Shown piece by piece: positions 1-64,000 of a DNA stretch of 64,000 bases (its first letter is position 1; every line of letters begins with the position of its first letter). The stretch lies in contig JAKSZP010000020.1 in assembly GCA_022478985.1 (NCBI GenBank), forward strand, positions 1-64,000, in the 5' to 3' direction. The DNA comes from Massospora cicadina. Taxonomy: Eukaryota > Entomophthoromycota > Entomophthoromycetes > Entomophthorales > Entomophthoraceae. The notes below the pieces were generated by a model that was not told the DNA's origin, ran no database searches, and saw only the letters and a program-made list of their open reading frames with translations. The translations under genes and the position numbers were made by a program.

Positions 1-1855
1 AAAATAAGAGGAATTTTGACTGTGTAATACATGGTTTTTTAGAAAAAAATTTCCCAATGAAACATAATCTTCACCAATTTTAAAATATTCTTTGATAATA
101 GTGTCTATTGGAAGGGCGACGTCTGCTTCTAGCAAGGAAGGTGCATTTGCAAATGGGTCCAGCTTGTCAGGGGAAACTTAGTCAAACATGTGACAATCAT
201 ATGGCTGGGCTGCATCTGAGATCCTTCTTCTGCTGCAGCCTTAGTTTGCGCTTGTGTCTTTACATTCACCCCTCCAACTGGCTGCTGATATAGGAATAGT
301 TCATCATATGGAGGGAAATCCGCTGAATATATGGTGATAAGTTCAGGTGGGACGTTTGAAATTGGGATAGTGAAGGTAGAGAGTCCCATCTCAACTCCGC
401 TCTGACTTTTCCCTGATGATACTGGTCCTGCTGTACATGATGGACCTGATGATTGGGGGCAAGTTTGTGCCAGATGCCCAGGGTGACCACATTCAAAACT
501 ATTAACCCCATAGGCCAGCGTCCTTGATTATTGTAAGATGGGCCTCACCAAAAGTTGGAATGTGGGTGATCAGCGTAGACAGGCCCATCCCAATAGTTAA
601 ACTGCTGATGGTAACTTGGTAAGGGAGAGGCGCATAGTTATAATAAGGCCGGGGGTTACTAGATGAACTCTGAACAGGGTGGGATAATTCCACCAAAATA
701 AGAAGGTCCGGCGACAGATGCTGTAGGTTTCTGCTCTGAATTGAGTGGAGTAAAGGTAGAGGATAGATGGCGCAAAATTTGGACAAATTCTAAGCAGGTG
801 TACGTCATCCTCTAAAAATGGATCTATGCCGTTGTAAATCTCGCAGTATGGTTTCACTGAAGAGGTCATCACAAGTCCCACATCAGTTTAATCTAGAGTG
901 CCTGCCCCTATTAGCGCGTGAGCTTCTTTCATGAATTGGTCTGCAGACTCAGCTAGGGTCTTATTACGATGAAAACTTATAGTCAAAAACTCAGCCTTCC
1001 ACTGCGACATCTTGGCAGTGCCTCCAAACAACCGCAGCACAATCTCCTTTACCTCCTGATATGAAGCGGAGCTGTTTGGAAGATAGCAAGTAACCTGGTC
1101 AGCACTTCCAACATCCAGGACTGATATCAGTGATTTAGCCTTAAAACGATATGAGACTCCTTCCATTGCAAATTTAAATTGTTGAAAAATCCATGGATGT
1201 TTCCATTGCAGTCAAAGGGAGGTAGCTTGTCAATGCAGACCTCCTCTTCCTAATCATAACTGCAAACCTTGGGAGTGTACTGAGGATTTGATCGAATCTC
1301 ATAGCTGGAACCTTAAAAAGGAGCTGGCTCAGAAGGTCAGCGGCAGACGGCTGATTGGCTGCTCTAGTGGTAGCGTAGGTTTCATTTGGTGGGCAGGACT
1401 ATCATCACATAGGGGGTTCGTTGGGTCAAAACATAGTCACCCCCCAAGCTGCCATCATGAGTTGAGCATCTCATGCTGCCTGAATTCTTGGCGAAAAGCT
1501 CTTCAGATGAATATCCAGTCTAGTATACATCTTAAAAGTTTCCTCTCCAAGAGACCCTTTGTCCTTCCAATTCCATATAAGGATGAGGCGGGTAAAAGGT
1601 AGGTTTCAATTTCTGCTTCGTACAGTAGAGCCACTCATTAGCATTGTCTAGGCAATCAGCAAGTTAAATGTTCAATTTTCCAAGTACCCGCAACTGACTA
1701 GCCATATTTTCAAGTTGATTTTTAGCATTGTTACGCTCCTGAAGGAGCTCTTCTTGTTCTTTGAGCACAGTGTCCACAATAAGTTTGATTTCCGCAGCAT
1801 CTGCAAGCACAGTGTATTGGGACGATTCCCCTTTAGTGCAGGCCTGAGATTCCAT
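1..1855 (-). pseudogene. Element A gag relic (Ty3/gypsy LTR retrotransposon, truncated by window start)
   Basis: Minus-strand gag of an LTR retrotransposon, reading away from the primer site at 1903-1921. The likely start is the ATG at 1855. The first about 60 residues (1664-1855) look like a charged coiled coil. A central gag stretch lies at 888-1166. A zinc knuckle is visible at about 457-500 as FECGHPGHLAQTC; its first Cys position is Ser (AGT), so only three of the four zinc ligands remain. Frames are broken by stops and shifts between these blocks, so no product is expected. The identification rests on position after LTR and primer site plus the knuckle; the Ty3/gypsy assignment is by similarity of layout to elements B and C. 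Pol lies beyond the window edge. Confidence 0.75.
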
Positions 1856-1902
1856 GGCCAGCGACTGGATAATAATTTAATTTCGTGTGGTTGTTCAATG
1901 GG

Positions 1903-1921
1903 CCCCCTGTAGTGAGCACCA
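1903..1921 (-). other. Element A primer-binding site
   Basis: Minus-strand sequence TGGTGCTCACTACAGGGGG, one base inside the LTR edge. It begins with TGG, the complement of a tRNA CCA end. The same motif follows the 5' LTRs of elements B and C, which supports a primer-site role. Confidence 0.75.
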
Positions 1922-1922
1922 A

Positions 1923-2501
1923 TGTTATAATTGTGGCTATATATTGGAGATATGCTGAAGGGGTTTGCGCAGAATTTGGCCTACTGAGCAATAGGATGGA
2001 CAATATGAATATCGCTAGTCCTCTGGACACACCTAATAGTATAAATAAATATGGAGTAATTGATCCAATGACACTTCCATTCTAATATAATATATGTCAG
2101 CAGATACTCTTGGTTCTGCTTCACACTTCCTACTAATAATCCTCCTCGTTTTAATCTTTGTATCTCACTTATATATCAGCGACTTTAGTTGATACTAACC
2201 CTTTTGTATATACTATTTGGTTCTGCCATATTCTCATTGGTTATGGCATAGTCTACTATTTATTAAATTCACGATTACCTTACTTTGAGGCGATTTACTA
2301 ATTATTCGTTGTACGTTGACATTGCCTTATCACTTTATTTGGAGTTGATCAACTAAATATTTGTTCAAATCTTGGTATATTCTATTGCCTTATGTTGAGG
2401 CTATCTTAATCCATATTATTAAACTACTCAGTTTGGCCAATCTCACACATTCCACCATAACCATTTAGGGCTTATCATTCATTCATATCAGAATCACAAC
2501 A
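1923..2501 (-). repeat. Element A 5' LTR
   Basis: About 579 bp bounded by TGTT...AACA on either strand reading. It sits between the gag/primer-site side (left) and element Z pol sequence (right, from 2502). Homology of Z to element C pol continues right up to base 2502, which fixes the outer edge. A related sequence in the opposite orientation lies at about 48250-48700. The other LTR and target duplication lie outside the window, so the boundaries are supported from one side only. Confidence 0.7.
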
Positions 2502-5500
2502 CTGTCTATGCTGGATCCATATTGGTGCTGCTGGCTAACTTTACTAGCAAACCTAGGACAGCTGGCCTGATATTTCAGCCTCTTATGTTCGGCTCTTTCC
2601 TGTAGAGGCCAAATATGACGTCCATTGTTTTAAAGGTCTAAGGGTATTTTGGGTGAAAATCTCCCCCATCAGTAGCTCTAGTCGACTCTGCATTGGTCAA
2701 GAGCTCAATAGTGGACAACAGTGCCAAGTTAAGAAATTATTGGAAGAATACTTGGACCCCTTATTAATCTCTACTTATGATTTCAGAAATCTAGATGCCG
2801 TTTTTCATCACGTTGAGACTGGGGACATACCAACCATTTAGTACTGTCCCTTACAAAAAAGTAAAGTTGAAAAGGCTCAGGCGGCTGTTGAGCTCAAGCA
2901 ACTACTTAAGCTGGGCTATTGGTGCCTTCGCGTAGCCCTTGGGCCTCCCTTCTCCTGCTAGTTCAAAATAAGGATGGCAGTCATTGATAGCAATGGACTA
3001 TCAAAGACTAAAACCAACTACCAAAGAGTAAAGTTACCCCTTGCCCCATATTGACAACTCACTCCATTTGCTTGCCAGGTAATAATATTTTTCGTTATGG
3101 TTCTCACCAGCAGATATCAGAAAGTAGAGCAAGCCCATGGAGATTGGCTAAAATGTGCACTTATAGCCAATTAGAAGCTATTTAAGCCAATGAGGATGCC
3201 CCAGTTCCTTTGCAATGCGCCTGAAATCTTCCAACGCGCCATGGATGGTACTAGGGGAGTTGAAGCTATCCTTTTTCCTTGTGTACCTCGATGATTTCAC
3301 TGTCTTCTCACAAAATTTCACCAGCCATGTGGATCATCTCCAGAAAGTCTTTAATCGTCTTAGAAAGTCCTCCTTCAAGCTCAATCCTCAAAGTTTTTTT
3401 CCAATCTAAAATGGATTTCCTTGGAAGAAAAGTCTCAAAACATGGTATTTGGTCTATCCAGTATAAAGTCGCTGCCATTAAGAAGATGTTGCGTACTCAG
3501 AGACTAAGGGATATGCAAGTATTCCTTGGCATGGTTAGTTATTGTCAGTTCATCTCTAGGTTTTTGACTTAGCCAAACTCCTGGTCTACCTTCTACAAAA
3601 GAGTCTACCTTTTAAGTGGCAGCATTAACAGAAAAGGCGTTTAATGCATTGCAGAATTTCCTTTTTACTAAAACCTATTTTTAGTTCATCTGCGTTACAA
3701 CTAAATTTTTTTTTTCTATCCACTGACACTAGTGAGGTCGCTGTTGGGTTCATTCTTGCTCAACATGATTAAGATAAGTCAAGCACCCAGTGGCTTACTT
3801 TAGCAAGACCCTAAACATGAACAAACAAAATTTTAGCGTTACCAAGAGTGAGTGCCTGGCTGTGTTATTGGCAATCAAACATTTAATCCTTAACTATATG
3901 TCACCTTTTAGAATCTGAGAATTGCTCGCTTGATAATTAAATTTTTGCACGCTTAATCAGGATGGAGTTCAGCTGAATGATCCCAATATTGCCAGTGGCT
4001 TATGGTATTTTCACCGTTTGGAAACTCACTAGACGTATTTAACTAGCCCTGACTCTTCTGAAAAAAAATTGGGCTTAATTTTCCCTTTGTAATAGGGAAC
4101 TTCTTCCAATTCAAGTATAGTTACAAGCTGCGTATTCAGCACTTCCAGCTGGTCGACACTTCTCTAAAGAAAAGATTATGATAAAAAACTAGGAAAGAGA
4201 TAAAATAAAGTATCTTTATTAGAGGATATTTATTTGATAATGATCATTAGGCCAGGTCCGATATTTATACCTCTAGGCCATCCCCAGGCCACATTTGAGC
4301 ATTCAATTTCAACAGATTATTTTCCACCTCAGTTCGCCTTTGAACTAAACAACTGAGACCTATTGCTAGGTTTATTAGTGGCAAAACACTATCAAAATTG
4401 GTAGGATTTCGATGAAAAAATCGCAATAAGAACATGAAAAATTGTCTTAGGATCCTCCTGATTTGGTTTCGTCATACTGCTGACAAAATACATCTTCTGG
4501 AAATTCTGCATCAAATTGAAGTAAATGACATACCCTAAATGGGACATTGGCAGGTCTCTCTTGATAGCACTAGGTACTCCCTTTCAGGTGGTCCATGTGC
4601 AAGTGCTATCATGCCAATTACAAATATTGGCATTCTAATTTCGCCCTAAAGTGAGAAATTGAATACGTTTTAACGTCTATCTGTCTATAGGACTTTTTAG
4701 ACGTTATCTTTGGGTTGATCCCATATAGTTTCTTCTGTTGGATAGTAATATTGGACCTGAGTAATCAGGACTAAATGCTGAGTTTTAAATGCAACAACTG
4801 GCCTGAATCTAAAAGCATATTCAGCATGAGTTATTGATACAATATTTAGATTGGATTAACGCTGATAGAATTGGCCCAAGCCATGTAATTGCAATAGGCT
4901 TTAAGGTAGGAATTGAATATTAGCTCGAGCATTGGAAGAATAATCAGCCCAATCTATTGGTTGTTGAAGGGCTTATTTTTGGGTCAACAACCAGAATCTG
5001 ACAACACCATTTAACTGTCATCACTGACCATTCCTCGCTCTGATGGCTACAATAGATGAAGGACCTAGATGGCCGGTAAGCAAGGTGGTCCCTCCAGCTG
5101 CATGACAACGATTTTACTTTTGTCCATTGCATAGGAGTGCTTCATCATAGTTCAGATGCTCTCTTGAGGATGCTAATACTGGATGCCTTGAATCCCAAAG
5201 AGACTGATAGTATAAACTAATTGGACAGCCTGAGCAAGGGGAGCTGAAAACTTCTGAAATCTAAGCCAAGCTCTAAAAGCTAACTCAGATCACTCTAATC
5301 AAAGAGGAAATGCAATATAAGAAAATAAAAATGTGCTCCCTTACATCCGCCCTTCTTCCTGATTTAATGCTCTTCTTGAAGGACACCTGACCATGGAACA
5401 TGGGCAGTAAAAATGACCCACAAATGCCTAAATAAATGATGCTATTGAGATCAGATGGTTGAAACCATCCAGGAAGTTATAGAGGTTTTTATGAATTGTC

Positions 5501-6400
5501 AATCATGAGATCAATCTAGTCCTCAGCTACAACATCCATTATTGGCTATGTCAAGCCTCTAATGGCATCAGCATCGATGTAGTAGCCCTTTGCCCACCGG
5601 TTTACATGGCATAATTATATTCTATTAGCTTTGGGCCATTTGACCAAATAGGTTGAAGCAGTTTCTGTTCCCGCTACCACCATGAAAGCCATAGCCCATT
5701 CCTTATTTGACCCATCTTCACTCAACATGGATGTCCACTGACATAATTTTGGACAATGGGCTAAATTTTACCTCACATTTAGCCCAAGAGCTAATTACGT
5801 TTTTAGAGATAGCCAAAGTTTCACCGCCCCTATAACCCATAATCAATGGGGCGGTGAAACGTGCTAATGGAGCACTCATTTCTACTTTGCGGAAGGTGGC
5901 TGCCTCTGACCCTACAAACTGGAACCAATATCTACCCAGTGCCTTGACACTTACCAGATAATCTACCATTGAATAATCAAGATGCCACCTTTTGAGGCTC
6001 TATATGGGTGTTCTCCTTTATTGCTAAGTAGTGTTCAGCACCTACTCAACACCTCCATGCCTAAGACTCTAGTTTGGCCATGAGGGCCTTAGACAATGAA
6101 GTTTTTCTGGCTTTAAGCCCTAGCCAGTGAAGGCAGATTCACCACCACAGAAATGGAGACATCCCAATATATTGTCAGACGACCCTCCTAAACCACTTTT
6201 CAGTTAGGTGACCTAGTTCTCTTTATCACCATTAATAAAGAGGTCAACATAATAAGTTTGACGTTCTTTGGTTTGGACCATACAATCTTAATCATAAAGT
6301 GAACTACAAGTACTATATTGCCAACGCCAATCATAGGACAGTGGTAAAATGAGTATATGACCAATTCCTATGGTCTTATACCTTTATAACAGAATCTTGA
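2502..6400 (+). pseudogene. Element Z pol relic (Ty3/gypsy: RT, RNase H, integrase)
   Basis: A decayed plus-strand pol of the same family as element C, recognisable block by block. The segment before RT is at 2502-2840 (LLEEYLDPLL, HHVETGD). RT lies at about 2840-3580 with the catalytic VYLDD followed by FTVFSQNF near 3280. RNase H begins near 3720 (DTSEVAVGFILAQHD). Integrase lies at about 5340-5990, with DNGLNFTSHLAQELITF near 5750. The conserved catalytic Glu of integrase is Lys (AAA at 5857-5859; element C keeps GAA). Dozens of stops and frameshifts interrupt it. The gag and protease end is missing because element A occupies the left side. Old, dead copy. Confidence 0.8.
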
Positions 6401-6408
6401 GGGGGCTT

Positions 6409-6860
6409 TGTTGGGATTCAAGATGATGATCGAGTCAAGATACCTACTCCTGAATCAAACCCCATTAAGTTGACTCTCAAGCCCTCATGATTAAAATTCA
6501 TCCTTAAAGGCACCAATGAGGATTTTGATTAGAAAGCATCACACCCATGAATTGATGGTGATGCTTTCTGGAATTCTGACCCTACTTATCAAACTCTTAA
6601 AAGGAGCGGCTTTCACCATCTTGGTAATGAGGATGATGTAAATCTATGAGAGCTTTAAAATGGTGGGCGATAGAAAGAAAAGGATCCTGATCATATGGGG
6701 CCATTAAGGTAACCTAGGCATCACATCACCACATACTCTATATAATAAAAGTTTTTAACTCAATAAAATATACTATTTCAACCCATCCTTTTGTATATAT
6801 TGACCTCTCCACTAGTTTATAGCTTTGATTCCATTTTTTATACTTTGGCTACATCAAGAG
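6409..6860 (+). repeat. Element Z 3' LTR (right edge approximate)
   Basis: TGTTGGGATTC starts directly after the purine-rich tract GAGGGGGC, as expected for a polypurine tract plus 3' LTR. A TATA-like ACTCTATATAATAAAAG lies near 6731. The right edge is inferred only from a TG...CA ending near 6855; the 5' LTR is not in the window. Confidence 0.5.
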
Positions 6861-7557
6861 AAATGTTATGCCAAGAGTACCAAAATCATGGATGATGTTA
6901 ACTTGTTCACAAATTTTTAAAATTTTATAAAAGCTTTTGGGGTCATTTTTTCATTATGTGGCTGATATTTTTAAGTTAGCAATAATATGAGATTGTGACA
7001 GCATAACAAAATTAGCAGTCAAAATAAGGTCAATACTTTCTTAATAAAGAACTAACAAGCCCCAAGTTTTTTAACATGCGTTTAGTTTTAAATTTAAATG
7101 CACTAGTCTAATATATAAATAATCTGAGATTTAGGTGAGATTTAAAATGGTCTTAAGGAATACTTTTATACCCCTTCTTGGCCATCTACTTTTAAAAGAA
7201 GTATTATATGTGGCCTCAGACTAGTACTTTAATGGTGAACATGGGGCTTTCTCTAATAAAAAAATAATAATATGCTTATTAGGTTTGTGCACAAAAATTC
7301 TGATAAACAATGACCAGAAGGGATAGTAACTATTTTCTGCAGTGTACAACTAATTTAAAATAATAAAGACCTATTTAACTAGTAAAAATATAGCTAGTAT
7401 TACTAAAGGACAATCAGAGAGAAAAACTAGCTTTAAATGATTTGTAGTAAGGAGAATTATTCTTGTTTGAGTGAACTTTTGCTTAAAATATTAATCTATA
7501 CTATATGAAAAATACAAGGAAATCATAAAGAGCTTGAACAGCTTTAGAGTTTACATA
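6861..7557. other. AT-rich intergenic stretch
   Basis: No coding potential, RNA gene or clear repeat seen. It is the left flank of element B; its last five bases (ACATA, 7553-7557) are the probable left target duplication of B. Confidence 0.6.
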
Positions 7558-8690
7558 TGTTGGGATTTTTGCCCATATTCCCAGCTGACTAGATTACCTT
7601 GGATCGCTAGGGAATAATTCCCTAAAGCAAAGTGAATTGGATATCAGTTGACCCTGAATTTGGGGTAACAATGTTCAGAAGATTTTAGGTTATTCACCTG
7701 GGTCAGATCCGTTGAGGATCAATCTGGATATATGCTTAAAATCTCGTTGGCCAGAGTTACCAACGAAATTGGGCATCTGATAGTTGATCAATGATTAACT
7801 ATAAGGTGTCCCAATTGGGATTGGTTGGGTTTCATTACCAACTGATTGGGAATTTAAGGAAAAAGTGCAAGGTGAGTGATGCTGCCTGCAACTAGCAAAT
7901 TAATCAGTTGGTTTGTGACCTGCCTTAATGGGCAACAAGTCCAATTACCTAAGCAGGTCACTAGCCAAATATGGTTGGTTTGCTAGGATCGAGAGGAAAA
8001 CATTAGGGACACGTTTTCTGACTATTTCCATTTTAGGTCTTGAGGATGTCCAATAATGGAATCCTAGCAGGATGGAATAGACCATTGCTGATGAGACAAG
8101 GATGGGTAATTCAATGGCAACGGCTGCCAATTAATTGAGGAGGTGCTAACTGAGGGTTGGGCGCCAAATTCCCACTATGAATTCCATTAAGAATTCACTA
8201 ATAAAAAAGACACTTTAACAGTAATTAGTATTATCTTAATATACTTTATCAGAATCAATTTCAAGTTCTATTTTTTCTCAGTAAAATTAATGCTGCGTGC
8301 TCTAATTAGGAGACTCTTTAGGATAAAGAGTGGGGATCTGAGTGGGGATCCAGAGAAGAGAAGCTGATTTTAATTGTGGATTGCTGCTGACTGTGTGTCA
8401 TCAGAGAGAAACCGTAAGCAGGGATTTTAGCATGGATTTAGTTAGATGGTACCAGGGAACGAATCCCTATTCAGGACAACTCAAGTACCTTGAGAGGAGA
8501 TACTGGCCAAGCTTTGGGCCAAAATCTAGTACTTTACTTCAACTATGGATAATAGTCTCCATAATATTATCAAACGAATATATTTTACTATCAAACAACG
8601 TGTATAATTGCACAACAACAAACCTGTGCAGTTATTACATTTATAGGGGTTATTAGCCAAGAATAATCAGAAAACCTATAAATTTTAACA
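7558..8690 (+). repeat. Element B 5' LTR
   Basis: Begins TGTTGGGATTTTTGCCC and ends ATAAATTTTAACA. It matches 23605-24731 along its whole length, with scattered substitutions and small indels. The primer site follows two bases later. Confidence 0.9.
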
Positions 8691-8692
8691 AG

Positions 8693-8710
8693 TGGTGCTC
8701 ACTACAGGGA
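8693..8710 (+). other. Element B primer-binding site
   Basis: TGGTGCTCACTACAGGGA, two bases after the LTR. Shared with elements A and C. Confidence 0.8.
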
Positions 8711-8738
8711 GTAGTTGAGTAGAAGGTATTAGAACGTG

Positions 8739-10180
8739 ATGTCATATAAGGACGTAATAAGAAAACTCTTGATGGGGTTGGCAACCATTAATCAGAACGC
8801 CCTGAACTCGGCGGATCATTGAGAATTTGCTGCCTTGGAGGAGAGAGTTGCCAAGATCAAGGAAGGGGTCAATAATGTCACGAGTTTTGAAGTGATTTAC
8901 TTGGAAAAGTAACGTCATTGAAGAAAAAAGGGGACTTAGTTTGAAAAGTCTTAATTTTGAAAACGGAGTGTGAAGTGGATTGTGTTTGTTTAAGAACATT
9001 CATTGCAGATATTGAGCAGCTGTTAAAGCAGGTCGAGGAGTTGAAGACTCACAGATGCAAATGTGAGCCATATGCGGTAACTGACGCCAAAGAAAGAACT
9101 CCCTGGACGCCAGTTGGAAAGTTGAATACCCCAAGAAACATGACATCTGCTTTTACAGCTATTTTGGAGATGACACCCGAAATTACTCCCCAAGTGAGCT
9201 GAGTAGCCAAATTAAGAGAGGTGGCTAGAGAAACCTTAGAGGAATTCAAAGTGACACCAAAATTGCTGACTTTCTACCGGGATAACGCTCCTGCATTTTT
9301 CCAATTGTTTGATTTAACAATGTATGGATACAGCAATCGTCAAAAGGCATTGATGGTGATGTTTTTCTAGATACCAAATTGTCAAACCCTAGTGTTGCCC
9401 CATCTAGAGGGGGACAGCTGGCCATATGCAGAGGCCAAAGTGGCCATTATGAAGGAATTTGAAAGCCTGAAGCGCATGTCAAAGCGCAAACATGAGTTTA
9501 TGGGCATTCAATTCCATAAAGATTAATCCTTATCAAGCTTTGCCAATCATTTCTATCAGGAATATAAAAATCTTGTTTGGAGCAAAAGTGCTGGATGATT
9601 TCAATGCCCAAATTGCAATACAAGCGGCCCTTTGGCCTTACCACAATTTGCATTGAATGATGTCTTCCGTGTTTGCAATGAAAATTACTACCTCTCAGAT
9701 GGTGGACAATTTAAAAATCTTGGGAGCTACCTTCAGTTCCCCAAATAGAATCTATAAATAAAATCCAGTATGAATTTCAAATCCCACAAAGGGGAACACG
9801 GGCGCTAAGGAGATGATAACTGAACCATGCTGGGGAATAAGCCCATAGACTTTAAACGGATTAGTAAAAAGGAGAAAGTCTGTTATCAGTGCGGAGGAAA
9901 AGGCCATTTCGCTATGCACAGCAAGAAACCCAAAGATCAAATTAATGTGGTCCAAGAAAAAGAGTCTTCACCCGCAAAGGAATCAGAAAAAGGACCACAG
10001 TTTAAATGAGGAACATTCTAGAGCTGCAGAAAGACCTGTTCCTCCCAATATTATGCACGATGAAATTGACATCAGTGATCTGTTTGTAGATGAAGATGTA
10101 CAGGTTCAGCTGTATCAAGTAGTCAATTTGGACATAAGCTTGGTAACAAGATCTGGGGCAAAGGGGATCAGCCCCAAATA
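8739..10180 (+). pseudogene. Element B gag relic
   Basis: The likely start is the ATG at 8739 (MSYKDVIRKLL...), 30 bases after the primer site. The frame is interrupted by stops that are mostly one transition away from sense, for example TGA for CGA after NSADH. A helical gag region runs through 8960-9700 with LKQVEELKTHRCKC near 9020 and FYRDNAPAFFQLFDL near 9275. The zinc knuckle is CYQCGGKGHFAMHS at 9880-9922; the last Cys ligand is Ser (AGC at 9920-9922). The C-terminal tail (to 10180) is acidic. The product would be nucleocapsid protein; this copy cannot encode it. Confidence 0.75.
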
Positions 10181-10429
10181 ATTAAAGAAGTTTCTCAGCC
10201 ATATGCCCAACAACTGGTGGATAAGATTCAAGCTGCAGATAATCCCAAAGAATTAACCTATGCTCAATTAGTTGAGGCAAACCTGTCATTTCTCTCAGTG
10301 TGATCAAGAAAGCATTCCCTGATTTATCAGCACAGATAATTCACACCCTCAATTAAGCTAATAATGCCACTATAATCAGTAAATACTATCTTACAATACT
10401 TCAAGTGTACGTATATAGATATACTAGTG

Positions 10430-10720
10430 AATTGAGTATGGGTGAGAGCGATTGTTGAAAGTGGAGTACCCATTAATATAGTCTCGACCAAATTGGTGAA
10501 GAGGATGAAGATCTCGCCCTATTTGGAACACAATAAAGAGTATAGGACAGCTGGGCTGAATACCACTATCTCATGTGGAGCATATAGTGCTCTACCACTT
10601 TAGATTCGGATCCTTGGTGGTATCTGCTCCCGTGATAGTTTTGGACAACCAGATCTTTAATATTCTGATTGAGATGGTTTTTTACAAAAGTATGGTGTTA
10701 AATGTAGCTTCAAGGATAAT
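10430..10720 (+). pseudogene. Element B protease relic
   Basis: Fragments parallel to the better-kept element C protease: a VESGVPINIVSTKLVKRMKI-like stretch near 10455-10515, then EYRTAGLNTTIS and VIVLDNQIFNILI across two frames. The catalytic Asp position reads Glu-Ser-Gly here rather than Asp-Ser/Thr-Gly. Identification is by alignment by eye with element C. Confidence 0.55.
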
Positions 10721-11389
10721 ATGTTAATCATATTGGGTGAGACGTTACCATTGGTCTATCAGAAGGATGGGAATTGCTCTACTGAGTAGTATAAATAACT
10801 TCATCAACCTGATATACAATAATGGCATTGTCCTGATTTGATACCAACTAGTTGGCTGGAAGCGATGAGAGATGCAGACAGAAATTCTAGAAACTTGGGG
10901 AATTCCACTGAGGATTAAGAATGCAAGAACCATATCACCAGGATCATAAATAATAGTCAATACAGGGTTGACATTAGAGATACTGGAGCTGCTGTATGGG
11001 GAAGTCGGAAGCCCCTGGAAGAAGTCCAGAGTAGAGCCTTGGGTGACTCCTGGAATAATTATGCTGGCCATGGAGAAATTCTAGTTCTCCTGGCGAATTT
11101 AAGTGAAAATCAATGAAGATTGAGAAGAATCAGATCATCATGTTTATTCACTTAATCCCAGATGCTGAACTGAGGAAATTCCACAATTTTGGGACCCTCA
11201 ATGAAATGGGTAACCAACCAGGGTAACTGAGAGTATCAATCTATTAGTCTATTGAGAGAAATTTGCTAATCTGACGGAAGGACAGCAGGTGGATTTTCTC
11301 GAATTGTTTGACAAGTATCAGGAAGTCTTCACCCAGGATGACCACAATTTGGGATGCACAAGATATGTGATCCACATGGTTGATACCAG

Positions 11390-11816
11390 GGAAAATTTTC
11401 CAATCAGGATGTGACTGATTTGCTGGTTGAAGGCGTAAGAAGCGGTAGTGGAGGAAGAAATCAGCAAACTAGTAAAGCTTGGGCTTCTGTTCTATTGTCA
11501 AGTCCCTGGGCAAGTCTGATTCTTAATGTGAAGAAGAAGGATGGCTCTAACAGTTGATTGATTATAAGAAGCTGAACAATATTACAAAGAAGGATTTGTA
11601 CCCAATACTAAAACTTGATGATGCGTTAGATCAATTGGGAGAAGCAAAGTATTTCTCTGCAATGGATCTAATATCAGGATATTGGCAAATTAATTTTCCA
11701 AGAGAAAACCAAGAAAAATGTGCAATTATTAGTGCGCAGGGGATATATCAACTAACAAGGATGCCCCAGGGTCTATGCAATGCACTTTAAGCATTACAGA
11801 GGAACATGGATGCAAT
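11390..11816 (+). pseudogene. Element B reverse transcriptase, 5' half
   Basis: Contains the conserved IDYKKLNNITKKDLYPI (DYRxLN-type motif), FSAMDLISGYWQI and RMPQGLCNAL at 11554-11790, typical of Ty3/gypsy RT. The reading then runs into RNMDAI and is cut at 11816 by element C. It resumes at 18325 with LNELKLPCVLVYLDD. The duplicated GCAAT lies on both sides of the insertion. Confidence 0.9.
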
Positions 11817-12231
11817 TGTTGGAATTTGAGATAACAACTAAATAAAATTCCCCACTTCAGGATTGGGCCGTGCTGAATCAGTCATCAAACCTAACCAAGC
11901 TAAACTAATTTCAGGATCCTCCTCCCCTATTTCTGTGTCACGTGGGGCGGCGTTTCCACCCATTCAGTCAGGTGGGCGACACAATCCATTAAGGATGCCC
12001 ACGAGGAGGCCATTTCTGAAGATCAGTAAAGATCCTGAATGGATGAGGCCCCAACTATCCCTGAGGCACTGATTCCCAACGCACTCTATAAATATCTAAA
12101 CCTTTTGATTTAATAAAGCATTTGGTAGTCTAGCACCATTTGCCGTTTCCTGTCTCAGCGCTCTTTCTGAATTTCCAGCTTCAAGCCACCTACAAACCTT
12201 GGCGCCAGTCTAGAGAACTGTAGCGCTAACA
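11817..12231 (+). repeat. Element C 5' LTR
   Basis: 415 bp, TGTTGGAATTTGA...GCGCTAACA. A TATA-like ACTCTATAAATATC lies near 12086 and an AATAAA-like signal at about 12112, both also present in the 3' LTR. High identity to 17914-18324. Confidence 0.92.
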
Positions 12232-12235
12232 AAAG

Positions 12236-12254
12236 TGGTGCTCACTACAGGGGG
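12236..12254 (+). other. Element C primer-binding site
   Basis: TGGTGCTCACTACAGGGGG, four bases after the LTR; the same site as in A and B. Confidence 0.8.
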
Positions 12255-12291
12255 CTCCAAGCTGTCTTAAGTGAAAACGTCTATCACAAAA

Positions 12292-14230
12292 ATGGAAAAT
12301 ACTATCATCCCTGAAGACCAAATGACTGGTCAGTCAAGAAGCATTACTCAATGGGTTTGTACCTCGCGATACGCAACACTGCCCCTCGCAGCCTGAGAGG
12401 CCAGAACTTTTGGGCCGCCTTCCAACTCTCACTGCCCTCCCTTGATGGGAGCCAATACCAACTCCAGTACAAAAACCTTAATGATATCATCCAACAACTG
12501 ATAAACGGCATCTACTCCATGGGCGCCTGCTTCAGCCGCTCCTGTGCCTTTTCCATACCTTCTACAATGTGGGACCTCTATGACTCGGCCATACTACTGG
12601 CAGGGGAACTTGCCCTGGGGCCTGAATGCTACCTTCGTAACTTTGTCCACCTGCTATACATCACCTACTACAGCTAGTCAGGTTACACCATCAGGAGGTC
12701 TCCTGGCAACTGGGACTCACCTAGAATTTACACTCATACATCATTGACTTCTATGGTGCTGCCTCCTCCTTTATGCACGACAACTGTGAAGCCTTTATTA
12801 ATAACTGCAATTTATTAGTGAGATCCAGGATCATTTTTTAGTGCTAGACAGTGGAATCTCTGGCTACCTTGAGTATAAGCTGCGTCAAAACGCCCAGCTA
12901 CTTGAGGCGACTTGTAATCAGCATCTCCTCCAAGGCGAAGAACTGATACAATCCCTGCAAGGGCACTACTGAGAGATGGCCTCTCATGAATACCCTTCCA
13001 TGAGTGCAGGGCCAGAAGGACCTAGGGGGCCCAAAGGCCCCGAGGGGCATCCAGGGCCAGAAGGACCTCACGGACATCAAGGCTCTCAGGCCCTTTAACA
13101 TCTGGCGAACCCAAAGACCCATGGCGAAAGGATGTGATAACAGCCCTGGCTGCCCTACGTGATCAGATCCTAAATCTGGCGCTAGGGTGAAAACTTTGAT
13201 TGGATGGAGTCCCCCTTGACCCTAGGGTCTCTATCGAGGCATTGTCAGATGAAATGGATAACTTCAGTGCTTTTACTAAGCTCACAGACGCTCATATCTC
13301 CCAACTTGAACAAACTTTTTCGAGGGTTTAAAACCTGCTTGACCACCCTCAAAGGCCAGCTTCACCTTCAGAGCACCGAGATCCAATCCCTAAAGGAGCA
13401 GGTTGCAAATAAGGCTTCTGCTTCCACCCTCAGCCGAAATTGGGACTACATCCAGGAGGCCTTAGAAGGCTTGCAGCGACAGCTGAATCAGTGGGCTCCC
13501 CAAGATTATGCGGAAACTGAGATCTCTGAGCCGGTGCCCATCCCTGGTGTTAACACCCTTTCCACTCCTATCATAACTAACTTTAAACCTAGTTATAAGG
13601 AAAGGTTCACCCCCAGACGGGAAAATATCGCCTCCTTCCTGTAAGCCTTTGAGAGTTCCATGGAGGAGGCCACCAATCGGCAGAAGGTGAAGCATATCCA
13701 CTCCTGCCTAGATAGCACCGCATGGGAGATCATGACCCCCATTTGAAGAAGTGTAACACCTGGGAACAGTTCCATACAGCTTTGATCCAAGAGTTTGGCA
13801 GCAATCAAACTCTGGCCAACTAAAAGCAAGCGTTCATGGGTATCTGACTGAACAAAGGAGAAAGCTTACAGAGTTCGCCTGCTGCTTATATGTCTAAGCT
13901 CAACCCTTGGTCACCACGAATCATATCACCCTAGATGACTCTATCACCGCTGCCATTTCTGCCTTGGGATCCTATCCTGAGGTTCAAATGCATATGATTC
14001 AGCAGAAGAATGGGTTTACCTGTATTTGGGAGATCAATAAAGCACTCAACGAGATCCCTGCCTCGACTCTACACTTTAAGGCTACATCTACAGGCCCCTC
14101 TAACCGCCCTATGGTCCATGTGATTGAAAACCAGAAGAATCCATGACCTCAATGCACCTATTGTAATGGTTTCAAACATAGTGCCCAGGTCTGCTGGAAA
14201 TGACTTGTTGAGGAGGCAGGAAAAGGGCCG
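12292..14230 (+). pseudogene. Element C gag relic
   Basis: The probable start is the ATG at 12292 (MENTIIPEDQMTG). The frame shifts soon after. The best-preserved stretch is 13204-13644: a helical region with repeated Gln/Leu (FKTCLTTLKGQLHLQSTEIQ) followed by a proline-rich linker. The capsid-like part continues through 13907-14146. A complete zinc knuckle, CTYCNGFKHSAQVC, lies at 14153-14194 with all four ligands, but a TGA stands just before it. Near 13010-13090 the DNA holds a short GGxCCxxxGG-rich repeat (GGGCCAGAAGGACCT occurs twice), coding for a Gly/Pro-rich segment. Confidence 0.8.
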
Positions 14231-14429
14231 TCAGCATCAAGCACGAGGCGCTTCATGCTGACATCCCTACCCAGCCTCAAGTATCCTCCTTGACTGAACC
14301 TGAAACTGTCATACCGGGAGAAGGAGTTTCAGTATCTGATGAAAATAAAGAAGTTGATACTGCTTAATCTTCTTCTGATGATTCTCCAGTGTTCATCATG
14401 ATACCGCCCCAATTTGGAAGTCTAGTCAC

Positions 14430-14844
14430 TTAAGTCGCCATCCAGGTCCACAAGATTTTGGTCCTCGCCATTGTTGACATTGGCTCCCCCATGAACGTCA
14501 TATCTTCCAAGTTGATAAAACGGGTCAAGATCGCTCCAGACCTTCCACACTACATCGAATATGGCACAGCTGGCCCACAGTGTACCCGATCTATAGGAGC
14601 TTATTACTCTCTGCTGTTTCTGTTTGGAAAGCTTGCTGTGAACACCCCTTTGGTCGCACTAGACAACCCCAGTTATGACCTGCTCCTCAGGACTCAGTTC
14701 CTTCGAGACTATTTGGCAGTGCTTCATTACAATGGCGGCTTCCTCTCCCTACTAGGGCATCTGATCTTACTGATTTTCGAAACTTCTTATGAATCTAAGA
14801 TGGAGATCAAAGCCCTGGCCTGTCTACTGGAGAATGAGGACTGA
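14430..14844 (+). pseudogene. Element C aspartic protease
   Basis: An open stretch of about 128 codons with the retropepsin layout: AIVDIGSPMNVISSKLI, then YGTAGPQCTRSIGAY, then a flap-to-C-terminal part with NTPLVALDNPSYDLLLRTQFL. The active-site triad is Asp-Ile-Gly (GAC ATT GGC, 14476-14484) instead of Asp-Ser/Thr-Gly, a single C-to-T change from Thr. This would be expected to weaken or kill proteolysis even if the frame were open. No other family fits. Confidence 0.85.
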
Positions 14845-14919
14845 ATTGATTGGCTCAAGTATCATATCTGGGGCTCTTGAGTCTGGCTACCCCCTCCTGC
14901 TGCTGATGGATAGGAAGGC

Positions 14920-16215
14920 ATGCCGATCTACTTACCCAGGGCGACTACAGTACCCACAAAGTCCCAAGTCATTGCCAACACTTGGGTCCATGTCAACATT
15001 CCCTCAGGATACCTATTATTAATCCAAAGCCTGAACAACCCATCTCCTAAGGAAGTGCTGACCTGCCCCGGGATCCTTGATCCAGCATATGCCAGATCTA
15101 TATCAGTGTTGCTAGCCAACCTTACTGACAAACCCAAAGTCATAAATCCAAACAGTTCCGCCGCTTATGTCCTCCTTTTACCAATAGGAGCAGTTGCCAA
15201 TTTTCTAAGCTTTGGGGACTTGAGGGATTTTGGCTTGGAGTTGCCACCCTCAGTTAGTCTGGTTGAAGCTAATATTGGGAAGGACCTCTTGGATGACCAG
15301 CGACACAAGGTCCAGGAGTTGTTGGAGGAATACTTGGAACTATTCTCAACCTTGACCTATGACTTTGGAAGAATGAGCGGAGTCCTCCATCGCGTGGAAA
15401 CGGGGACGCTCCCCCTTTTTTGATCCTGACCTTACCAAAAAGCAAGGTCGAAGAGCCCAGGTGATGGTGGAACTTAAACAGCTACTCGACGCTGGGCTTC
15501 TGGTGCCATCACGCAGCCCTTGGGCCTCTCCTCTTCTGTTGGTTCAAAAGAAAGATGGCAGGCACTGGGTGGTGATGGATTATTGACGACTTAACTCATT
15601 CACTTAGAAGGATAGTTATCCTCTGCCCCAAATTGAAGATTCTCTATGTCTGCTTGCCAGTTCCCAGTACTTTTTGGCCATGGACCTCGCCAGCGGATAT
15701 TGGCAGGTTGAGCTCGCCCCTGAAGAATGAGCCAAGTGCGCTCTTATCGCCAATGAGGAGCTATTTGAGCCCACCTGGATGCCCCAAGGCCTTTGTAACG
15801 CTCCAGTCACTTTCCAGCGTGCCATGGACGGATCCTTGGGGACTTGAAGCTCTCATGTGTCCTCGTCTACCTGGATGACATTTTTGTTTTCTCGCGAACC
15901 TTCAATGGACATGTGGAGCATCTCAGGGAAGTCTTAGAAAAGCTTAGGAAGGCCTCTGTCAAGCTCAAGCTTTCAAAGTGCTCCTTCTTCCAGTCTGAGC
16001 TAGAGTTTCTTGGACACAAAGTCTCCAAGCGTGGCATCCAACCTATCCCTAACAAAGTTGACTCCATTGAGAAGATGTCAAGCCCCCAAATTTTAGGAGA
16101 TATCCAAGTCTTTCTTGGCATGGTGGGCTATTACCATCAGTTTATCCCACGGTTTGCCAACCGAGCCAAGCCACTTTTCTACCTCCTACAGAAGAATGTA
16201 CCGTTTGAGTGGTGA
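14920..16215 (+). pseudogene. Element C reverse transcriptase
   Basis: Linker and RT. The pre-RT block is at 14920-15423 (LLEEYLELFSTLTYDFG, LHRVETG). A frameshift at about 15420 follows. RT shows SPWASPLLLVQKKDG near 15515, VVMDY then a TGA (15584-15586; one transition from CGA) before RLNS, FLAMDLASGYWQ near 15670, and MPQGLCNAP near 15780. The catalytic YLDD is intact at 15868-15879, in an open segment (15844-16215) that also holds the thumb/connection motifs FLGHKVSKRGI and FLGMVGYYHQFIPRFA. Stops elsewhere are mostly CGA-to-TGA or TGG-to-TGA type. Confidence 0.9.
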
Positions 16216-16720
16216 CCTGAACAGGGGCAGGCTTTTAACGCTTTACGTATGGCTCTATATAATAAACCTGTTCTAGTTCACCCTCGCTTAGACCAACCCT
16301 TTTTGTTGTTCATGGATGCAAGTGATGTTGTCAAGAAGGCTATCCTATCCCAACATGATTAAAACCAGGTCAACCACCCCATGGCCTATTTTAGTAAAAT
16401 GCTAAGTAAAGCTGAGCGGAACTTCAGCGTCACCTAGAGAGAATGTCTAGCCATCCTAAAAGCCATCAAAAAATTTTGGCCTTACCTCTACAGTACCCAT
16501 TTTACTATTATTACAAACCATTCCTCTCTCTGGTGGCTCCAACAAATGAAAGACCCAGATGGTCGGCTAGCCAGGTGGGTTCTACAACTGCAAAGCTATA
16601 ATTTCACCATTGTCCATTGCGCAGGCATGATTCACCAGAATGCTGATGGACCTTCTCGGATGCTGGTTTTAGCAGTCTTGACCCTGAGGAAGATTGTCTA
16701 TATGACCTGATAGGACACCC
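16216..16720 (+). pseudogene. Element C RNase H
   Basis: Follows RT in frame after a TGA at 16213. Contains FLLFMDASD (first Asp), RECLAILKAIKKF (catalytic Glu), ITNHSSLWWLQQ (second Asp position is Asn, 'TNHSSL' for the usual TDHxxL) and IHQNADGPSR (last Asp present). Two further stops are visible. RNase H removes the RNA strand during reverse transcription; this copy has lost at least one acidic residue. Confidence 0.82.
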
Positions 16721-16759
16721 CGAGCAATGGGAATTGGAAACTCCTGAGGTCCAGGCCAA

Positions 16760-17890
16760 ACTCCACAGAATGACTCAAGACATACAAATTAAGGATGAGC
16801 TACTCTACAAGAAGGTCAACACGAAGTGGCTCCCTTATATCCGCCCCTCCTCTTGAACTGATGTCATCCTCGAAGGCCATTCAACTGTGAGACATGGGGC
16901 AGTTAAGAAGACTCACAAATGGCTGAAGTCACGATGCTACTGGGACTGAATGGTAGAAACCATCCAAGAGGTCTTAAAGGCTTGTATGACCTGCCAATCC
17001 CATGACTGCGCCAAACCTCAATTTCAACACTCCGTCGTTGCCCCAACTGGGCCCTTCAAAGTCGTTAGCATCAACGTGGTGGGTCCCCTTCCCACAGGAT
17101 TGCATGGCCACAAGTATATTATCTTGAAGGTGGACCACTTAACTAAGTGGGTTGAGGCGATTTCAGTTCCCGCTGCCACTGCCAAGGCACAGCTCTTTTC
17201 CTTGTTTGTTCCATTTTCACCCAGCACGGGTTCCCCAGACCTTACGTTCAGAAAATGTATTGAACTTCACCTCTCAGGTAGTACAAGAACTAACTTTGTT
17301 ATTTGGTACTACCCAGAGTTTCACTGCCCCTTACCACCCATCCACTAATGGGGCGGTAGAATGTGCTAACGGAACTTTTATTTTCCATCCTACAGAAGGT
17401 GAGCGCCTTGGATTTTGCCCGTTGGAACCATTATCTACCCAGCGCCTTGCTTGCCTACAGGGTGAGCTATCAACATGTCATCAAGATGTCCCCATTTAAA
17501 GCCCTATATGGGCGAGCACCTTAGCTAACAAATAGCGTCCAGCCACTGCTCAAAGCCTCCACACCTGAGAACTTCAAATTAACTATGAGGGCTTTAGCCA
17601 ATAAATTGTCCAGCTTTAATCCCAAGCCACTCAAGGAATTATCACCACCAATAAAAGAGAGACATCCCAGTTTAATCTCAGATGACCCTCCTTACCAATT
17701 TTCAATTAGGTGACCTCATTCTCTTTTATCACCATCGACCTGGAGGCTGACAAAATAATCTAGACGTACTTTGGTCTGGACCCTATAAAGTCATTCATAG
17801 GGTAAAGTCTGAGTACTCCATTGATGACGTAAACTATGGGACCATAGTAAACTGGGTGCATGGTCAGTTCCTGCAGCCATATTCCCCCTT
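16760..17890 (+). pseudogene. Element C integrase
   Basis: N-terminal HHCC zinc region at about 16870-17010 (GHSTVRHGAVKKTHKW ... CMTCQ). The core begins with KVVSINVVGPLPTG at 17060-17100; the first catalytic Asp is Asn (AAC 17073-17075). The second catalytic region is frameshifted near 17210 and continues in the next frame. YHPSTNGAVECANGT (17335-17375) keeps the catalytic Glu. The C-terminal region to 17890 is broken. No chromodomain seen. DNA strand transfer by this copy is not expected. Confidence 0.87.
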
Positions 17891-17896
17891 CAACAG

Positions 17897-17913
17897 GATC
17901 TTAAGGGGGGCGT
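17897..17913 (+). other. Element C polypurine tract
   Basis: AGGATCTTAAGGGGGGC immediately upstream of the 3' LTR. A related tract (GAGGGGGC) precedes the element Z LTR. Confidence 0.7.
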
Positions 17914-18324
17914 TGTTGGAATTTGATATAACAACCAAATCAAATTCCCCACTTCTGGATTGGGCCATGCTGAATCAGTCATCGAACCTAACCAAGCTAA
18001 ACTAATTTCAGGATCCTCCTCCCCTATTCCTGAGTCACTTGGGGTGGCGTTTCCACCCATTTGGTCAGTTGGGCGACACAATCCATTGAGGATGCCCATG
18101 AGGAGGCCATTCCTAAAAGATCAGTAAAGATCCTGAATGGATGAGGCCTCAACGATCCCTGAGGCACCAAGTCCCAACACACCCTATAAATATTGAAACC
18201 TTTTGATTTAATAAAGCATTTGGTAGTCTAACCCAATTTTCCATTTCCTTCTTAGCGCTCTTTCCAAATTTCCAGTGAGACACCTATGAACCTCAGCGCC
18301 AGTCTAGAAACTGTAGCACTGACA
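17914..18324 (+). repeat. Element C 3' LTR
   Basis: 411 bp, TGTTGGAATTTGA...GCACTGACA, co-linear with the 5' LTR and followed by the GCAAT target duplication at 18325-18329. Confidence 0.92.
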
Positions 18325-20370
18325 GCAATACTAAATGAATTGAAGTTGCCATGCGTCCTGGTGTACTTGGATGATATAAATGTGTTCATTAGGACATTTA
18401 ATGACCATTTGCACCTTTTAAAGGAAGTGTTCAAGAGACTATCCATGGTCAACTTGAAGTATATGCTGAGGAAGTGTCACTTCTTCAAGAAAGAGTTGGA
18501 ATACCTGGGATTTGTTATTGACTCTAGTAAATTGCAGCTGAAGCCCAGAAGATTGAAGCCATGAGCGAATGGATGTGCCAAAGAGTGTCCGAGGTATCCA
18601 AGTGTTCCTGGAATGGTAAGATTTATAGAAGATATATTTGGGATTTTGCATTAATCTCTGAGCCCCTATTCCATCTGTTGAAGGGTCCAAAAAGGATTTG
18701 TTTGAATATAGAAGCCCAGAAATCCTTTGATGATTTATACCAGTACTTAATATATTCTCCATTTTTGAAATATCCGAATTTTGATTCAGAATTTATAATG
18801 CAAACTGATGCTTCATTGATGACAATTGGCGCCATATTGAGCCAAGTAAATAAACTTGGGGACAAACATCTGGTGGCATATGTGAGCTGGACACTCTCAG
18901 CCGCTGATAGAAACTACATCATTTCTGAGCGTGAATGCCTTGCAGTCATTTACGCCTGTAAACAGTTTTGGTGTACATCCATAGAATGCACTTCAAAGTG
19001 GTGACGGACCACTCCTCATTGCGTTGGCTTCACAATCTATGAGAACCAGAAGGATGACTGGCCCAATGGGCACTAAAGCTACAGGCTTACAATATGAGAT
19101 AGTCAACCAAGCAGGTGCTTCTCATCATATTGCAGATGGATTATTGTGGTTACTAATGTTCCAGATGGTATCCCAGCAGGCTTATGAACTATTACAGCGA
19201 TTGGCCAACAAAGAATATGGGAATGAGCCCAGAGAAATCCAAGGTGCACTTTGAAAAGTTATGGAAAACACCAAGACCATGGATGGACAAGTCTTCAAGA
19301 TGATCAATGGGAAGTGATTTTTATTCCCAAAGCCCTCAGAATGAGCAGCTATCATTCAAGCCACTTATAAGGTTGTCAAGAACGGAGGCCTGAGAAAAAC
19401 AACTGACCATATTCACCAGTACTACTGGGAGTCCATCAGCTACAATGTCGCGGACTATCTGGCTTGCTGTGTGGATTTCCAGTTGCAAAAGCCACATAAG
19501 AATACGGCTGAATACTGACTAGTCCGCTGTGGATTTGCTTGGCATATGATGTCCATTGACATGGTGGGACCGCTGATGATGAGCACAGGGGGATTCAAGT
19601 ACATGATAGTTGCAATCAATCATCTAACAATATGGGTCAAGACATAGGCCCTGGAGAAAGTAGATGCTACCATTACTGCAAAGTTCATCCTAGATCAAGT
19701 AATATACTAACATGGATGCTTACAGGTCCTGCTGAGCGACAATGGGATAAATTTCACGACTCATGTGATCCTATAATTAAATGAATTATTGGGCATCTGA
19801 GGAGTCATGTCTTTACCCTACTGGCTGAAGATGGACGGACTGGTAGAAAGAGTTAATGGGACGCTGGCTGCAACGCTGAGGAAGCTAGTCACAGTAAGAA
19901 CTTCTGCGTTGATAATGTACCTGAGTTTGGTGAAATTCACCTACAATAGCACTCATTTACAGCAACAGGAAAAATGCTATTTGAGTTGCTATATAGAAGG
20001 AAGGCTGCGTTGCTAACAATTTTATATTTGGTGGTGGAACCAACATTGGGGATGAGTGCTGAGCAGTAATTGAACTTATTGACAAATATCCTGATCAAAA
20101 TGCAATCGCAAGCATTTGATATGACTTTGAAGAAAAGGATTTGAGTAAAAATGACAGATAATAAGAACTGACCAGCCTTATCAGAATATGAATTGCCAAA
20201 AGAGTTTCCTATTGCAATACACATGATTTCAGGAGAGTAAAACAAGGTGGATGCATTGTGTTTGGGTCCATTTAAAATTATTGGCAAGATGGTGATGGAT
20301 TCCTACTCCATCAAGAACTTTTTGGATGGAATAATAGTAAATCGAGTCCATGCTAAGTATTTAAAGCAAT
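18325..20370 (+). pseudogene. Element B RT 3' half, RNase H and integrase
   Basis: Continuation of B pol after the nested insertion. RT YLDDINVF near 18366 is intact; then CHFFKKELEYLGFVID. RNase H lies at about 18640-19150 (MQTDASLMTIGAILSQ, SERECLAVIYACKQF, VTDHSSLRW, ASHHIADGL), with its acidic residues recognisable. Integrase lies at about 19260-20010: MMSIDMVGPLMM near 19550, LSDNGINFTTHV near 19735, and DGLVERVNGTLAATLRKL near 19840, so D, D and E are all present although stops and shifts separate them. The C-terminal domain fragment GPFKIIGKMVMDSYSI...NRVHAKYLK ends near 20370 in a stop. Confidence 0.87.
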
Positions 20371-22372
20371 AGATCGATGAAAAAAAATAAAAAGAGTTCC
20401 CAAAGGACCATGTCCCTTAAGTTTTTTTTGTCCTAAGGATTTGGTTTAGTCTGAAAAAAGGACCGTTGAACCAAAATAGATGGTTAAGTTATAAAAGAGT
20501 AAGACCTCTGAACCATAGAAAACTGATAGGTCTGATTATACCTAGGATCCAGCTTGTGGGATTAAAATAAAAGGATGGACCGCTGAACCAAAAAAAGGTC
20601 AAGTTACACGGGAAAAAAAAGAAAAAATAAAAGATTGATAACAATATGGATAAAAAAGAAAGAAAGAGATTATTAAAACGCATAGAAAAAACGATATATT
20701 TTTCATTGGTTATCCTCAATTTGTGGATGAATCCGCCTATGTCAGCTATTGGTGCAGGGAGGATGGTTTGCAGTAGGAGTAAATAGCCCATTAAAGTCTA
20801 TGTGAGATTGGACGTTAGTGAGGGCTAGACCTACATAAAACCAAGTTTATTGAGAGGATGAAGATCCCTGCAAAAAAGTGACTAGGGGAAGAGAAATAGA
20901 AATGTCAGAATATGTCAAACAAAATACCCCAGAGCAGGGAGGAAAGCAATAGTACAAAAAGAGACAGTCATCAAATAACCCTGAGTAATTCTGATATGGC
21001 AGTGGAGCTGGAAGAATGGTCTCAAGCGCTTGCTGTTGGGCTTCATCAAGAACACTGGACATATGGGCTGGTTTTGAGCAAGGGATACTAGGCGGGGGTT
21101 TCCAAATCATGTCCCATATTAAAGCCATCAGTGGAAGATACTGATGGGACGCTCCAGAAACGAGATAGTTGTGCAAGGAGCAAATAGCATCTTGCAGGCA
21201 ATGACTACAAGCTTCTTGGAAGCTGAAGAAGAATGAGCTATGGAAGCCAGTAGAGGCTGGAAGCTTCGTGGCCCAACTTCAAAGAACTTGGCTGGCAAAG
21301 AGAAGAGCATAGGCTGCAACATCTCAAACTAGGATTTTTCAAGATTGGAAGAGTTAAGAGCTATGCAAAAAGCCTCGGTGACTTGGGCCCTTAATTCTGC
21401 ATAGGGGAGTTCAAAATGTACGTTGTTTCTGATGGATAGTTCAGTGGCCAAGACAGCTGGCTTGTAATATTGACCAAGTCAGGAGATGAACTAGGGAAGC
21501 AAGTTTGATCTGACGAGGAACAAAAGAAGAGAGTGGAGGGCATTGCTTCAGGAGGTTTGACAATGATGGTAGGAGTATCTGCAAATGGAGCTGAATACAG
21601 GAGAGTTTCAAAATCTAGCTCAGGAATTGACAACAGAGGAAGGATTGGTTGTGAGTCATTCGAAACAATTACTAACTGGGTTTTGTCAGGGTTGGTTACC
21701 ATTTCTGGTAATTCCATGAAAGGACTGGCTATGGGTACTTGACTGGGAGTATGAGTCCTGAAAGGACCATAGAAGAGGTTCCGGCATGAAGATTATCTCA
21801 TTAGATGGAAGAGCCAAAGGTCTTTATCAGACAAGCTATTGAGCATCTATTGGTACTGAGACTCATAATTTGAAACGTGAGTTGGATAAGAGGGGAATAT
21901 CAGACTTATATGATAGTCAACATTATGCACTCTGAAATCAATTAAGCTCTGATTTTTAAGAAATAAATCTCAAAATTAATGGGATAAGCTCTCAAGAGAA
22001 GAACTAAGAATGATATGAGCCAAAAAAGGTTATTACGAGAAAATACCAAGGGCGAACATAAATGAGAATTCTTAATTGCACTGCAAAATGAACAATGACA
22101 GCAAGAATCTCCTATCAAGGATTAGGAGAAATTCAGGAAATTAAGGATGCTGGACCAAGAACCTTAATATGACAGCAGGTCATATGCCCTGACAGAGGAA
22201 AACCAGATCCTGGGATTAATATCGTCATAAGTAAATTGATCAGCCCAACATGACAGAAGGTCATGGGGACTGCGCTCTGAGTAGGCAGTAGTGAGCAGGA
22301 AGAGGAAGAGAGCTGCATGCTGAAGGTCATTCCAAGCAGCGTTGAGTACTGATTAATCATACTCTTTTTTAG
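20371..22372. other. Element B 3' internal region with minus-strand coding remnants
   Basis: Two kilobases between integrase and the antisense CCHC module. It opens with an A/T-rich stretch holding two GGACCG(T/C)TGAACC copies (about 20460 and 20577). Minus-strand open stretches at 20847-21176 (WKPPPSIPCSKPAHMSSVLD, QQALETILPAPLPYQN) and 21391-21717 (acidic and Pro/Ser-rich) read like decayed protein but I do not recognise a family. They could be an antisense accessory gene of the element or an inserted fragment. The plus strand shows nothing convincing. Confidence 0.4.
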
Positions 22373-23560
22373 CACTAGTGGTGCTTAACCCAAAAGGGGG
22401 GAGCCGCCGCGCATCTTTATTTGCAAATGGGCCAAACAAAGGGATTATCATAAATTAAAAAAAATTCCTAATATAGCCCCTAAGTTATCATCCTAGGGTG
22501 CCATATCAGAAGGTGAGGAAGCTTTGAGGAAACTTTTGTCTGGCGCCCACTTTAGCTGGCGGACCATGGTGGACAACATAGGGGTAGGGGTATCAACGAC
22601 ATGGGGCATTAGGAGGTATAGCTGCGGGTTTTCTTTATTTATGAGGCCAGCAGTATCCATCGCCTCAACGTATTGAGCAAGTTGATGCTCAGCGTAAGTG
22701 ATGAGAGTTGGCACACAAGTGAAAGTCTTGATGCGCTTTTGGGTTTGGGGATAGTTAAGGTCAAAAAGAGGGGTTTTTGCAGCATCAATGCAAAAGCAGC
22801 TCGCACCAAAAGCGAGCTCCTTAATCTCATATTTTGCATCTTCCTCAAAATCATTGAGAAATTAGGGGATAGGAATACCCTCAACCAGGGGTTCCATTGC
22901 CCCATGGAGTTGCTGGTGTGGGAGGGTGTTATCAGGAGCAGCAGCAGCTTCAACTGCCATTTTATTTATATTTTTATAAACTGGAAAACCATTTTTTGGG
23001 CGAAAATGGCGGGGGCGCAAATTGGGAGGATTGACAAAGAATTCCTCCAAATCAAAATTAGGCTTAACAATATAAGCCCAATCCAAATCATCAATCCATT
23101 TGAGCTCTTCAAATTGATTTAAATCAGCTAGTGCTGGCCCAGCCACTGTAGCTGGCAGGTTGGCAGCACCTGATTGGTTACAAGCTGTTGACCATGGCAG
23201 CTCAGCTGAAACTGTCACAGCCATTGGCTCAGGGTGCCATAATTTGACCAAACCTTAAATTATTTAAAATTTTTGATTGGCTGTGGCTTTAGAAGCCACG
23301 CCAGAAATTGCTGAGTATGGGGGCGGGAGGATCACACCCCATTTGAAAAATTGGGGTGATGCAGCTTTTGGGGCAGCGCTGGAAGGGGGAGCAACGGAAG
23401 CGGCAGAAGCCTAAGCCATAGGGCACTTGTGCTTTATGTGATCGAGCATAAAACACAAGGGGCAGATGGCGCGGCCATTTTTGACATGCGCTCACTGATT
23501 AATCATAATCCATTTGAACAAATGAAGTATTTGACTGAGTATCCAAAGTGGTGTTCTCAT
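22373..23560 (-). pseudogene. Antisense CCHC-knuckle protein relic inside element B (module X)
   Basis: Minus-strand coding relic. In translation order: a zinc knuckle CPLCFMLDHIKHKC (CX2CX4HX4C, all ligands, about 23440-23490), then an Ala/Pro-rich linker, then 22862-23251 (LADLNQFEELKWIDDLDWAY ... VEAAAAPDNTLPHQQLHGAM), then 22493-22714 (ITYAEHQLAQYVEAMDTAGL). The same protein in the same order lies at 24750-26480. It resembles a retroelement nucleic-acid-binding protein (LINE ORF1 or gag) but runs opposite to the host element. Family not identified with confidence. Confidence 0.55.
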
Positions 23561-23587
23561 GTCCCAATCCTTTTTTGCTGAAAATTT

Positions 23588-23604
23588 AGGCAAGAGGGAG
23601 ATGT
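23588..23604 (+). other. Element B polypurine tract (probable)
   Basis: TAGGCAAGAGGGAGATG directly before the 3' LTR at 23605. Confidence 0.5.
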
Positions 23605-24731
23605 GTTAGGATTTTTGCCCATATTCCCAGCTGAATAGATTACCTTGGATCGCTAGGGAATAATTCCCTAAAGCAAAGTGATTTGGATATCAGTTGACCC
23701 TGAATTTGGGGTAACAATGTTCAGAAGATTTTAGGTTATTCACCTGGGTCAGATTCGTTGAGGATCAATCTGGATATATGCTTAAAATCTCGTTGGCCAG
23801 AGTTACCAATAAATTGGGCATCTGATAGTTGATCAATGATTAACTATAAGGTGTCCCAATTGGGATTGGTTGGGTTTCATTACCAACTGATTGGGAGTTT
23901 AAGGATCAAGTGCAAGGTGAGTGATACTGCCTGCAACTAGCATATCAATAAGTTGGTTTGTGACCTGCCTATATGGGCAACAAGTCCCATTACCTAAGCA
24001 GGTCACTTGCCAAATATAGTTGGTTTGCTGGGATTGAGAAGAAAACATTAAGGACACGTTTTCTATCTGTTTCTAATTTGGGTCTCAAGACTGTCCAATA
24101 ATGGAATCCTAGCCAGGATGGAATAGACCATTGCTGATGAGACAAGGATGGGTAATTCAATGGCAACGGCTGCCAATTAATTGAGGAGGTGCCAACTGAG
24201 GGTTGGGCGCCAAATTCCCACTATGAATTCCATTAAGAATTCACTAATATAAAAGACACTTTAACAGTAATTAGTATAATCTTAATATACTTTATCATAA
24301 TCCATTTCAAGTTTTATTCTTTCTCAGGGAAATTAATGCTGTGTGCTTTAGTTGGGAGACTCTTTAGGATAAAGAGTAAGGATCTGAGCGGGGATCTGAA
24401 AGAGAAGCTGAATCAAATTGGGGATTGCTGCTGACTGTGTGTCATCAGAGCAAAACTGTAAAGAGGGATCTGAGTGTGGATCAAGTTAGGAGTACCAGGG
24501 AGCGAACACTATTCAGTACATCCCAAGTATTTTGAGAGGAAATACTGGCCAAGCGTTGGGCCAAAATCTAGTACTTTACTTCAACTATGGATAATAGTCT
24601 TCATAATATTATCAGACAAATATTTTAACTATTAAACAGCGCGAAGAATTGCGCAACAACGAACCTGTGCAGATAATACATTTATAGGGTTTACAAGCTG
24701 AGAATAATCAGAAAACCTATAAATTTTAACA
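23605..24731 (+). repeat. Element B 3' LTR
   Basis: About 1127 bp, TGTTAGGATTTTTGCCC...AAATTTTAACA, co-linear with 7558-8690 and followed by ACATG, one mismatch from the left flank ACATA. The second base pair inside differs (TGTTAGG versus TGTTGGG). Confidence 0.9.
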
Positions 24732-24749
24732 ACATGTAAAAAAGATCAT

Positions 24750-26480
24750 ATATATTCTAGTACTAGCTTTGCCCAACCCAAAAGAAGGTCCTTATGCACC
24801 TTTATTAATGGTGAGCTAAACAAAGGGATAATTAGATAAAAAATTTTAGGATGGAGCTGCGGCGTTAACTTAAGCATCCATATTAGAAGGGGAAGAGGGG
24901 TTGGGGGTTTTCGTCTGGTGCTGGATTCAGGTGGCAGCAAAGGCAGACAAAAGGGGGGTCGTAGAGTCAGTGGTGTGGGGCAGAAGGAGAAAGAGGTGAG
25001 GGTTCTCCTCATCAATGAGGCCAGTGGTATGCATATTCTCACCGTATTGGGTAAGTTGGTATTCTTCAGAGGTGATTAGTTTAGGAACACAAGTAAAAGG
25101 TTTGATGCGCTGGAGGGTTAGGGGTAGTTAGTGTAGTAAAGTGAAGATCTCACCATGTGCACATGAACTTTCAGCTGCAAAGCTAGTTATTTGATATTGT
25201 ATTTGGCGTCCCTGGAAATCTATAAAGAAAGTTAGGCATAGGCAAGCCCTCACAAAGTGGCTCAATTGCTGTATGGAGGGCTTGGCAGAGGAGGGAGTTG
25301 GTGGGGGCAGCGGCTGCTTTGACATCCTTTTGATGAATTATTTTATAATTAGGAAACTGCTGCGAGGACAGAAATGGTGGCGAGGAGTAAAATTGGGAGG
25401 CTTTATTAGAGTTCTTACCAGTCAAAGTTGTATTTTATCCATAGGCGCATTCAGCATCATTGATCCATTTGAGAGCGTTAAAAGGGTTCTCTACTGCCAG
25501 CACTGGTATAGTAACAGGAGTTGATTGGGTGGCAGATGCTCATTAGCCGCACACAGTGGTCTATGGCAATCCTTCCAGTGCATGAGTTGTAGTCTTCTCA
25601 GAAATGGGTTGGGCAGTCAAACCATGGTTGGGCAGAGTGGTGGGAGCAGAGCCTGTGGAAGTCAATGTTGGGGGAGGGAGGACTAATCCATATGCAAAAA
25701 AGTTGAAAATCATATATGGGGTTTACGCCAGATAGAGGAGTGGTAAATCTTCAGCAGGAAAATCTGGACACTTGCATCCTAAATGGTTGAGAGTAAAGCA
25801 TATGGGGCAAATGGCGTGGTCATTTTTGACGCATGCCTAGAAAGGATGATTAGGGATGGATCTGATCATAGCGAAGAGTATTGTGAGGTGGGTGTCATGG
25901 CAGAAAAAGTGGATTGTCATGAGCATGTGAGGCCCAGCGAGATGATCAGTGCCATTTGGCACCAAGAATTGCATCTTAGGGGTTGACGCTATAGGTATCC
26001 AAGCCCTCCATGAGCTCATGGTGGAGGCCTTTGGAGGAGAGGTGGGAAGGCAAGCTGTCAAACTGGACCACCAGTGTGACCTCATCTGACAAGTGAGTTC
26101 AGATGTTTAAATGCAGTGTTTTTAAAAACTGAAGGGATCTGGACTGCCACCATAGCATGGTCTTCAACAAAAAGCCAAGATGAAGTACCCCTTAATGGGG
26201 CGGAAATCAGTAAAATGGCGGGTTTGTAAACTGCCATGGCCATCTAAATGATAGCTGCGCTTGCATATGGTAAGAACTTCCCATACTTGACCCAAAGGCT
26301 GAAATGCAGGTTGCTCCAAGGGAGCACCAAGGGGCTTTTGATCACAGACTGGGAGCGTGCAAGGTGGTGAGCTAGGTCCTGGGGCAGGACTTAAAATCTT
26401 AAATTATTTTAGGGCTAGCTGGGCCAGCCTGGGGATTTTCAGCGGCGGCTGATAAACGCTAGGAGGTGGCACATTGCTTC
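24750..26480 (-). pseudogene. Second copy of the CCHC-knuckle protein relic (module X')
   Basis: Minus-strand relic, longer than the copy inside B. In translation order: about 25840-26100 carries EVTLVVQFDSLPSHLSSKGL and ILGAKW followed by SHAHDNPLF, reminiscent of the RNA-binding region of LINE ORF1 proteins. A complete zinc knuckle CPICFTLNHLGCKC follows at about 25795-25840. Downstream come a Pro/Thr linker and then VKAAAAPTNSLLCQALHTAI and EPLCEGLPMPNF near 25250-25330, which match VEAAAAPDNTLPHQQLHGAM and EPLVEGIPIP in the copy at 22862-23251. Frames are broken. It starts about 25 bp beyond the B target duplication. Confidence 0.55.
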
Positions 26481-26519
26481 CCTACGTGGGGGCAGCAGGC
26501 GTTGATATAGTTAAAATAG

Positions 26520-27860
26520 ATTAGGTTTGGCGCTGGCAATAGGCAGTTGAAGTAAAAACTTTTTTTGAGATTTATAGTTTGATAGACAAAGAGATCAAAG
26601 CGAAAGAGAGTTTTTAAATGAGTATATAATTTATTCAGTATTTATATAGTTTAGACAAGATTTCTACCTGGACATTATCAATACTAAACTGTAGGTTTAT
26701 ATAAAATATGAAAGAAGTAACCAAAAAAGAAAGATTAAAATATTCTCTGAGTTTTAATTATCAAATTATAATCAATTCAGTTTATATTATTAAAGTTGTA
26801 GCTCTAAGCATTTTGATTTGAAGTTTAAGATTTGCTAGAGTAATATAGTTTGTCTACAAAATAACCTTTTTATTAATTCCAATTCACTTTTCTCTCGTTC
26901 AACCCATCCTTTATAGCATTCTTTATCAATGTGCCGTTTGGCCTATAATAAACTGCATATAACTTTTTTTATTTTATTTTCAGCAGCTCATATGATATTT
27001 AGTTTTTAGGCCGTGATCAAAAAGCTTTCTCAAAAAAACATTATGTAACATCTTTTCAGTTTCCTTGATGTCAAGACTACTGGTAACAAACATCGATGAA
27101 TCCCCCCCTTGGGTTGAAACCATCTAGTACTAAAAAAAGACTACTGGTAACAACACACTTGACTCTTTTTATATGCAGTGAGAAAAATTCAATTAGGTAT
27201 TAAAGGAAGATCTAGTATCAGCTTCAAAATTTTTAAAACATTAATTATCAGGTATAAGATCGTGAGACTCAAGACAAACTGTTAGAAAAGTTTAATAACA
27301 ATGTTACCTTTTGTTTTGTGTGGTCTAAATTCCTGTTTATAAATGTAAAAGTTTTAATCACTGTCAAACTATTTTATAAGTGATGCTCTGAATTAACCTA
27401 GGTTTGCCAAACTATCATGTGTTATTTTATCTGCACTATTTAGCTCAACAAAGTTATGAGATGCTTTAATTCTAAAAACATGAAGCACTTTGCATAGCAC
27501 CTAATTTAACATTAGGGAGTAATGACCAAGCGACTTGCACTTCCATAAGAAAATATAAAATTAGAGACAAAAATATACTTTTTGGAGTAGGTAAGCCTCT
27601 ACTTTTGTCATTTGTTACCATCAGATTGCATAATATTTGTTGTAACCTACCTATAGAGATATTACTCTATGATATAGCAGGTATGAAGGAGTAAGTTGGC
27701 CTGAATTAACCAAACTGAGAACAATGAGCTAATAAGGTTTCACTTCTTTGGTCTTGTTAAAAAAACACCCAAGTTATAAAGTGTTCAAGTAGGTGCTAAT
27801 GGAGTTTATTGAACTGCTTTTTTAAGATTAGGTACTATGTTTTTGAATTAAATTAGAGCT
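26520..27860. other. AT-rich intergenic stretch
   Basis: I see no gene, RNA or clear repeat apart from a short repeated phrase (GACTACTGGTAACA, near 27075 and 27145). Confidence 0.55.
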
Positions 27861-27877
27861 AAAATATGAATGGACTA

Positions 27878-28007
27878 AGGTTGGTAAGCCGAGAAGGTAA
27901 AACTGCTTCCACCCTAAGTGCAGGTTTTGAGTTTGAAAACTGTACTGTCTAGAAACATTCTCAGTGTGGTATATTTGTCCCAAGGTCAACCTACCTCGAA
28001 TAATTTT
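27878..28007 (+). mobile_element. SINE A (tRNA-headed, shared-tail family)
   Basis: A 130-bp element flanked by a 17-bp perfect target duplication, AAAATATGAATGGACTA (27861-27877 and 28008-28024). The 5' part resembles a tRNA with a long variable arm (GGTAAGCCGAGAAGGTAAAA as the decayed box A region; GTTTGAAAACTG as a decayed box B). The 3' tail is GTGTGGTATATTTGTCCCAA, then a GGTCAACCTACCTCGAATAA end. It is the same type as SINE B at 54150-54286 and shares its tail with SINEs C and D. Non-autonomous; would need LINE enzymes in trans. Confidence 0.85.
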
Positions 28008-28024
28008 AAAATATGAATGGACTA

Positions 28025-28440
28025 TATTACCATTGCCAAAATAAAGTGATTGGCTAGAAAGGGGGAGAAATTTCAGATGTAGAACATACATGTCAAGTGA
28101 TAGTGAAAAGTCATGGCTGCTGTTATGGAAAATTAAGTGCATCACTTCACTCCAGATTGCTCTAAGTGAGAGGGCAAGATATATTTAGTAAAATAATTTA
28201 CCAGGTTCTAAACATACCGCACAAGAGACATATGAAGTATTAGATTGTTCTGATGTTCAGTATGTGCGCCTAAGACATTTCCACACATGCGTGCAGATGT
28301 GGGGCTGGAGTAGATGGTAGTGGATGTATCTCCAAATCATTTTCTATATAAGGAGGTCTTAGGGATATCTAATTCGTAAGGTAATATGCTTAATCTATGG
28401 TGGATGGTCTACTTCAGATCCTTTCAAGTGAAATAACTTT
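28025..28440. other. Intergenic stretch before element D
   Basis: No feature recognised. Its last five bases (ACTTT, 28436-28440) are the left target duplication of element D. Confidence 0.6.
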
Positions 28441-29329
28441 TGTCAGGAGAGTTTCTGTAACTCTCTCATTCCCAGCGAGGTGGTGCAGGATGTACAGCCA
28501 CACCTCCAGGGAACTAGTTAATAGCAAGATTAATAACAAGCACTGCGAATGGTGTCAGAGCAAAAAGGACCCAGAGCAAGGGTATACAACACAAAGTAGA
28601 ATAGGAGATAACAAATAAACAGCAAAATTGGTTGGACTCAAAAGGGGAATCCATAACCAAGTGGAGATTAAAGTTAGGGTGCTTGGGTGCCTCGATTTGG
28701 AGGGAACCATGGCAGTTCAGAGGTGCACCAGATAAATCATCAGTTTTGCTTAAATAAAATGTCCAATGTTGTTGGAGACCTCCTCAAGAAGGTCCGCGCA
28801 CAGGTTCACCCTAGGGACTATGCAAAAAACGTAAAATGTAATGAGGGTCTTATTTAAGAAAGTTAGTAACAAGGAAATTTTGTCTTGAGGATTATAATTG
28901 AACTATGGGGGAAAGTCATCAATCTGCTGGAGAGGTGCTAAGTCTAAATGAGCCAATAGGCGCACACCACCATCAGGCATGGTATTGTAACTCAAAGTAG
29001 TCTGAGCTTGAGTGATTGATTGCAACTGGATCCTACCCACTTTTGTAATAGAGTAAATGGAACTTGTTTCAAAACCCCATTCCTCAAGTAATCAAATTGA
29101 ACCATAGTCATTTTTAATGTAGCTGGTGCGTTTTAACGCCCTGGCTGTAATGCATGGCTGAGCATTATGCACATCCCCAGGACTGACTTGGGCATATCTC
29201 GCCTTTACCCATCATTGGTCCAGGGTATGTTTTAAATCAGTAAGGACTTGCAACTTGACCTTTTTGGCATTTTGACGTCCAGCCTTACTTTACAGACTTT
29301 TCCCTCAATTATGTCATGTATCCATGACC
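28441..29329 (-). repeat. Element D 3' LTR
   Basis: 889 bp, nearly co-linear with 36474-37362. Plus-strand edges are TGTCAGGAGAG and CCATGACC (the last base mutated from A). Contains a short repeat of TGTCAT/ATGACA around the minus-strand 5' end. Confidence 0.92.
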
Positions 29330-29350
29330 TTACCTCTTATCATTCTTTTG
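29330..29350 (-). other. Element D polypurine tract
   Basis: Minus strand reads AAAAGAATGATAAGAGGTAA directly before the 3' LTR; a normal position and composition for plus-strand priming. Confidence 0.65.
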
Positions 29351-29449
29351 GGGCTCCACCCCCTCCTGGGGCTTTTGTCAATAAAAAGTTCTTGTGGGCA
29401 AGGGCCAATTTCATGACACTGATGGTTTGCTTTGAATTAGGTCCTCCAG

Positions 29450-29612
29450 GCTAAGGGTAACACTCGTGGAAAACATTAATGAGATATTGGGCATGTGCGC
29501 AGTCACACGATGGTACCCAACTGTTCTCCAATGCGTCAAATCCCTTCCAGGATACCAGGTACTCAAGCCTTTTAACTCAACATGAGGCTACAATCTCCTC
29601 CACTTCCCACTC
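29450..29612 (-). pseudogene. Element D chromodomain
   Basis: A chromodomain of about 54 residues: EWEVEEIVASC, stop, VKRLEYLVSWKGF, ENSWVPSCDCAHAQYLINVF, HECYP. The aromatic cage positions (Trp and Tyr of EWEVE/EYLV, Trp of VSWKG, Trp of NSWVP) are recognisable. In chromoviruses this domain follows integrase and directs insertion to histone-marked chromatin. One internal TGA (R-to-stop type) breaks it. Here it is separated from the integrase C-terminus by more than a kilobase, unlike the related copy at 62680-62850. Confidence 0.85.
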
Positions 29613-29654
29613 TGGTGCCCAATGACAAGATAAGTGTAAGTCTCAGGGAGTGTC

Positions 29655-31010
29655 CTTTGGCTCTCAATTGAGCTATCTTTCCATTCCCAAGTAAGAAAAC
29701 ACTGAAGAGGATAGCAGTACCCCTCATCACCCAAGGCGATCTCGCCCACGTAGTTGATGAGTGATGGGTGACAGCCCATCCGCTTTGGATCCCACCCCCA
29801 ATTTCCTCACTCACCTCAGCAGAACTGTTGCGGGGAATCAGTGAAATCTGTGCTGAGATTATTGAACTGAAGTCAGTTGGATCTAATTTGGGCGGCAATT
29901 GGGTTGATGGCCAAAATTTGAATGGCTGTAAAAGTATGAAGAATGAGATATTGGCCGGATCACCTGATGGTTCCAATTTGACCCCAAATCAGTAGAACAA
30001 ATATTGGATGCCATTGATGAGAGTTCAAAGTCCTCTGATAGTAATTTGGGCATTGCTCCCAATGAGCTACTATTGACTGAACGAATGGTTAAATGACTGA
30101 GTGCAGGCGGGTTGGCCGTCCTGAACCTGTTCCCAACCAAATGGTCCCATCCCTATATGGGATGGCCTTGGGGGATTCCCGTTGCTCGTTGGGCCAAACG
30201 CCATCATGCTAACTGTCTGAAATGTAATTGACCCCTGGTTAGATGTTTGAGGTTGAACTGACTAGACTCAGCCCACCACTGAATTTTGCGATGATGGTTC
30301 CCAAAGAATAAACCCCCCCTCTACCATCTAATTCACCATTTAGGCCAAATTTGTGGATCCCAACCACGTTTTCACCAATTGACCACTATCTAATCAGTTG
30401 CAAGGCACTGAGAAGATTGTTGGTCTATTTTTCTTACTTTATTTCCCAAATTTACATTTTGTTAAAAAACCCCAAATTTTTATCTCCCTCTTTTAACCAC
30501 ATTCCATATGGTGTTTGCCTGGTGGTCTGCCACCCCGCACTCTGGGTGGGCCATACCAATTCTCTTGGTTACCATGATTCCCTCTATCACCAATTTGACT
30601 CGATAAGTTCAAAATGTTTGGCTCTACAATCCAGTTCTCATGACCTTTCAGCAGCAATATACAGGAATTTTATGGCCCTATGTTCGCCAACTACAAGAGA
30701 AAATCCACCTCTCTTTTACCCCCAACGAAATGATCTTAACAACTTTGAATCTCGCAGAAACTATCCCAGTAGTTTCCACCCCTATTAGCAGAGCTCCTGG
30801 GTCCGAAATCTATTCAGTGTGGTTTGCTGTTGGGATACTCCTAACCCTGACATTCCACCACCATTTTGTGGTATCCTATTTCCCAGCTCCATATCAAGTC
30901 ATATGGTCGTCAATGCCTCTGGCATTCTAACTTGCTTTCTGTATGCTTATGCACCCTGACTGGCAGGCTGGTCTAAACTTCTTCTGCCATTTCCATGACA
31001 ATAAGCCTCT
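29655..31010. other. Extra sequence between integrase and chromodomain of element D
   Basis: About 1.35 kb absent from the related element at 61911-64000, where the integrase C-terminus (about 62990) and chromodomain (about 62850) lie close together. Both strands show open stretches. On the plus strand (opposite to D) there are 29768-29995 (SSLTSAELLRGISEICAEII), 30351-30788 and 30640-30930 (MTFQQQYTGILWPYVRQLQE). I do not recognise a family on either strand. Edges are approximate, and no clear terminal repeats were seen. Confidence 0.5.
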
Positions 31011-32250
31011 GGAGTCTCTGGTGGGAAACCTCAAACAACGCCAGCTTACTTTTAAAAAAGATATTAAATATCTGGAATGATGGGGGGAGATCTAACTGGT
31101 ACAAGGCATGGCCCACCTTTCTGACTATGTGGTAAGGCCCTATCCTCTTTGGTCCCATATTTTTTCATGGTTGCTTGATTGGGATGTTTTTGGCATCAAG
31201 CATCACGAGATCCCCTTCCTTGTACGCAGGACCTACCCATCTCTTACTGACAGTTTCATTATTATAAGATAAAAAAAGCTGCATCCATATTCGTTTTCTT
31301 CCCATGTTGTACTCTCTTAATAGTCTTTGCAAAGTCAACCAACACATTTACTTTGGATCCCTAGCTGGGCTCCATATTGAAGGCGGGTTTAAACCCATAG
31401 TTAAGAAGAATGTGGAACAACCAATGGATGCATGTTGGGCGTTGTTATAGCTAAATTGGTTCATGGGAAGGTGGGAACCCCAATCTGAATGGTCTGCGGC
31501 AGTATAACACCTCCAGAACTGTTCCAGGAACTGGTTCAATTGTTCAGTCTGACTATTTGATTGGGGACTATAAGCAGTTGAAATGCAGGGGATAAGAGTT
31601 TTACACAACTCTTTTTAAAACTCAGAGGTAAACTGGAGCCTACTATATTTAGTTATCTCCTGGGGCACCCCATGAATGGCAAACACATGAGACATGAAGA
31701 TCCTAGCCATCTCATCTGCAGTTACCATGGTTCTACAAGTAATAAGGTTGGCGACTTTGTGTAAATTATCCACCACTACCATGATGAAATCTTAGGCATC
31801 AGACGCAGGTAACTCTACAATATAATCCACTTATAAGGAATTCCAAGTCCCTTCAGCTTTTAAACTGGACCAGCAACCCAGCGAGGGGCTGGCGATTTGG
31901 CTTCATTTTTTGCAAACCAGGCACTCCTTACAATACCTGGAAACCTGTGCAGCTAACCCATTCTAATTTTAAGTGCAACAGTTAGTTCTAGAGTCTTCAC
32001 CGTCCTAGGATGTTCAACAATACTCCGTCATGATGGTCCAAGATGATTTCCAGGTGAAGTGGTCCAGTAGGAATCCATAGGCATCCCCAAAACCACACCA
32101 TCTCGTCTTTAATGTGGTAACCCCTGGTAGTATCTCCTTATTTAACTTGCTCTTGGCGAGGACCATGATATTCTGCTGGCAAGGGCTGTGAAAGGACCAA
32201 ATTTCTGAACATACCATATTCCTCCAAATTTTCCAGAGTTGCAAGCGCTG
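31011..32250 (-). pseudogene. Element D integrase
   Basis: The core and C-terminal parts are readable. The catalytic-core end, 31348-31608, reads TAYSPQSNSQTEQLNQFLEQ, in which the catalytic Glu of the 'QTE' motif is present. The C-terminal domain is split over 31165-31347 (VGPAYKEGDLVMLDAKNIPI) and 30973-31158 (GPKRIGPYHIVRKVGHALYQ, LDLPPSF). The upstream HHCC region and first catalytic Asp (31620-32100) are scattered over frames. Same arrangement as the integrase at 62993-63990. Confidence 0.85.
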
Positions 32251-32349
32251 ACACGTGGGTCATGAGGGAGGGAGGTTGAAACACAATCTTACATGGCGGA
32301 ATCATCAAGTGGGTGATTTGTACCTCTACCTCCTTTGTATCTGGAGCTA

Positions 32350-32880
32350 ACGCAGGGTTCCAGCTCAAAATATCCGCCAAACCATTATCCTTTCCCATGG
32401 TGAACTCATAAGAGAGGTAATTTGGGACAAGGCATCATGCCAGCAGGTCTGCCGTGGGGTCAAGACATGAGGTGCACGGTAGTACAACAAGGCATGGTGA
32501 TTTGTATGTATGTGGAAGGGTTGTAATGAGTCATGCAAATGATGATGCCAGTAAGCCAGCGCCTCAATCATTGCTAACAGCTCCTTGTCATAAACAACGT
32601 AATTTAACTCATGCAGAGACATCTTATAGAAAAATGTCCCACTGGATGCTCTATTGCATCTTCACCAAATTATAATAGGGCCTCCGCTATGACGATCTTG
32701 GAAGTATCAGAAGCCATAATAAACTCATTTTTGAGTTCTATATGGCGAAGGACGGACGTGGACAACAGGGTGCACTTGACCGCTTGGAAGGCAATCTGCA
32801 AAGTTGGACTACTGGAGCACTTTTGCTCACTTGCCTTATACAAGGGCGCAGCCACTTCAGAAAGACTTTTTGAGAATTTT
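32350..32880 (-). pseudogene. Element D RNase H
   Basis: Readable blocks: ELKNEFIMASDTSKIVIAEAL near 32680-32740 (first Asp), ELNYVVYDKELLAMIEALAYW (32560-32620, catalytic Glu), HIHTNHHALLYYRAPHVLTPRQ (Asp position is Asn), and MGKDNGLADILSWNP at 32355-32398 (last Asp present). Frameshift between 32670 and 32620. Confidence 0.83.
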
Positions 32881-33790
32881 TTGAGAACGTACCTGTCCCC
32901 AAAAATCTCCTCAATTCCTTACTAAAGTTGGGGTGGTCCACTCAAGAATCGCCTTCTCCTTGTCTGGAGTTATCATGTGGCCTTGATCAAACACAACGTT
33001 GCACAAGAAGGCAACCTGAGACTTAAAGAACTCATACATACTTTTTCAGAGTAAGGTTGGCTGCCATAAACTCTCCACAACTTGCCGCAGGTGTATTGAA
33101 TGGGACTCTTGATCAGGGAAAAAAAACCAGAATATCATCCATGTAAGCCACTGCGCACACATCCAGCAGATCCACCAAGGCTGCATCTTTATGGCGTTGA
33201 ACGGTAGCAGATGCATTTTTAAGCCCAAAGGGCTTAACCTGAAACTGTAAAAACTCTCTTTCTGGTTCAGAATGCAGTTATCTACTCCTGGTTCTTCTTT
33301 ATACGAATTTGATTGAGCGCGTTTAAGCAATCCGGTTTTAAAAAACTTTAGCCTTCTCCACATAGCAAGCAATCTGTGCGTCCACTGGGAAAGAATGCAA
33401 ACCTGGTACTTTGACGTTGTTTAAGTTCCATAATCTATGCATGGGCTTAAGGTAACATCAGCTTTTCACAAAAAATAAGTGGGGAGCATACTGGGGAGGT
33501 ACGCTGAAATATTGCGCCTTTAGTTAACTGTTCTTTATTCCACACATTCAAGGCTACTTTCTCTCGTACAATCAAAGGGTAAATGGGAGAAGATATATGC
33601 ACCAGATCAACAGTGAGTTTGAACTCGCAATCAAACTCTGATGAACTGTTAGTACATTGTCTGAAACCGCATCAAACAAAGATTCCAGCTCCTCCAAACA
33701 GAAAGATAAGGGTACTCCAAAAAGGGCTTCAACAACGGAGCAAGATTGAGTGCGTGGACCTTGGGCCATTAGGGCAAATCGCCCTGATAG
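32881..33790 (-). pseudogene. Element D reverse transcriptase
   Basis: Contains the catalytic YMDD (33134-33145) in the phrase AVAYMDDILVFF. A run of eight A/T bases just after it (33117-33125) marks a frameshift, so the frame changes to PDQESHSIHLRQVVESLW. Fingers-region and thumb fragments lie on both sides (33046-33372; 32738-32941 with HPNFSKELRRFLGTGTFS). Several other stops are present. Confidence 0.85.
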
Positions 33791-34200
33791 TTAGCTTTAG
33801 ACAAAGGTACAAATAACTTTTGACCGGTATTCATAGTTATGAAAAAGGTATTGTCTTTCAAGCTGGTTCTGACGTCAAACTTTTGCCACCACTCTACTCC
33901 CAAAATAATGTGGTACAAAAGGGTTTTTATTGCTTGTAAACTGTCAGTCAAATGATATTTGCCAACTTGCTAGTCCGCTAAGTCCAGAACCTTCAGCGTA
34001 GAGATACCTTGAAAGAGCCCCTCCACTAGCCATACCACCTGGCAAGTAATAAAACTCAAGGTAGTCGGCCAGGTTTTGAACATATAAACTTTCTCAAAGG
34101 CTCATGTATCTACAAAAATAGTTGTGCTGATTTTCCCAAAATGGGATGAAAGGGTAGCAGTTAACAAAAAATATCTAGATTGGTCTTTATTCAAAGCAGA
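33791..34200 (-). pseudogene. Element D protease
   Basis: The active-site region reads TIFVDT, stop, AFEKVYM near 34099-34113: the Gly of Asp-Thr-Gly-Ala is a TGA stop. Downstream ILGVEWWQKFDVRTSLKDN (33769-33951) corresponds to the conserved 'xxLGxxWLxxxxP' segment that ends retropepsin domains in Ty3 elements. Confidence 0.75.
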
Positions 34201-34399
34201 AAACGCCAACACCTCACAAAAAACCCTTTATAGGCATAAACATGCTCAAGGTAAGTTTTTGCATCATAAAATGGAGAGTGATAATTGGTAACTCTTACTA
34301 CTGAAGACACATATCCCACCATATCTTCATCAGTTGCAAAAGGCAATTTTATATTTCAAAAGTAGCTCTTTCCCACCTCCTTTGTTCTGCAGATCATGG

Positions 34400-35545
34400 C
34401 AGGGGTCAAGCGCTGGTTTTCCAGGGTAATTTGGTACACAGGAATAGGGTCAACATCAGAGCTGCAAGAGCTGACAATTGGGTCGTTTTTTGTATATAAT
34501 TTGTGTTATAAAACGCATTTTTGGGTGTCATTGACCCCACACCTGCTCTGATGGCCAGTTGTTCATTGTTGTCCTGGGCCAGCACCAACAAGCCCTTCAT
34601 CAATGCTCTGGCCTGCACTGCGGGAATGAGGTGCAAAGAAATATTGTGTTTGTTGATTTGTTTACATTAGATCTGGGGTCAGACTCTTCTGGATCCTCGA
34701 ATTCCACTAAACTGGGAGGGAATTGGTGGGAAGCTCTGCCACAATCAAGGCAAAACCCATAGCCATGGGCGCTGTATTTATAGGGTTTGCCGTGGGTGAT
34801 ATCATAGCAGCGGAATTAACTGGGAAAATAAAAAACTTGGGGCTAGACCCCTGCTTGCCTTCAAATTTGGCAGAACTTGAAGGAATGGAAGGATAAGAAT
34901 CCTCATTTTTGAGAGGTGCATGTGAGTTTTTGGGGCCTGTATTTATATGGGCCTCCCTGGGTGAAACCATGACGGAAAATTACCTGGCCCTTTCTGTATT
35001 GGTATGGTAAAATCACTAAAATAGCTTCAAACAATTGGTGAAGTGAAAGGGGGCTATTGCCATACCAGGGCGTTTCTTGCGGGAAGGCCCAAAATGGATT
35101 GTAAAAATGACGTTTTAATGACATCTGACAAAGATAGGTTATGGGCTAGTCACAAAATTCATTCAAAAATAATTTCGCCAGGAGGCCAGCTTGGCACATA
35201 GCAAAGAGATCGTAGAATTCTTGGATTAATGACATGTCTGGGCGATGCTGCTCCAGGATATGCTCTAAACCTTCACAGATTTCCACAAAAGCAGCTGTTT
35301 GTAAAACACCGCAAAAACCTAGTTAGCAGCCTCAGATGACAGCCAATAAAGCAGATCCACCCCCTGCAAGGGTGGACGGGAAACATATAATTTGTTATTA
35401 CTAAATGAAGCTCTTGGACTCGCTCTCTCTTGGCAGCAAGCTGAGGGTAAATGATTGATTGGCTACTCAAAGGTTCCAGGCAGGACAGCTTGAATTGGAA
35501 CTTACCCTTCCCTAGAGGTTCAGTATAACAAGAAATTTTCAAGGC
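34400..35545 (-). pseudogene. Element D gag relic
   Basis: Runs from about 35545 downward. The segment 35273-35542 is basic and helical; 34903-35124 follows in another frame. A damaged zinc knuckle, CLDCGRASHQFPP, lies near 34724-34765, with the first three ligands present and the last Cys missing. The assignment rests on position before protease and the knuckle. Confidence 0.65.
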
Positions 35546-36473
35546 TGTATAAATAACTTCAGTTTAAGAGAATTGGACTTCAGACTTAAAATAAATATGA
35601 GATGTAATAAGTACTTTATTTGAAATAAAATAGTACTATCTATAGTACTGTTGAAATTATAAGGGGAATCATAATTCTTTGGGAATAGCAAAGAGTGATT
35701 CATTGTTCATTCTTGATTCCCACGTGGTTTGTCCTTCATTGAGTCCCACCTGGATGGTCAGATGAGCTTTTTGATCTGGTGATAGCTCCATAGCATAAGT
35801 TACATTATCATCAACCTTAAGTAGGAGCTCTTCCAATGGTCCAGGTTTAAAGGTCCAACTTGCTAGCTTCCAAAATGAACAGCTGGTGCAGATATTGGGA
35901 GCTTTGGGCCACAGCCGATGGAGTTGTGTGAGTGTGATCTGGAATTAGATAAAATTTTGCAGATATAATTAAAATGCAAATTGGCTGAACTTGCATAATT
36001 TGAGTAATACTCCAAATTTGAAACTTAAATTGATGTTTTAAGCTTAAACACTAATTCAGGACTTCTGGGATCGTTTGAGAAAGCTTGAAGGTCAAATCCC
36101 ACATGAAAGCATCTGTCAACCTTCTCCCCAGGACAAGGCTTACATATAACATAGGGTTAATTTTGGCAGAAGCCTCCAGCGAGAAGAAAGCAAGAGATGT
36201 TGAATTTCAGAAAAAATCTTAGTGGAAAGTCAGGGAATAGGGACAACAGGATTGTGAAGTAACTGAGTCCACCATGTACAAGAAGGAAGGTTGTGTATTT
36301 CCCAGTGGAGGTAGCAAGAATGATTCCAAGACGCACCAACAATAATTAAAACAAAAAATGGTGGTGAGCACCATAGAGGCTGTGACAAACGTCCAGAGCA
36401 CTCAGTACATGCTTAGAAAAAGCCTCACAAGGATAATTCTGATGCACATAAAATAAAAAGGTTGGTCAACTTA
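35546..36473. other. Element D leader region
   Basis: About 0.9 kb between gag and the 5' LTR, AT-rich without convincing coding. I could not find a TGG-type primer site adjacent to the LTR (minus strand after the LTR reads TAAGTTGACCAACC); the primer may differ from that of A, B and C or be mutated. Confidence 0.5.
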
Positions 36474-37362
36474 TGTCAGGAGAGTGTCTGTAACTCTCTC
36501 ATTCCCAGCAAAATGGTGCAGGATTCATAGCCACTTCGCCAGGGAACTAGTTATTAGCAAGGTGGGAAACAATTCACTGCAGATGGTGTCAGAGCAAAAG
36601 GGACTTAGGGCTAGGTATACAGCACATAGTATAATAGAAGATAGCAAATAAACAGCAAAATTTGGTTGAATCCAAAGGGGTTTACATAACCAAGTGGAGA
36701 TTAGTGTCAGGGTGCTTGGGTGCCTCGATCTGGAGGGGACCAGGGTGTCCAGAATTGCATCACATACTGTCATTAATTTTGTTAAAATAAAGTGAAACTG
36801 TTATAGGAGACCTCCTTTAGGAGGTCAACGCACAGGTTTGCCCAAGGGATCATGCAAAAAATTTTAAAACTAACGGGGAGTTTATTTAAGAAAGTTAAAT
36901 GGCAAGGAAATTTGTCTTGAGGATTATAATTGAACTATGGAGGGAGAGTTATCAATCTTCAGGAGTGGTGCTTAGTCTAAACGAGCCAATAGGCGCACAC
37001 CACCGTCAGGCATGGTATTGTAACTCAAAGTAGTCTGAGCTTGAGTGATTGATTGCAACTGGATCCTACCCACTTTTGTAATAGAGTAAATGGAACTTGT
37101 TTCAAAACCCCATTCCTCAAGTAACCAAATTGAACCATCTTCATTTTTAATGTAGCTGATGCGTTTAAACGCCCTGGCTGTAACGCATGGCTGAGCATTA
37201 TGCACATCCCCAGGACTGACTTGGGCATATCTCGCCTTTACCCATCATTGGTCCAGGGTATGTTTTAAGTTAGTAAGCCTTGCAACTTGACCTTTTTGGC
37301 CTCCTGGAGTCCAGCCTTGTCTTTACAGCATTTTCCCTCAATTATGTCATGTAGCCATGACA
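36474..37362 (-). repeat. Element D 5' LTR
   Basis: 889 bp, the same length as the left copy; plus-strand edges TGTCAGGAGAG and AGCCATGACA. Followed by the target duplication ACTTT at 37363-37367. Confidence 0.92.
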
Positions 37363-37367
37363 ACTTT

Positions 37368-38270
37368 CCCATGGTGTTTCGATTATATATTGTCCTTAGA
37401 CGTCCCATGCAAGACTTTTTTCTGCATTTCTTAATATTCCATTTATCTTCTTTAATTCTATAGAGCAGATGTTTTTTATAATTTGGGGTTCCATGTGCCC
37501 TATGGCATTAAGATGGGATGCTATGTATTAAGACAGCTTGCTGTGGTTATGGGGGTTGCAAAGTCAGATTGCATTTGTAAGATTTATTGAGACACATGCC
37601 CAATGTTGCAACTGTAGGTCAGGTTTGTAATATAGGAAATCAAAGCGCATAGGATGCGGTGAGCCAGTTCACAAAGTTTATTAGACCCATGCCACCTTAA
37701 GAGCATGGACCATATAGCATTTTAATGCATAAAGGTGGCTCTTAAGCAGATTGGATCCATACTTGGAGTAGACGTATACTGATGACACAAAAGATAGTGA
37801 AAATGATATGGCGTGTGCTGAGAAGCAGATTATAGATATAATCACAGATTTGGTGATAGCTACTCAGCCTGTTAAAGTTGTATTATGCCTTTGAAGAAGC
37901 AATGCAATACTTTAACTTGTTTAACATGTTACTCTCTAGTGTTTGTTAATGTACTCCCCTACCTCATACATACCCTTTAATAGAGAACATGATTTGTGGT
38001 TAGTTTAAGTTCTTAGTACCATGAGGGGGGATATAGTGGTTGAATGTCTTTAAAAGTGATAGGAGGATGTAGCGCATCGTGATTAGTACTTTATAATATA
38101 ACTTATCTCAATTTTGTTTCTGTTGAAGAAAGATTTTTTCACCGTAGAGTACTCACTTAGAGTGCGTTCTAGGTGGTAAAAACTTTGTTGTTTGATATTC
38201 CTATCACACAATCGTCAGAAAAAGCCTAAAATATAAAGGACGCTTATCCCTGTGCTGTAACTCCAGCTAT
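37368..38270. other. AT-rich intergenic stretch
   Basis: No gene, RNA or defined repeat recognised. Confidence 0.5.
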
Positions 38271-38279
38271 TTTTGTATT

Positions 38280-39370
38280 TGTTATGCAGAGGAGTGTTTC
38301 CAGGCTAAAGTTGTACAAGATAAGGCTGAGGGGTCACTTTGTTTATGGCCTCTTTGGGGATACATAAGTTTAGTGAGGAAACATGAGCCACATACTGCCA
38401 TAGTGGCACATTCCGTGAGTATCATGATCCAATTGATGAATATTGTGGGAAGTTTTAAAGCTAATGCCATGTTCTTAGGTAATCCCAATTTATGCTGTCA
38501 TAGGCCTTTTTTGGGCTAGGAACACTAAGGCTCCAATGGCCTGTGATTGGAAAACATCGGCCACAGTGTGGATGCTATCTCAAATCGACCTTTTAGGTAT
38601 ATTTTTATACTGGCAAGGCGATCCTATACTTGAAGCAACTTCTCGTAGTCTCTGGTCAATTTTTAGTAAAGTTTTAGTATCTGTAATTATTAAGGCTATA
38701 GAGCGCCAATTGGAAAGGTCTATTCTGCCAATTTATTGAAAAATGATTACATATACTTCCTGGCCTCCTGAAAGGAGACAGGTTTCCTTAAGGCATTTGT
38801 TCTTGGATGTTAAGAGCAGTGGTGAAACATTATGCAATTTTTATAGAACTCATACAGAAATCCTTCTGGTCCAGGGCATTTTCTTCGCAGTGCATGGCAT
38901 ACCGCTTACCAGAGTTTATGCCAAATAATAATATTGAATAGACTACTTCCAGTGATTGGCGTGAAATTCTATGCACGTTTTATAAATTTTACAATTTATT
39001 CATATTCAGTTGGGCTGTTGCCGTACAGTTTTGTACAGTACATGTGCATAATGTCTGTACTTCACTCAGAGTGTTTGCTATACTACCATACATTATGTGA
39101 TTTTGTATACTAATTAGTGATATTTCCTTAAGATATATTGGCGGGATATGAATTTCCAACAAGGTTCTCCCGCTGATATGTTTTATCATTGGTCATAACA
39201 CTAACACAGTATTGGTTTTCATTAATAGGTGCGTTAAAGCGGGCTGACACTTCACTCACTTTTGGTCCCAAGCAGGGCTGTATCCTCCTATGGAGTATTC
39301 CTCTTGAAATGTTTAACCTTGGCCAAGGTTCATCTAATGATGGCCAAGTCTGCACAGTGTTTGCGTAATG
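38280..39370 (-). pseudogene. LINE reverse-transcriptase relic (second LINE lineage)
   Basis: Minus-strand decayed non-LTR RT. In order: about 39100-39355 is the connecting region; PGPEGFLYEFYKNC lies near 38840-38885 (the PGPDG..EFYK motif of LINE RT, Asp replaced by Glu). NWxxIAL lies near 38700, and KKAYDSINWDYL near 38470-38510 (RT block A, catalytic Asp in 'KAYD'). The block leading to the RxGxxQGDPLSPLL motif is near 38290-38345 as KQSDPSAL with ILYNFSLETLL. Many stops. Its motifs differ from those of the LINE at 46-54 kb, so it is another lineage. The FADD box was not found; the relic seems to end near 38270. Confidence 0.75.
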
Positions 39371-41480
39371 GTAAGGGGCTGGCTTTTTTACTGTATTATG
39401 CTTAGATGTTGATCAGCTAGAGAGAGGGTCCATACAAAAAAGAATGGTGAATTCATGTGTAATAATTCCATTATTGATCCAATTTGGTGAATGAGTTGAG
39501 TAAATTTGTGTTCAAATTTGAACATTTAGCATGTTATCACCTGTGTGGTTTTCTGCAATTTAGACTGACATTAAGAACACCTATGGTCAGAGAAGCTGAT
39601 TTTTGTATTGAAAAGCTTTTAAGTTGCATTTAATAACTTGATAGTGCTATTAGTGTGGAAATATGTGAAATTTATTACCAGTTTAGCTTAATGCACATGG
39701 AGCGAGTCATGTTTTGAAGGAGGAGTGCTCCACTTGGAATAGTATTGTATAGGCCTAAAGTGGCCTTTGAAACGCGCAGCTTATCATGTTCTTAAACTTC
39801 CTATAACTGGATCCACATGTCTATTATTGGATTAGTCCAACAGTTCATTTCACCAACCATAAAGGTATTGAAGGGAGGGTAAATGATTAATCTTTTGTCT
39901 AGTTTTTATGGCGTTCTCATTAATTTAAAAAATATATGCAATCCATTGTTTGAACTTTTGGTGTACCCAGAGACAGTTTCAGCTAGCACCTGGCTATTTA
40001 AATATGTGCATGTGTTTGATTTTTATGTTCCAGTTTACACATAAACCCACCCCATAGTAATATGACCAAGCTAATTGTGTTTTAGAAAGCTTATTGGAGC
40101 AAGTCTCATCTTTTCTCATGTAGTCAGTGGGTTTCTAGTAAAGCTTAGATGTCTACAGGGAGGCTGTGTAGGAATTTCAGTTTTTTGCACAAAATGTTGA
40201 GACCCTAATTTCTGCAATGTTAAGCGCCCTTATTGTCAATGAGTTGCCTGTAGCGCGAGGTCCCTTTACGTGCTACTTGCACAGGGCTTTGTTGGCTGGT
40301 CCAACTATATCTCTACCATATAGAATGACTTAATGGTAAAGTTCTTAATCCCTATAGTATATATAAGACTACGTTAAAAATCTACATGACTCTTGCTATA
40401 AAAAAATATTAGTTAAGAAGTACTTTATAAATAAAAGAAAGGTACTTATTGACTAACAGGGGAGAATCAAGATAGAGATGATTAATAGGCGCATGCCACG
40501 GGGGAAGGTGGAAGTAGAATCAGGAATGTAGGAGGTGATGGCACTGTCCAGTTTCAGAGTTGAAGTAGGTAAGAATTAATTGTTGAAGGCTAGGCTGATA
40601 TCAATAAAGGTAGCACGGTTAATTTATGTTCTATTTTCTGCCAAATGGAAGCCAATAGAAAGTCAGGTATAATAGGTGACATAAGGTAGTGAATGAGGCG
40701 ACTAGAGAAGTTATCCACTGATCACAACTTCTGATTTAATATAAAGATACCATTAAGTTAGCTTAAGCATCCTTCCCTATCTCATTGGCCAGTGGAGCAC
40801 TAATGGGGTGATATACCCAGAATTTGTTGTCATAAACTCAGCATTATTATGGGAAATCGCTCAGTTTTTTAGAATATAAGTTTATATTTGGAATTTTGGG
40901 TTTTAGGCCCAATAAAATATTGTACGGTAAATTATAATAATAAATTTTGGCATTAATCCTGATTAATACAAACATTAAGTGTAAACCAATGTTGATATCA
41001 ATAATAAATAAGTTTACATTGATCACAATAAAAAACGTAACACTAAAACTGAAGCTTAAAATTTATAAGAAAAATTCCAACATTGCCTGATGCGCCTCAG
41101 GAGCAATTGTCAGGGCCTTTCGCCCTATCTTATCACTGTCTCAGCTTGTTTTGCTGTGAGTCTTGGGGCCAGTACCCACAGTGCTTTACTGGGTACCCAT
41201 GCCAGATACCAAGTTAAGCATTTCTTACATCCAGGTGCATTAGATATATTGGAAATCATTTGTTTTACTCTTTGCACTAATTTAAATTAATGTGGTTCCT
41301 TTAAATTCTTCAAGGTCAACCATATGAGATGCAGTTCTATTAATTTAAATGTTTTTTAATTAGTCAATAATTTAAAATTAATTTAGCATTTTTCATTTCT
41401 AAAAAATGTTTGTTTAATTCTGTATTGTCTTGCGCTGGATAATTTGATAAACAAATTTTCAAATTCAGCCATGATAGCTT
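39371..41480. other. AT-rich intergenic stretch
   Basis: No convincing coding. A segment at 40430-40560 (AATAGGCGCATGCCAC) faintly recalls the element D LTR (AATAGGCGCACACCAC), too weak to call. A 66-codon open stretch at 41090-41290 has no recognisable features. Confidence 0.45.
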
Positions 41481-41499
41481 AAATCTGGTCAAGGGAGAA

Positions 41500-41960
41500 T
41501 AAGGTTTCTTTCAAAGCCTTTGCCAGGGCCACAGCCATCTTTCAAACCTTTTGAACCATTCGCTTACTTCAGAAGATGCTGTGTTGATAGCCATGTGCTG
41601 TCCATCTTCATCTCATAGGAATGCATGCTTAGCGTCCACAATTTTAGCGTAGTTTTTGTTGTCTTCATCCCTTGTTTCATCGCAAAAGTCTGGTGCCATC
41701 ACACCCTCATTATCTAGGCACGCATGAACTTTATGACCCAGGACATTATAATGGTTGCAAATAGGTGATGCGCTTTATAGTATAACTCAAAGAAAGTTTA
41801 GAAACCTCTCCACCTGAGAGATTGAAAATAGCAGCTCAGATAGTTTTTAGAATACTCAAATACTTCATGAAGTGTGGTTTCACCACAATAACATTCCTTG
41901 TGCATAGAGTAGGCATGAGGTGATACTTTCTGTTTTTTTAAATCCTTTAAAATTCTCCAT
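41500..41960 (-). pseudogene. Unidentified coding relic
   Basis: Minus strand, two frames joined by a shift near 41800. First SPHAYSMHKECYCGETTLHE then VFEYSKNYLSCYF; then GHKVHACLDNEGVMAPDFCD, ETRDEDNKNYAKIVDAKHAF and EDGQHMAINTASSEVSEWFK. Composition (Cys/His pairs followed by an acidic stretch) looks like real protein, not chance. I do not recognise the family; a transposase or a captured host gene are both possible. Confidence 0.4.
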
Positions 41961-43020
41961 AGCTAAAAAGACTTTCAGGAATTTTCTCCAAAATGATCAT
42001 ATAAGATAAGTTTTTGGGAAGCAAATTAAAGAGATAATAAAGATTTGTCTTTGTTATAACAAGTTTACACCCTGAAAATTATTTGACCTTTAGAAGAGTC
42101 TATTGCTATACATACTTTTGCTATAATATCAGCAATTTCTTAAGTTATAAAACCAATATTGACCCATGGTGAATTACGTGAGTTGTTACAACTATGGCAT
42201 GCAGAAAATAAATTTTAATATCCTCGCCTACAATTAACCTCTAATGAGTATTTTTTCATTTTCAATAATAGGTAACTCTATTAGTGTTCCAGTCCAAATA
42301 GTATAGGACTGCTGGCCCTTGCTTTTTCACCATTATCAGTGACCTTTCCCTATACATCCGCAGGGCAACTCACTAACTTACTAGACCAACAACATCAAAG
42401 CCTGAGAATTGACCATTCATTATATCTTAGATGTCCTCTCTTGGGACTTGTCCAACGATTGTGGTTCAGAGGCCTCTATTAATTCCCTTGGGGTTCCTCT
42501 CCTTTTATCCCTCTAGTTGATCATCACTTCTGCTTTTTTTCTCAAGTTCATGCGATGGTTTCCATCCAGTTCAAGGTTAAAAGTTGGGTGATCCAACCAC
42601 TCATGGTGTTTTAACCCAGCACCTTACTCTGAGGATCCACTGTCCCTCCTCTACCAGCCAAGCTAACCTCTGTCCACTGAAAAACTGAATAAAATTAGGT
42701 AAACCAATAATAAAATAAAGATGAAGATTAGAGTTTTGAAGATATTTTTAGAAAAAGATTTGATTACTATTAGCCGTTTTCCCCACCTTTCAATATCATA
42801 AACATTAATTGCAATATCTCAATCATCAGCTTCTCTGGCTGGCGATTCCAATAATCAGCTCTATGACTGGCAATCTCTCTATTGAATACAATTTACCAAC
42901 ATACAATGTATCACATTGGTTCAATCAGCATCCATTGCTGAGCTTCTTTTTATAATTTATTATAGTCAGCGGATCATCACGCTCAACTTCTGGATCTTCT
43001 TACATCATAGAAAGGCAACT
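41961..43020. other. AT-rich stretch without recognised features
   Basis: No gene or clear repeat; low-level similarity among phrases from 42830 onward grades into the tandem region that follows. Confidence 0.4.
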
Positions 43021-43640
43021 GATAAGTCTTAGCATAAAATGCAAGCTGATCTCAAAATGGATATATAATTGATCATCCTTAGCCTCAGTCGCCAGCGACC
43101 CAAAAACTTGATGTCAGCTCTTGATACATCATAAATCTATTTTGATTTAGTTATATATATGATTTGACATCCTTAGCACCAGTCACCGGTGTCAAGTTTA
43201 ACTAAAACACTATCAGAAGTTGTTCTCAATATATCCATTACATTGAATAGGTATTTTGCCAACCATTTTAACAAGATTAATAATTTCACCATCCTCAGCA
43301 TCAGTGGCCTATTTCAAATTTGACAATTTACTATTGGGGATGATCCCCAATACTTTCTTTGTTCAGTGGATCAAAACAGCTCATCTAACCAAATGGGGAT
43401 TTTGAATCGGTTTGTTAATCTTTATAATATATAAAATGAAACTCCTAAATATGTTGGCAATCGTCCTCAACTTATTTAAACCATTGGATCATTAAACAAG
43501 CACACCCAACCTAATGGGGAGTGTAAATTGGTTTAAAAATTTTTAAATATATAATTGAAATCAGTATAAAATAGTAAGAAGTCATCCTCAACCATTTAAA
43601 CCCAATTTTGTAATTACCAAGGGATTCATCTGGTTATTAT
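43021..43640. repeat. Degenerate tandem repeats
   Basis: Three diverged copies of a CATCC(T)TAGC..CAGTCGCC-like phrase at 43074, 43168 and 43289 (spacings 94 and 121). They are followed by repeated CTCAACTTATTTAAACC / CTCAACCATTTAAACC phrases (about 43470 and 43590) and AATGGGGA(T/G)T phrases (about 43400 and 43517). Very diverged; function unknown. Confidence 0.45.
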
Positions 43641-43696
43641 CCCAACAAGGTGGCAGTGGGCAGAAGCCATTGCCAGTGGAAGGTGGTTGGCGTGGG

Positions 43697-44006
43697 TCAC
43701 CAGGAGGGGGTATCCGCAGGTTTGAATTTCATGGAAAAGGTCAGGTCATATTCTGCTAAGTAAGTTGAGTCACATTCCACAAAAATTAAGGTCCCTAAGT
43801 TAGTTTCAGGTGAGAAATCCTCCATCCACCAGGCTCCCCCAGAAATTGTGCAATGAAGCCCATCCCAGACAGGTACAGGCGTGGTCAATCCTTTCCCCAC
43901 CCAATAGAGCTGGCCATATGTGACCTGGCTGTGGGTGTAACCTGCCACCCACCAGAGATGTCATTATCTTCACACCAAGTTCAGTTGCGGTGGAATTTAA
44001 ATTCAT
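43697..44006 (-). pseudogene. Unidentified short coding relic
   Basis: An 83-codon minus-strand stretch rich in Trp and Gly (PVWDGLHCTISGGAWWMEDF). It reads like a fragment of a folded extracellular-type or transposon protein, but no family is recognised and neighbouring frames are closed. Could be chance. Confidence 0.25.
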
Positions 44007-44611
44007 CCCATCAAATTTAGTGCAAATCTGGCCAATAAGGTCATATATGAGTCAGTATCAGAAAATAGTGTAAAATTCCAATCAGCTGAAATTAAATCAT
44101 GAAATATTCTCAATGACAGTGCAATTAGTCTCAGTTTCCAATTGTGCAGACATTTAGACAGAGTTTATGAAAGGGACCACTGTCATTCCATTTTTCTCCC
44201 TTCCTGTCATTTTAGGTTCAATAAAATTATAAAAAAATTCTAAATTTATTTATGAAGTTGTAAATTTTGTTGAACACTTAATGACGATGGTTTCTAGTTC
44301 TAGAAATCCCTTGTTAGTCCTTGTGGCTGCCTTTTTCATCTTTCATCTGTCAATATGGATGAATGTAACTCAGGTATTCTGGCTGAGTTTGTAGGGTGGT
44401 CGTTCATCCTGAGTTTCAGGCTAATTTCAACATTATCAGAACTCTCAATGATACTCATATCCTTAAAGGTTTGGTTACTCAGTTTTTATTTTTTAGGATT
44501 AAATTTTATATATAGATACAAGCTTTTATGCTAAGCTGTTCAACAGACTTAAAATTAACATAAAAAATGCTTATATGTTGCTTTAAAAATAATCATCTCC
44601 TGTTAATCTTT
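44007..44611. other. AT-rich stretch
   Basis: Nothing recognised. Confidence 0.45.
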
Positions 44612-44962
44612 AAAAAAATGAGAAAAATAAATGACTTCAAAAAGGCAATAAAAATATATATTAATTTCTAAAGTATGAATAATCAATAAAAACGTTTTTT
44701 GAAGTCAGTGCCATACTTCAAACTGACTTATAATAGCATTTATAATATATATACTCATTACTGTATAATCTAAGTTACTTATAGTTTACAATTGGACCTA
44801 ATCCAATATAAGCTCTAATTTGTATTTGTAAGCAAAATTCTATAAGTCAGTCTGAAGTATGGCGCTGACTTCAAAAAATGTTTTACTGATTCTTCATACT
44901 TTTATCATTTTTCATACTTTTTAGTGCCTTTTTTAAAGTCATTTATTTTCTTAATTTTTTTA
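44612..44962. mobile_element. MITE copy 1 (long terminal inverted repeats)
   Basis: About 350 bp, with arms of about 110 bp forming an inverted repeat: AAATGACTTCAAAAAGGCA at the left pairs with TGCCTTTTTTAAAGTCATTT at the right, and GAAGTCAGTGCCATACTTC with GAAGTATGGCGCTGACTTC. The unique centre holds CTAAGTTACTTATAGTTTAC. A second copy in the opposite orientation lies at 55045-55327. No transposase; target duplication not resolved in the AT-rich flanks. Confidence 0.75.
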
Positions 44963-45269
44963 TTGAAGACAGTTCTTTCTTACCAAAAAAGTAGAGCATT
45001 TTTTAAAGTTGTTTCTTTTTTAGCAATTTACTTTTTGATAAACAATATCACTATATCTTTTTTGAAAAATACTATTTCTTTATAAAAAATAAGATCAATG
45101 TAAATGTGTATATTAATGTATCAGATATACTATCTGATAAACAAATATAGCAAAAATAGCCAAACTTGGCACAAATATTTATGACCAAAGGAACCCATTT
45201 TAAGTTATTTTCATTTTTTAATTATAAAAAATAAATAAAAGTCATATATAGAAATTATCAATAATATAT

Positions 45270-45710
45270 AAAATATAATGGTAATATTTATATTATTTCA
45301 TCTGAGCGGTTTGTTATTATTTGGACAATTTAATAGGCCAATAATTTTAAGTAAGCAGATGTAAATTGATCAATTTAATAGGCTCATTGGATTTGATAAG
45401 CCTTTAGTGTTTATTTGTTTAATTCAATAGGCTCACTGGATTCTGTATACAGTTGGTAATTGGTTGATTCAATGGGTTCAAATAGTTTTGATTGAGAGGC
45501 TGGTGGTTTTTAGTTGATTCAACAGATTCAATGGTTTTTAACCAACTTTGAAAAATGAGAAAGTTCTAAATTTAACCTGTAGATTTTTTATGTTTGTTCA
45601 TGCATAACTCAGAAACTTTTGGATCAATTTGGATGATCTTCTTTTTCAAAAAAAGAGGATGCTCTAACTTAGGTCACATTTTACTTTTTTAAGGGTTTTA
45701 AAAAGCTCTA
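45270..45710 (-). mobile_element. Helitron-associated repeat fragment
   Basis: The minus strand matches 57230-57420 (GACCTAAGT..GAGCATCCTC, ATCCAAATTGGTCCA-like, ACAAACATAAAAAA, and a GAAGT(T/C)GGTTA end). The remaining part (45300-45540) holds the same degenerate GAGCGGTTTG / GATTTGATAGGTTCAAT-type repeats found at 56930-57130 and 57460-57605. No 3' terminus of the CTRR type was found here, so it is a partial copy. Confidence 0.6.
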
Positions 45711-46029
45711 CACTTTATTTAGAAAAGAAAGAAAGAAAGAAAGTGGTAAGGGAAGATTAGAAGAATTTATCTGAGATTTAAAAATCTGGGAAGGAGGCCA
45801 CTAGCCAGCTAGCATCTCTGACCATTGCTGGTCGCAATCACCATCACTAATTAAGGTTCAAGCACTGACAGGCTTATAGGCCATTGAACTCTTAATTGAT
45901 TTGTTGCTTCAGCATGTATGATGAGCGATCCAGTGGGGAAGCCAAACGTTCAGCTTTATAACACCTAGGGGATAAGGCGCAAAAATATGGTGATCAATTG
46001 GAGCTGATTGGTTAGGATCTAAATTGTCT

Positions 46030-49000
46030 TCAACACCGAACTCTTGTAATGGGGGCGCTCATTTCCAAAAGTTTTGGCAATTGGGGCCAAGTGTACAGCT
46101 CATGTACAATAATGGTAGAGGAAGTCATGCAGCTGGATTGGGAATGTTTGCAGGGTCAACACAAAAAAGGTCTTGCAATGGGTGCAACTCCTCTGATGAT
46201 TAAACTCCTGAAAAAAGGTACCTCATTGTAGACCATTTGTTGCAGAAAACGGCGCATTTATAATTGCAGTGGCCAATATTTGCTTCTGGTTTGGCACAGA
46301 TGGGGAAGTCCTTATGCAGGTCTTCTGGTCCATATGCTTACCAGATTGAACGCTTGGTGAAGGATCTGCCAAATGACTGGCCTTTGTTTAAATGTAATCA
46401 TATGGAAATTAAGGCCTGAAATTAATTCCTTTGGGGGTAGTTTGTATCATGGTCTTTGGCTTCCAGTCATTGAGGATTTGGGGTTGAGTGGGTTCATTGC
46501 ACCATTTTGAGAGCAGTTCTAATTTCAACTGGTGTAGACTTGAAAAGAATTTTTGGCCTTACTTACAAATTTGTGGCTGATAAATTACTTTCATCACAGA
46601 TAGTTGCAGAATTCATGGTGGAATTATGGGAATTGAAATCTCTATGAATCTGATCAGCATCATGTGCCAAAGCTTCAAATGACCAACCTAAGTGCCTCAC
46701 ATCCCAATTGCACAGCCCACCATTACTAGGAGCCAATATTTGGGTGGGTAGTTTGGAGTGGGTCGCCATCCACACATGCAAGGAGTGAGAGGAGATCAGC
46801 TCCTGAAGGCCCTGAGCTCATGCCCAGTTAGTGTTTCATGCTAGGGTTGAGAAACTTATGTTCATTTGCACCAATTGGAGGGAGGACTTGGCCCATATTC
46901 CCCAGTCGTGGGACACAAATTTAAGCAGGACCATTCTTACTTCACGCTTTGGTTTGAACAGAGTGTTTTGGGAAATTGGCACTGCTTTCACCTTGAGCCA
47001 AAGGAAGGTTTGAAGCAGAGCTTTAATTTTCTTCTCCACATTTGGGCTCATTGGAAGCATGTGGGCGACTTACTAAAGTTTTGAGAAGATGAAGACGTCG
47101 ACAGCCAGCACTTTTTTCTTGAAATGGAGGCATGCATGTTTTCAGTAGGCTATACAGGCTGACAGACTTGACAGCACCTCCTGTTTTGTTTCAAGTACCA
47201 TTGGACCCTTATAGTTAAATAAAGTTCTGAGGTAGCAGATCGTCTGGGTGTTCTGGATAGGTGCTAGATTTGATGGTGGGCTGAAATTGGGTACATTAAT
47301 CCTCATTGTTGCAGTTTTGTCCAGGTTAGTCATCACATTTGACGCTGATTAGTATAGGCTTAGAAGCTCCTCGGCGCTTTGAAGGTTGGTTGAAGAGCTG
47401 ATCTCTACTATGGTGTCATCAGCAAAGGCTTTCATTTTATTTGGCCACTGGCTAAGTGGACAAGGCCTTAAAGTTTTTCTTTTGCTGTTGCCAAGAGGAT
47501 GTTGGCCACAAAGTGAATAGGATTGGCAACATGTGATTGCCTTGGCGGAGACCCTGGCTGATCAGGATATCCTTGGTAAGGCCATCAGCAATAATCACCT
47601 TTATTTTCAGCCCCAAATACAGTGTTAAGATCCAGGAGCAGAAAGTGTCAGAGATACCTACCGCCTTCCATGTTGAATGCAAGAAGAGCCATGCTACTCA
47701 GTCATAGGCCTTCTCCATGTCAAGAAATATAAGATAGCCCTGTTCAGATCCTTATGCGTCCTGTAGCACGTTTTGGAAAGTCCTGATACTGTCCCAGTTG
47801 GTGCGTCCCTTGATAAAACCATGCTGGTCCTGATGGAGGGTACACGGAGTGGTTGCTATAAGCCTATTTTATAAATGTGCATTAAAAGTTTGTAGTCATC
47901 ATTGGACAAGGCAATCAGGCTCCAGTTTCAAAGCTTTTATTGAAACCCTTCTTGTACAGAAGTACAATCTGGGTCTCCCGGCCCTCAGGAATATGGCGTC
48001 CAGTTAATAGGCAGGTGTTGAAAAGGCTGACAAGCTTCTGCGCAATGCAGTTGTGTAAAGCACAGTTAATCTCCACACACATATTGTCAGGGCCTGGGAA
48101 ATTTCTTCTTCAGTGACTCCTTTTGCATGCACATAACTTCCTCAATCATGATTTCAGAAGTTAACATTTGGATATTGTTGCAATTCCAATATGACTGGAC
48201 AATAATTGTGGGACAGCTAGGGCGGATTGGGAAGAATCCGTTGAACATGATATCAGTTACAATTATTTAAGTGCCTTGAGACAAGGTGATATTAGCATAT
48301 AACGAATTATTCTTGATTCGCCTCTAAATAAGGCAATAAAGTGATAAGGTGATGTTGACATTCAACAAATATGAAGTAAATCACCTACAATTAGGGCGAT
48401 AGAGGATTAGAAAATAACAAGCCAAATTTAAGGAGAATTGGCGGAATAGAATAGCCTAAGCTATGAGAGCAGTATCACCTGAAGCCGCTCTATATAAGAA
48501 AGATGGGCGATTGAGAGAAGAGTAGAGAGTAGTAAAGAGAGAGCGGGACAGCAAAAGGTCACTGTAACTATTATAATATATAAAAGAGTCAATTGGGGAA
48601 ATTGCTCCTATTTTTAGTAAAATTTTAAATGTGTCCAAAGGACTGACGATCCCCACATCATCTGTCTGTTGTTCAGTGGGTTTTCCGTACAAACAATATG
48701 GCAGATCTTAATAATACCGTCCAATTTTATAGCAGATATCATCTGGCGATCAGGCCCCAAGTGCCAGCTTGGCCAGTTCAATTAGGGCTTCAATTGCTGC
48801 ATCACTCATATTGCAGTACTGGAATAATTCGCCATTGAAAATTTCCATTTCACTCTTGATTATTCAGTATTGGAGGACACTTTGACTGACTAAGTTTCCA
48901 CCTGTCAGACCTTAGCTTTGGATCAGATATGCTTGATGGAGGCTAGGCCCTCCTTAGTCATTGTCCCCACGAGGCTTTGATACTGATAGGTATCATTCAT

Positions 49001-50390
49001 CCAGCGCTCTGAGTCCTGTTTTGTTATTAAAGCCTGAAAGCATTTGTTTGTCATTTTGTACTCACTCCACCAGTCTTCACTGTCCCACAGGGAAAGCTTC
49101 AGTCTATTCAGAGCATTTTTCATGTGCTTTGCAGTGGCAGTTTGTTTGTAGGCTTTTGCTTTTATGAACTTCATTCCATTGTGCTTGATTTTTTATTGAT
49201 TTGAACCCATCAAACCAGGGTATCAATTCCTGGTTGATGATCCAAGTAAGTGACCAGAAAATCAATGCCAGTTTTAATTGTTTGGCGCCACTCTATCCCT
49301 CAGGTGGCTAGTGTGATCTTCCACTCTTGATTCTTTGAGGGTTTACTCAGGTCAATTAACATATAGATGATCACATGGTCACTTTTGGAGTTTATGCTGA
49401 CTTCTCTACTAGACGTTTGTGGTCTGACTTTAGACAACATGAGCACGTAGTCCAGATGTATTTTGTCTGTGGTAATCCACTAGAAGATATGCTCACCTTG
49501 TGAGGTTAGCGAGGGGCATCATCATCTTTATCAATTATAAGGCACATCCCTTATTTAACCAGGTACTCTAGCTTATTTCCAGACTTATGGTTATGGCTCT
49601 CACTCATCAGTAATGTATACTGACTCACATTCATCCATCAATTCAGGTCTTCTGCTATGCTCATAGGTTCTTTGGTTGGCACCTCCAATAAAAATTTTCA
49701 AATAAGTTTGATTTTTGTGGGACTACAGCAAGGCGTATACCACTACCAATTGGAGGCTCATTCCAGTTTCCCTATCAGTGGCTGTAGCCACAAATATCTG
49801 TCCAGCGTGAGACACCTCCACAAATACCAGGTTAATTTTCTTGTTCAGCGCAAAAATGGAAACATGATTTGTCCAAAGAGCTTGACACTCAATCTGAAGG
49901 GACCACAGGTGGCTTGTTGCATTGCAGTTTAAGTTTGATGCTACTTTTTGGCTTCCTGCTTGCATCTCCAAAACGAAAGTTATATCAATAATATTATTTG
50001 ATGTAAAATTGGTGCAGCTTCTTCCTCCCCATTTGTATTCTCATCATACCCCAAGAATTTGTGGTCGCTATAATCATTTACGGTTGCCTGACCCACAGGT
50101 ATGAGGATGGTTTGGTTTGTTTGGGTTATGGATGGAATTGCAAATGAAGGTTGGTGCTTTGGCAGCTGTGTTCAATGAGGAAGAGTGCGGGGCAGGTGGC
50201 GTTTTTGTGGTGGTGGTTGGTATGCAAAGAAATTTTATTGCCATGCATTTTGTGCACTGGAAACTCCATAGCCATCCCCATCTCCTGGTTGATTGATAAT
50301 GGCAACAGTTTGAGCACCAACTTAGGGACGTTTCTGACAATCAGCTTAAATTGGAGTGGTGGCAACACTCACCAATTGCTTATCAGACCC
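46030..50390 (-). pseudogene. LINE ORF2 relic (endonuclease, reverse transcriptase, zinc region)
   Basis: In translation order: apurinic-type endonuclease fragments at about 49600-49970 (KKINLVFVEVSHAGQIFVATATDRE then LQLVVVYAL). A connecting region lies at 48923-49174. RT begins about 48230 (FPRP then DNMCVEI) and continues with FNTCLLTGRHIPEGRETQIV and LLYKKG near 47950-48020, MEKAYD at 47701-47718 (catalytic Asp of block A), and GLRQGNHMLPILFTLW near 47530-47570. The catalytic box FADD is intact at 47415-47426. Post-RT LNxKTxxM-like LDKTATMRINV is at 47142-47336. A C-terminal zinc motif, PICAKPEANIGHCNYKC, lies near 46230-46300 with its first Cys lost. Many stops and shifts. Confidence 0.82.
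48250..48700 (+). repeat. LTR relic related to element A LTR, inserted in the LINE
   Basis: Plus-strand sequence co-linear with the reverse complement of 1923-2501: AAGTGATAAGGTGATGTTGAC, CTATATAAGAAAG and GTGTCCAAAGGACTG each have counterparts there. It interrupts LINE ORF2 between the connecting region and RT. No internal retrotransposon sequence follows, so it is a solo LTR or fragment; exact edges and target duplication are not resolved. Confidence 0.6.
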
Positions 50391-50439
50391 GCTTTTAGGT
50401 TTCTTGGTGGAACGGATACTTTTCATAGGGGGCATGCAG

Positions 50440-53400
50440 CTGAATCTGCTTGTTTGGCCTCCCAGAGGGTAATTGGTTGTCAGCGCTAGGATTTTTTGCT
50501 GATGGCTTGTGTGCTGACTTCTTATCTAATTTTTCCTGTAAGGCTTATTTGATGAATTTTCTGGGAGCTGGTGGCAGTTGTCCCATATTTGACAGCTTTT
50601 TGGGCCAGCTTTTTTCCAGAACGCCTTCTCTTGAACTGTCCACTCCACATTTGATGGAGGGGTGCAACTGGATCAGGGCCCATCCCATAAGCCATTTTGT
50701 ACGCCTTGGGTTGGGGTTCATGAAGGGTTTGTCATCTGCTTCAGGTTACTTGGCCTCTTTCTTGCCCACTCTTTCTTATATGTGCATCCAGCTCCTGTTG
50801 CTGATTCTTCATGTCCATAATCTCCATCAGATTCCGTGGGAGCCATTCCTTGACTTTGGGACAGAGGAAGGTTTTTGTCCCAACTTTAGAGATGCTGCTA
50901 ACTGGATCATTTTCAAACTTGCAGGGTGGTTCCCCTTTTTGTGGTAACACTGGGCCATTGTGTGGCCAGTCTGATAGCAGAACTGAAACACCTGTTTGAC
51001 ATCTTTCTGTTCCATGTAAACGACTTAGCTAAGACTGGGCAGGTGGATGAATCAGTGGAGGGCGATTTTATCTGACTTCATCCATGGAGCCAGTTCATAG
51101 AGCACCTCTGCAGTACAAGGGTGAAGGCATTTAATGATATAATCACAACAGCTTTCCTAAATTCCTGAACTTACCCGTAGTATGAGAGCCCAGGTGAGAT
51201 CCTCTCATATACCTGTTCTCTTTCCTGATCCGTTTGCAAATTTTGAAACATAACCCACTGGGAAGTTTGATTTTCATAATGAGTCAGTTCCATTTGCAGG
51301 TATACGCCTTTATATTTAATCCCAACCTTAAGGAGTTTTTCCAGTTGTGCTTTCCTGAGATTGCAATGTCAATGTACCCATGTTTGAGCACAAAGTGGTG
51401 GTCAAAGTCCCCACCTGTCAAGACAGCATTGAGCTCATGGTAAACTGACATTATTAAGTCAGACCACTCCTCCTCCTCCAGATGCAAGTGGATTTGGATA
51501 GCATCTTTGAGGTATGACTTAAGTGCCTGGTGATCTTTAAAGCCACCGCTGATAATTTGGCAGATGTAATTAATGTGGCTTCTGGACCCATTCCACGAGT
51601 TATCATCAGTTTGGACTGCTGCAGTGCTGTATGACTTGGATTTTTGGGTGGGTTTGGGTGCATTGCTGAGGTTTTACCCTTCATAATACAGCTGAGTGAT
51701 TCATTGAGACTAAACTCAGTTCAAGAAAGCTTTGACCTGGCATATGTTAATACCACATCAATTTATATTCCTGGCCATCTGCGCTCCAATCTCCAAGTTT
51801 TGCCAGCTGAGGGCGTCAGCTGGCGAGAACCCCAGATATACCAGTGGAGGGCGGCTTCAAACCCACATATCAGATGCAGGCACAGTTGAAGGGCCTCCAG
51901 CATGGTTGAGTTACACTGGCACCAGTCCCTCACTGTGACACTGTTCCAGCCTCCATCAGTGAAGATTCTCGCCATAACAGCAGGCATCCACTTCGCTCCA
52001 CTGGAAAGCCTCCATGGGAGCAAAGCCTTCAGCAGCATAGGGTGCAGCAATGGATGGCTCTGGGAATGACTGTTTTCACTAATGAAGGGTTTTAATGTGA
52101 ATGCCCGCTTTGAGCCACTCACGCCCATGGTTGGAAGTCATGACCCCCTTCATCGCCACTGTTGCTTGTGGATAAACCTCATGTTCCATCCACATTCAGG
52201 CGGATTCAGGTGAACCCTGCAGCATCCCAGTCAGCTGCTTCAGCAAGTGTGGCGAAGTCCCACAAGATTTTCCATTTAATTATGGGGAACGCGCAGCTGT
52301 GGAGAGTCTCATGAAATGGCTTTGTTACCCCAGGTCTTCCCACTTTCAAAACTGCTTGATACTGGCATCTGCCCAGAACCAGTATTTCATTTCCAATGGG
52401 GTAACTTTGGTGGCGCACCAGTTAATGGCTTCCTCCAGTGACTATTCCTGGAAGGGCCCCCACTCTACAGCCTTCTTCTTTGTCCAACCTGCTTTCATCA
52501 GGTCAGATGCAGTTTCTGGAAGAATTTGGGTATACAACCAATGAAAGCTTCAGTAGCCTTGAGCTTAGCCACAATCCTTGGAAGAGCCTCCTCAGGGAAG
52601 AACGTGGTGTTATACCATTCCAGTGCTATTTCAACTGGAATACTGGTGAGCCCATTTGAGGGCAGTTGAAACGTTCAGAAAGCATTTTACATACGCGGTA
52701 AGTTCCATCAGTAGGAGGCCCAAACTCTTGATAGCCTGGGCGAATGTAGCTGGTACTCTATATTTTGGTGTACTCTATCGTGTTGTAGAGGTTGATATCA
52801 ACTTCATCCAAGCTCTTTTTTACAGGCTTCAGATCCTCACAGACAGCATCTTCTATGGTTTGATGATTGAATAGAAGTTTCATCCACTCAAGCGCATCTT
52901 TGGTAAAAACCCATGATCATTTTAAAAATACTGCCATGTCTGACAAGATTTGGGATCATGCCAGCGTTTGGCAGCTCCGGTGGAGAGTTTATAGTCTTTC
53001 CAAATGGCAGCAATGGCAGGCATAATGGCTTTTTTAATCCACATATCACCATGGAGTATGGGAACTAAAGTGCCTCCCACTGCTTAATATTGTGGGAGGA
53101 CACTTCAAAATGTGCAAGCATATCCTTTTGCACATGCTTATACGTTATGGGGCTCTAGATGATGGCTTGACCATGGTAGCAGTGGTTGACCCCTCCATAA
53201 AGATTTTTTGTTTTTGATAAATTATCCTGGTTTTCTGATCCATCAGATTTTGTTCACAACGCTACTGCTACAACCTTGGGGTTACAACCTGATAAATTAG
53301 GTGAACGAGTAGTATGAATTTGGGTGAGGAGAGTCCCCACCTCCAACTAAAATTTGTTGGGGATGCAGCCTGATAATTTAGGTGGGTGAGTGAGTTATTT

Positions 53401-54030
53401 TTTGGTGGGAAGTGGCCCTAAGCTGACTGAAGATTTATTGGTGATTTGACCCAAAAGATTTAGGCAATTATTCTGTGCATATTGTGTCAGAATTGGATCC
53501 AATGCAACAGTAATGTCATTGAGACTTTTAGCTGGCACTTTTTGAGTGTGATTGGTCATGCTGAATGTTGAGATCTGCTGGGGAATTTACCCAAGACCAA
53601 TAGACCTGGTTTTCCTGCGCCCCCAGAACACTCCTTGGTAAGTCCCGTGGGCTTACTAGGGGCAGCAGATGGTGACTCTACCATTGGGCAGTCCTCATAA
53701 CCCTGGTGGGCTTCAGTTTGTGTTGCTGAGGTTTGTACCGCCATTAGTGTTGTTTTAAAATAGTAGGCGTATTTCATGCTGAAGAGGGTGCCAATTTACC
53801 ATGATGCGATCAGGTATTGTTGATAACAGCACCATGGGCATCAATGGTGGGAAGTGATCTGATGGAGTCACATTCTCTATCAGCATACTTCAGAAAAGCT
53901 TATTGACTAAAGTTGTGAACTATTTAGGTGCAGAAGTAGGTGTCATTTTGTTTTGAGGCATACTGGCACCATTGCCAGTATTCCTGTGGGTGGATTCAGC
54001 AGAAAGTCATCTTGTAGATTTATTCACCAT
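50440..54030 (-). pseudogene. LINE ORF1 relic (gag-like, zinc knuckle)
   Basis: Starts at the ATG at 54030 (MVNKSTR, stop, LSAESTHRN). The Ser/Pro/Thr-rich N-terminus continues at 53556-53777. The middle part (51000-53000) is scattered over frames, with 51763-52128 the longest block. A zinc knuckle region, KQVFQFCYQTGHTMAQCYHK, lies at about 50950-51010; the first Cys position is Phe, the remaining CX4HX4C is present. It is followed by a C-terminal helical tail with HIRKSGQERG near 50750. ORF1 proteins of this type bind the element RNA. Confidence 0.7.
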
Positions 54031-54149
54031 TGCAGCATACTTTATTAAGTAGTGAAAAAAATGTTAGAGTGGAAGCAGGCCATCCATTTCTTTGTGCTTA
54101 GCACTGATGAGCGGAGAGTCATATTTGTACTAGGGTTGATGACCATGTT

Positions 54150-54286
54150 AAAATAAAATTATTTGAGGTGGGTCAACCTTGGGACAGATATACCACACTG
54201 AGAATGTTTTCTAGCCAGTACAGGTTTCGAACTCAAAACCTGCACTAGGGGTGGAAGCAGTTTTACCTGCTCAGCTAACCACCCTT
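54150..54286 (-). mobile_element. SINE B (tRNA-headed, shared-tail family)
   Basis: 137 bp on the minus strand, flanked by a 16-bp target duplication with one mismatch (GGTTGATGACCATGTT at 54134-54149; GGTTGATAACCATGTT at 54287-54302). The head carries a perfect box A consensus, TAGCTGAGCAGG, and a near-perfect box B, AGTTCGAAACC; the arm between them fits a tRNA with a long variable arm (Ser/Leu type). The tail is GTGTGGTATATCTGTCCCAA with GACCCACCTCAAATAA. Same head type as SINE A. Confidence 0.88.
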
Positions 54287-54302
54287 GGTTGATAACCATG
54301 TT

Positions 54303-55044
54303 GTACTGCTCTATAGGTGCAATAACACACTAGCAGGTGGAATATTCTCTCTGGTCTTGTTCTGGTCACTTTTGATTTTAAAAAGTGAGCTTAGCAAGAG
54401 AAAAAGTATTACTTTTTAAGGATTGGTCCAGTATCTGAACAGGAGTTTAGTATATATATTAAATTGGACTAGAATCAATGGATTTCAATTGTGGGACTAA
54501 TACATCACCAGATAAACTTAATTCTAGAATTAGCAAAGTGATAGCTTCAAAGCAACTTTTGACTTGATATATGTCCTATAGCTGAAGGGTATGTTCAAAA
54601 TCCAGGCAAGTATGAGATCATAGCATGATGAGCTTAAATCATTATAGATACCTATCATTTTCACATAATTTGACTGATAAAAGCAATCTAATTTGATGAA
54701 ATGAACTATTATAGATAGTGATTAATAAATTTAACATAGATTGCCTAATAAAATCAACTAAATCAATAAAATATATTATTAGTATATTTGTTATGAGATA
54801 CTATATATAATATATACAATGTTTTTTATTTTTGTAAAGAAATAGCATGGTTAAAAAAATAATATATAGAGATATTGATTTTATAATAAAATTGGAAAAA
54901 AGAACCACTTTTAAATATGTACTAATTTTTTGGGGGTCAAAGAACTGGGTTTAAAATTTTTAAGAAAAAAATACCTTCAAAAAGATATTTGGGTAAAAAA
55001 GACCCTCCTTTATTTTTTGGGAAAAAAGAACCTCCTTAAAAAAG
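54303..55044. other. AT-rich intergenic stretch
   Basis: No gene recognised; poly-A/T-rich phrases (AAAAAAGAACC, AAAAAAGACCC) repeat near 54900-55030. Confidence 0.5.
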
Positions 55045-55327
55045 CTCTAAAAAGTATAAAATAATTGAGAAATTATAAATACTCAATAAAACCTATTTTA
55101 AAGTTGGTGCCATCTTCCAACTTGACTAATAGAATTTTACTCACAAAATTAAATTAAAACATATAGGATTGGGTCCAAGTGTAAACTATAAGTAACTTAG
55201 AATATATAGTGCTGAGTATATATATTAGAAATGCTTATTATAAGGCAGTTTAAAATATGGTGCTGACTTCAAAAAGGGTTTTATTGAGTATTCATAATTT
55301 CTTAATTATTTTATACTTTTTTTATTT
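55045..55327. mobile_element. MITE copy 2 (inverted relative to copy 1)
   Basis: Arms AAAAAGTATAAAATAATTGA (left) and TAATTATTTTATACTTTTT (right) form an inverted repeat of at least 45 bp that continues inward through CTCAATAAAACC/GGGTTTTATTGAG. The centre GTAAACTATAAGTAACTTAG is the reverse complement of the copy 1 centre. SINE C has inserted into its right end. Confidence 0.75.
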
Positions 55328-55642
55328 GAGGTGGGCTGACCTTGGGACAAATATACTGCACTAATAGAGAGGATAGGGAGTAGGGAGTGACAATATAGGA
55401 GTGGAGGACAAAACCCAAGTACTGGGGGTAAAACCTTTCTGCACATGTTCTGATAGGCCAGGATTATATGATCTTACTTCACTGATTTGCTTAGTTGGAC
55501 TGAGGCATGGTATACAAATCCATATGTATTGATATCCTCTTGGCACAGAAATGCAATTAATATAATTTCTGCCATGATGGGATTTGAACCCATGATATGA
55601 GGGATGATAGCAGGATGCCCTCCCAACTATGCCACACCCCCT
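55328..55642 (-). mobile_element. SINE C (different tRNA head, shared tail)
   Basis: 315 bp on the minus strand, flanked by a perfect 19-bp target duplication (TTTTATACTTTTTTTATTT, 55309-55327 and 55643-55661). The head contains exact box A (TGGCATAGTTGG) and exact box B (GGTTCAAATCC) consensus sequences within a 71-nt tRNA-like segment (about 55571-55641) starting GGGGGTGTGG. The body of about 200 bp is unrelated to SINEs A, B and D. The tail, GTGCAGTATATTTGTCCCAA with GGTCAGCCCACCTCAAATAA, is the shared one. Confidence 0.88.
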
Positions 55643-55680
55643 TTTTATACTTTTTTTATTTATATAGATTCATAATTTTA

Positions 55681-55968
55681 TGATCACGGGGAGGATACCC
55701 CAGTGGTAGAATATGGACTCTTTACCACTGCCTTCCCAAGTTCGATTCCAGTACAGGAACTTTGGATAGGGGACAACTATGACTAAGTTGGTGCTGCACA
55801 CCAAAGCCCCAAACCTAGATAGTGAATAGCAAAGGCAGTCCATGGAGTTCCTAGCCTATCATACACTGCACATGGAGGTTTTCTGGATTTTATCCTCTTT
55901 TTCCATTCATTCGATTTCCCCTTAATCGGTGCGGTATCGTCCCCAGATCAGCCCACCTCGAATAAAAT
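55681..55968 (+). mobile_element. SINE D (tRNA-Gly-like head, shared tail)
   Basis: About 290 bp. The head GATACCCCAGTGGTAGAATA and AAGTTCGATTCCAGTACAGG resembles a tRNA-Gly (CAGTGGTAGAAT is characteristic; box B one mismatch). The body differs from A, B and C. The tail is GTGCGGTATCGTCCCCAGAT followed by CAGCCCACCTCGAATAA. I did not find a clear target duplication. Confidence 0.78.
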
Positions 55969-55984
55969 ATAAAATATTTGAAAT

Positions 55985-56600
55985 ATTCACCAATTCTCAC
56001 CCACTCACCCAAATAGATTAAACTTATCAGACTCGATTAGCTTCAGATGACAAAGTGTAAATTATTAGATAATATTCGCCAATTCTTACCAACTCACCCA
56101 AATAGATTGAACCTATCATATTCGATAGCTTCAGATTCGATCTTATTTGTCAATTCTCACCCACTCACCCAAATAGATTAAACTTATTAGAATCAATTAG
56201 CTTCAGGTGAGCAATTTGGTGAATTATTCAATGATATTTGTCATTCTTCACCCACTCGCCCAAATAGATTGAGCCCATCAGGCTCGATAATTTTAGATTC
56301 GATAAGATTCATCAATTCTCACCCACTCACCCAAATAGATTGACCCTATCAGACTCGAAGGTTTCAGATGTCAGTCAGTAAGTGAATGTGTTTTATTAAG
56401 TAGATAATTCACCAATTTGCTCATCTGAAGCTATCAAGTCTGATAAGTTTAATTTATTTGGGTGAGTGGGTGAGAATTGGCAAATAAGATCGAATCTGAA
56501 ACTAACGAGCCTGATGGGTTCAATCTATTTGGGTGAGTGGATGAGAATTGGCAAAAATTATCTAATAACTCACCAAATTGCTCACCTGAAACTCAACAAA
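55985..56600. repeat. Palindromic tandem array
   Basis: Five forward copies of a CACCCACTCACCCAAATAGA unit (anchors near 55999, 56089, 56159, 56248, 56320; spacing alternates about 90 and 70 bp). These are followed by two reverse-complement copies (TCTATTTGGGTGAGTGG-type, near 56447 and 56525). The intervening TCAGACTCGATTAGCTTCAG phrases also recur and invert. The whole could fold into a large cruciform. The alternating spacing implies a dimeric unit of about 160 bp. Confidence 0.75.
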
Positions 56601-56751
56601 AATCAGTATCAGAGTTTAAGTAGATTAAGTAGTTAGGATAATCAACTCACCATCCACGAGAGCAACAGTGGAGCTGTTAGTCTGAGTGGCTCGAGAGTAG
56701 TGCTGACACAGCCTATAGGCTACAATGTGAGCTTATCATCTGATAAATTTT

Positions 56752-56785
56752 AAATACTATAGTGAAGCACGGGTATCTGGATGTT
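56752..56785 (+). mobile_element. Helitron-like 3' terminus 1 (degenerate)
   Basis: CTATAGTGAAGCACGGGTAT followed by CTGG and then A. Same layout as the termini at 57212 and 57706, but the stem is imperfect and the base after CTGG is not T. Confidence 0.45.
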
Positions 56786-56846
56786 TGGTTTATATATTTT
56801 AAAAACCTGCCTAATTTGGCTCACCTAATTAATAGAATACTTTTGC

Positions 56847-56882
56847 CAACTAAGCGCTTTACCACTTAGCTACGAAGCCTTC
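56847..56882 (-). other. tRNA 5'-half-like fragment
   Basis: Minus strand GGCTTCGTAGCTAAGTGG then TAAAGCGCTTAGTTGG resembles a tRNA acceptor-D-anticodon half with a good box A (TAGCTAAGTGG). No box B follows, so it is not a tRNA gene; a truncated SINE head or tRNA-half insertion is possible. Confidence 0.35.
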
Positions 56883-57182
56883 GTCACATACTCAATGATT
56901 TTAAGTAAAGAGATGTTTTGGGTAGCAGTTTAGTGTTATTTGATTGATAGGATAGGTTTTTTTTGTTTGGCCGAGTGGTTGATGGCTTTTGTTTGAATCA
57001 ATAGGACACATTTTAGTCTTGAGGGGTGATTAGTTATCATTTGTTTTGATAAGTTCAATTAGGTTTACTTGAGTGGTTGGTGGTTTTTGGTTGATTTGAT
57101 TGACAATTAGATTTGGCTGAGTGGTTTTGTTTATCTATATATAGAATTTAAATAAAGAAATTGAAAATCTGAAACTTTAGAC

Positions 57183-57212
57183 ACCGTAGCGAAGCACGGG
57201 TAAATCGGCTAG
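57183..57212 (+). mobile_element. Helitron-like 3' terminus 2
   Basis: A short hairpin (CCGTAGC GAA GCACGG) ten bases before CTAG, which is followed by T. This is the classical Helitron 3' end: hairpin, then CTRR, host T. The element body would extend leftward; the 5' TC end was not identified. Confidence 0.65.
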
Positions 57213-57706
57213 TAAATAATAAATTACTGGTCAGGTACTGGACCAATTCTTACAAAATTGGAATGAGACCTAAGTGGGGAGCATCCTCTCATTTAAAAAA
57301 ATTCATCCAAATTGGTCCAGTAGTTCCAGAGTAAAGCGTGCACAAACATAAAAAAATATACATACAAGTCGAATTGAGAACCTCCTCCTTTTTCGAAGTC
57401 GGTTAATAAAAGTCATAAAAACGTAAGAAAATATTTAATTCTAATAAGAATTGATATATCGTTTTGGCTAAGCAGTTTGGTATTGCGGTTGATTTGATAG
57501 GTCAATAGTTTAGCTAAGAGGTTAATTTGGTTAATTCGATCGGCTCAATGGTTTTGCCTAGGCAGTTTGATGGTTATTCGATTGATTTGATAGGTTCAAT
57601 TGCTTCTTAAAATTATCAATGGTTATTTACAATATAAAAGCTAAAACAATCGATTATAATCGTCTGGTGAATTATAAACCCAAGCAGCGCTGGGTAAATC
57701 AGCTGG
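57213..57706 (+). mobile_element. Helitron-like segment with 3' terminus 3
   Basis: Begins directly after the preceding terminus and ends with CCCAAGCAGCGCTGGG (hairpin), TAAATCAG, CTGG (57703-57706) and T. The interior 57230-57420 matches the fragment at 45540-45700 on the other strand, including the GAAGTCGGTTA phrase. 57460-57605 is made of degenerate GATTTGATAGGTTCAAT repeats. Non-coding, so non-autonomous. Confidence 0.6.
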
Positions 57707-57707
57707 T

Positions 57708-58269
57708 TTCAAATATAGCCATTCAAACTTAGGCTTCTGTATCATTTCTCGTCTTTGAATCTATTAGGCAATTTGATTTTCCTACTGTATACTTAGATAG
57801 TCTAACACTTGCTAACGTTATTCAATTGTTTTTATATTAAGAATGGTAGAAAAAGTAACCCCCTTCACCAAAATATTCTCACATAATTGACAAGCCTATT
57901 TCAATAGTCAAAATTTTGGCCCTTTTTGCCAGCAATTTTCATTTTTAGATGTTTTAAAGGCTCCTTTTTGTTCAATTTTCAGTCATACTTGTTATCACGG
58001 CAGTAAATCTTTTGCTTCTATTCCATTGTACTTTATTATTATTCGTAGTTATAAATTCCTGTATATTCTTTTCATCTTATGCTAAACTTATGTAGTTACT
58101 ATAATATTATTATGCTTATAGTATATTTTTTTAAGTTTATCCTATTTATTAGAATTTTATAGTGATTTTATTTACTGGTTAAGCTAAAGTAGATCCAGAA
58201 GCCTTTCTGCTTCAATATTTTACTTTCGAAACAGTTTTACTTATCTATCGCAGCTTTTCTCTATATAAT
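57708..58269. promoter_or_regulatory. Upstream region of the HCNGP-family gene
   Basis: AT-rich, no other coding. The 60 bases before the start codon are pyrimidine-rich (TTTACTTATC, GCAGCTTTTCTC), as in many fungal leaders. The TATATAAT directly at -8 is too close to the ATG to serve as its TATA box. Confidence 0.4.
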
Positions 58270-59557
58270 ATGGGGCTTGTTGATTATAGCGATGACGAAT
58301 CTTCCATTTCATCCCCTCCGCACAAAAGTGCGCCTTTCATTAACGCGAATGTGCCAGCCAGTTTAAATACAACAACGAGCGTGAATAACGCCTTAGATGA
58401 GGTCCAGCTTTTCGAGGAATCTTTAAAACCAGGTGAACCTTTTTTTATTAATTTTGGTTAAAACAGTTTTCGAAGTTAAACCTTTCTCTTTTATATAAAT
58501 TGATTGCGCAACATTGGATTTTTTGGTTTGAATGCTTAACTTGAAGCCTTTTTTATTTACTACATTATCATATTTAACCCCGTTTTTACTTAGAGATTGT
58601 TTTAAAATCACCTTAGTTAGTATAGCTATAGATAAATATAGGTTAATTTTTGAATGAAAGTATTAACCTTGGACCGATTCTTTTAAGCATTCAACGGTGT
58701 TTATCATAATATATATTTTATTATTAGTCTATTTGTTTCAAAAGCTTGGTATAATTTAAGATTTCTGACGTCTAAACATGTTGCTAGAACAGCCCGAGCA
58801 ATTAATAATTGAACCTTCAACCGAAAGTTATAACCCATCGGAAAGTTATGTTCAACCAGAGTATAAAAGTACACCACCACCACCGGATTTGCAAGTTGAT
58901 GAAAAGAACCTTGGAGAAAATGATGAAAGGCTAGGGCTGATAACAGAAGCACCCAACGAGAGTACAATTCGGACTAAACCTACCTATGAAGAAATTCGAA
59001 TCAAAAGGTTGCAGCTTTTGATGCCCGAGCCCTGGCAGGGTTGCTCATCTTGGGAGCTTCCACCTGAACCTTCTACGGAGGTTAACTCTGAGGTCCAGGC
59101 CAAAGTGGATGGTCTTCAGGCTATGCTTGAACATGGAATCCAGTTTAATCAAAGGCTTCAAGTTAACCAAAGCTTCCGCAATCCACACATTTATGATAAA
59201 CTAGTTGAATACTTGGATTTATTTGAGTTTGGTAGCAATTTTCCTAGGTCCTGGTACAATCCTTCAGCTCTTCCTTCCTCCATCCGAGGCTCGCGCCTAA
59301 CAGAAGCCCAGAAGGCGGCTGCTAAAGCCAAAGCTGCTGCTCAAGCTGCCAATACGCGTTCTAGCATTCCATTTGTCTCAGCCAAGGCCCCATCTGAGAT
59401 TGCCTCCTCCGCTATTAAACGTGTTATGGCTTCTGCCAAAAATTCTGGCCATACTACCCAACCTTCAGGTATTCTATATTTCTGAATTGAGTTAGCCTTT
59501 TCTTTAGATTCAAAGCGTCGGAAGACCAAGTGGGATATACCTCCCCATGCATCCTAA
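58270..59557 (+). CDS. SAP30BP: HCNGP/SAP30BP-family nuclear protein, three exons
   Basis: Exons 58270-58432, 58788-59468 and 59508-59557 give a predicted 297-residue protein. Introns are 58433-58787 (355 nt, GT...TAG) and 59469-59507 (39 nt, GT...TTTAG); both are phase 1 and the frame is open throughout. The start MGLVDYSDDES is acidic and typical of fungal members. The HCNGP core spans about residues 145-213: LPPEPST, then FRNPHIYDKLVEYLD (about 184-198) and GSNFPRSWYNP (about 203-213). An Ala/Lys-rich helix follows (about 225-251). The C-terminus is SKRRKTKWD (283-291), a basic motif also found in SAP30BP. Family members are nuclear; human SAP30BP is a transcription corepressor-associated and splicing-related factor. 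Function here is inferred from family. It is the only intact host gene in the window, with transposons on both sides. The intron 1 acceptor could alternatively be a few bases downstream, but only AG at 58786-58787 keeps the phase. Confidence 0.9.
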
Positions 59558-61910
59558 GTCTTTTTTGCTGCTAACGCTCATTATAATGCGTATATTGTTT
59601 ATATTATAACCTATTGCCTTTGTATTTTTGATCTGCGTTGTGCGCTTAAACCCTTATGCTTTATTTGAGTGAACCAGTATTCACTTTACACAATATAAAA
59701 CCTTGGCTTATGAGCTAGCTATACGGTCAACGAATTCGAAGGTTTTAATATTTTACTAGGGGTTGAGAGTAGAAAAATTAGTCGACAATCGTATGAATAA
59801 TGGGCTAAAAATTAAACGCTACTCTACTTGCCTAACTGATGTTATATGTAGTTATTGCTCTGCACTGGGATGAATAATAGATATTTTGTTTTGAACTTGA
59901 ACATGATAAAATAACTGATATACGTTAACATTTTTTAGGTGGGTTTCCTTAAAGCTTCAAAAGTTAGTCATAAAAAGGTATAGTAATTTAATTTTAAGCG
60001 CTTGCTTTAAAATGATTTTTTAAATGGAAACCCCAATTGAATTTGTAGTTTCAGTTATTTTTTGAAAGTAATTTTAGCCTTGAATTAAGTTTTGAAGGTT
60101 ATTTTATTATTCTCACCTGGGATACTTTCAGCTTCTAGACTCAGCTTCTATAAGTTGAATGGAGGTTTTTGTTGAGTATGCTGACAGCTCAGAAAGCTGG
60201 AAATTTTATAACCCAATTTTCCTGCACATGTGGTTTAAAGTGACTATCTGATAACTTGTACTACCAAACGTTGCAAATCTGGTGTTCAGTTGTTAAAAAC
60301 TATTAAGATACTTGGATATTGACCCTTTGGTTGGATCTAGTATTAAAGATCTAGAAATTGTAAAAAATCAAACCTTTTAATGTCTTCAACTATGGATATA
60401 GGGTTTACCCTCAAAGAAGAGTAATAAAATACATCAACAAGTATAAAAGTTTGAAAAATACTAAAACTAAAAGATATAAATATTATAGAAGCTTCATAAA
60501 TCAATTTCATCTGATATAAATTAATATATATATATTTAGTGTGTGAAAACTTAAGTTATATTACTAAAAGAAAAAGGGTAATTTTTGTGTCAAGTGGAAA
60601 GGCTGTTGCCAGTTAAGGCATACCAAAAGAGAAGGTAAACGCAGTGAAGGGATGTCAAGCGCTATCATCTGGCATCTGAGAACAAGAATGAGTGGATATA
60701 TTGAAAAGGTTGGATTTTAGTTGCATAATGAATTTTTTGAAATTTGTGGATCTTACCAGTCAGCGATCTAATGCTTGACAAGTTTTATATAGTTTTTTTG
60801 AAGTGTCAATAGAGAAAACAATTGTTTATCAGAAAGCTGTTCCAGCAGATGATAGATATATTAACTTTTGTAATGATAACATGTCCATATAGAAGTAAAT
60901 CCTTACTATTTATTAGGTGGACTTACAAGAATAACTTTAAGTACTTATTAAATATGTTAAAATTTTATTTATATAATTAACTTGATAGATCATAAGTTGG
61001 ATTTACTCAATTTTTGTAAAAACATTAAGTTACATGCAGTAAACCTAAATTGCAATAACTAGGTATATTTATTTAAAATTTGATTGAACATCAAATGTGA
61101 TTTAATTATCGCTTAGTTTGTTTGCAAAGATTAAAGCAAGATGAATTGTGAGCTAATCATATTATAATAGAGGTCAAAGCAAATTTTAAGTTAGTTAACC
61201 TAGTAGTATATATAACTCTACTTTTACTACTTATGATATGGTGGTTTGCATATTTATTAAAAAATCAAACTTGCTTTCTATATCAAATTTATAAATTAGA
61301 GACTCCACACAAATTATGCTCTTGGAGTAGACCCTACATGAGTGCTGTATATGAATATATAACTTATATATAATAAATATGCATAAATGTTAAAAGTATA
61401 CTCTTTCTGAATCTTCTCTGGATGGTATATACCTGTATATAATAATTAAATATGATATTATATGCTACATTATATATATATATTGGTTCCTTTTATGATA
61501 AAGATACCTCTTTAGCAAGGTCATATTAAAATAGTAAAAAACCAACTTAGTTTTAGCTTAGGTACTTAGACGAGTTTATATCTCAGCCTATCTATATACA
61601 CTTAACTTCCCTGTACCATGCTGTAGTACTGTCATATGCTAAGATTATTTAGTGTTTATTATCATTATATAGCATATAATATTTATATCATTTTTACTAG
61701 AGATTCAAGAGTTTAAAACGCACTTCTAAAGTAATTCTTCTCAAATGTGCCACAGTTTGCTATAGACTACTCTTTTTTTAAATTTTGGTCAATAGTTACT
61801 TTATATAATAACATCTTCACTAGTCCTTTATAAAGCGCAAGTTTTATTATAATATAATGGGCTTGTTGTGCACCACATGGGAAATGACTGGGTGCCCTAA
61901 ATATTAGTGT
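59558..61910. other. AT-rich intergenic region downstream of the host gene
   Basis: No coding stretch, RNA gene or defined repeat. An AATATAAAACC signal near 59690 could serve polyadenylation of the upstream gene. TA-rich microsatellite-like runs occur near 60515 and 61470. Confidence 0.5.
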
Positions 61911-62570
61911 TGTAAGGAGAGTTTCTATAACTCTCCATGAAAAACTGTTTATCAGATTAATAAAAATGAACCTTGTATGGTGCCAATAACTTTATAGCTC
62001 ATAATAAAGCCCTAAAAACCCTCCAAAGGTAGGTAAACCACAGGGTCAGCAAACTGTAACATTTGATGTTTGAATATAAAATTGTTTTATTAGAAAAAAG
62101 AGAGATGACCAACAGTGAGCTTAGTTAGAGAAACACTACTTTATAGACAATTGGGGTGATATGCCTGGATCAATCTGTTAGGACTCAGACTTTATTTTGG
62201 CCAATAGGATGAGATGACCTTAAAAAGGTAGTACTATAGCTCAAGTATGTGTTAACTCAATACTTTGACACATGCTGAATGTTACCACTTTTAATAGTAT
62301 TAAAACTTGAATATGAATCTAATTTCATTTGGAAATCAAATATAATGAATTATCCTCATTTAAACTACAATGGAAGATCATCAGCACCACTGATGTAACA
62401 ATATAAAACTCATCATATGATTTCTGTGGATTAACCTAGGCCTGCTTGCCCTTAACCCAGCATCAACCTACAGTACATTATAATCAGAAAAGGTGGACAA
62501 ATGACTTTTTTGTCCTTTTTTATTCTCTCCTTATCCCCAAGATTTACACCAGAAATTATGTCATGAGACA
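61911..62570 (-). repeat. Element F 3' LTR (related to element D)
   Basis: 660 bp. Plus-strand edges TGTAAGGAGAGTTTCTATAA and ATTATGTCATGAGACA correspond to the two edges of the element D LTR (TGTCAGGAGAGTTTCTGTAA and ATTATGTCATGTAGCC). Internal sequence is diverged and shorter. The partner LTR lies beyond the window. Confidence 0.75.
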
Positions 62571-64000
62571 TGACTGCCCTTCAGTTGCTGTGGCATCACC
62601 CTCCCAGGAAAATCAGCAATAGAGAAATTCTTATGGGTGGGGGTACCTCATGGCTGTAAATGCTGAGGTGGAATTGGCACCAGCAGTAGGAAAGCGTTTA
62701 TGGAACATATCAATCAAGCCTTGTGCATGAAAACAATAACAAGCTGAAACCCAGCTGTTTCTGCAGTATCAATCCCTCCTCAAGGTGCTAGAAAATCATA
62801 GTACTCCTAGAATAACAGGAAACTAAAATCTCCTTCACTTCCCATTCAAGTGACCATCTAAAAGATATGACTCTAGGGTCTCAGGGGATAACCCTCAAAT
62901 GGATGCAGTTTGCTCAAATGAAAGATGACAAAGATTTAGAACTTTGGCAGAAGATCCAGATGCTAGGAGGCATGACTCACCTTTCTAACAATTCAGCAAG
63001 GTCCTATCCTCTTTAGTCCCAGCTTCTTGCATGGCTGCTTGATAAAATTAATCTTAGCATCAAGCATCACATGATCTCCCTCCTTATATATAAGACCTAC
63101 CCTTTTCTTACCATCAGAATTCTCCTTGTAAACCTTTAAAGCTAATTTCAGATTTGTGTTTACCCCCTTATGTACTTTCCTTATGAGCTTAGCACAGTCC
63201 ATCACTGCTTCTACCTTGAAACCACACCTGGGTTTCATGTTGAATTCAGGGTTATAGACATAATTTTCAAAGAAAGAAGAGCATCCTGTAGAATAATGTT
63301 GGATGTTATTGTAACTGAAATCATGCTAAAGAAAGGTGTAAGTCTTAATCTGAATGGTCAGCAGCTATGTAACAACGTAAAATTTATTCCAAATAGTGGA
63401 TCAATCGCTCTATCTGCACATCTGATTGAGATGGAAGGCAGTATAGTGGAAAGGATGAATTTGAAGAGCCTTGCACAACTCTTCTCAGAATAATAATGTG
63501 AACTGAGGTCCACAATTCACTAATGATTTCCTGAGATACACCATGGGTGGAGAATATATGGAAAATGAATAACTTGGCCATTTGTGCCACTTCTATTGTG
63601 GTGTAACATGACATAAAATGGGCGAACTTAGTGAACTGGTCCACTACCACCATACCCATAATAAAAGTGTAGTTCTAAAATAAAATTAACTGAGAAAGAG
63701 GTTCAAGGCCCTTTTTCTTTCTGGACAGATACCAACGAGCCAGCAAAAAGATGACAATCTGGTTTCATCCTATTGCAAATAAGACACTCTTTGGTATACC
63801 ATGAAACATATGCTAACATTCTCTTTAAATTATATATGCAGTGGATAAGCTCCAGGGTTCTCATCTTCCAGGATGACCCACGGTTATCCCATCATGTTGC
63901 AATAATTATATCCAGGTGAAGAGGTCCGGTTGGAACTCATAAACATCCCTGAGACCATATCATATCATCATTTACATGGTACCCCTTCTTTAAGCCTTCT
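62571..64000 (-). pseudogene. Element F pol relic: integrase and chromodomain (chromovirus, runs off window)
   Basis: Minus strand, same lineage as element D. The integrase core lies at 63384-63659 (MVVVDQFTKFAHFMSCYTTI then THGVSQEII), with the second catalytic Asp region degraded to SEL. The C-terminal domain is at 62993-63238 (RVGLIYKEGDHVMLDAKINF, IKQPCKKLGLKRIGPC) and continues as IVRKVSHAS, stop, HLDLLPKF. The chromodomain start EWEVKEILVSCYSRSTMIF lies near 62800-62850, within about 150 bp of the integrase end. Stops and shifts throughout. RT and gag would lie to the right, outside the window. Confidence 0.8.

Follow-up and report, generated by a model that had tools for sequence, protein, structure and literature searches.

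Do short elements that carry unrelated promoter-like heads and end in the same 3' tail form one set of SINEs copied by common machinery, and if so, which LINE supplies it? The question is raised by four elements, referred to here as A, B, C and D, in a 64,000-nt stretch of the genome of the fungus Massospora cicadina (C20:1-64000, henceforth "the window"). We propose, at a probability of about 85%, that A-D represent three families of SINEs with promoter-like heads and a single LINE-related tail, which likely allows a LINE reverse transcriptase (RT) to copy them. The analysis made use of the assembly to which the window belongs (1,469,884,898 bases or 1.47 Gb, 16,968 contigs), of an unselected sample of 20 contig starts of 10 kb each, which together with the window amounts to 264 kb, and of loci read elsewhere in the same genome, which carry labels of the type L005 or L017.

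Anatomy of the four SINE copies

All four copies were found where the original prediction had placed them. SINE A (27878-28003, plus strand; tail at 27963-28003) is flanked by a target-site duplication with the sequence TAAAATATGAATGGACTA, whose 5' copy lies at 27860-27877 on the plus strand and whose second copy lies at 28007-28024. SINE B is a full-length element on the minus strand (54159-54285; tail at 54159-54199), for which the box scan reported an A box at 54277-54266 and a B box at 54233-54223; its duplication of 16 bp with one mismatch is located at 54287-54302 (minus strand) and 54134-54149. SINE C, also full-length and on the minus strand (55322-55641; tail at 55322-55362), exhibits two perfect boxes in the same scan (A box 55634-55623, B box 55590-55580) and a duplication TAAAAAAAGTATAAAA at 55643-55658 (minus strand), with the other copy at about 55309-55324. 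SINE D is encoded on the plus strand (55683-55965; tail at 55925-55965; A box 55696-55707, B box 55739-55749); a target-site duplication was looked for at this copy and none was found.

A and B are 88% identical along their length and constitute one family, A/B (~127 bp). The similarity of C (~320 bp) and D (~283 bp) to A/B and to each other is confined to the last 27-41 nt, in agreement with the expectation that the heads are of three kinds and that the bodies of C and D are unrelated; each of the three kinds also forms a family in the genome. The region common to all four copies is a 3' tail of ~41 nt. With up to 3 mismatches allowed, the tail pattern TTGTCCCAAGGTCARCCYACCTCRAATAA matched the window exactly four times, at the four tails, and not once in 100 shuffles, hence the common tail is not a product of chance. 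A search of IMG/VR with the same pattern returned 0 matches.

Among the other features of the window, the region directly following SINE D (55980-56400) contains imperfect tandem repeats with CACCCACTCACCCAAATAGATT, and broken pieces of a Ty3/Gypsy-like pol are found on the plus strand at 14914-19004 (dUTPase-like, weak, 14914-15423; RT, 15799-16215; RNase H-like, 18531-19004). The only clear host gene near the SINEs is a reading frame of the HCNGP/SAP30BP family (58769-59485, plus strand; Pfam PF07818, E-value 4.7e-23), whose best named relative, matched at 79% over 62% of the query, is from Entomophthora muscae, in agreement with an entomophthoralean host.

Heads and putative Pol III promoters

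The scan for A and B boxes, carried out with consensus strings and tRNA-like spacing, revealed only 8 pairs with at most 2 mismatches in 528,000 strand-bases. Four of them correspond to SINE heads (B, D and, twice, C), while the remaining four are located at L017:6729, window position 57541, L026:322 and L011:6710. The pair in C is the sole perfect one in the entire 528,000 strand-bases; its boxes had been called perfect in the original prediction. Hence Pol III promoters are predicted in B, C and D; copy A lacks a pair at this threshold of 2 mismatches, and its promoter appears to be decayed. The distance between the A box and the B box is 44 nt in B, 44 nt in C and 43 nt in D, and a host tRNA-Lys (L054) has a spacing of 44 nt, counted by eye. 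Because the spacing of 43-44 nt is that of the host tRNA-Lys, the assignment of the A/B head to a tRNA type with a long variable arm, made in the original prediction, fails and was rejected.

The heads were further aligned to 20 of the 37 listed host tRNA genes, a set limited to Lys, Cys, Thr, Asn and Arg, with the best of 30 shuffled heads as a control. The head of C (scores 34-40; shuffled maximum 30) and that of D (scores 35-43; shuffled maximum 30-37) exceeded the control, with tRNA-Lys or tRNA-Cys reported as the best match in this set for D, whose head the original prediction had called tRNA-Gly-like. The A/B head obtained scores of 29-31 (shuffled maximum 29-30) and the head of copy A a score of 24 (shuffled maximum 32), hence by this comparison with 20 host tRNAs the A/B head seems hardly tRNA-like. 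Dedicated tRNA searches gave little: ARAGORN at default settings called no tRNA in the window, at lowered thresholds it was swamped by noise (147 calls at 80% in 264 kb), and Rfam at the gathering score identified no tRNA over the window. With E-values up to 10 allowed for the regions 54100-56000 and 27800-28100, only tmRNA (a member of the tRNA clan, E-value 0.0069) among the Rfam models overlapped the T arm of C.

Genomic distribution and signature of insertion

Searches of the genome with each family scored the 40 best candidates, hence the lists bound neither the numbers nor the ages of the copies. For A/B, at least 40 matches were obtained, one of them the window copy; the other 39 are 95-98% identical, and each match spans at least positions 9-134 of the 141-nt query. 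For C there were at least 50: 46 matches at 86-92% and the window copy, 47 in all, extend across most of the element, while 3 comprise only the tail. For D there were at least 41, namely the window copy, 39 that match almost the entire element at 86-90%, and one partial match. The matches listed for each family stop at the tail. First-look candidates in the genome numbered 3229 for A/B, 1934 for C and 7976 for D. SINEs are about 80-600 bp long, dispersed and present in high copy number; the three families measure 127, 320 and 283 bp, and their near full-length matches number at least 40, 47 and 40, respectively.

The tail profile identified 8 strong SINE tails in the 200-kb sample and 4 in the window. 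Scaling of 8 tails per 200 kb to 1.47 Gb suggests very roughly 59,000 SINE copies in the genome, which indicates the order of magnitude only, since contig starts are not random and the count is small.

Among the 46 copies longer than 80 bp that were compared (from the loci fetched and the window, most loci having entered through full-length matches), all 46 reach the 3' tail and none lacks the 3' end. When the sample and the window are considered alone, the tail is retained in 11/11 copies, and 5' sequence is missing in 5/11 (i.e. they start at query position 13 or later). Target-site duplications of 12-24 bp, defined as at least 12 bp with at most one mismatch and flush with the element ends, accompany 36/46 copies (A/B 13/17, C 7/10, D 16/19), compared with 3/880 shifted controls. 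The duplications and the loss of 5' sequence only are the signature of target-primed reverse transcription.

In the loci read, SINEs as a rule occur as single dispersed copies. Five loci (L049-L053) contain C copies in head-to-tail arrays, with units mostly spaced by (ATT)n, as if the elements had inserted into TTA repeats or slippage had taken place at the AATAA end.

LINE 3' ends related to the SINE tail

When the SINE-tail profile was run over the 264 kb, the 12 strong SINE tails ranked first and the next three matches (L017, L012 and L014; E-values 0.04-0.14) were located at 3' ends of LINEs or of elements with ORF1 only. Copies of one LINE family that retain the RT (LINE1; L009, L020) carry tails of the RGTAATGYCCRYCCCCTGGTYRGCTTRCC...TTAAATAAA type about 1.7 kb past the RT motif, and a second family (LINE2; L023 and L025 on the minus strand, and L030 by eye) has tails of the RGAAGTGTCCATCCC...CCTTCC type. 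A 426-nt query from the LINE1 end yielded 3763 first-look candidates in the genome; in all of the best 40 that were scored (its own place included), the match stops at query position 417-426, i.e. at the end of the tail. Ends were fetched for 20 of the other 39, and 19/20 match the SINE-tail profile at the tail (E-values 0.003-3.8).

Twelve LINE or ORF1-only ends were compared with 500 shuffles each: for eight of them no shuffle scored as well, for three only 1-2 did, and the plus-strand end of L025 obtained no profile score, yet 14/500 of its shuffles did. Seven of these twelve ends (L005, L034, L002, L012, L014, L017 and L030) had come to attention through tail profiles or through a neighbouring SINE, hence their scores are partly selected.

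Over a 19-nt tail core, the LINE1 majority sequence agrees with D at 15, with C at 13 and with A/B at 12 positions, compared to 16-17 of 19 among the SINE families themselves; the LINE1 and SINE tails are therefore related, not identical. In the sequences read (40 short stretches, 33 longer loci and the 264 kb), none of the LINEs ends in the exact SINE-type tail; two LINE-type ends that belong to an uncertain element (L005 and L034) come closer to the SINE form. Thus, within these sequences, the expectation that a LINE would end in the same tail holds for related tails, found in LINE1, LINE2 and ORF1-only elements, but not for an identical one. Likewise, LINE ends are indeed related to the tail, but the notion of one partner LINE does not follow, because at least two LINE families and the ORF1-only elements carry related tails.

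The ORF1-only elements are represented by L012 (near 6751, minus strand), L014 (near 1575, minus strand) and L002 (near 1305, plus strand), each with an ORF1-like frame and a LINE-type tail and with no RT before it. The frame in L014 contains a CCHC-like motif, recognised by eye, and such elements resemble half-LINEs. In tblastx comparisons, the pieces from L014 and L012 match each other, whereas their similarity to L020 and L017, two LINE1 copies, is confined to the tail; tblastx also detected relatives of the ORF1-only frame, in a decayed state, in the window (25747-26097, minus strand) and at L018:3264-3443. At L030:1440-1900, a C element has inserted into an apparent LINE2 copy, as judged by eye, at a site about 30 bp from its 3' tail and on the 5' side of it, which allows the two tails to be compared next to each other.

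Predicted hairpin in the tail

A small hairpin is predicted in the tail. Its outer stem reads RGTAA:TTRCC in LINE1, RGAAG:CTTSC in LINE2 and, in the majority of the SINEs, RGTG:CACC. Pairing in the proposed structure amounts to 78% for 11 LINE-type tails, compared to 70% in shuffled sequences; its outer helix is 86% paired, the proposed inner pair is present in 1/11, and a slide by +1 still pairs 71% of cells. A second test was limited to four outer pairs in 21 chosen SINE and LINE sequences, with the spacer left out: 88% of cells are paired, compared to 77% in shuffles (0/500) and 21-46% when one side is slid. In this set the fourth outer pair is A-U in the LINEs and G-C in 7 SINE sequences, and the outermost pair fails in 8/21. 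Two pairs are changed on both sides, a number reached by 198/500 shuffles of the 21 sequences and 212/500 shuffles of the 11 tails, and these two-sided changes may represent only two events. The folding energies of the single tails are not significant (z from -0.46 to -1.77 for 11 tails folded singly), and the tail of the window copy of C and some others fold differently.

Relationships of the LINE reverse transcriptases

The database search with the LINE1 RT reported 111 relatives, of which the named ones come from Mucoromycota (Lichtheimia, Parasitella, Rhizopus) and plants (three labelled LINE-1), with one labelled R2. Among PDB structures, entries of the LINE-1 ORF2 protein (82-83 bits) score above R2 (73), while the top match, 8c8j (84), is named only RNA-directed DNA polymerase. 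For the LINE2 RT, Transposon TX1 is named in Zancudomyces, Choanephora and Thalictrum among the best 120 of 340 relatives, and LINE-1 is again ahead of R2 in the PDB; the best match of a LINE2 RT piece is a Massospora cicadina protein (66% over 69%).

An RNase H domain that follows the RT is a feature of Tad1, the clade to which MGR583 also belongs. No RNase H family was found in 9 LINE ORF pieces at E-values up to 1, and this absence is weak evidence, because the pieces are frameshifted. The C-terminal piece of LINE2 matches zf-RVT with an E-value of 1.3e-4, which is below the cut-off. In a tree of 26 of the 111 LINE1-RT relatives together with LINE1 and LINE2, and with no Tad1 member, LINE1 and LINE2 are joined (100/98) inside a group of five, the other three members of which are unnamed; the connections of this group to those of Mucoromycota and of plants lack resolution, and two Nicotiana sequences fall outside, on long branches. 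As far as RT similarity can tell, the partner LINEs are likely L1-like (L1/Tx1), which is the best reading and not a proven one. As the LINEs look L1-like, this would be a tail-recognising partnership of the L1 type in a fungus.

Proposed mechanism and alternative explanations

According to the proposed explanation, the SINE would be transcribed by Pol III, a LINE protein would bind the hairpin in the tail of the transcript, nick AT-rich DNA and prime reverse transcription at the AATAA end, and the tail would repeatedly have gained new Pol III units on its upstream side, probably because the RT switched templates to another small RNA. A repeated acquisition of new Pol III heads had already been anticipated in the original prediction, whose core interpretation holds: the heads on the one tail are unrelated, insertion is of the target-primed type, the host is a fungus and LINE 3' ends are related to the tail. 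At one locus (L032:1362-1840), a full C copy lies six bases downstream of a full A/B copy, and the two have one outer duplication of 14 bp with 1 mismatch, TAGGGTTGYTAAAA; the pair may be a dimer or a product of template switching, and would fit the proposed gain of heads.

The identity of the partner is where the strongest alternative arises: the SINEs could be copied by a LINE family absent from our sample, with a closer tail, LINE1 and LINE2 being cousins of that partner. We regard this as a serious contender whose chances are nonetheless below even. The SINE cores do agree better among themselves (16-17 of 19) than with LINE1 (12-15 of 19), and of the 1.47 Gb the reading took in 264 kb together with 40 short stretches and 33 longer loci; against this, LINE1 is abundant, with its 3763 first-look candidates, and its end is conserved, while L005 and L034 show that tails nearer to the SINE form exist at LINE-type ends, albeit of an uncertain element. 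One could go further and deny the relationship to LINEs altogether, i.e. regard the tail as a SINE-specific 3' domain that recombined between families and resembles LINE ends by chance or convergence. The greater closeness of the SINE tails to one another than to LINE1 and the non-significant folds of single tails would agree with such a scenario, but we consider it improbable, as the resemblance is found precisely at the LINE 3' terminus in independent copies (19/20), for 8 of 12 ends none of the 500 dinucleotide shuffles scored as well, and the outer stem seems to remain paired through two-sided changes.

Least credible, and in our view close to negligible, is the possibility that a DNA transposon or satellite took in tRNA fragments and that the tails merely mark its ends. 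Head-to-tail arrays of C with (ATT)n-rich spacers are what one could expect from a satellite, but single dispersed copies predominate in the loci read, and the exact ends, the variable duplications of 12-24 bp in 36/46 copies and the loss confined to the 5' side, with no copy that lacks the 3' end, led us to reject it. In particular, the exact ends and variable duplications make the elements unlike tRNA debris within a DNA transposon, one of the two situations named in advance as incompatible with a modular SINE set; the other, a tail always associated with a single head, did not occur either, as the tail is found with three. We therefore retain the reading of three SINE families with a LINE-related tail.

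Comparison with known SINE-LINE systems

LINE-tailed SINEs with several heads are already known from salmonids and maize. The closest counterparts by description are ZmSINE2 and ZmSINE3 with LINE1-1_ZM of maize/sorghum, where, according to the consulted part of PMC3747384, tRNA-headed SINEs also share the 3' hairpin of an L1-clade LINE and more than one SINE family uses one LINE tail; the plant ZmSINE2 ends in T runs, in contrast to AATAA(A/T)n in Massospora. The same part of that article describes the salmonid SlmI, HpaI and OS-SINE1 on RSg-1, which likewise combine different heads (there tRNA and 5S) with one LINE tail but differ in the vertebrate host and in another LINE partner, and SINEX-3_CR with L1-1_CR of Chlamydomonas, which is tRNA-headed and has ~80 nt in common with an L1-clade LINE but represents one SINE family with a poly(A) end in a green alga.

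Fungal tRNA-headed SINEs with LINE-related 3' ends are represented by Mg-SINE with MgL/MGR583 and SINE2-1_BG with Tad1-24_BG (PMC3747384, in part) and by AfuSINE2-1a with a Tad1-type LINE (PMC5063351, in part). The consulted portion of the latter gives copy numbers of ca. 100 for Mg-SINE and ca. five for AfuSINE3. Those SINEs are thus of low copy number and have Tad1-type or MGR583 partners, in contrast to the Massospora set, whose copies number roughly in the tens of thousands and whose likely partners have an RT of L1/Tx1-like type. In the 2013 table of PMC3747384, as far as consulted, L1 partners occur only in green plants (maize/sorghum and Chlamydomonas) and the partners of the two fungal pairs are Tad1 and MGR583; therefore a fungal SINE set on an L1-like tail is the unusual aspect of the present case.

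In a search that missed most of the subscription literature, none of the papers listed described SINEs from Entomophthorales or Massospora. The word SINE is absent from the main text of an entomophthoralean genome paper, according to which L1 LINEs make up a substantial fraction (6.3%) only in Massospora cicadina among the relatives compared (PMC10515909, in part).

Implications

These elements are of interest for three reasons, namely their fungal host, their copy number and their likely L1 partner. They would add a high-copy SINE set to a very large fungal genome and may account for part of the repeats classified as "Unknown" in such genomes. With three heads, several stem sequences and one core, they also provide a natural series for asking what a LINE reads in the tail.

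In a broader interpretation, to which we give slightly less than an even chance, the LINEs, the ORF1-only elements and the three SINE families would form a guild that parasitises a single L1-type LINE lineage, united by one covarying hairpin tail. Whether L1 LINEs began as stringent (hairpin) or relaxed (poly(A)) elements is a question discussed in PMC3747384, on which the Massospora set bears if the partner truly belongs to the L1 clade. If the guild interpretation is true, stringent recognition of a 3' hairpin exists in L1-type LINEs outside green plants, which would favour a stringent ancestral L1, with the recognition of poly(A) in mammals and flowering plants being a derived feature.
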